Origin: Nitrospirota bacterium
GTDB taxonomy: Bacteria; Nitrospirota; Thermodesulfovibrionia; SZUA-242
NCBI GenBank assembly: GCA_003235715.1
Contig: QJVM01000054.1
Location: 1-37,698 of the forward strand
Length of the DNA: 37,698 bases
Reading direction: 5' to 3'
The notes under the pieces are model-generated. The model was given only the letters and a program-made list of their open reading frames with translations, was not told the DNA's origin and ran no database searches. Positions 1 to 37,698 of this stretch are shown here, piece by piece. Every line of letters starts with the position of its first letter. Position 1 is the stretch's first letter. The position numbers were made by a program, and so were the translations under genes.

Positions 1-313
1 GAACGAAACCGGATACCCCTCCCGGAAGACGTGCAATGTATTGTATGTAGAAGGCCTTAGCAATAAAACCACAACATATTGTATATGTCAAGATTTTTTT
101 CCACCCGTCAACAATCCGGACGAACAGCCTTGATTTTTTTGACATTTTGCCTGTGCATAAGCGGTGAACAGGATGTGTACAGTCTTGATTTGAAAAATCG
201 TTCCCGGTGGGGACACACCTGGTCCGATTGACGGGGCGGAGACAGATCCTACATAGTCTTGCGCCATACAAGGGTATGGCGTGACTTCCGTCCCTTCCCC
301 GTTTCTTATCCCT

Positions 314-398
314 GCGAGAGTGGCGGAACTGGCAGACGCACCAGACTTAGGATCTGGCGGCTTCGGCTGTGGGGGTTCGAGTCCCCCCTCTCGCACCA
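314..398 (+). tRNA. tRNA-Leu (anticodon TAG)
   Basis: GCGAGAGTGGCGGAACTGGCAGACGCACCAGACTTAGGATCTGG...GGGGGTTCGAGTCCCCCCTCTCGCACCA; cloverleaf arms, TTAG loop, encoded CCA. Confidence 0.96.
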
Positions 399-576
399 CC
401 GACCTGGCCAAACTTCTTGGATCTATGGGACAAATAAAGTTCCCGCACGATGCGCCGATAAACAATACGTGATGCGAGGCAGGGGTGAGCCCCGCACTCC
501 AAAAAAGGATGCGGAAGGCCCTGTCTGCCCTCCGTCAAAACCGGACTGGTTGCCGATGTTCAGGGGGTACCTAAGA

Positions 577-1026
577 ATGAAACCTGCCTTATTTGCTCTT
601 GTCGCGATCTGCATGCTTTCTTCGTGCGCCACCATCATGAACAGGGACATGGTTGAAGTTCCCGTATACACCACCCCCGACCACGCGACGCTCACCGTTA
701 ATGGCGCAAGGTACACCTCACCGGCGAAAGTCCTTGTCCCGCGCGGTCATGGAAATTTTCTGCTTTACATTGAGAAGGAGGGATACAAGCCCATCAATGT
801 TGTTTTCCAGCAGTCCCGGGATGGCTGGCTGTGGGGAGACCTTATCATGGGTGGTCCCGTTGGACTGGCCGTGGATTTCATCACGGGTGACGCATATGAC
901 GTGGAACCCGCTCACGTGAACGTAACCCTCGTCGAAAAAACGTCCCCTCTCGAACCCGCGGATATGACGCGTCTTGTGTTTCTTAACCCTTCGGAACGTC
1001 CCGGCGGTCGTTCCGTTCTGCCGTAA
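577..1026 (+). CDS. PEGA-domain-like lipoprotein
   Basis: Start at ATG 577 within the longer ORF 259..1026 (the upstream part overlaps the tRNA); N-term MKPALFALVAICMLSSCATIMN lipobox; 'VPVYTTPDHATLTVNGARYTSPAKVLVPRG' is PEGA-like. Confidence 0.8.
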   Translation: MKPALFALVAICMLSSCATIMNRDMVEVPVYTTPDHATLTVNGARYTSPAKVLVPRGHGNFLLYIEKEGYKPINVVFQQSRDGWLWGDLIMGGPVGLAVDFITGDAYDVEPAHVNVTLVEKTSPLEPADMTRLVFLNPSERPGGRSVLP

Positions 1027-1053
1027 AATGGGCTGACTTCAAACTCAAAAGGG

Positions 1054-1080
1054 AAACGGAGCCTCAGGCTCCGTTTTTTT
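1054..1080 (+). terminator. Rho-independent terminator
   Basis: AACGGAGCCTCAGGCTCCGTTTTTTT hairpin plus T-run just after the stop at 1026. Confidence 0.9.
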
Positions 1081-1286
1081 ATGCAGAGGGATGGCGCCAA
1101 GCCAGGATGCCGCTGGAGGGGCCGTTGACCGACCGGAGTTCTGAGTCGGTTCCGTGCGATAAGGTGAGCATGGAGCAGCAGAAGAAGAAAAGGGCTCAAA
1201 CGAGCGGTCAGGGATGTCGCCTCCCCGCGGCATGTTTGTTCCGAAAAGAAAGAGGCTGCGATTGATTCGCAGCCTCGGGTTGTTCA

Positions 1287-1362
<76 letters not shown>

Positions 1363-1486
1363 ACGAAAGAGTGATAAGGATAGCACCGGAAATTGGCGCA
1401 AGTCAATGTAACTCCGGACTCCGTGTTTCGCTTATTTTCCGGTCGTTTGCCGGGCACTTCCGCGTTCCGGTATACTCCCCCGAAGA

Positions 1487-2494
1487 ATGAAACCCTTCAG
1501 TACGACCGGTATCGGCAGCCTTCCCCATAAAGACCCTGCAAGGGCTTGTGAGCTCGTTCTTGAGTCCGTGGACATCCCGTTTTGGCCACAGCTTCCGGCC
1601 CTCGGGTTTCGGGAACTCATGATACCGCAGTACATTGAATCCTTCCCCTTTGCCCGAATCGAAGGCGAATCCGTATGGGCGACTGAAGCCGAGGAGGAAG
1701 AACTTTACCGCTACTATGCCGCTCTTGAATCCGATGAGGGCTTTCCCATCACTCGGGCACATGCCGCGGGATTTTATGCTTTCGAGGAGTTATTGGGTTC
1801 CCGTCCAAGATTTCCGGCGCTTAAGGGGCATATCACGGGGCCCCTCACCTTCACGCTGGGTTTGACGGATCGGGAAAAGAAGCCCGTGTTCTTTGATGAA
1901 GAGAGGCGTGAACTGGCGCTTTCTCTGTTAAAGGGCAAGGCCCTGTGGCAGATTCGACAGCTCCGGAAATATGCAGACCAAGTCCTCCTCTTCGTGGATG
2001 AGCCGATCCTCTCCGCTCTCGGGACCTCCGCCTACCTCGGGGTTCCTGACGAGGAGGCGGCCCGACTCCTCCGGGAGACCATGGAGACGATCCGGTCAGC
2101 CGGGGCGCTCTCGGCCATCCATTGCTGCAGCAAGGCCCATTGGCCCCTGGTTGTGGCCTCGGGCGTGGACATCCTCAACTTCGATGCCTATGACTACGCT
2201 GATTCGCTGACGCTCTATCCTGAGGAGGTCAGGCAATTTGTCCAGCAGGGGGGAATCGTGGCCTGGGGTGTGGTTCCCACCACGGAAGCCATAAAGACTA
2301 CAGACCTTGGGGAGGTTACGGATCGACTGCGTCGGGCCCTGGCCATCCTTGAAGGCCTGGGCGTCGAACCGGGGCGGATCCGGCGGCAAAGCCTCCTGAC
2401 CCCTTCCTGTGGTGCCGGTTCGCTCTCTGAACCGGAGGCTGAAAAGGTCTTTGGCCTGCTGAAGGAGTTGGGCTCCAGGGCGCAAGGCCTTTAG
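1487..2494 (+). CDS. UROD/MetE-like superfamily protein (cobalamin-independent methionine synthase C-terminal-like)
   Basis: N-term TGIGSLPHKDP; HCCSKAHW and LTPSCGAGSLS resemble the MetE-type zinc-site region. Confidence 0.75.
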   Translation: MKPFSTTGIGSLPHKDPARACELVLESVDIPFWPQLPALGFRELMIPQYIESFPFARIEGESVWATEAEEEELYRYYAALESDEGFPITRAHAAGFYAFEELLGSRPRFPALKGHITGPLTFTLGLTDREKKPVFFDEERRELALSLLKGKALWQIRQLRKYADQVLLFVDEPILSALGTSAYLGVPDEEAARLLRETMETIRSAGALSAIHCCSKAHWPLVVASGVDILNFDAYDYADSLTLYPEEVRQFVQQGGIVAWGVVPTTEAIKTTDLGEVTDRLRRALAILEGLGVEPGRIRRQSLLTPSCGAGSLSEPEAEKVFGLLKELGSRAQGL

Positions 2495-2519
2495 GTCCGA
2501 GGAGCCTCCTGGAACTTAT

Positions 2520-3152
2520 ATGGCCGGGAATACTCGAGGAACCTTCATCGTTCTGGAGGGCATCGAAGGAGCCGGAAAAACAACCCAGATTCCGCTGCTT
2601 CGCGATTTCCTCGTTTCGCGTGGGCGTCGCGTGGTCACGACCCTGGAACCCGGCGGGACTGATGTCGGGCGGCATATCCGGGAAGTGATCCTCGACCCTC
2701 GTCACAAGGCCATGACATCCACGGCGGAACTCCTGCTGTACCACGCTGCCCGGGCCCAGCATGTGGAGGAAGTCGTCCGGCCTCAACTGGAAAACGGCGC
2801 CTGGATTCTCTGCGACCGGTTTTCCGATTCCACCCTGGCCTACCAGGGCTATGGCCGGGGCCTCGACCGAAAACTTCTGCATCAGCTCGACGAGATTTCT
2901 ACAGGTGGCCTTGTCCCCGACTTGGCCATTATCCTGGACCTGGAAGTGGAAGCCGGTCTCAGACGAAACGTCCAGGCTGGAAAACATGACCGCATGGAGC
3001 TCGAGTCGGTGGAGTTCCACCGAAGGGTACGCGAGGGGTTTCACAAGCTGGCGGATGAAAAACCCTATGCCGTGCTCGTCTCGGGGGCAGGCGAAGCCCT
3101 CGAAGTTCACACCCGCATTCGGGCAGTCGTTCAGGAGCGCCTGTGTCCCTAA
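2520..3152 (+). CDS. tmk: Thymidylate kinase
   Basis: FIVLEGIEGAGKTTQ P-loop, LEPGGT, DRFSDSTLAYQGYGRG. Confidence 0.95.
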   Translation: MAGNTRGTFIVLEGIEGAGKTTQIPLLRDFLVSRGRRVVTTLEPGGTDVGRHIREVILDPRHKAMTSTAELLLYHAARAQHVEEVVRPQLENGAWILCDRFSDSTLAYQGYGRGLDRKLLHQLDEISTGGLVPDLAIILDLEVEAGLRRNVQAGKHDRMELESVEFHRRVREGFHKLADEKPYAVLVSGAGEALEVHTRIRAVVQERLCP

Positions 3153-4096
3153 GGCAAATCCTCGGCCAGGAAAAGGCGGTGCGTATCCTCAAAGGCATCC
3201 TTGAACGGAAGGCCGTGGCGCATTGTTATCTCTTTGCCGGCGAAGAGGGAGTCGGAAAAGACCTGGCCGCCCGGGAATTCGCCAAAGCCCTTCTCTGCGG
3301 AAGAGTGGCAGGAGACGCCTGCGACGTCTGCTCAGCATGCCGCCGTATTGATTCGGGGCAGCACCCCGATGTCCACGTCATGGGCGGAGAGGAACGTCAG
3401 ATCAAGATTGACCAGGTGAGGGATCTTGGGGAGGCTCTCAGCAAAAAATCCTTTGAAGGGGGGCTGAAGGTGGCCATCGTTCGGGAGGCCGAAACGATGA
3501 ATCAGGCCGCGGCCAACGCCTTCCTCAAGACCCTGGAGGAACCTCCTGCCCAGAGCATCATCATCCTGGTTTCGGCCCGGCCGGACCTTTTGCCGGACAC
3601 CATCCGGTCCCGTGCGCAGATGGTTCGCTTCTATCCTCTCAGCCGGACGGACCTTATGGCAGCCTTGGCCGCGGATTCCGCTCTCGACCAACAGGAACTT
3701 CGTGCCAGCCTGGCTCAGGGAAGACTCGCCAGAGCCTTGGAACCAACGTTGTGCCAGTCCCGAGACACCTTTCTGGAAGGCCTCCGGCAGGCCCTGCGTG
3801 ATACCGCCGATGCGGACCAGCTTTGGAAAGACCGGGATGACATAGACGAGTGGTTCGATATGGCCATCCTTTGGTTAAGGGACTGTATTGCCTTGAAGGC
3901 CTCGGGTTCAGCGTCGCAGATTGTGAACGTAGACCAGGCCTCCCTGATTGAACAGATGTCAGGGCAGGCCTCTCTGAGGGACCTGTCCCGGGTACTCTCG
4001 CACCTGTTTCAGACCCGGGACCTCCTTCGCTTCAATCTGAACAAGCACCTCACCTTCCAGCACACGCTCATGCATCTGAAATCCGTTTTGAGCTAA
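3143..4096 (+). CDS. holB: DNA polymerase III delta' subunit
   Basis: GTG start; ILGQEKAVRILKGIL, GEEGVGKD, zinc Cys cluster, ANAFLKTLEEPP motif; follows tmk as in many genomes. Confidence 0.9.
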   Translation: MSLRQILGQEKAVRILKGILERKAVAHCYLFAGEEGVGKDLAAREFAKALLCGRVAGDACDVCSACRRIDSGQHPDVHVMGGEERQIKIDQVRDLGEALSKKSFEGGLKVAIVREAETMNQAAANAFLKTLEEPPAQSIIILVSARPDLLPDTIRSRAQMVRFYPLSRTDLMAALAADSALDQQELRASLAQGRLARALEPTLCQSRDTFLEGLRQALRDTADADQLWKDRDDIDEWFDMAILWLRDCIALKASGSASQIVNVDQASLIEQMSGQASLRDLSRVLSHLFQTRDLLRFNLNKHLTFQHTLMHLKSVLS

Positions 4097-4205
4097 AATA
4101 TCGCTTGTCATTCTTTCAATAATAACAGCCGCTTACGCGTTACTCCGCCGAGCAGATTGCGCCTGGGCGCGTTCTGAATCGGATCGTGACCCGGCGGCAG
4201 GAAAC

Positions 4206-5273
4206 ATGATTTACTGCACACGCTTAAGAACCACGGGCAAGAAAGCCCTGTATCGCGCCGAAGATCCGGAACTCCGGCCGGGCGAAACAGTAATCGCCGA
4301 GGTCGACACCGGTCTGGACACCGCCGTGATCCTGTACCGTAAGGAGGACCAGGAAGAAGGCAGCGATTCCATTCCCTCTATCCGCCGGCGAGCCACGCCG
4401 GAAGATCTCCGGCAGATGGACGAAAACAGGAGAACAGAGGCCGAGGGCCGGTTCTTCTGCATAGACCGCATCCGAACCCGGGACCTTCCCATGAAGCTGG
4501 TTTCCACGTCCCTGACCTTTGACCGGAAGAAATTCTCCTTCTATTTCACTGCCGAAAAGAGAGTGGATTTTCGGGACCTCGTTAAGGATCTGGCATCCAA
4601 GTTCAGAACCCGTATTGAACTCAGGCAGATAGGCATCCGCGATGAAGCCAAGCTCGTCGGAGGCATTGGATGCTGTGGTCGCGAGGTCTGCTGCAAACTT
4701 TTCCTGACCCAGTTCGCGCCCATCTCTATCAAGATGGCCAAAGGTCAGGACATTGCCCTCAACCCCACCAAAATATCCGGACTCTGCGGTCGTCTCATGT
4801 GTTGTCTGAACTACGAATACGTGGAACCGGCAAAGAAGGGGCGACGGAAGGACGCCGGGCCCCCGATGGAATCGGTCACCACGCTGAATGAGGAAACAGA
4901 TCTACCTCCGGACATCGAAACCCGGACGGTGGAGGTCCAGACTGAGGAACGGCTGCCGGAGATGGAGACGCCCGTTTCGGGTCCCGCTGAAGAGTCCGCC
5001 GAACAGGCCCAACCGGTACCCAAAAAGCCGGCGGGCGAACCATCCGAACCCCCTGGTCGCCGAAGCAAACGCCGGCGCGGACGCCGAGGCAAGGGACAGA
5101 AAGCCCGAACCACAGACCAGCAGGCGTCGGGGCCATCGGGAGCAGGTGCGCCCCCGACAGGAACGGAAGCCCCTCCCGCTCCGGCCGGGCAACAGGGGCC
5201 GGCGCCGCAGTCGGGTCAGCGTCGGCGCCCTAAGCGTCGACGAAAAAAGAAGCCTACACAGGAGCAGAAGTAG
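4206..5273 (+). CDS. PSP1 domain protein (RicT/YaaT-like) with a basic, Pro-rich C-terminal tail
   Basis: RTRDLPMKLVSTSLTFDRKKFSFYFTAEKRVDFRDLVKDLA...GIGCCGREVCCKLFL...KISGLCGRLMCCLNYE is the conserved PSP1/YaaT signature. Confidence 0.9.
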   Translation: MIYCTRLRTTGKKALYRAEDPELRPGETVIAEVDTGLDTAVILYRKEDQEEGSDSIPSIRRRATPEDLRQMDENRRTEAEGRFFCIDRIRTRDLPMKLVSTSLTFDRKKFSFYFTAEKRVDFRDLVKDLASKFRTRIELRQIGIRDEAKLVGGIGCCGREVCCKLFLTQFAPISIKMAKGQDIALNPTKISGLCGRLMCCLNYEYVEPAKKGRRKDAGPPMESVTTLNEETDLPPDIETRTVEVQTEERLPEMETPVSGPAEESAEQAQPVPKKPAGEPSEPPGRRSKRRRGRRGKGQKARTTDQQASGPSGAGAPPTGTEAPPAPAGQQGPAPQSGQRRRPKRRRKKKPTQEQK

Positions 5274-7246
5274 TGACTGAAAAATACTACGTCACCACGC
5301 CCATATACTACGTGAACGATATTCCCCATATCGGACACGCTTACACGACCATTGCCGCGGACATCCTCGCGCGCTTTCACCGGCTGCTCGGCCATGACGT
5401 CTTTTTCCTGACAGGAACGGATGAGCACGGCCAGAAGGTCGAAGAAGCTGCCAGAAAGAAGAACCGGACGCCGAACGAGCATGCGGACCTGCTGGTGGAT
5501 AATTTTCGTCGGCTCTGGAGCAAACTCGATATCACCCACAGCGCCTTCATCCGGACGACCGATGAGGAACACGTCAGAACGGTTCAGGGTCTCCTTCAGA
5601 TGCTGTGGGATCGGGGAGAAATCGAGAAGCGGGGATGGACGGGCTGGTACTGCACCCCGGACGAGCGATTCTGGAACGAACGGGACCTTTCTCAGGGCAA
5701 ATGCCCGGACTGTGGTCGCCCTGTGGAACAGGTGGAGGAGGAGAACTACTTCTTCCTCATGTCCAAGTACCAGAAGCGGCTCATCGAACATATCGAGACG
5801 AACCCGGAATTTATCCTCCCGGAATCGCGCCGCAACGAAGTGCTCGGCTTCCTCAGGACCCAGGAACTTGGCGATCTCTGCATCTCACGCCCCAAGAGCC
5901 GTCTTTCGTGGGGAGTCACGATTCCGTTCGACGAGAATTTCGTGACCTATGTCTGGTTCGATGCCCTGCTCAATTACTTCTCGGCCACGCGATATCTCTC
6001 ACCCAACCGGGACCGGACCCTCTCAGGGAACACGGCACCCTATTACGCCCCGGACGGCCCGTTCTGGTGGCCTGCGGACAACCACCTCATCGGCAAAGAC
6101 ATCCTGACCACCCATGCCGTGTACTGGTCAACCATGCTCATGGCCATGGGACTTCCGCTTCCCCGGAACATCTTTGCCCACGGATGGTGGACGGTGGAAG
6201 GTCAGAAGATGTCCAAGAGCCTCGGGAATGTCGTGGATCCCAACGAGATGGTGGACCGCTTCGGCATCGACGCCTTTCGGTTCTTCCTGTTCCGGGAGGT
6301 GCCCTTTGGTCTGGACGGCGATTTCTCGATTCACGCGCTCATCGGTCGGGTGAACAACGACCTGGCCAATGACTTCGGAAACCTGGCGAGCCGGGTGCTG
6401 AACATGCTCAGCCGTTACCGGGACGGGCAGGTTCCGTCCTCAGGGGCTGAGGGTCCCCGTGAAGAGGAGATCCGGCGGGTGGCCACCGGTCTGGCCGATC
6501 GCATGGAAGAGGACCTCAAGGTCCTGAGATTCCAGAAAGCCATAGAGGACGCGTGGGAACTGGTGGCCTTGTGTAACAAGTATATCGAGGATACGGCTCC
6601 GTGGAAGCTGGCAAAGGACGAAGCCGACCGGGACCAACTCGATACCGTGCTATATACTTCGGCCGAAGCCCTCCGTTTTCTGTGTATGCATCTCAACGCC
6701 TTCCTGCCCGTAAGCACCGAGCGGCTTTGGACCCAGATTGGCCAGCCCGGCCGCTTGGGGGAGATAGATCTCCGAAAAGAGGCTATTTGGGGGCGCCTCC
6801 GTCCCGGAACCATGACCGAGAAGGGGGAGGTCCTCTTCCCGCGAATCGACGCTTCAGTTGAAAGGAAACCCATGGAGAAACAGGATTCCCCAACGAAGAC
6901 ACCGGAAGACAGCACCGGAGCCAACCTTATCGAGATAAGCGACTTTGTCCGGGTCGAGCTGAAGACCGGGAAAGTCCTCTTTGCAGAACGGGTTCCAAAG
7001 TCCAAGAAGCTTCTTCGGATAGAGGTGGATACCGGGGAAAAGCGCCAGGTTGTGGCCGGTATCGCCGAACACTACGAACCCGAAGCCCTCGTGGGCAAAA
7101 CCATCGTCGTCGTGGCGAACCTGAAACCGGCTAAACTCATGGGGATCGAGTCCCAGGGAATGATCCTGGCCGCCTCTGATCCCGAAGGGAATCTGGCCGT
7201 CCTCACAACGGAAAGACCCATGGGTCCCGGCGCCCGAATCCGGTGA
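5273..7246 (+). CDS. metG: Methionyl-tRNA synthetase with C-terminal tRNA-binding domain
   Basis: YVTTPIYYVNDIPHIGHAYTT (HIGH), KMSKSLGNVVDP (KMSKS), C-terminal EMAP-like domain; GTG start overlapping the previous stop. Confidence 0.97.
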   Translation: MTEKYYVTTPIYYVNDIPHIGHAYTTIAADILARFHRLLGHDVFFLTGTDEHGQKVEEAARKKNRTPNEHADLLVDNFRRLWSKLDITHSAFIRTTDEEHVRTVQGLLQMLWDRGEIEKRGWTGWYCTPDERFWNERDLSQGKCPDCGRPVEQVEEENYFFLMSKYQKRLIEHIETNPEFILPESRRNEVLGFLRTQELGDLCISRPKSRLSWGVTIPFDENFVTYVWFDALLNYFSATRYLSPNRDRTLSGNTAPYYAPDGPFWWPADNHLIGKDILTTHAVYWSTMLMAMGLPLPRNIFAHGWWTVEGQKMSKSLGNVVDPNEMVDRFGIDAFRFFLFREVPFGLDGDFSIHALIGRVNNDLANDFGNLASRVLNMLSRYRDGQVPSSGAEGPREEEIRRVATGLADRMEEDLKVLRFQKAIEDAWELVALCNKYIEDTAPWKLAKDEADRDQLDTVLYTSAEALRFLCMHLNAFLPVSTERLWTQIGQPGRLGEIDLRKEAIWGRLRPGTMTEKGEVLFPRIDASVERKPMEKQDSPTKTPEDSTGANLIEISDFVRVELKTGKVLFAERVPKSKKLLRIEVDTGEKRQVVAGIAEHYEPEALVGKTIVVVANLKPAKLMGIESQGMILAASDPEGNLAVLTTERPMGPGARIR

Positions 7247-7322
7247 TTCCTTAAGTTACAGTTATACGTCCCTCCCGTCGAAGATTAAAGGGGGAAATCC
7301 CCCATGAAAGTCGCTTCGACGA

Positions 7323-9608
7323 ATGCCGGATCAGCACGCCATAGCAGCCGCGTCAGCCCCTGACGCCGACCGTCTTTCACGGTTCGTCACCGAGCTGGGC
7401 ATTGCCCGGCGCAACATCAATTCATATCCCGACACCCACCCGCTCATCGGAACGTCCATCGAGAAGACGCTGGACATGTTGGGCCGGGTCCTCGACATCC
7501 AGTCAGAGGTTTCCCTGGGCATCGTCAAGGACAGCCTCATGCTGGGAGACGACTACCTGGACCGCAAGAATCCTGTGTTTCGCGATTTTGCCCACTCGCT
7601 GTTTCAAAGAGGCATTGCCGTCCTGACCCTCCGCCGAGGACTCCCTTCGGAGGAACTTCTCCGTTTCTGCCACCTGCTGGGGGAGCGGCCGGAGGAAATC
7701 CGGGAGAGCGGGGGGATCGAAAGCCGGGTCGCGGCCCTGGACTTGCCTCACATCGGGATACAGGCGATGGACTACGCCTCCCTGAGTACGGTTGAAGAAG
7801 GTCTTGAGGGAGCGAATGCACCCCTGGGCGTGAACAGCCTATGGGAACGTTTCATCCACGGACTTCTGGGAGACAGGCTGGACCGCGAGGGGGACAGGAT
7901 ATCCAATATCAAGTTTCTCGAACCGGAGATGGTGGCCGACCTGCTGAACCGAACCTTCACCTCGGAGCTCCTGCCTTCCGAGAACGTCGAAGGCCGCATC
8001 CATATCGATGTGGATCGGATGAAACAGGCATTTGAGAATCTCCGGAATGATGAGACCGGCATCACGGGCAAAGAACACTATACCGAAGTTCTGGCCGCCT
8101 ATATGAACGGCGTGGAGCAGGGAAGCAGCAGCCCGGATACGGAACAGGCCGCGGTGGACCTTCTGGCCCGCCTGATCGCACGACTTCGGCCGGACCTCCG
8201 AAAACAGTTCCTCCCCGGATTGACATCATCGCTGGAGCACGGGGGAAAAACGGCCGAGCGTCTCTTATCAAGGTTGTCTCCCGGACTCATCGCGCAGATT
8301 CTGGAAGACCTGAACGCCGAACCCGCCGGCACGCCTCCCCAGGTGCTTTCCGTCCTGGCCCGGCTGGCGGGCGAGCGGCGTCACGGTTCCTCCTCCACCG
8401 CGAACACAGCCCTGGATGAACGGACCGATGGAAGTGACCTGTTGCTGACTCTCTTTCGTGAAGAAAGGCGTGAAGAATACGTCCCGGGAGAATATCAGCA
8501 CACTCTGAATCGCATCATGGACATCCCGCCTGTCGGAGCGGCGCAACCCGCAGAAGACACCACCCTGGCGCTCCGGACCCTGCTGACCTCCCAGTCTGCA
8601 GAGGCTCAGACCGCCCTGATCACTTTGGAATTGATCAAGAACAGGGACCTGTTCGAAGACCGGGCCGAACTCCAGGCCCAGCTGCATGAACTGGTGGACT
8701 ACCTGCTTGAAACCGGTGATTTCCAGCACCTGCTGAAGATTTACCATCAGCTCGTATCAACAGATGAGTACGATCAGTCAGAGAAGAAGGGCAACACCAA
8801 TTTTTTCTCGCGAAAGGATTTCGTCGCCTCCGTGCTCGAAGGGCTCGCCTATTGGGGCAAGGAGAAGTACCCTGAAATCAGCCGGCTTATCCACGCCGTG
8901 GGGGAGCCGTTTGTTCAGCCCATGCTGACCCGCCTCGCCGTCGAGTCCAATATGTCGGTTCGGCGTTTCCTGATCGATGCCGTCTCGGAGGCCGGCTCTT
9001 TAGCCGCTCCGTCGGTCCTGCCCCTCTTGAAGGACTCGCGATGGTTCTTTGTCCGGAATCTGGTGATCATCCTTCGAAACATCGGAGGCCCTTCCGTCCT
9101 GCCGCATGTGAAGGCCGTGTGTCGCCACCAAAACCCGAAGGTTCGGGCCGAAGGTCTGAAGACCCTCCTCCATTTTGGGGACAAGGACGCCGAAGGCATT
9201 CTCTTGCAGGACTTTGAAAGCAAGGATCCTGCAGTCCGCCTGAACGCCATCCAGTTGGCTTCCTTTGCCCGGGGGTTGGAGGTGGCGGAGAGGCTTGTAG
9301 AAATCGTCCGGAAGGGCCCCATGGGCGCACAGGCCCTTGCCGTGAAGAAAGCCGCTGTTCGCTCGCTACAGGATATGGCACAGCCCGAAGTCCTTCCTCA
9401 ATTGCGAAGGATTCTGGGATCCTGGAGCCTCTTCCACTCGGACAAACTCAAGGAACTCAAATCCGAGATTCTCCGAAGCCTGTCCCGGTATCCGTCCGAT
9501 GCTGCCACGCCGGTTTTGGAGGACTTTATGAAATCGGCAAACGGTGAACTGTTACGGGTGGCCCAGGCCACGCTCGGACAGCTAAAGCGAAGGACTGTGC
9601 ATGGCTGA
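7323..9608 (+). CDS. HEAT-repeat protein
   Basis: C-terminal repeated helices (VLPLLKDSRWFFVRNLVIILRNIGGPSVLPHVKAVCRHQNPKVRAEGLKTLLHFGD...). Confidence 0.75.
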   Translation: MPDQHAIAAASAPDADRLSRFVTELGIARRNINSYPDTHPLIGTSIEKTLDMLGRVLDIQSEVSLGIVKDSLMLGDDYLDRKNPVFRDFAHSLFQRGIAVLTLRRGLPSEELLRFCHLLGERPEEIRESGGIESRVAALDLPHIGIQAMDYASLSTVEEGLEGANAPLGVNSLWERFIHGLLGDRLDREGDRISNIKFLEPEMVADLLNRTFTSELLPSENVEGRIHIDVDRMKQAFENLRNDETGITGKEHYTEVLAAYMNGVEQGSSSPDTEQAAVDLLARLIARLRPDLRKQFLPGLTSSLEHGGKTAERLLSRLSPGLIAQILEDLNAEPAGTPPQVLSVLARLAGERRHGSSSTANTALDERTDGSDLLLTLFREERREEYVPGEYQHTLNRIMDIPPVGAAQPAEDTTLALRTLLTSQSAEAQTALITLELIKNRDLFEDRAELQAQLHELVDYLLETGDFQHLLKIYHQLVSTDEYDQSEKKGNTNFFSRKDFVASVLEGLAYWGKEKYPEISRLIHAVGEPFVQPMLTRLAVESNMSVRRFLIDAVSEAGSLAAPSVLPLLKDSRWFFVRNLVIILRNIGGPSVLPHVKAVCRHQNPKVRAEGLKTLLHFGDKDAEGILLQDFESKDPAVRLNAIQLASFARGLEVAERLVEIVRKGPMGAQALAVKKAAVRSLQDMAQPEVLPQLRRILGSWSLFHSDKLKELKSEILRSLSRYPSDAATPVLEDFMKSANGELLRVAQATLGQLKRRTVHG

Positions 9609-10788
9609 AGTGAATAGAACCAGGGAATTGATCCGGGATTTTGCCCGGCAGATGGTGAGCGCAACATCCAATACCGCTCTCTACTCGGCGCAGCACGGAC
9701 AGGCTCAACGGTATACCGCCGAGGCCTGCCGGACCCTCACCGAAGCGTTGACCCTCGAGGAGGAGATCAGTCTTAAGGTCGTGGAAGACGAGGTGGTGCT
9801 GGAGGACCTCCCTTTGGGCGGCAGCCTCTATACCCATCGTTTCGGCCACTTGCTGCAAACACGGGAGATCGGATCCCTCCGCATGACCCGCGGGGTCACC
9901 GAAGAGGAACTCCGTCACCTCGTTTTCACTCTCTCCCTTCAGAAGGACCATCGGGACAGACCGCGCTCCAGCGACCATATCCATGTTGGGCGCATCGAAA
10001 TCAGGGTCAAGGATGAAGACCACCGGGACAACGGGGACGCATATCTGGCTCTGGCCGACCTGGCCACTTTCGAGCGAGAGAGACTCCTTGAGATCTACGA
10101 ACGGGTTCGGCGCCACCAGAAACTGAGCGTTGCCGGCGTCTATGACGTTGTTTCCAACTTCGTGAAGAACTTCTCCGAGCAGATGCAGACCGGTGTGGCG
10201 CTCGCCCCCCTTCGCGCCCTGGACGAGTACACGTTTACACACTCCACCAATGTCTGCCTCCTCACCCTGTCCCAGGCCATGGCGCTCGGAATCGAGGGGC
10301 GCCCTCTGCACGACATTGGCGTAGCCGCCATGCTTCATGATATCGGCAAGCTGTTCATCCCCGAGGAAGTCCTGACCAAAGCCGGGAAGCTGGACGAGGA
10401 AGAATGGCGCCTCATGCGCCTCCATCCGGTTAAAGGGGCGCGACACCTCCTGGATACGCCGGGGGTCCCCCGCCTTGCGGTGGTGGTCGCTTACGAGCAT
10501 CACATGCGGTACGATTTCAGCGGGTATCCCCAGGCGCCCGAGGGCTGGGTGCAGAACCTGTGCAGCCAGATGGTGGCCCTCTCCGACTTCTTCGATGCGC
10601 TGAGAACGAAGCGTTCCTATCGGGAGGCGGTGGAGGCCGATCGCATCATCGGGATGATGGAGGAACAGGTGGGCCGGGACATCAATCCGCAGCTGGCAGC
10701 CGTATTCTTCGAGCAAATCCGAAGGCTTCCGGGGGAGGGAGTTCCCGGAGAGGAGCCTGTTGACCCCGGGTTACCTCTCGCCCTATAA
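9601..10788 (+). CDS. HD-GYP domain phosphohydrolase (putative c-di-GMP phosphodiesterase)
   Basis: AAMLHDIGKLFIPEEVLTKAGKLDEEEWRLMRLHPVKGARHLL...YEHHMRYDFSGYP; overlaps the preceding CDS by 8 nt. Confidence 0.88.
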   Translation: MAEVNRTRELIRDFARQMVSATSNTALYSAQHGQAQRYTAEACRTLTEALTLEEEISLKVVEDEVVLEDLPLGGSLYTHRFGHLLQTREIGSLRMTRGVTEEELRHLVFTLSLQKDHRDRPRSSDHIHVGRIEIRVKDEDHRDNGDAYLALADLATFERERLLEIYERVRRHQKLSVAGVYDVVSNFVKNFSEQMQTGVALAPLRALDEYTFTHSTNVCLLTLSQAMALGIEGRPLHDIGVAAMLHDIGKLFIPEEVLTKAGKLDEEEWRLMRLHPVKGARHLLDTPGVPRLAVVVAYEHHMRYDFSGYPQAPEGWVQNLCSQMVALSDFFDALRTKRSYREAVEADRIIGMMEEQVGRDINPQLAAVFFEQIRRLPGEGVPGEEPVDPGLPLAL

Positions 10789-10804
10789 TTCTCTCTCTTT
10801 CAAT

Positions 10805-10880
10805 GCCGAGATAGCTCAGCTGGTAGAGCAGCTGATTCGTAATCAGCAGGTCGTCGGTTCGAATCCGATTCTCGGCTCCA
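10805..10880 (+). tRNA. tRNA-Thr (anticodon CGT)
   Basis: GCCGAGATAGCTCAGCTGGTAGAGCAGCTGATTCGTAATCAGCAGGTCGTCGGTTCGAATCCGATTCTCGGCTCCA. Confidence 0.96.
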
Positions 10881-10890
10881 TAAGAATCAA

Positions 10891-10920
10891 GGACTTACGG
10901 TAACCCCGTGGGTCCTTTTT
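10891..10920 (+). terminator. Terminator hairpin downstream of tRNA-Thr
   Basis: GGACTTACGG-taac-CCCGTGGGTCCTTTTT. Confidence 0.75.
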
Positions 10921-11118
10921 GTTTATACGGGACGCCTTACGATAAAGGGCTGGACCAAGAACCACTATCGGCGTAGCATGTTCGGTATCACACCATTAGA
11001 TCCCATGAAAGGAGGACACGGCAAGGTATCTTTATAGATGAATCTGTATTCGTACCTCGGGACGTACACGTCTTGACGTTGAACCATCTTCCAGGGGAGG
11101 GGCAAAGGAGGATGAGAA

Positions 11119-13146
11119 ATGAGAAACAAAGTATCTCCCACCATCTGGTTCGCCTTCGGCCTCTTGATCTTCTTGTGGCCTGCCGCATTCGCCATCGCAC
11201 TTGAATTCCAGCCCTCTGAATACAACTTTGGGGAAGCGGAAGTTGGCACGTCGAGTACGACGATCGTTTCTCTGTCATCCAGTGCGGATACGGTGTGGGA
11301 GGGCGTCGATAGCGCCTTATTTACTCCGCTCAGCAGTCCCGACTTTTCGGTCTATCCCCCCGTCCCCCTGCCCCTGAGGTTTGACGCAGCGCACATCGAG
11401 GCTCTCACGAAGAGAGGCGATGTGATCTATTTCAAGGCCAATGACAACTCAGGACCCGAACTTTGGAGGAGCGACGGAACCCCGGAGGGGACCTTCATGG
11501 TCAAGGACATCCGTCCCAACGATTACTTCTCTTCGGTCTACGGGAATTGGGGGCATATTGAAGAAATAACCAATGTCGATGGAACCCTCTTCTTTGTCGC
11601 AAATGACTCCATTTTCGGCCCCGAACTGTGGAAGAGCGACGGGACGGAAGCCGGAACCATGTTGGTGAAGGACACCTATCCAGGGGATTATTCGAATACG
11701 CGCCCCTCTGGGCTGACAGCCTCCAACGGTTCCCTCTATTTCATAGGCGATAGCGGGACCCTCGGCACGGAACTATGGAGGAGCAACGGGACAGAAGAGG
11801 AAACCTTCATTATCCTCGACATCACGGAACCGGAGGGTGCTCGGGTGTCCAGCCTGAACGATGTAGGCGGTACACTCTATTTTCAAGCCTCTCGCCTCGG
11901 GCAGAGGGAACTCTGGAGGAGCAATGGCACCGCGGAAGGGACCGAAAGGGTTACGGATCAGCAATTTTATTCGATTTACACTACAGGGATGGTTCAGGCG
12001 AACGGAACCATTTTCTTCACGGCTACCGATTCCCTCTACGAATCGGGCCAGGAGCTATGGAAAACGGATGCGGACGGGACTGTCATGGTAAAGGACATCT
12101 TCCCGGGAACATCAGAATACGGCAGTGCAAACCAATCCCGCCCCTTTGGACTTATCCCTTTTAGCAATGCGGTCTTCTTTCACGCCGACGACGGCATGAA
12201 CGGCCGTGAACTATGGACGAGCGACGGAACCGAACCGGGAACGTACCTGTTTAAAGACATCAACGCCGGCGCAGGCAACGGCGCCTGCGGCTGGATCCCG
12301 TTTGCCGTTGTCATGAATGAGGCCCTGTATTTTTCTGGCAATGACGGGACCAACGGATGTGAGCTTTGGAAGAGCGACGGCACCCCAGAAGGTACGTTCA
12401 TGTTAAAGGAGATCGCTCCGGGACCGGACTTCTCAACCCCCCACAACTTTCATGTGGCCGACGGAATTCTCTACTTCCTCGCCACAGACCCCGATCACGG
12501 TATAGAACTCTGGAGGTCTGACGGCAACAGCGACGGAACCTTCATGGTGAAAGATATTCGACCGGGTTCCCGGGACTCTCGCATCGGACCCCTGTCCAGT
12601 ATCGGTGGCACCCTATATTTCACGGCCGACGACGGCGTCAACGGCCAGGAGCTGTGGAGAAGTAACGGGACCGAAGCGACCACGACCATGGTCACGGAAA
12701 TCCTTCCGGGTTTCGGGCCTTCACTCAACCTAGAGGTCACCTACACACCATCCTCCCTCGGACCGGCTGAGGCCCATCTCGTTCTCGCGGGCACGTCCTT
12801 TCTATTCCTGCATTTATTCGGATCAGGGGTCACGGTGGAACCGCCCCCGGGGGAACAGATCTCGGAAATACTGGAATTTTTTCAAGCTTCGGTTGAGACA
12901 GGAACTTTGTCAGGGGACGGGCCCGGCAATTCCGGGGAAGGACGCCTGAATGCCCTGACAAATATGATCGAGGCGGCAGACGATCTTATTGAAGGGGGGC
13001 TTCTTTCTGAGGCCTGCGGGCAACTGCAGGACGTCTATAACCGCTGTGACGGGTTGTCACCTCCGCCGGATTTTGTCTCGGGAGTTGCAGCTGTAGAATT
13101 GGCCAATATGATCGGAACTCTCATGAATAACCTGGGTTGCGAGTAA
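11119..13146 (+). CDS. Exported ELWxxDGT-repeat protein
   Basis: Signal peptide, then many copies of (A/F)NDGxxGxELWRSDGTxEGTxMVKDIxPG. Confidence 0.88.
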   Translation: MRNKVSPTIWFAFGLLIFLWPAAFAIALEFQPSEYNFGEAEVGTSSTTIVSLSSSADTVWEGVDSALFTPLSSPDFSVYPPVPLPLRFDAAHIEALTKRGDVIYFKANDNSGPELWRSDGTPEGTFMVKDIRPNDYFSSVYGNWGHIEEITNVDGTLFFVANDSIFGPELWKSDGTEAGTMLVKDTYPGDYSNTRPSGLTASNGSLYFIGDSGTLGTELWRSNGTEEETFIILDITEPEGARVSSLNDVGGTLYFQASRLGQRELWRSNGTAEGTERVTDQQFYSIYTTGMVQANGTIFFTATDSLYESGQELWKTDADGTVMVKDIFPGTSEYGSANQSRPFGLIPFSNAVFFHADDGMNGRELWTSDGTEPGTYLFKDINAGAGNGACGWIPFAVVMNEALYFSGNDGTNGCELWKSDGTPEGTFMLKEIAPGPDFSTPHNFHVADGILYFLATDPDHGIELWRSDGNSDGTFMVKDIRPGSRDSRIGPLSSIGGTLYFTADDGVNGQELWRSNGTEATTTMVTEILPGFGPSLNLEVTYTPSSLGPAEAHLVLAGTSFLFLHLFGSGVTVEPPPGEQISEILEFFQASVETGTLSGDGPGNSGEGRLNALTNMIEAADDLIEGGLLSEACGQLQDVYNRCDGLSPPPDFVSGVAAVELANMIGTLMNNLGCE

Positions 13147-13415
13147 CAAGACACACCAATGAGTGTTTTGGAGCAGGCATGAGTCGGCTTTGCATGAGTG
13201 GATTCAGGATATCCATGCAAGAACGACTTCCTGCTCCCCGGAATACATACTCGAGATAATCGGGATAATTTGGAAGTGTATACCTGATTGTATTGTAGAC
13301 AGACCAAACTATCCGTAAGTATCCGTAAAACGGACGGGGGCGTAAGGGAAGAAAGACCCATATTTCGCAAGATATTCGTAACAATTCATAACTATACTTA
13401 AAGCCTGAGAAAAGA

Positions 13416-13509
13416 ATTCGTAATCAGTCCCGCCGGTGGCGGGATTCGAATCCGATTCTCGGCTCCATAATAATCAAAGACTTACGGGACTGCCGTGAGT
13501 CCTTTTTTC
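13416..13509 (+). repeat. tRNA-Thr 3'-end plus terminator partial duplicate (att-like copy B)
   Basis: ATTCGTAATCAG...TTCGAATCCGATTCTCGGCTCCATAATAATCAAAGACTTACGG...CCGTGAGTCCTTTTTT; matches 10858..10900 over 43 nt with 2 mismatches and shares the hairpin. Confidence 0.85.
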
Positions 13510-13786
13510 TTGGATTGTGCAGTAATGGTCCAGTTGGTTTTCGAACAACCCACAAAATTACCATTGCCACGCATCGAATGCCCTTCCCAGTGCATATCGC
13601 CAGCTTCCTTGAGCAATGCCTGTTTTTCTCCTGGTTCTTCAAATATTACTTCCCAGGCAGGAACGTAAGAGCAATCGAAAAGCTCTTCTGGTTGGGCGCA
13701 CCCGTCTTAGCCATCAGACTCAGCCCTGTCTTACGGGACAACTACGGGCGCAGAGGCTTCCTCTGTTAGATTTTGTGAGGCATAGA

Positions 13787-13816
13787 GAAAAGGCAGGGCC
13801 GATGGACCCTGCCTTC
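13787..13816 (-). terminator. Rho-independent terminator of the 13848..14219 gene
   Basis: On minus: AAGGCAGGGTCCATCGGCCCTGCCTTTTC. Confidence 0.7.
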
Positions 13817-13847
13817 CTGACGTTACCCTAATTTGCTAGTGGCCTAA

Positions 13848-14219
13848 TTACGTCTGCTTCGTGTACATAATAGCTTTCTTACTTACGGGGTCATACCATA
13901 ACCCAGAAGTGAATCTGACCCACCGTCTCTCCATATTTCTAGTCAGACCATCATTTTGTGTTCGGATTTGGTAGTAGACGGTCGCTTGGTTACCTTCTTG
14001 GTGTATGCCCCATATAATTGTTAGCCTTGCAGACCCTTGGTAGAGTTCCAATAAGTACGGAGCGATAGCTTCAACACTGAGGATCTTATCCGTAACGGCA
14101 TGAGCATTCTCCGGAACTTTGTTTAGCAAATCATACTCTGAGTAATCATCCGCCAAGGCAACACCCGTGGCAGACAACAACGAGAGAACGATAGCACAAA
14201 TAATAAGACCGTACTTCAT
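13848..14219 (-). CDS. Small exported hypothetical protein
   Basis: MKYGLIICAIVLSLLSATGVALADD signal peptide; GGAGGG SD upstream of 14219; downstream terminator. Confidence 0.65.
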   Translation of the reverse strand: MKYGLIICAIVLSLLSATGVALADDYSEYDLLNKVPENAHAVTDKILSVEAIAPYLLELYQGSARLTIIWGIHQEGNQATVYYQIRTQNDGLTRNMERRWVRFTSGLWYDPVSKKAIMYTKQT

Positions 14220-14466
14220 AGGAATTCCCTCCATTATTGAGATTTGCGGCAACTTAGAAACTATACCCGACTGTGCAGCAAATTGTGCACCCAATAGGGT
14301 CCAACAGGGGTAAACAGGGGAGAACCGTGATTTCTGGCACGGAGAATTTATCGAATGGAATTAAACCTGAGCGAATAGGAAAGAAGGCAGGGAGACCTGT
14401 TGGTCCCGTCGTCGTGCAGTCATTCGTCGTTTGTTATACTGCTGGTGGATAAGGGGTCTTCCGACG

Positions 14467-15975
14467 ATGGCGGCGACCCCATCCTTGGACTTGGCAAAGG
14501 ATTCTGTCACCTCGATGCCCCCATGGTTTGCTGAAATCCTGCCGCACCTTGCGGGCGCATTCACCCTGCTCTGCGCTCTCGTGGCTTCCGGCCACGCCAT
14601 TCTGCACAAGGAAGACACCCGTTCGGCGGTGGGCTGGGTGGGGATCATCTGGCTGGTTCCCCTTCTCGGGGTCCTTCTCTACCTTCTCTTCGGCATCAAC
14701 AGAATCAAGAGAAAGGCCCGGGCCTTGCGCGTCGATGCTCGGGAAGCCGGGCCATCGACCGGGACGGTCCAGAAGGTTGTCCCCAGGGATCGTCTTGCTG
14801 GGGAATACGGTTCACCTCCGGAAGAAGCCTTCAGATCCATGGCGCGCCTCGTACGCAATATCACGGGCAACGATCTCCTTCCCGGCAACAGGGTCAAGCC
14901 TCTGGTCAACGGCGACGCCGCTTATCCCGAGATGATCGAAGCAATCCAGCGGGCTGAGAAATCCGTATACCTTTCGACGTACATCTTCGACCATGACCGT
15001 GCCGGGGGGCTTTTCGTGCAGGCCCTGGGCGACGCTGTTCGCAGAGGCGTCGAGGTCAGAGTGCTGATCGACGACATGGGGGCGCGGTATTCCTGGCCGC
15101 CCGTAAGCAACAAGCTTCGGCGTGAGGGGGTGCGCGTCGCGAGGTTCCTGCCCACCTGGGTCCCGTGGCGAATGGCCTTCATGAACTTGCGCAATCACCG
15201 AAAAATTCTGGTCGTGGACCAATATGTCGGCTTCACGGGGGGCATGAACATCCGGGCGGGGCACATGGTCGCTACCGGCCCCCGCCGACCCGTTCGCGAC
15301 CTCCACTTCAGGGTGGAAGGCCCCGTGCTCGCGCACCTTTTCCGGGCATTTACCTCGGACTGGTTCTTCACGACCGGCGAACAGCTGGAGGCCGAGGGGG
15401 TGGAAGCGCCAGTGAGGCAGATGGGGCCCGTGCTGGCGAGAGGCATTCCGGACGGGCCGGACGAGGACTATGAAAAGCTCCTCTGGACTGTGTACGGCGC
15501 CCTGACCGCTGCCCATTCCTCGGTCCGGATCGTGACCCCCTATTTCCTTCCCAACACCACCCTGCTCATGGCTCTCAGGACGGCCGCGATTCGCGAGGTA
15601 ACCGTGGACATCGTGGTTCCCGAACGGCCAAACCTGCCCTTCGTAGGTTGGGCCGCCAATGCCTCTTTCCCCCAGTTGCTCGCTCACGGGTGTCGCGTCT
15701 GGCTTTCGCCACCACCTTTCGATCATACGAAACTCATGATCGTTGACGACTACTGGACGCTCATCGGTTCCGGAAACTGGGATCCGAGGAGCATGGAGCT
15801 GAATTTCGAGTTCAACCTCGAGTGTTACGATCGGGAGCTTGCAACGGACCTGGCGGCCATGGCTGACGACCGTATGCGAAGCTCCCGCCGCATCTCCCTT
15901 GACGATCTCCACTTGCGGCCCTTTCCTGTAAAGCTCCGCGACGGCGTCGTACGACTGTTTTCGCCTTATCTCTAG
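14467..15975 (+). CDS. Cardiolipin synthase-like phospholipase D family protein
   Basis: Two N-terminal TM segments; HRKILVVDQYVGFTGGMN and HTKLMIVDDYWTLIGSGNWDPRS, i.e. two HxK(x)4D motifs. Confidence 0.9.
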   Translation: MAATPSLDLAKDSVTSMPPWFAEILPHLAGAFTLLCALVASGHAILHKEDTRSAVGWVGIIWLVPLLGVLLYLLFGINRIKRKARALRVDAREAGPSTGTVQKVVPRDRLAGEYGSPPEEAFRSMARLVRNITGNDLLPGNRVKPLVNGDAAYPEMIEAIQRAEKSVYLSTYIFDHDRAGGLFVQALGDAVRRGVEVRVLIDDMGARYSWPPVSNKLRREGVRVARFLPTWVPWRMAFMNLRNHRKILVVDQYVGFTGGMNIRAGHMVATGPRRPVRDLHFRVEGPVLAHLFRAFTSDWFFTTGEQLEAEGVEAPVRQMGPVLARGIPDGPDEDYEKLLWTVYGALTAAHSSVRIVTPYFLPNTTLLMALRTAAIREVTVDIVVPERPNLPFVGWAANASFPQLLAHGCRVWLSPPPFDHTKLMIVDDYWTLIGSGNWDPRSMELNFEFNLECYDRELATDLAAMADDRMRSSRRISLDDLHLRPFPVKLRDGVVRLFSPYL

Positions 15976-16323
15976 ACTCCACCCTGCTAGGAAGAGGGCG
16001 TTTCCTTTGTCGCCGAACCCGGCCTTCTCGGGGACAACGGTCCCCCGTTTGTCGTAGTCGCCCCAGAAGCGATGCTCCCCGGGGAGCGGCAAAATGAAAT
16101 CTCCCGGTTTCTGGAAGCTCCCGGAGAGGCTGTTCTCCCCATCGGCGTCAGATGCGCACAACACGGGCAACGCAAGCCTCTCCAGTCCCAGAAGAAGAGG
16201 GTGTATGTCCACACTGCGGCTGTCTGTAGCCATTCCAGGCCGTGGAATTCGGATGTAAATATGATCTTGATTCCGGCGCTGATTAATGCGAGCCTGTGGG
16301 CAAGAAGATAAAGGGGGGCCTGA

Positions 16324-17028
16324 ATGAAAATAATGACATTTACCGTGTTCATCCTTACCGGTTTGATTTTTCCGCTTGTGGCCAATGGCGCAAATTACAG
16401 TGTTTCGTGGCAAGGAACACAGAGGGAGTTTCATCACGGGGACGTTTCAGGCAAGGTCCCGCTCCAACAGTTTTCTGGTACAAGTAATCTGTATGCCGTA
16501 GGGCCGGTTGCCGGGTTGGATGGCGAGATTACCGTAATTGACAGCAACTTTTACATTTCACGTATCAGACACGGCGAAATCAAAACAGATAGCGATCTAA
16601 CCACTGTCGCGGGTTTCCTCGTTTGGTCGGAAGCCCCTGAATGGAAACCACCCATAACGCTCGGTGAAAGTGCGGATACTCATCCACAGCTCGAGAACCT
16701 GATAGAGACCTTGGCGGTAAAAGAAGGGATCGATACGAGCAAACCCTTCCCTTTTATCGTCGAGGGGATGGTCCAATCGGTCGCTTACCATATACTTGCG
16801 CCAAGAACATCTGATTCCGCGGGGTCCGACCCAAGGCATAGTTCAAAGAAAGTGTCGTTGACCAATGCGCCCGTAAAGATCCTCGGCTTTTTTTCGAAGG
16901 AGCACGGAGGCGTTTTCACACATATGGGAAGTAGAGCGCATCTTCATGTCCTCGAGAATAATGGTCACACAGGTCATGTCGAAAAGATATCCGTCGGTCC
17001 AGAAGTCTTGGTCTTGTTTCCCCAATAA
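16324..17028 (+). CDS. Exported alpha-acetolactate decarboxylase-like protein
   Basis: Signal peptide; VAGLDGEITVIDSNFYISR and the GSRAHLHVLENNGHTGHVEKI metal-site-like region resemble BudA/ALDC. Confidence 0.6.
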   Translation: MKIMTFTVFILTGLIFPLVANGANYSVSWQGTQREFHHGDVSGKVPLQQFSGTSNLYAVGPVAGLDGEITVIDSNFYISRIRHGEIKTDSDLTTVAGFLVWSEAPEWKPPITLGESADTHPQLENLIETLAVKEGIDTSKPFPFIVEGMVQSVAYHILAPRTSDSAGSDPRHSSKKVSLTNAPVKILGFFSKEHGGVFTHMGSRAHLHVLENNGHTGHVEKISVGPEVLVLFPQ

Positions 17029-17377
17029 CCGCTCACCGGATAGCCAAGTCTCACCGGATAACGTGTACGATTCTTCGGGGTGGGAATACGCTGGGTGTTC
17101 TTGTTCAGGGAAACCTGCTTCCCACCCACGCCCATGCCCACATTTAAGGCCATGCGTTATTTAGAAACCGAAAGGGGGCTCGGTTTTTCTGTTCGGACTG
17201 CGCAGGAGATTCTGGACCTCATTCGAGCACACAGAGGGACATAAAGTGGAAGTGCCCCGCCGTCAGCGTCGACATTATGGAACAAGCCCAATCCACGCGA
17301 ACAAACACGAAGGCGGTGAGGACCCCGCCTCTCATTTGTAACCGTCCAGGCCTTTGCGAGTTCGGCCTTCCAAGAGG

Positions 17378-17944
17378 CTACATTGGTTGTGTGATCGTGA
17401 AAGCCCCTCGAATGTCACCGGCCTCGAAGCCACGCGCCTTGTCCTCCGGGTATGATTCTCTAAGCTGGGTTTCCGCATCCGGGTCCAGGTCCTTACCATG
17501 ACATTTGGTACATATATCGATGGTCGGAATGGCCTTCATATAGCGAAAGCGTTTTGTTCCATCTTCCGTAACCTCCTCGGCGTGCTCCATCTTCGTGATA
17601 TCCTCACCAGCAAGTTTTCGCTTCTCGAACAATAATAGAGTTTCCCGTTCCCAGGCATCAGGTGCATTGTTGGGGTTTCGCAGTTTCAAAGAGGTCCGCC
17701 CGACTTTCCAACCGTGCTTCTCTGATTGCTGCCGGGCAATCTCGGGTGCCGTTACCTTGCACACTTTGATCGCATTCACCGGACCACCTGACTTCATGGC
17801 CTCCTGGAGTGCCCCCTTCAGCGTCTGCATGAAATCCATGACGACGGCACGGCTTTTTTCAACACGAGAGTCCTGAGTTGTTGCCATTGACATACTTGCC
17901 AGACCGATTACCAGGAATATGGTCAGCGTTGGTCTCACCTTCAT
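17378..17944 (-). CDS. DUF3365/Tll0287-like c-type haem protein
   Basis: Signal peptide, KVCKVTAPEIA, IDICTKCHGKDL (CxxCH), 'LRESYPEDKARGFEAGDIRGAFTI'. Confidence 0.8.
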   Translation of the reverse strand: MKVRPTLTIFLVIGLASMSMATTQDSRVEKSRAVVMDFMQTLKGALQEAMKSGGPVNAIKVCKVTAPEIARQQSEKHGWKVGRTSLKLRNPNNAPDAWERETLLLFEKRKLAGEDITKMEHAEEVTEDGTKRFRYMKAIPTIDICTKCHGKDLDPDAETQLRESYPEDKARGFEAGDIRGAFTITQPM

Positions 17945-18501
17945 CTTCCACCTCCTTAAAGGGCTCTGTTCTCTTAGCCAAACCGGTTCTATGACTTATC
18001 GTAACCAAGGGCAATGACCTTGTCCAATCGTCCCTTTGCCGTTTGCATTCTATCCTATTCATTTCTTTAAGCCCCTGGACAACGTGTGGGGCCGCTCGAA
18101 GGTCAGGGTTATTTTAAACCTTGCCTTTCTGGGTCAAGCTTTTCTTCTTTCCGGAGGCCCTCTCTTAACACCTCCCGGAGGGGGAAGTTGCCCGTACGAT
18201 GCGACCATCCCTAAATCGCCTGCGGAGCAACCGGTGATTTCTGTTCGGGCAAAGGTTCCCCCAGGGGATTCACGAGGGTTGTTTCCTTGCCCCTGATGGG
18301 CAGTAATTTGATCAAGTAGTAAGAGGGGACAGGGGGCCCTTACGGAAAATGGATCGGTTGTCGGAGTCGAAATTGGTCGACATCAGTAAACAACGGACAA
18401 CCAAGAAGTGGAGGGAATTCTTCATGAAGTGGGGGCGCTGCACCGAAGTACGAAAGAGCTGAAGGAGTCAGGTCCGCCTTCACCAGGCTCTCCTTCTGGT
18501 G

Positions 18502-18801
18502 TTACTTCTTCAACCAGTTAATCAATTCGATCGTAATGAGGAACTGCGAGTCCTCGTCCGCCTTTACCTGCTGGTAGAATTCGCAGTCCCTGCAGTCCTT
18601 ATACTTCTTGGCGAAACTTCCCACCACTTCTCCGCCGCACATCGTGCCCGCCACGACCCAGCAGACCCGACCTGCATTCTTTCCGCCGTGGACCCCGTCC
18701 AGCTTGTCGTAAGTCGAAGCCGGACAGACGCCCAGTTCCGAGGTTCTTTCGCCTCCGGGTTCTCGTCCGCATTTCTTTATCTGCCAGCAGTTCTTCTTCA
18801 C
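18502..18801 (-). CDS. Two-CW domain protein
   Basis: KNCWQIKKCGREPGG ... GRVCWVVAGTMCGG ... CRDCEFYQ. Confidence 0.75.
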   Translation of the reverse strand: MKKNCWQIKKCGREPGGERTSELGVCPASTYDKLDGVHGGKNAGRVCWVVAGTMCGGEVVGSFAKKYKDCRDCEFYQQVKADEDSQFLITIELINWLKK

Positions 18802-18837
18802 AGGGTGATCATTCCCTTTCTGGTGCGCGCCGTCGGG

Positions 18838-20190
18838 TCATCTCAGACCGTACTTGTTCATCTTTCTCCAGAGCGTCGTCCGGGCAATGCCGAGTTCGCT
18901 GCACACGGCCCCAAGGTTCCGGGAATGCTTCTCGATGCTCTTTCGTATCAATTCACCCTCCCAGTCCTCGAGGGTGGAAGGAGTCGCTGAGTCCGTTGCG
19001 GTCCTGCCCAGATCGAACATCCTGCTCGTAAGCGTCATGGAGATATCGTCAGGCTCCACCCGATCTCCCGAGGCCATGGCGGCCGCGCTCGAAACCGAGT
19101 TCAGAAGCTCCCGAACATTCCCGGGGAAATCGTAATCCAGGAGAAGGGCCATCGCCTCCGGTGCGAGTTCCAGGCCCGGCCGTTTGTATTCTTGGCGTAC
19201 TTTCTCAAGCGCGTACTGTACCAGCAGAGGAATATCCTCCCGATGTTTACGGAGGGGCGGTATCTCGATATGGGATACCCGGATTCGGTAGAAAAGGTCC
19301 TCCCGGAAGGCTCCTTGCGATATGGCCTGGACGAGATCCGTGTTTGTAGCGGTCATGATTCGCACATTGAATGGGATGGCCTTGTTGCTTCCCACGGGGC
19401 GAACGCTCTGGTCCTGGAGACAGTCCAGAAGCTTCGCCTGCATGCTGACGGGCATACTGCCGATCTCATCCAGCAGAAGGGTTCCCCCGCTGGCTTCAAG
19501 AAACAGGCCCTTGCGTTCCAGCAGAGCCCCCGTAAAGGCTCCTTTGACATGGCCGAAGAGCTCACTCTCCAGAAGATTCTCTGGAACACCCGCACAGTTG
19601 ATGGACACGAAGGGTCCCCCGCTGCGTGAACCCGATTTGTGTATGGTGCGGGCAACAAGGTTTTTTCCCGTACCTGTTTCCCCTGTAATAAGCACCGGCA
19701 AATCCACGCGGGCCAGCCGGGCCATGACGTCCCTCAGCGTTTCCATGGCCCGACTGCTTCCAATGAGCGGGGAACCGCCAAGATCCACCTTATCGATCCG
19801 GTCGATCGTTCTTCGTAATTCGATATGATTCAGCGTTTTCTGAACCCGGTGCAGGATCTCCTCGTTCTTGAAGGGCTTGGATATGTAGTCAAACGCCCCC
19901 ATCCGCATGGCAATGACCGCGGATTCGACCGTACCGTAACCGGTCATCACGATCACTTCCGTCATGGGTAACCGTTCCCTCACAAAGAAGAGGACGTCCA
20001 GACCCGTACCCGGGGACATTTTCAAATCCGTGATAACGATATCGAATGCGTTCTCATTAAGGTATCGAATCGCATCCTGCCCGTTCTCGGCCTCGACCAC
20101 GTGATAGCCTTCCTTGTGTAGCAGTATGGCAAGGCTCCGTCGCATGCCGTCCTGATCGTCGATGACCAGGATTTTCGCCTTACCCGTCAT
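18838..20190 (-). CDS. Sigma54-dependent response regulator (NtrC family)
   Basis: Receiver domain (VIDDQDGMRRSL), GETGTGKNLVARTIH Walker A, GAFTGA loop, C-terminal Fis-type HTH. Confidence 0.96.
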   Translation of the reverse strand: MTGKAKILVIDDQDGMRRSLAILLHKEGYHVVEAENGQDAIRYLNENAFDIVITDLKMSPGTGLDVLFFVRERLPMTEVIVMTGYGTVESAVIAMRMGAFDYISKPFKNEEILHRVQKTLNHIELRRTIDRIDKVDLGGSPLIGSSRAMETLRDVMARLARVDLPVLITGETGTGKNLVARTIHKSGSRSGGPFVSINCAGVPENLLESELFGHVKGAFTGALLERKGLFLEASGGTLLLDEIGSMPVSMQAKLLDCLQDQSVRPVGSNKAIPFNVRIMTATNTDLVQAISQGAFREDLFYRIRVSHIEIPPLRKHREDIPLLVQYALEKVRQEYKRPGLELAPEAMALLLDYDFPGNVRELLNSVSSAAAMASGDRVEPDDISMTLTSRMFDLGRTATDSATPSTLEDWEGELIRKSIEKHSRNLGAVCSELGIARTTLWRKMNKYGLR

Positions 20191-20197
20191 AATCTGC

Positions 20198-21922
20198 TCA
20201 CGCAGCCGTTCCGGATTGCGGCTCCGGTTCGCGCCACTCCTTTTCGTAAGTTTCGGTGTGGACCGGAAAACTCAGCTGAACCTCCGTCCCGGCACCGGGC
20301 GAACTTCCTACCGAGAAATACCCATGATGGGCCTTCATCATATTGTGAACAATATTTAACCCCAGTCCCATCCCCCGGTCTTTTGTGGAAAAGAAGGGTT
20401 CAAAGATCTGGGGCAGGAGTTCTTTTGCGATTCCATTGCCCGTATCCGTAATCCGGATATTCATTTCCGCGTCCCCGGGCTTGTACTCTGTCGTGATATG
20501 GATGGTTCCTCCGCCCGTAATGGCCTCGAGGGCGTTCTTCAGTACATTGAGCAGTATCTGTTTCACCCGCCCGGCGTCCATATAGAAATCGGGAACCCCG
20601 GGGGCGAGTTCCTCACGGATACGAATCCGGGCGCCAACCCCTGGGTTCATCGAAAACACCGACAGCGTCTCCCGTATAACGGCATTGATATTCGCCAATT
20701 CCAGTCGGAGCCCGACCGGTTTCGAGTAGCAGATGAAATCCTCCACAAGCTTGTCCAGCCGGTCTATTTCATTATCCACTATGGTCGCCAGTTCACTATT
20801 CTCCTCGTCAAGATGGCTGTACCGACGAAGAACGCCGATAGAATTGCTGATCGCCCCGAGAGGATTTCGTATTTCATGAGCGAGTGAGGCCGCCATCTTC
20901 CCTATGGATGCGAGTTTTTCAGATTCCTTCAGGTATTTCTGGGTTTCTTTCAGGCGGTCGAAGGCCGTGGTAAGCTGACGATTCTTCTCCTCGATTTCCG
21001 CTAACAGGCCACGCAACTCCCTTCTGGAGGTATACAGCTTCTGGGTGGTTTTGGTGAAACCATAAGCCAGGCCAACAAGCAGGCCGGAGAAGACGACCAC
21101 CTTGATCACATGCCAGTACCACCAGATGGGGTCCCAAAGTCTGGAAAAAGCAAAAAGGATCTCACTCTCGGAAAAAAGAAGCGACGATGCCGAAAAGGCA
21201 AGAAATACAACGTCATTCGTGGCAAAGAAGCGGTTCAGAAAATACAGGCCGGAAACGATAAAAAGGATTCCGGAAACAATATTGAGCCCGTAAATGAACT
21301 CGCTGAACGTACCCTTGGCATCCAGTACGGACGTTCCTAATGGCATTTCGAACACAAGGACGTTCGGAAGAAAAGGGCTCAGACGATTCGATAAATAGGC
21401 AAACACGAGAATCGCGGCAACGCCCAACAAGGCGTGCATGCGCCGGGACCACACCGAGGCGCCTGGAACCTTCTCGTCACTTTGAACGAGGATGGCCGCA
21501 AAGAAAAAGGCCGCACCAAAAAAAGCGCTCCACGAGTGAAACCAGACAAAGGTGTTGTGATCGTAATCCGCGAGAGCGTGAAATATATCCAGAATTCCCA
21601 TGTACAGGAAGGCCAGAACAATGCAGAGACCGCTGAGCTTCCCGGATCCGGAATATTCAGAATATAGGATGAAGGAAATAATGATGGAAATCAGCCCGCA
21701 GAAGATTTCCAGGTTCGCATGCTTGGGGACATCAATGAAAAAGTGCCCTTCGTCAAAGAACAGATTATCGAGCAGTGGAACGGCGGCAACCCCAACGAGG
21801 ATGACAGCGGTAACGGCCACAAGTCCCCGCCTCGCTCTTTCCACGCTCCGAGGATCCGGCCCTTCCAGCCTGAAACTGAGGTACTTGAGCAGAGGGCGCG
21901 GGTGGATGAGTTGCCCGAACAT
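20198..21922 (-). CDS. Membrane sensor histidine kinase with MASE3-like sensor domain
   Basis: Multi-TM region with 'LYMGILDIFHALADY', H-box SLAHEIRNPLGAISNS, DTGNGIAKE, GMGLGLNIVHNMM. Confidence 0.92.
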   Translation of the reverse strand: MFGQLIHPRPLLKYLSFRLEGPDPRSVERARRGLVAVTAVILVGVAAVPLLDNLFFDEGHFFIDVPKHANLEIFCGLISIIISFILYSEYSGSGKLSGLCIVLAFLYMGILDIFHALADYDHNTFVWFHSWSAFFGAAFFFAAILVQSDEKVPGASVWSRRMHALLGVAAILVFAYLSNRLSPFLPNVLVFEMPLGTSVLDAKGTFSEFIYGLNIVSGILFIVSGLYFLNRFFATNDVVFLAFSASSLLFSESEILFAFSRLWDPIWWYWHVIKVVVFSGLLVGLAYGFTKTTQKLYTSRRELRGLLAEIEEKNRQLTTAFDRLKETQKYLKESEKLASIGKMAASLAHEIRNPLGAISNSIGVLRRYSHLDEENSELATIVDNEIDRLDKLVEDFICYSKPVGLRLELANINAVIRETLSVFSMNPGVGARIRIREELAPGVPDFYMDAGRVKQILLNVLKNALEAITGGGTIHITTEYKPGDAEMNIRITDTGNGIAKELLPQIFEPFFSTKDRGMGLGLNIVHNMMKAHHGYFSVGSSPGAGTEVQLSFPVHTETYEKEWREPEPQSGTAA

Positions 21923-22066
21923 GAGGCCTTCCCGACCTCCTCAATACCGGGCTTCCACCCCTAAGGGTTACTGCTGGATGGGCCCGATTTCTTTATGCTT
22001 TTTGGAAGGAAACCGACACGCGGTCGGTTCCTTCTTCTTATAAGGATCATACGTCCAGGGACACTA

Positions 22067-22276
22067 TTATTCAACGCCTTTTTTCAAAGTATCCGAGTCC
22101 GCAGTTTCTTTGATATCGTCCAGTTCCCGGGTGGCCTTCTTGAAGTTCGTAAGGGCCGACCCGACGCCTTTTCCGAGTTCCGGCAGCCGGGAGGCACCGA
22201 ACAGAACCACGATAATCATCAGAATAATCGACAACTCCCATATCCCCAGTCCGAACATCACAACCTCCTTTCCCAT
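22067..22276 (-). CDS. tatA: Twin-arginine translocase TatA/E family subunit
   Basis: MFGLGIWELSIILMIIVVLFGASRLPELGKGVGSALTNFKKATREL. Confidence 0.93.
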   Translation of the reverse strand: MGKEVVMFGLGIWELSIILMIIVVLFGASRLPELGKGVGSALTNFKKATRELDDIKETADSDTLKKGVE

Positions 22277-22315
22277 CGACTCTTCAGGGTCTCAACTCCG
22301 GCCCCCGTCCCGGTC

Positions 22316-22981
22316 TCAGTCGTTCCATTTACGGAACGAGGTAATCGGGATGTACACCGGAACCTTATTGTCCTGAAAGTCGTGGACCGCAAGAATTTCC
22401 TCGTCGGTAACATAATAGGGTTTCACGTATACAAAAGTGGATGAGCGCCTCTCAACCACTTCTCCCTCCTTGAACCCGCTTTCAGGAAGGACATACAGAG
22501 AGATGAAGAATTTTATGTGCATAAACCTTTTCAAAAGGTTCCGGTTATAGGGCAGGGCTCGGTCTATGGTCACGACCTTGGATATATCCAGGGGGTTGCC
22601 GTCCACTTTATATACCTGTTCGACGCGAGATACCGGGTCCTCATCAACCGGCACCTCCGTCATGGCCGTCTCTCCTGTCTGGATAAAGGCCTTGACATAG
22701 GGATGGGACACGTAGATAGGCTCGTCTGCCACACTGTCAATCCGTACCGTTGCAATATATTGCTGGCTCGTTTCTATGTCTGGGGCCTCCCGAACGTCCC
22801 TGATTTCCGCTGAAATCCAATAAAACGCCTGTTCCCTCAACCGCTCGAGCTTCGCATCCCGTTCCGCGATCACGGCCTCCTGTTTCGTAGCAACATAGTA
22901 ATCCAGGCCAGCCGCCGCTCCGGCCAGACAGAGGATTCCAAGGCCAGCCTTGATCCACTTCCCCCATCCTTTCTGTTTCAT
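22316..22981 (-). CDS. Membrane-anchored protein of unknown family (paralogue of 24804..25451)
   Basis: N-terminal TM; shares DYYVxxKQxAI, HPxVxxxxQTG, TEVPV, ISLYVLPESxFxExEVxER and DFxDNxVPxxIP with 24804..25451. Confidence 0.8.
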   Translation of the reverse strand: MKQKGWGKWIKAGLGILCLAGAAAGLDYYVATKQEAVIAERDAKLERLREQAFYWISAEIRDVREAPDIETSQQYIATVRIDSVADEPIYVSHPYVKAFIQTGETAMTEVPVDEDPVSRVEQVYKVDGNPLDISKVVTIDRALPYNRNLLKRFMHIKFFISLYVLPESGFKEGEVVERRSSTFVYVKPYYVTDEEILAVHDFQDNKVPVYIPITSFRKWND

Positions 22982-23049
22982 GCTATCTGGACTCCTTTAT
23001 CTTGGAACCGGTTCGGAAGACGGTTAGGATTCCTGACCTGGTCCGGCCC

Positions 23050-23829
23050 CTATTCCCCGAATATCACTTCAGCCTGCGATCTCAGCGCTGTCATCTCGTC
23101 GAATGACGGTCCCAGCAGATCCGAACTTTCCCGACCTGCAAGAAATCTCCTCAATGTCTCGTTATACGCCAGGACAAAACGCTGGTTCAGGTCCTTGAGG
23201 CGCGTGACCTTTTCGTACGGCAAATCCTCCGTGATCTGCCTGCTGTGAATGCGTGTGCCTGCCTCGTTCCACCACGCTTTGGCGCGATAGAGAAAGTCCC
23301 GATTCATATCATATGGCACATCGAGGGTACCGCTGGTATATAACCCGAGTTCAGGCACGGGGATGTCCCTCCCCGGTCCACACCCGGTAGCACTTTCACC
23401 ATTCAGGACGATAACCCGCAGCGAATGCATACTGTGCTCAAGGTCGTCAAACCAGTTTCCTCGCAGGTATAGCATGAGGGCATCGGTTGAAAATTTGTCG
23501 TATTCCGTCTCAAGGAATGTCCTGGCCCGATCGTTCGAAGCCGGGTCTGAATGGTTGCTATCTTTTCCATGCCAGACCGATTGGACTTCCTGCCATCGAA
23601 CAAACGTTTCCTGGAAGAAGCTTCTGAGCGCATGATCCGCGACATAGGGGTCCGTCATATCGTTCGTTGTTCCCTGGGATGCGCGATCAGCGGCAAGGGC
23701 GCATCCGCCGATTAGCAGGGAAACCAAGAGAAGCGCGTCAAGACTGCGTACAATTCCGCGGCGCTCCATAGGGACAATCGGGCCTTCCGCCACCGAAGAG
23801 GCCGAGCCGCGAACTGTGACCATGTTCAT
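23050..23829 (-). CDS. Exported or lipoprotein-like hypothetical protein
   Basis: Hydrophobic LLLVSLLIGGCALAAD segment; no domain recognised; true start uncertain. Confidence 0.6.
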   Translation of the reverse strand: MNMVTVRGSASSVAEGPIVPMERRGIVRSLDALLLVSLLIGGCALAADRASQGTTNDMTDPYVADHALRSFFQETFVRWQEVQSVWHGKDSNHSDPASNDRARTFLETEYDKFSTDALMLYLRGNWFDDLEHSMHSLRVIVLNGESATGCGPGRDIPVPELGLYTSGTLDVPYDMNRDFLYRAKAWWNEAGTRIHSRQITEDLPYEKVTRLKDLNQRFVLAYNETLRRFLAGRESSDLLGPSFDEMTALRSQAEVIFGE

Positions 23830-23842
23830 CGTCTGAGTCCCC

Positions 23843-24331
23843 CTACATCCCTTCCCTCAGAATCCACTGGGCGCTGCCAGGGGAAACCCAGTAGAAACGT
23901 TCCGGGTCCATGGGCAGACTGGCCCCATCGACCGGGTGCGAAAATATTTTCAGATTAACCTCACCATCCATGTTGCGGTACATCCGAGGCAGGTTTTCGG
24001 GAATTCTGACAGTGAACGTCCGAATCGAATTCGGGGGGTCTTGTCCAGCTCCCGCCTCAGGCGTAACCGCTAGGGGGATCCATTGTCCGATCTTCTCGGA
24101 CTGAACGGAGAATTCGTTCTTGAATGACTCCGGGGCCAGATTCATCTCCGTTTCATTCTCGAACATGAGTTCCACCCGGTACGTGTCCTTGCCCATGTAC
24201 TGGACCCGTTCCAGATTAAACCGGATGCCCGGTCGGGCCAGTTCCGCCATACCGGACCAAGCTCTAACAGGGATAAGTGCCAAGAGGACCCATCCCCATA
24301 ACCCACATCGTATGATTCCGATCGCATTCAT
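23843..24331 (-). CDS. Exported hypothetical protein
   Basis: Signal-like N-term from MNAIGIIRCGLWGWVLLALIPVRAWS; no family recognised. Confidence 0.6.
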   Translation of the reverse strand: MNAIGIIRCGLWGWVLLALIPVRAWSGMAELARPGIRFNLERVQYMGKDTYRVELMFENETEMNLAPESFKNEFSVQSEKIGQWIPLAVTPEAGAGQDPPNSIRTFTVRIPENLPRMYRNMDGEVNLKIFSHPVDGASLPMDPERFYWVSPGSAQWILREGM

Positions 24332-24386
24332 CGTGCCCGTCCAATTGAAACTATGGGTACTCCCGGACACCATCCCGCATCCAGGG

Positions 24387-24791
24387 CTACGGCCCCACCT
24401 TCACGTCAACGACCGCGCTATCCTCCTTACCGCCACTGTCCATCCGGATGTGCACCTCCCAGTCGCCCGGCATTGAGAAGTTCAGCCCCTTGACCTGAAA
24501 GTTTCCTTCACCCATTGGGGTGATCTCTGGCATCTCCATGGTAACGTGCTCATGCATGGGCATCCACGGCACGATCTCAATCTTCAAGGACTCGCGACCC
24601 GGCTTACGGGAACCTTGTTCGTGAATCTTTAGCATCAGGTCGTTCATCCCCACGGTCACAGGGTTTTTCGCAAATTCCACTTCCAGTTCATAATGGCCCT
24701 GTTCCGTGGCTATCGGATAGGCCAAGGCTACTGTGCCCGCCCAACCAGATAGAAGAAATACAAAAGACACAACGATGAGCCCATATTTCAT
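24387..24791 (-). CDS. FixH/YtkA-like exported protein with Met/His-rich segment
   Basis: Signal peptide; 'KNPVTVGMNDLMLKI...PWMPMHEHVTMEMPEITPMGEGNFQVKGLNFSMPGDWEVHIRM'. Confidence 0.75.
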   Translation of the reverse strand: MKYGLIVVSFVFLLSGWAGTVALAYPIATEQGHYELEVEFAKNPVTVGMNDLMLKIHEQGSRKPGRESLKIEIVPWMPMHEHVTMEMPEITPMGEGNFQVKGLNFSMPGDWEVHIRMDSGGKEDSAVVDVKVGP

Positions 24792-24803
24792 AACTCCCTC
24801 CTT

Positions 24804-25451
24804 TCAATGGGGCGGCATGGGGATCATTTCAGGAACCTGGTTGTCCGCAAAATCCACCTGTGCAAGAATGTCCGCGTCGGTTATGAAGAATGGTTTCAGA
24901 TAGATATAGACGTCCGTGTACCGCTCAAGCACTTCCTCCTCATTGAATACACTCTCAGGCAGAACGTACAAGGAGATGTGGAAACGGACATGCATATAGC
25001 CATACATGTTGTATTCGGTGTAGGGGATGTCCTCTCCAATGGTCGTCATCATGTGATACAAGTGCTGTCCCGGCTGAAGCTCGTATATCTGCTGGATATT
25101 CTGATCGTCCAGATCCCGGACGGGCACCTCTGTCCAGAACGTGCCCGTCTGCACATAAGTGGTTACCCGGGGATGAGTGGTATAGATCACTTCATCCGAA
25201 ACGTTGTCGACCTTGATTATGGCCTCGTAATCTTCCAGTACGGCGCCGCTGTTGGACGCATCGTGAATGTCCGGAAAGATCATAAAGAAAGCCAGTTCTT
25301 CGAGCTTTTCCTTCTTTTCCTGTACTGCCTTGAGAATGGCCGCCTGTTTATAACCCACGTAGTAGTCCGTCCCCGCGAGAACCGTTGCCACTGCGGCGAG
25401 AACGACCAACATCTTCTTACGCCGGTTCAGAAAGTCCAGTAGCCGTTTCAT
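24804..25451 (-). CDS. Membrane-anchored protein of unknown family (paralogue of 22316..22981)
   Basis: See 22316..22981; single N-terminal TM (KMLVVLAAVATVLAGTDYYVGYKQ). Confidence 0.8.
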   Translation of the reverse strand: MKRLLDFLNRRKKMLVVLAAVATVLAGTDYYVGYKQAAILKAVQEKKEKLEELAFFMIFPDIHDASNSGAVLEDYEAIIKVDNVSDEVIYTTHPRVTTYVQTGTFWTEVPVRDLDDQNIQQIYELQPGQHLYHMMTTIGEDIPYTEYNMYGYMHVRFHISLYVLPESVFNEEEVLERYTDVYIYLKPFFITDADILAQVDFADNQVPEMIPMPPH

Positions 25452-25481
25452 TAGTCTTGAGTTGTGGTATCCCCACCCGCA

Positions 25482-26213
25482 TCAATTTGAAGGACACGGG
25501 CAGCAGTCTCCGTCCTCCACCTTTACCAAAGTACCGTCCTGCAGATGGAGGACACGGTCCGCAATCCCGGCCATTTCCAGATCATGCGTTGAAAAGACAA
25601 TGGTCAGTCCTTTTTCCCGGGTCAGGTTACGGAATGTTTGAATCACAAAAAGCCTGTTCTCGCGGTCAAGATTGGCGGTGGGTTCGTCGGCCAGGATAAC
25701 GAGAGGCCGGGTAATGAGGGCACGGGCAATCGCAACGCGCTGAATCTCACCCCCGCTTAACTGGTTCGGCATATGGTACAGGCGGTGTCCGAGACCCAGG
25801 GAGCGTATAATTTCGATCCCCTCTTCCTTCAGTTTGCCGTTACGGTCTGCGGGTTTGAAGAAGTTAAACGGCAGCAGCGTATTTTCCAGAACATTCAGCA
25901 TCCTGAGTGGCCGCGCGTCCTGAAAGATATAGCTGAACTTCTCGCGTCGGAACCTCACGAGGCGTTCCTCGGATAGCGTATCGATTCGCTCGCCCTGGAG
26001 ACATACATCGCCATGAGTTGGCCGGTCGAGCGATCCAATAATGTTGAGCAGCGTGGTCTTTCCCGATCCGCTTGGGCCGACCAGTGCCACGAGTTCGCCC
26101 GCGTTCATGGCCAGGGAAATGTTTTCGATCGCCGTAACCTCCCCTGAGGCCAACCGGAACACCTTGGCGACGTCCCGGAGTTCCAGCAGTGGTTTCTCCA
26201 TTGTTGCCTGCAT
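25482..26213 (-). CDS. ABC transporter ATP-binding protein (LolD/MacB-type)
   Basis: GPSGSGKTTLLNIIGSLDRPT, LSGGEIQRVAIARAL, LADEPTANLD. Start at 26213 chosen from GGGAGG SD. Confidence 0.92.
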   Translation of the reverse strand: MQATMEKPLLELRDVAKVFRLASGEVTAIENISLAMNAGELVALVGPSGSGKTTLLNIIGSLDRPTHGDVCLQGERIDTLSEERLVRFRREKFSYIFQDARPLRMLNVLENTLLPFNFFKPADRNGKLKEEGIEIIRSLGLGHRLYHMPNQLSGGEIQRVAIARALITRPLVILADEPTANLDRENRLFVIQTFRNLTREKGLTIVFSTHDLEMAGIADRVLHLQDGTLVKVEDGDCCPCPSN

Positions 26214-26215
26214 GC

Positions 26216-27409
26216 CTATACCTCCCATTGAGAGCGGAAACTTTCCGTAATCTTGATACCCGAAAGCCTGTATGTCGGGTAATAGCTCGCCGACAGGCTG
26301 CATACCATGCCGATGGTCACAGCCCCGAGAAGATATGCGGGGTTCAATATGACGGAGGAACCCAGCTTAAGCAGAAACCGATCGAGTATCCAGGTACATC
26401 CCATCCCGACAAAGAACCCGAATGTGCCGGCCACAAATCCCACGAGAAGATATTCATAGATGAAGATGAGAAGGAGTTGTCTTCGTGAAGCGCCAACCGA
26501 TTTCAGAAGCCCGATTTCCCGAACCCGTGAGTAGAGCGCTGTGGTTACGATATTGAATATCGAAAAAACGCTGACAATGATCGTAGCCAACACAATGGCA
26601 AGCAGGAAGCGGAACGTCTTCTTCAACAACACGAACTTCAGGGTTGTAAACTGCTGCGGGGAAATTGCCTTGATATTGGGGATGCTCGTATTGAGCATCC
26701 CAATCACGCTCTTCATAAGGTCCGGATTGCGGTCGAGCCCCACGCTTTGAACATTGACAAGAGATACACGCCCGCCCAGGCTGAAAAGTTCCTGGGCCGT
26801 CTCCAGATCGACAAAGAGCATATGATCCTCGGATGAATTGTAGTTTTCCAACACCCCGGCGATACGAATCGACCGTCCGGCCACGGAGACCAGATCATCC
26901 GGTGACAGGCCGTTCACACGTGCGAAGGTACCACCCGCGACCGCCTCGTTACGGCCCGGATCGGCCCAGCGACCCACGGAGAGACTCCATGACGGGCGCG
27001 CGGTCCGTTCCGCGTCGAGGTTCAATCCCGCAACAAGCGCGGGGCTCGTCCGGCCATCCTTTACGATGTCTGTCGTTTCGTACAACCGCGGAGAGATCAC
27101 GAGTTTCTGTTCCTCCCCTTCCACGCGCGCAAGAATGGTTTGCTGAATCGCTTCAACCAGTTTCCCGTCGAGGGTTTCTCCGAGCACCACACCAACCTGG
27201 TCAATCCGTTCCTGTTTCACATTCTTAGGCTGTATGGACAGGGTAAAGCCAAACTTGGATGCCAGATTGGAAAGTGTGGAATCTGCATTGTCTAGCGTGA
27301 GCATGATCGTGCTCAAAATGGCAACCGGAATCAGCACGGCAATAAACAGGTACGCACTTCGACCCTGTCGCCGGGTTAGGTCTTTCAGGGCAATACGCAA
27401 AAGTTCCAT
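26216..27409 (-). CDS. ABC transporter permease (MacB/FtsX-type)
   Basis: N-terminal TM, periplasmic domain, C-terminal FtsX 'YSRVREIGLLKSVGASRRQLLLIFIYEYLLVGFVAG'. Confidence 0.9.
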   Translation of the reverse strand: MELLRIALKDLTRRQGRSAYLFIAVLIPVAILSTIMLTLDNADSTLSNLASKFGFTLSIQPKNVKQERIDQVGVVLGETLDGKLVEAIQQTILARVEGEEQKLVISPRLYETTDIVKDGRTSPALVAGLNLDAERTARPSWSLSVGRWADPGRNEAVAGGTFARVNGLSPDDLVSVAGRSIRIAGVLENYNSSEDHMLFVDLETAQELFSLGGRVSLVNVQSVGLDRNPDLMKSVIGMLNTSIPNIKAISPQQFTTLKFVLLKKTFRFLLAIVLATIIVSVFSIFNIVTTALYSRVREIGLLKSVGASRRQLLLIFIYEYLLVGFVAGTFGFFVGMGCTWILDRFLLKLGSSVILNPAYLLGAVTIGMVCSLSASYYPTYRLSGIKITESFRSQWEV

Positions 27410-27411
27410 AT

Positions 27412-28674
27412 TCAGGTCTCCCACTGAGTCCGGAAGGTTTCGGTGATCTTGATTCGCGTCAGTTTAAGCGCCGGAACAAATACCGCCAGTACGCTGCACA
27501 GTATTCCGAGGGCAAGGGCACGCCAGAGCAGATGGGAATCCACCCGTAGAATGGCTCCGATATCCAGAAATGCATTCAGTACAATGGCCATTCCGATACC
27601 GACAAGATACCCCACGGCCCCGGAGGTGAACCCGAGGGCAAAATGTTCGTACAGAAATATCCGGAGCACCTGGCACCGTGAGGCTCCGATGGCTTTGAGG
27701 AGGCCGATTTCCCGTGTGCGGGCGTAGAGAGAGCCGGTCACTACGTTGAAGATGGAAAGAACGGCGACAAAGATCGTGGCCGTGACGACTGCGAGCAGGA
27801 AGTTATATAGCATATTGAAGAATTCAAACTGCACACCCGCAATGTCCAGCTGGGATGTGGCCGTTATGCCGGTGATCGTCTTGTTCAGTTCCACCATAGC
27901 GTCTCCCACCGGGCAGTTCGGGCACATGGCCCGCACGCTTAGCAGGGAAACGTAGCCGGCCTTGTCAAACATTCGTTGAGCCGCCCTGATCGGAATAAAC
28001 AGCATGTAGTCGTCCGCTGAATTGGTTTCCTGCAGGACACCCATCACTTTGAAGGGGGTCCCGTTTACAGTCACCGTGTCGCCTGCGCCAATACCCCTCG
28101 CCTGCGACAGTACACCACCGATGAAGGCCTCATTTTCGCCGGCCTGGCGGATGCGTGTCGCGTCCGTCGGCCATTCTCCACTGGCCAGGTCCCACCAGAA
28201 ACGCACAAAATACTCCTTGTAGAAATCAACCCCGGTCACAATGACCGGGTTTCCATCCAGACTGGTCTTTCCATACAATCGGGGCGCCCAGGTTGGCGGT
28301 TCAATGTTGATCTCGCCGATTCCAGGGCGGGCCACAAGACCCCCCTTCCGCTCCCAGCCCGCCTTGATGGCCTTGTCGTAGCTTCGTTCGATTTCCGGAA
28401 TAATGTGTTCGGGTATGTATTTGCCAAACACGACTTCCGATGTCGTCAGGGTGTCCGATGTGATGTCATCCGCACTCCGTTCCGTAATGACCGGGCGAAC
28501 CGTCAACGTGTGTCCCGTTTTGGAAATCACCTCAAGAATCGTTGTGTTGGCAGAGGTGCTCACAATCGACAGTGACGTGAGCAAGGCCACGGCGATCACG
28601 ATGGCAAGCACCAGCATCAGGTTTTTCCGGGGTCGCCGGACCAGGTCCAGCAGGGACAGCACAAGAATTTTCAT
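27412..28674 (-). CDS. ABC transporter permease (MacB/FtsX-type)
   Basis: 'YARTREIGLLKAIGASRCQVLRIFLYEHFALGFTSGAVGYLVGIG'; same architecture and same C-terminal ending (TxIKITExFRxQWE) as its neighbour. Confidence 0.9.
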   Translation of the reverse strand: MKILVLSLLDLVRRPRKNLMLVLAIVIAVALLTSLSIVSTSANTTILEVISKTGHTLTVRPVITERSADDITSDTLTTSEVVFGKYIPEHIIPEIERSYDKAIKAGWERKGGLVARPGIGEINIEPPTWAPRLYGKTSLDGNPVIVTGVDFYKEYFVRFWWDLASGEWPTDATRIRQAGENEAFIGGVLSQARGIGAGDTVTVNGTPFKVMGVLQETNSADDYMLFIPIRAAQRMFDKAGYVSLLSVRAMCPNCPVGDAMVELNKTITGITATSQLDIAGVQFEFFNMLYNFLLAVVTATIFVAVLSIFNVVTGSLYARTREIGLLKAIGASRCQVLRIFLYEHFALGFTSGAVGYLVGIGMAIVLNAFLDIGAILRVDSHLLWRALALGILCSVLAVFVPALKLTRIKITETFRTQWET

Positions 28675-29402
28675 CCGGTACACACCTCCCCCATCAGGGC
28701 CTGGACCGGGTCCTGTACGTCGGTCCGCACCTGTCCGTCCTTCATCACCACCACGGTATCGGCCTTGTCGATCCAGGACAGGCTGTGGCTGACCACGATG
28801 ATGGTCTTCCGGTACTCCGTGTTGATATGGCGGAATATATCGATCACTTCCTGTTCCGTCCGAATATCCAGTTCGCCGGTGGGTTCATCCGCCAGGAGAA
28901 TCTCCGGGTCGTTCACTAGAGCCCGCGCAATGGCCACGCGACGCTGTTCTCCCCCCGAAAGTTCCGAGGGATACGCGTTCACCTTATGGCTCATTTCCAG
29001 ATCAGAAAGCAGCGAGAGTGCCTTGTCCCTGAGGGCGGTTACGTCAATCGTCCCGTTCCGCCGGAAGATCACGGGCATCACGATGTTATTCAGCACGTCA
29101 AGAGTCGGAAGAAGACTGAACGACTGGAACACAAAACCGATCGTCCGGTTACGGAACGCCGACAATTCCCGATCCTTGAGTTTCCAGATATCCACGCCAT
29201 CGGTAACGACCGTTCCCTCTGTGGGACGCGTAAGCCCGCCAATCGTGCTGACCAGCGTCGTCTTCCCGGAGCCGGAATGCCCCACGAAGACCACGAAGCC
29301 TGAACGTTCGATGTCCAGGTCAATCCCTCGCAACGCATCCACCCGCTGGTTGGACAGCGTATAAATCTTTCTCAAGCCGCGTATCTTTATATAGGCATCC
29401 AT
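28671..29402 (-). CDS. ABC transporter ATP-binding protein (LolD/MacB-type)
   Basis: GHSGSGKTTLVSTIGGL, LSGGEQRRVAIARAL, LADEPTGELD. Confidence 0.92.
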   Translation of the reverse strand: MDAYIKIRGLRKIYTLSNQRVDALRGIDLDIERSGFVVFVGHSGSGKTTLVSTIGGLTRPTEGTVVTDGVDIWKLKDRELSAFRNRTIGFVFQSFSLLPTLDVLNNIVMPVIFRRNGTIDVTALRDKALSLLSDLEMSHKVNAYPSELSGGEQRRVAIARALVNDPEILLADEPTGELDIRTEQEVIDIFRHINTEYRKTIIVVSHSLSWIDKADTVVVMKDGQVRTDVQDPVQALMGEVCTG

Positions 29403-29403
29403 A

Positions 29404-30618
29404 TCACAGTCCCTGTTTCATGGTTTCGTGAGGATCAATGCGAACCGCAATCAGTGCCGGGTAGGTCGCGCCGCTGATGCCCATCACCAGAGCCATCAAT
29501 ACGGCTCCCCCGGCCATCACCCCGATAAAATCAAGCGGGGGAAGCATGAACGGGATGTTCAGAAGTTTCAGGTAAAACACAATGGAACGCTGAAACAGCT
29601 TCAGCAGCACCCCTCCCAGAAACATGCCTACCACTCCGCTGATCAGGCTGATCAGGGTGGATTCGTAAAGTATCAGCTTGAAGATGGACGTCTTCGTGGC
29701 GCCAATGGCCCGGATGATCCCGATTTCCCGTTTCCGTTCATTGACCACGGCCGAGAATATGGCGTTGATCATCAGAATGTTCGAGAGGATCAGGATCCCA
29801 ATCAGGGCAACTACTCCTGAAAAGACCGCCACAGTGGTCTGCCGCGCCGAGGTCTGGATATTGCCTGTCGTGACTACCTTAAGTTCCGGGTTATCGCGGA
29901 GAACCGAAAAGGTAATGAAGGGAATCTTGGCGCCCACGGACAGCTGAACGAGCCCACCGGAGATCTTGCCGTCAATTTCCTTCAGAGGTTGAACCGAGGG
30001 GTCCGTCTGGGAAATGCGGGACATTTCGTAGGCCTTGTTGACGTGAAAGAAGATGGCATTATCGTAGAGGCCGATACCCGTACGCTCGAGTCGGCCCCAT
30101 ACCTTCAGGGGCACGCCGTAAAACTTTACAGAGTCTCCTGTTTCCCACTGGGTCATGGCACCCACAACAGCCCCATCAGCAGGAAACGGTTCACTGGACT
30201 TCTTTTCTACCCATGGCATCACTGTGAAGTCGTCTTCCGGGTTGAATCCGATCAGGAAGGAGTTTCCCAGCACGCAACATTCTCCGGTCGCACTGGTCAT
30301 GAAGATCTGGCCGGACACCCGCTTGACCCCCTTCAACCGGCGGATCCGGTCAATCACACCTGCGTCCATATAGAATGCGGACGGTTCTCCGGTAAGCAGG
30401 GCGGATTTCAGGTTTACAAGTGATTCCTTGGGAATGACGAGAAGGTCGGCTCCAAGCTTCGATAACCCCTTGTCCAGGCTGTAGTGAATACCGGTAATCA
30501 GTATGGAGCTGGCAAAGAGCGCCCCGATAACAATGCTGACGCCGATCAGGATGATATAGAAGCGAAGCTGTTTTACCTGCAGATTCTGGTATGCCAGCTT
30601 GAACAGCGAAATGACCAT
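29404..30618 (-). CDS. ABC transporter permease (MacB/FtsX-type)
   Basis: 'NERKREIGIIRAIGATKTSIFKLILYESTLISLISGVVGMFLGG'; GGAGG SD before ATG. Confidence 0.9.
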   Translation of the reverse strand: MVISLFKLAYQNLQVKQLRFYIILIGVSIVIGALFASSILITGIHYSLDKGLSKLGADLLVIPKESLVNLKSALLTGEPSAFYMDAGVIDRIRRLKGVKRVSGQIFMTSATGECCVLGNSFLIGFNPEDDFTVMPWVEKKSSEPFPADGAVVGAMTQWETGDSVKFYGVPLKVWGRLERTGIGLYDNAIFFHVNKAYEMSRISQTDPSVQPLKEIDGKISGGLVQLSVGAKIPFITFSVLRDNPELKVVTTGNIQTSARQTTVAVFSGVVALIGILILSNILMINAIFSAVVNERKREIGIIRAIGATKTSIFKLILYESTLISLISGVVGMFLGGVLLKLFQRSIVFYLKLLNIPFMLPPLDFIGVMAGGAVLMALVMGISGATYPALIAVRIDPHETMKQGL

Positions 30619-30730
30619 GTATGAATCCTCCCCGCCGATCGTCTATCAATCCTTCGCCAATCTTCCGCGTACCGGCCTTGAAACGTGTCTGCACCCGTCA
30701 TCCCGTCCGAATACGATGGGTGAAAAAGAT

Positions 30731-30764
30731 TCCTTTTATGGAGGGAAGTCCCTCCATAAAAGGA
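30731..30764 (-). terminator. Strong hairpin between the propeller gene and the ABC genes (terminator/attenuator)
   Basis: Perfect 16-bp arms TCCTTTTATGGAGGGA / TCCCTCCATAAAAGGA, followed on minus by ATCTTTTT. Confidence 0.8.
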
Positions 30765-30800
30765 TGCCCAGAGGGCGTGACAGCCGGTACGATGCGAACA

Positions 30801-32345
30801 CTACGTCGTCGGACATCGTGATATGGCCAGTTCCTTCTTGTTCCTGGGCACAATAACCGAATCGTGATGACCCAAGGCACTTGGGAGATAGCCGTAAAAC
30901 TTGTCGTCGGCAACCCGGACCACATAGGTGCCGGTCTTGGTCTTTTGGTAGCCGCTGTAAACGCCGAACAGCCACTTTCCGTCGCCAGTTACTGCAATGG
31001 TATGCGTATCCGGTCCGATGACATGCTCATTGACGATCTTCCAGCTCTTGGTATCCACCACCGCTATGCTGTTATCTGTCGGGGGCGGCCACCACAGCGT
31101 CACGTACATCTTGCTTTCATCCGGTGTAAACGCCATATGGAACGGGTTGGGGTATGCGCCCCTCCACTTGGGGTCGCCCACGCCGGCGATCCGACGCCAG
31201 TTGGTGGGGTCAGACTGGTCGCTGCAGTCAAACACGGCCATCATATTCTCACGGCTATTGTTCATAAGAACGAAGTAATTGCCGCTGGGGCTATACCCCG
31301 CCTGATGGGCCGGAGTGGGAACGTTCTTGAACTTGGCCTGCCATTCGCCGTCACCCACCTTGGTCAGCGGCACCTGGAAGCCCTGCGCCCGGTGCTTGTC
31401 GGATCCGACACAAATGGCCCTGGGTTCCCACGTCCTCGTATCAAACACGACGCCGGCACCCAGCAGTCGGAGCGCAGCAATAGCGTAGTTCTCGTGACCC
31501 GGATCCCAACCCAGAGAATCCAGCGCCACTAGGTTTTTCAACCGGGGACCCGGTACTTTCCCCTGCTCGGCGAAGAGTTCTCCACCCGGCACGAGTTCCC
31601 AGTCAATCTTGGTCCCCTTGGTCCCTTTGAGATCAAAGGGTGCCTTCAGGTGCCGGATCGTCAACGTACCCCCATCGACCCACGCCCTGGAAAGCTCCAT
31701 GTTGTTGGGTTCCCAGTCGAACAGTACGGCCTTTTCCACACTGGACGGGTTGGTTCCCTTTCCGCGTCGGAAAATGCCCATGATGTCCTTCTGACCGTCA
31801 CAGACGCAGAACCGCTCATTGTCCGGGGCAACGGTGACATGCACGCCAAGACCGAGTCCTGTGGTTTCCGCCACATCCTCCTGGATCTCCATCTTGCTGC
31901 CGTCATACTTCACGCGCCAGATGTTGAATCCCTCGGCCGGTTGCTTGACGGGCGTCGTAACGCCATAGATGTAGAGGTTCTTTCCTCCCTGGGAATCCAC
32001 GATGTATTCGAATTCCTTGTAGGGGTCCGGTGATGCGAATGCCGCAAGGTGGTGCGGGATGGGTGTGGCGTTACCGCCGGATATGCCGAAATTGAGCCAT
32101 GCCAGGCATTCGCCCGTGGACATATCGTAGGCGCCAACCACGCCGGCAAATTTTCCGGGACATAGGTGAATGTACTTCCCAAACTGCTTGTACACATCCT
32201 GCAATGTCGGTTCACCAAACAATGCTGCCTCTGCCTCACGCCCCAGTTTTACCGGGGATCTGAGTCCAAGCCCGGACCCGACACCCGCCAACGCCGCGGC
32301 ACCGGCGGCACCCGCCTTTATGAGGCCTCTTCGGGTTACTTTCAT
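30801..32345 (-). CDS. Tat-exported NosZ-like beta-propeller protein without CuA domain
   Basis: MKVTRRGLIKAGAAGAAALAG Tat signal, AGGAGG SD; propeller-like repeats with inner-strand His motifs PIPHHLAAF, GVHVTVAP, PGHENYAI, PAHQAGYSPSG, PFHMAFTPDES, DTHTIAVTGDGKWL, GHHDSVIVPRNK. Confidence 0.75.
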   Translation of the reverse strand: MKVTRRGLIKAGAAGAAALAGVGSGLGLRSPVKLGREAEAALFGEPTLQDVYKQFGKYIHLCPGKFAGVVGAYDMSTGECLAWLNFGISGGNATPIPHHLAAFASPDPYKEFEYIVDSQGGKNLYIYGVTTPVKQPAEGFNIWRVKYDGSKMEIQEDVAETTGLGLGVHVTVAPDNERFCVCDGQKDIMGIFRRGKGTNPSSVEKAVLFDWEPNNMELSRAWVDGGTLTIRHLKAPFDLKGTKGTKIDWELVPGGELFAEQGKVPGPRLKNLVALDSLGWDPGHENYAIAALRLLGAGVVFDTRTWEPRAICVGSDKHRAQGFQVPLTKVGDGEWQAKFKNVPTPAHQAGYSPSGNYFVLMNNSRENMMAVFDCSDQSDPTNWRRIAGVGDPKWRGAYPNPFHMAFTPDESKMYVTLWWPPPTDNSIAVVDTKSWKIVNEHVIGPDTHTIAVTGDGKWLFGVYSGYQKTKTGTYVVRVADDKFYGYLPSALGHHDSVIVPRNKKELAISRCPTT

Positions 32346-32502
32346 CCTCTTACCTCCTCTCGTTAGTCCGGGCAATGAACGTTGTCAAAGCCCGTCTTGC
32401 ATTCCGTCACGCACATCGGGTCCGGTCTTCGCCCTGCTTGCCTCCCCTTTCTTTGCGATTTGATTCTGTCCTTTGATGTGTCTGTTCTTTGATACGGAAA
32501 GG

Positions 32503-32518
32503 AGCAAGTTCTGGGCCC
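32503..32518 (-). promoter_or_regulatory. Candidate sigma54 (-24/-12) promoter of the NosZ-like cluster
   Basis: Minus strand GGGCCCAGAACTTGCT against consensus TGGCACGNNNNTTGCW; GG/GC spacing is correct, with three mismatches at other -24 positions; ~160 nt upstream of the start codon. Confidence 0.5.
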
Positions 32519-32579
32519 ATTCACAGCGGACTAAAAACCTTTGGAATTTATGAGATATTTCGTTCGCATCGGGCTCACA

Positions 32580-32618
32580 TTTTTCAGAGTGAAACAAGGC
32601 TTGTTTCACTCTGAAAAA
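32580..32618. promoter_or_regulatory. Perfect palindrome (19-bp arms), candidate enhancer-binding-protein site
   Basis: TTTTTCAGAGTGAAACAAG-g-CTTGTTTCACTCTGAAAAA, ~60-100 bp upstream of the candidate sigma54 promoter. Confidence 0.6.
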
Positions 32619-32870
32619 CATGCGGCGCAGAATGGGGTTAGAGGGCAGGTCTTCTACGGGCCGGCATGAACCTGTGCGGCGCCGGAGAAAATCGGGTAGG
32701 CCTCAGTCTTGGCGGGGCACAAGTCAGCGCGAAAGAAGGCCTTTCAGGTTGTGGGAGACGTATCCATGCCCAGGACGAGCGGAGCGTCAAGATGCATGGC
32801 CGAAATGGGTTCTTGCGTGGGTGTCAGGGCGGGTCTCAAAGCCAGAACCGTGCTTTAAACCCAGGTTCGC

Positions 32871-32930
32871 TTCGAATCCGTTTCCCGACTCCACAAGATC
32901 AAGGACCTACGGGATACCCAGGTCCTTGTT
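32871..32930 (+). repeat. Degenerate tRNA-Thr 3'-end plus hairpin copy (att-like copy C)
   Basis: TTCGAATCCGTTTCCCGACTCCACAAGATCAAGGACCTACGGGATACCCAGGTCCTTGTT against TTCGAATCCGATTCTCGGCTCCATAAGAATCAAGGACTTACGG...GGTCCTTTTT. Confidence 0.75.
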
Positions 32931-33003
32931 CTACCCGGCATATTTCTCTGACATGCCTCTGAAATACTGACGTCCGCCCATATTTCGAGGGGACCGTTCA
33001 TAA

Positions 33004-33453
33004 TTATTCCGGTGTCTTGAAAACGAAAGGCCGATTACTCGCGCGCATATAGGCGGTACCAAGAAAAAGAGTATAGTCATAGATAGCCCATTCGGACACC
33101 CTGTTACCACGGCGGGTCCTTACCGACCAATAGTATTCTGTGTCCGGCTTCAGCGGTTCCTCAATCTTATGTTCGGCCATCTTCAGCCCCTGGCGGTAAT
33201 ATACCTCCCTCCCCACGGAACGCTTCGTTCCTTCCCAGAAGGACTCCACTTTAATGCCTTCATATACGATAAAGTCGTACAGCACACCGGGCTCGGGTGA
33301 AGCCTCCCATCGAAACGTGGGCTGAAGACTCTCAACCGCTTTGGGCATATTGGGATTACCAGGTTCCGGGTAAACGGGTCTGACCCCATGAAAGGACGTG
33401 CACCCGGCAAGAACGAAAGAGAGTACTATGAACACAAGGTGATTGCGTTTCAT
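33004..33453 (-). CDS. Lipoprotein with fibronectin III-like domain
   Basis: VFIVLSFVLAGCTSF lipobox; 'QPTFRWEASPEPGVLYDFIVYEG...LKPDTEYYWSVRTRRGNRVSEWA'. Confidence 0.7.
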   Translation of the reverse strand: MKRNHLVFIVLSFVLAGCTSFHGVRPVYPEPGNPNMPKAVESLQPTFRWEASPEPGVLYDFIVYEGIKVESFWEGTKRSVGREVYYRQGLKMAEHKIEEPLKPDTEYYWSVRTRRGNRVSEWAIYDYTLFLGTAYMRASNRPFVFKTPE

Positions 33454-33496
33454 CGCCTTTCCTCCACTTTCATGAGTTCTCTAATTGCATCCTTCT

Positions 33497-33910
33497 TCAT
33501 ATACGGCAACTTAAGCTTGAGAGCGTCAGGGTTCCGATATAGGTGGTTTTGTTCTTTGACGCCTTAAAGGTAGCGAAAACACGGCCCCCCAGAATCCCGG
33601 AATTGTGCCATTCAAAACTGGCAACCGTGTAACGCCGTGATGGAAGATGCCAAATGAACGTGCCATCGCCCTTCAGGGGCACATAGATCGCATCTGATGA
33701 ATTCTCGGGCAAAAGAACGAGCCCGAATTTGCTCTCGCCAAGCAGAGACAATATTTTCTCCTTGCCTCCCTCTATGACCTTTACTCGCCCAAACACGATT
33801 CCCTCGTCGGGAGGCAGCGACTCCAGTTTGGAAAAGTCGATGGCAGAGGAAGCACACCCTGCGAGAGGTAACATTACGAGTATAAGGATGGGTTTCAGGA
33901 ACGTTGACAT
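33497..33910 (-). CDS. Hypothetical lipoprotein
   Basis: LKPILILVMLPLAGCASS lipobox. Confidence 0.65.
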   Translation of the reverse strand: MSTFLKPILILVMLPLAGCASSAIDFSKLESLPPDEGIVFGRVKVIEGGKEKILSLLGESKFGLVLLPENSSDAIYVPLKGDGTFIWHLPSRRYTVASFEWHNSGILGGRVFATFKASKNKTTYIGTLTLSSLSCRI

Positions 33911-34014
33911 ATTATCCCGATAAGCGGGGGGGTAGGTTGAGGGTTCCGTGAGCGCGTCCTTCAGGTTTCGTGGCTTGTCTGTTGAAAAAGCATTTCAATC
34001 AGGAGCTTCCTCTG

Positions 34015-35043
34015 CTAACGCAAGGTAAAGGTCTGCTTCGCCAGCATGCGTGATGGAATCTGAGGGTCGTACAGTTCCAGCTGGAACGTACCGGCCGGCC
34101 AACCGTCTTCCAATTCGAGCCAGACATAGTTGTAACGGGTATGCGGACGGAGCCGTTCGGTTTCGGAGAACACCAGGTCAACACGGTCCGGATCACGCCA
34201 CATTGCGAGGACGTATTCCCTCCCGGCCATGTTTCCAGAATTATCGAATATGGCATACACCCGTTTCGTTCCCTTCGGCATCACATTGACATCGCCGGTT
34301 ACAAGTCCTTCGGGGGTGCATTGATCGGTAAACGTCAGCGGGACAAAGGGCTGGGACCGGGTATTTCCTGCCGCCGCATCATAGAGGTCCATAAGCGTTT
34401 CCGTGATGGCGCCGCGAGCCAGCGTCAGCCCACGTGGGATCTTCAGGTAGCGTTCCAATTGAGATGCAATTTCTGTCTCTGAAAAGGCCTCGGATAATTC
34501 CTGGGCCAGCGCTTCTATGTCGCGCCTTGGCACGGAAGCCAGTTCTTCCCAGCGGCCCTCGGAAACAAGCGTTGCAAGCAGATCGAGAGTTGTCCGCTCC
34601 TCCAATGCGCTCGTGTCTGATGCATCCACCGCGGGTTCTCCCGGATATTTCTTTGACACGGTATTCCGGGGTGCTGGCCTTTCCGCTATGGCTTTGGGCT
34701 GACGAGTGGAGGTCGACGAAAGAGGAGGTACCGTTCTTCCAACACGAGCGGCACGCTCTTTCAGCGAAGCGCTGTGTCCGCCATGGAAGGCAGGCGGGTT
34801 ACGGTGGCCGGCGGGCAGAGTCCGATAGGCCGCCGGTTCGGAAATCTTCAGATTTGGATATCCATCGTCAGAACCCGTTACCCGGACCAGCCACGAAGTA
34901 CCCCAGAAATGTACGACGAAGAAAGCCGTCAGAAGCAGTACGCCGAACGGTATAAATTCTGCTCGCAGGGACCGCCGGAATGTACCCCCGCCCCTATGGT
35001 GGTACGGTTCATAGGCGTGACGCCGTGACCATGTCCGGTTCAT
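34015..35043 (-). CDS. Membrane-anchored hypothetical protein with C-terminal beta domain
   Basis: Start MNRTWSRRHAYEP; TM IPFGVLLLTAFFVVHFWG; no family assigned. Confidence 0.6.
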   Translation of the reverse strand: MNRTWSRRHAYEPYHHRGGGTFRRSLRAEFIPFGVLLLTAFFVVHFWGTSWLVRVTGSDDGYPNLKISEPAAYRTLPAGHRNPPAFHGGHSASLKERAARVGRTVPPLSSTSTRQPKAIAERPAPRNTVSKKYPGEPAVDASDTSALEERTTLDLLATLVSEGRWEELASVPRRDIEALAQELSEAFSETEIASQLERYLKIPRGLTLARGAITETLMDLYDAAAGNTRSQPFVPLTFTDQCTPEGLVTGDVNVMPKGTKRVYAIFDNSGNMAGREYVLAMWRDPDRVDLVFSETERLRPHTRYNYVWLELEDGWPAGTFQLELYDPQIPSRMLAKQTFTLR

Positions 35044-35092
35044 ATTCGGATCCCATATCCAAAAAGTTGACCCCACCACCCCCCCGGGGGAG

Positions 35093-36928
35093 TTATGGAC
35101 TCTTACTGTGCCAAAAGGTCTGAAAGCCCCTGGAAAAATAGTCCTCCACTGTGACGACAATCCAGCCATAATATCCGGACAATGGATTGAGTCCGGTTGT
35201 GTCGATCGGCGCGGTCGTCGCGTCCGGTGCAAGATCATTGTTGACATACTCGAAATGCAAATCATCATTGGCCGTGAAGACGTAAAATCCCGCCGAATCT
35301 ACCCTGATATCGTCAGGGTTGGTCCACGAGACGCTGGCCAGGTGGACCAGGTCGTTCAGATTATGACTGGTAGGGTCCATCAATAGAGGAAACAAGGAAT
35401 CATCCAAAACGGTCGGCCGGTACGGCGCTTTCGGGAGAGTTGCACCACCGAGGTCAAGGTCTTCATAGGTTTCAATCTTGTCGCAAAGATTTAAATTTCC
35501 GGAAATAGCATCAGCCTCCTGTGTGCACAGATATAAGCTGTAAGCTCCATTTTCTGGCATCGAGTCAATATCAGAGTCGGTCAAGGGGTACCAGCTGTCA
35601 CCTTCATCGTATAAATCGATGACAGGCTCGGGATGTCGATGAATCATGAGAACGCCGTCGCTTGGTAGGCCGGGGCCCTTCAGTATCGCTGAGCGAACGC
35701 CGTTGTCATAGGCATGGAAAAACGTGTCCGAAATATCGACGTTCAGGTTGGAGCCAAAAGTGACCGTACCGTCCAACCCTACGTCCATAGTACTGTTAGC
35801 GTTCACGGCAAACGTCGTCCATTTCTGATCCCCGTGCCACCGGCAATCAGAGCTGGCGCCAACTCCTGAACAGGCAAACGTCGTTTCCAAGCGGAGAGGG
35901 GTATCCGAAGCAATGATGCCATACATGGCTATAACGTAGCCTCGGTCGTAGCCCGGTGGAATTCGAATCGGCGGTAAATCCCAGCTGATCGTTCCCTGCA
36001 GGATCAGCATCAGACCGTTGGGAGGGGGTCCCCCGCTTCCGGATGCCCATAGGGATACAAGCTCATCCACCGTTCCACCCTGGTCCAAAAACAAGGAGCC
36101 CGTGGCGTAGTTTGAGAAAAAGGACGCGAGTTCAGCCTCGGTCGGTGTGCCCTGGTACAGGTCGACCAGTACTTGCAGACCGGCATTAATCACAGCAAGA
36201 TCAGTTAAGCCGGGCAACATGTTGTTCAAGTCCGTATAGGGCAACTTTGCAGAGGAATCGTCTGATGTGATCGTAATGTCGTCGGTAAAATGAGTGCCAG
36301 TCAAGCGGTTCGTCACCGTCACCGTGGTGTCCGTCATATCTATCTGGAGGACATCCAGAACGCAATCCATTCCGGTACCGTCAGCAACAAAGGGGGTCGT
36401 TAAGGGATTAACGTTAGAGGATACTCCTATGGCGTCCAGCACCGGCAGAATGCTCGCCATCACAAAATTCGTGGATTTATCAAGAAGATTGCTACTGACC
36501 AATTCCGAATCTGGAATCACGGGCAAGTACCAATTTGTTATATCCGGGGCCTTTTCAAGCGTGAGGCGCAGGATATAGTCCGTAAGAGGGGTAACGTTGG
36601 CTGTTCCGCCGTGCAATGCAACTGAATAGATTCCGACAAACTTCTGATGTACGATCCCCTCTGCGTAAAGCAGGTACGGTGACGCTATACCATCGACCGT
36701 CACGCTGAACGACCCATCGGCTCCGGTTGGCGAGGAGGCCTTAACTCCATTGGCGCCTATTACATGGACTATGCCCACCAGGGGGGCGCCTGCGGCCGCG
36801 ATGCCCGTTAACGTTACGGTCCCGACGTCTCCGGACCCTCCTCCGCTTCCACCCCCCGCGTTGCAGCCAACAAGCCCAATCAGAGTTAGCAAAGCCACAG
36901 AAGCACAAGATCTGGCGACTTTTTTCAT
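35093..36928 (-). CDS. Large exported lipoprotein with N-terminal carboxypeptidase-regulatory-like domain
   Basis: MKKVARSCASVALLTLIGLVGCNAGGGSGGGSG; 'VTLTGIAAAGAPLVGIVHVIGANGVKASSPTGADGSFSVTV'. Confidence 0.7.
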   Translation of the reverse strand: MKKVARSCASVALLTLIGLVGCNAGGGSGGGSGDVGTVTLTGIAAAGAPLVGIVHVIGANGVKASSPTGADGSFSVTVDGIASPYLLYAEGIVHQKFVGIYSVALHGGTANVTPLTDYILRLTLEKAPDITNWYLPVIPDSELVSSNLLDKSTNFVMASILPVLDAIGVSSNVNPLTTPFVADGTGMDCVLDVLQIDMTDTTVTVTNRLTGTHFTDDITITSDDSSAKLPYTDLNNMLPGLTDLAVINAGLQVLVDLYQGTPTEAELASFFSNYATGSLFLDQGGTVDELVSLWASGSGGPPPNGLMLILQGTISWDLPPIRIPPGYDRGYVIAMYGIIASDTPLRLETTFACSGVGASSDCRWHGDQKWTTFAVNANSTMDVGLDGTVTFGSNLNVDISDTFFHAYDNGVRSAILKGPGLPSDGVLMIHRHPEPVIDLYDEGDSWYPLTDSDIDSMPENGAYSLYLCTQEADAISGNLNLCDKIETYEDLDLGGATLPKAPYRPTVLDDSLFPLLMDPTSHNLNDLVHLASVSWTNPDDIRVDSAGFYVFTANDDLHFEYVNNDLAPDATTAPIDTTGLNPLSGYYGWIVVTVEDYFSRGFQTFWHSKSP

Positions 36929-37367
36929 GGGAGCCCCTCCTCTGACCAATCCCATTGGTCCCTGAATCACCTCATAGGCTGTACCCTCCCCCTTTTAAAC
37001 GCCTTCGACGAGCGCTTTCTAGAGTTTCTGGTTCTCTTTTACCGAACTTTATACCTTCGATCAAGGGGGCAATTTCCGAGCCATATCCGCACTCCCCAGC
37101 CTTTCGGGGCATATGAACTGAATTCTCTTATGGGTCTGGTTCGCCAGGTACGAGGCGCCGGGTGGCCGGGTCTCTCGGAGTGTTCATGGGTGCCGGGGAA
37201 TGACGCAGGGTCTGGCAACGGGAGGCCCGCCTGCCGGACCTTACGAGTGAGCACCGGAACGGCCAAAGCTGTGTGCCAGCGCGGGATTCGTTACGCTGCA
37301 GGGAGGAGTCTTCGAAAGGAAGGCGTGCACGGCGTCAGCCTTTACGGGTCAGTCACGATCCTCAGGC

Positions 37368-37399
37368 TTCGAAACGATTCCGATTCTCGGCTTCAGAAA
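37368..37399 (+). repeat. Degenerate tRNA-Thr 3'-end copy (att-like copy D)
   Basis: TTCGAAACGATTCCGATTCTCGGCTTCAGAAA against TTCGAATCCGATTCTCGGCTCCATAA. Confidence 0.6.
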
Positions 37400-37557
37400 C
37401 TCAATGCCCAATGGTTGTGACCGGGCCCTGTTCTTTCGTATGGGGAGCCTCTATCGGCCCCCGCGCGAAGTCGAGTCCAGGAGGGGAAGGTCAAAAGACC
37501 CGACCTGATATTATATTTGAACCTTGTTCGGGCCTAGACGTCCGCATTGACGCCCGC

Positions 37558-37584
37558 AAAAAGGCAGGGTTGTCGCCCTGCCTT
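37558..37584 (-). terminator. Rho-independent terminator
   Basis: Minus: AAGGCAGGGCGACAACCCTGCCTTTTT, just after the stop at 37602. Confidence 0.8.
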
Positions 37585-37601
37585 ACAGGCGAGGAATATC
37601 T

Positions 37602-37698
37602 TTACTCGTCGAGTATTCCCCAGCCGTTCGCGGAGTGTTTGAACGTTATCGTCCCCTGTTCGATCTCGTCTATCTTTTGGCCGGCAAAGTCACAGGTT
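37602..37698 (-). CDS. C-terminal part of an ORF truncated by the window edge
   Basis: Minus-strand frame reads ...TCDFAGQKIDEIEQGTITFKHSANGWGILDE*, followed by a terminator. Confidence 0.55.
   Translation of the reverse strand, partial: TCDFAGQKIDEIEQGTITFKHSANGWGILDE

Follow-up and report, generated by a model that had tools for sequence, protein, structure and literature searches.

Which enzyme is encoded by a long reading frame at one end of a cluster of transporter and regulator genes in Nitrospirota DNA? The stretch analysed, hereafter the window, is 37,698 nt long, and the initial annotation proposed for the product a Tat-exported, divergent N2O-reductase-like (NosZ-like) or otherwise copper-dependent enzyme lacking the CuA domain. 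NosZ is a His-lined seven-bladed copper propeller that is encoded alongside an ABC transporter module, NosDFY. The reading frame proved to be real. Its coding sequence runs on the minus strand from 32345 to 30804 with the stop codon at 30803–30801, and specifies 514 aa starting with MKVTRRGLIKAG; the plus-strand frame across 30801–32345 is interrupted by stops. The leader is of Tat type (TRRGLIK, residues 4–10), with Tat profiles matching below their cut-offs, and the histidines listed in the annotation (His98/99, 169, 284, 347, 403, 448 and 493/494) are all where it placed them. The chain stops with the propeller and carries no C-terminal CuA cupredoxin by sequence, domain scan or structural model, as had been claimed. 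Its end coincides exactly with that of solved thiocyanate dehydrogenases (TcDHs). Pfam and NCBIfam returned weak propeller-repeat and Tat-signal matches alone; since no family there covers the product, it appeared unknown. We refer to the gene as tcdh and list the features of the locus in the table.

Table. Features of the tcdh locus, with positions in the window.
Feature	Position	Strand	Basis
Perfect palindrome, 19-nt arms, 1 nt between, TTTTTCAGAGTGAAACAAG/CTTGTTTCACTCTGAAAAA	32580..32618		Putative sigma-54 response-regulator site
-24/-12-like (sigma-54) element GGGCCCAGAACTTGCT	32503..32518	minus	Orthologues have near-consensus elements at a matching distance; own copy marginal alone
tcdh, TcDH homologue	30801..32345	minus	PDB sequence match; 13/13 active-site residues; model TM
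Hairpin and U-rich tail in the tcdh-ftsX1 interval	30731..30764	minus	15 pairs, then ATCTTTTT
ftsX1, FtsX/MacB-type permease	29404..30618	minus	Pfam FtsX 1.9e–18; adjoins tcdh in 11/11 Nitrospirota loci
ABC ATPase 1, LolD-like	28671..29402	minus	Profile matches; locus comparison
ftsX2, FtsX/MacB-type permease	27412..28683	minus	Profile match; locus comparison
ftsX3, third FtsX permease, confined to the window's clade	26216..27424	minus	
ABC ATPase 2, LolD-like	25482..26303	minus	Profile matches; locus comparison
215-aa membrane-anchored protein, YMH and C-terminal MPPH motifs	24804..25451	minus	Relative adjoins Methylocella homologue
YtkA-like exported protein, WMxxHxH	24387..24791	minus	Pfam YtkA 1.3e–9; motif in 7/7 aligned homologues
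176-aa exported protein, no assigned family, conserved C-terminal REGM	23843..24373	minus	
259-aa protein, no assigned family, poorly conserved	23050..23829	minus	
221-aa membrane-anchored protein, similar to the 215-aa protein	22316..22981	minus	
Membrane histidine kinase	20198..21922	minus	HATPase_c, HisKA; near tcdh in most relatives
Sigma-54 response regulator: receiver, AAA+ with GAFTGA, HTH_8	18838..20190	minus	Near tcdh in most relatives

In a PDB sequence search, residues 48–514 matched the Pelomicrobium TcDH 8q9x (E = 4e–167) and residues 11–514 the Thioalkalivibrio paradoxus TcDH 5f75 (E = 4.5e–156), with the first non-TcDH match at E = 3.3e–7. The window protein is ~51–55% identical to these TcDHs. 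The published TcDH active site consists of K103, H135, H136, Q156, H206, E288, D314, H381, H437, H482, H528, D529 and R544 (PMC6504805), and all 13 residues, a list that also takes in cavity-forming ones, are identical in the window protein (in the same order K65, H98, H99, Q119, H169, E250, D276, H347, H403, H448, H494, D495 and R510). Y164 of TcDH, by way of which electrons are proposed to reach cytochrome c552 (PMC9456337), corresponds to Y127. An AlphaFold model built from 13 homologues (mean pLDDT 82.9, pTM 0.84) has the seven-bladed propeller fold of the TcDH type and aligns to TcDH structures with TM 0.94–0.96 (normalised by target, mostly ~1.9 Å). Taking sequence and model together, the tcdh product is a full-length TcDH relative, and the family assignment is clear.

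The confident best match thus lies in a propeller family other than NosZ, and the N2O-reductase identity was not borne out. We found no NosZ in the PDB sequence search at E up to 10 and no match to NosZ families in Pfam or NCBIfam. The comparison with NosZ structures suggested at the outset gave no close fold match: N2O reductases are remote propellers relative to the model (TM at most ~0.47, ~12% identity, versus 0.94–0.96 for TcDH). A divergent N2O reductase without CuA would agree with the shared general fold class, with the similar order of His motifs and with the presence of N2O reductases among the remote fold matches, but given these scores it is the least probable reading that we weighed and hardly tenable. 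Moreover, the neighbouring genes are of MacB/Lol type, and neither a NosD nor a NosL domain turned up among the proteins scanned. In the lactonase-type NosZ-like proteins described from aquifer Nitrospirota the cupredoxin domain is retained, and one of these proteins is encoded with nosDFLYX (PMC11033732). A lactonase-type NosZ was rejected on the same grounds as NosZ proper, there being no sequence match and a fold similarity far weaker than that to TcDH. The ordered His motifs were nevertheless a genuine sign of a copper propeller, only not of NosZ, and the description as a copper-dependent periplasmic propeller with inner His was right, with copper dependence most likely. The predicted need for a separate redox partner also survives, but with the opposite role: TcDH passes electrons to cytochrome c, so that the partner would be an electron acceptor rather than a donor.

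All but one of the highlighted histidines are conserved in most or all of the homologues. H98, H99, H169, H347, H403 and H494 are invariant in 14/14 homologues, H493 is kept in 13 of the 14 and H448 in 12. H284, which had been counted as a metal-site His, is replaced by another residue or a gap in relatives, and hence is not a ligand position. Two distant homologues have Gln at the position of TcDH H482 (L030 3591-5117 and the Methylocella homologue, L032 12001-13380). Both characterised enzymes have been crystallised as mutants with this very substitution (H482Q and H447Q); the natural Gln variants possibly have an altered copper site.

We compared the locus across Nitrospirota. Homologues of tcdh at E ≤ 1e–60 occur in 13 of 396 genomes, the window's own included, in a patchy distribution over several families; the nearest named loci belong to Thermodesulfovibrionales and other Nitrospirota MAGs. 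The order tcdh-FtsX1-ATPase 1 is kept in the window and 10 other genomes (one contig ends inside FtsX1), and the remaining cluster is kept as well in those Nitrospirota loci where the contig is long enough. Tcdh, FtsX1, ATPase 1 and the sigma-54 system are constant across loci while the other parts vary. Members of the window's clade (71–77% identity) have three FtsX permeases; those of a sister clade (52–57% identity) have two, as in Thioalkalivibrio. The sister clade groups with the Pelomicrobium and Thioalkalivibrio enzymes with moderate support (85/89), and the window's clade stands apart. Outside the phylum, a plasmid of Methylocella tundrae found in a plasmid search encodes a 43% homologue, and behind it come genes for an FtsX permease, an ATPase and a protein related to the 215-aa one. 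The leaders of the sister-clade TcDHs L026, L027, L028 and L029, read by eye, are Sec-like and have no twin arginines. The published case for cytoplasmic copper loading of TcDH rests on Tat export (PMC6504805). The Sec/Tat split among sister enzymes gives a handle on two questions, the place of copper-centre loading and the task of the ABC transporters; Sec-type enzymes, which would cross the membrane unfolded, would be in keeping with copper insertion outside the cytoplasm.

The strong hairpin behind tcdh had been read as a terminator. It is present, but further operon genes on that strand follow it, which makes it an intra-operon element and not the end of the transcription unit. A strong hairpin occupies the tcdh-ftsX1 interval in all 11 loci compared, with differing sequences. 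The Thioalkalivibrio operon is induced by thiocyanate, tcdh most strongly and more than the ABC genes (PMC5744179); by analogy, the hairpin may explain such a difference.

Upstream of tcdh, the palindrome precedes the -24/-12-like element by 100 bp, start to start. By chance one would expect 0.03 occurrences of its core, TGAAAC-N7-GTTTCA, in the window; the whole genome contains 2 copies. The core TGAAAC...GTTTCA is common to five orthologous loci, where it lies 94–96 bp (4/5) or 117 bp (1/5) upstream of a near-consensus -24/-12 element; the window's own copy of that element is marginal when taken alone (p ~0.05). The operon's own response regulator may bind the palindrome as its putative site, and on circumstantial evidence the operon is probably turned on by the kinase/regulator pair, acting at the palindrome and a sigma-54 promoter. 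We also considered a wider palindrome regulon and rejected it: the sole other genomic copy of the core sits inside a long coding frame (by eye UDP-sugar dehydrogenase-like) and is therefore taken as chance.

Some genes near the cluster deserve mention in their own right. Downstream of the regulator, an exported single-CxxCH Tll0287-like protein (17378-17944, minus) is a possible electron acceptor, and a similar CxxCH protein adjoins aa3 oxidase genes of the host (L041 1444-2187). Farther on are an exported protein that weakly resembles alpha-acetolactate decarboxylase, scoring below the cut-off (16324-17028, plus), and a 675-aa exported protein of repeated ELWxSDGTxxGT motifs (11119-13146, plus).

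By analogy with the characterised enzymes we infer the substrate, copper content and electron acceptor of the tcdh product; the reaction, judged from homology, is most likely the conversion of thiocyanate to cyanate and sulfur. The inner His together with Lys65, Gln119, Glu250, Asp276, Asp495 and Arg510 would form a trinuclear copper site in the seven-bladed propeller, where SCN- + H2O would yield OCN- + S(0) + 2H+ + 2e- in the periplasm. A c-type cytochrome would then take up the electrons and hand them on to an oxidase. Together with the YtkA-like protein and the two anchored proteins, the ABC modules of FtsX/LolD type probably form a dedicated helper set, which would build the copper site in the periplasm. 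We favour a role in copper-site assembly, as somewhat more probable than handling of the sulfur product, because of the strict linkage to tcdh and the metal-ligand-like motifs that are kept (the YtkA-like protein has WMxxHxH, the anchored proteins have YMH, and the 215-aa type also has a C-terminal MPPH).

The host genome (95.8% complete) contains dsrA, next to which lies a second dsr-type match. A dsrD-like gene (L040 9959-10111, G000:C130; 23.7 bits versus a cut-off of 24.2) follows closely downstream, adjoined by a cobyrinate-synthase gene (dsrN-type), and DsrE had no match in the genome. Since dsrD is found without DsrE, the Dsr set appears to be of the reductive type. The host also carries aprA, a bifunctional sat/APS-kinase gene and an aa3 cytochrome c oxidase. 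Sulfate-reduction-type and oxygen-respiration genes are thus found together in one genome.

Overall, we consider a periplasmic thiocyanate dehydrogenase in a conserved operon the best explanation of the sequence and model data, and a likely one. The aa3 oxidase counts in its favour, as it could receive electrons via cytochrome c. Against it, cyanase was not found in the host genome, no flavocytochrome or CopCD partner was identified beside tcdh (copCD, tatA and fccAB were not recognised among the window neighbour genes scanned), and the dsrD-like gene points to a pathway of the sulfate-reducer type, not to a sulfur oxidiser. Thiocyanate-oxidising Thioalkalivibrio is also said to lack or suppress cyanase (PMC5744179).

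The separate branching of the window's clade, at ~51–57% identity to the characterised enzymes, means that the substrate could have shifted. A TcDH-family copper oxidoreductase acting on another small sulfur or pseudohalide compound would suit this position in the tree, the differing redox lifestyle of the host (dsrA, dsrD-like, aprA and sat) and the lack of a cyanase match, yet it would have to retain 13/13 active-site residues of enzymes with known activity and an operon plan equal to that of Thioalkalivibrio, and we regard it as unlikely. The company of a two-component system and exporter-like ABC genes might also suggest a non-enzymatic propeller that binds or senses copper or thiocyanate. 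We judge this very improbable, as the non-His active-site residues (Lys, Gln, Glu, Asp and Arg) are conserved too, and the homologous Thioalkalivibrio gene is the one most strongly induced by thiocyanate (PMC5744179).

If the thiocyanate dehydrogenase reading is right, the presence of a complete TcDH operon in the Thermodesulfovibrio class would mean that thiocyanate oxidation also occurs in bacteria carrying genes of the sulfate-reduction type. In the literature found, TcDH is described from proteobacterial sulfur oxidisers; our search of mainly open-access papers found no description from Nitrospirota. It is tempting to propose, tentatively and with more doubt than confidence, that subsurface dsr/apr/sat Nitrospirota oxidise thiocyanate by means of a trinuclear copper enzyme, with the MacB/Lol ABC, YtkA-like and anchored proteins building the copper centre. 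If true, there would be a second way, unrelated to NosDFY, in which bacteria put together a multinuclear copper site. The TcDH family and the operon type are of an already known kind, to which the window adds another member. New are the near-unique palindrome ~100 bp upstream of the -24/-12-like element and common to orthologues, a TcDH host with dsrA, dsrD-like, aprA, sat and aa3 oxidase genes, the Sec-type sister TcDHs and the natural Gln variants at one active-site His.

With NosZ/NosDFY the locus shares the general plan of a copper propeller and an ABC module; it differs in having no sequence match, no CuA cupredoxin and other active-site residues, and its transporter is MacB/Lol-type, not NosFY-type. 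The TcDH loci of Thiohalobacter and Guyparkeria have the identical active-site set and a sigma-54 activator nearby but Cus-type copper genes in place of the FtsX/LolD module (PMC6504805). The enzyme of Pelomicrobium methylotrophicum (8q9x, 8z75) is ~53–55% identical across the mature chain, shares all active-site residues and matches the window model in fold (TM 0.95–0.96), although it comes from another phylum and clade. The TcDH of Thioalkalivibrio paradoxus/thiocyanoxidans (5f75) is ~51% identical, with 13/13 active-site residues and a Tat leader. Its operon comprises tcdh, two permease and two ATPase genes, hypotheticals and a sigma-54 two-component pair (PMC5328954), a plan that the window repeats (PMC5328954, PMC5744179); copper transport was considered as the role of the ABC genes and left undecided by the authors (PMC5328954, PMC5744179). 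The window adds a third FtsX, the YtkA-like protein and more anchored or exported proteins, and its host, with a dsrD-like gene, is not a soda-lake sulfur oxidiser. In terms of gene content, the window cluster is an operon of the Thioalkalivibrio kind plus extra parts.
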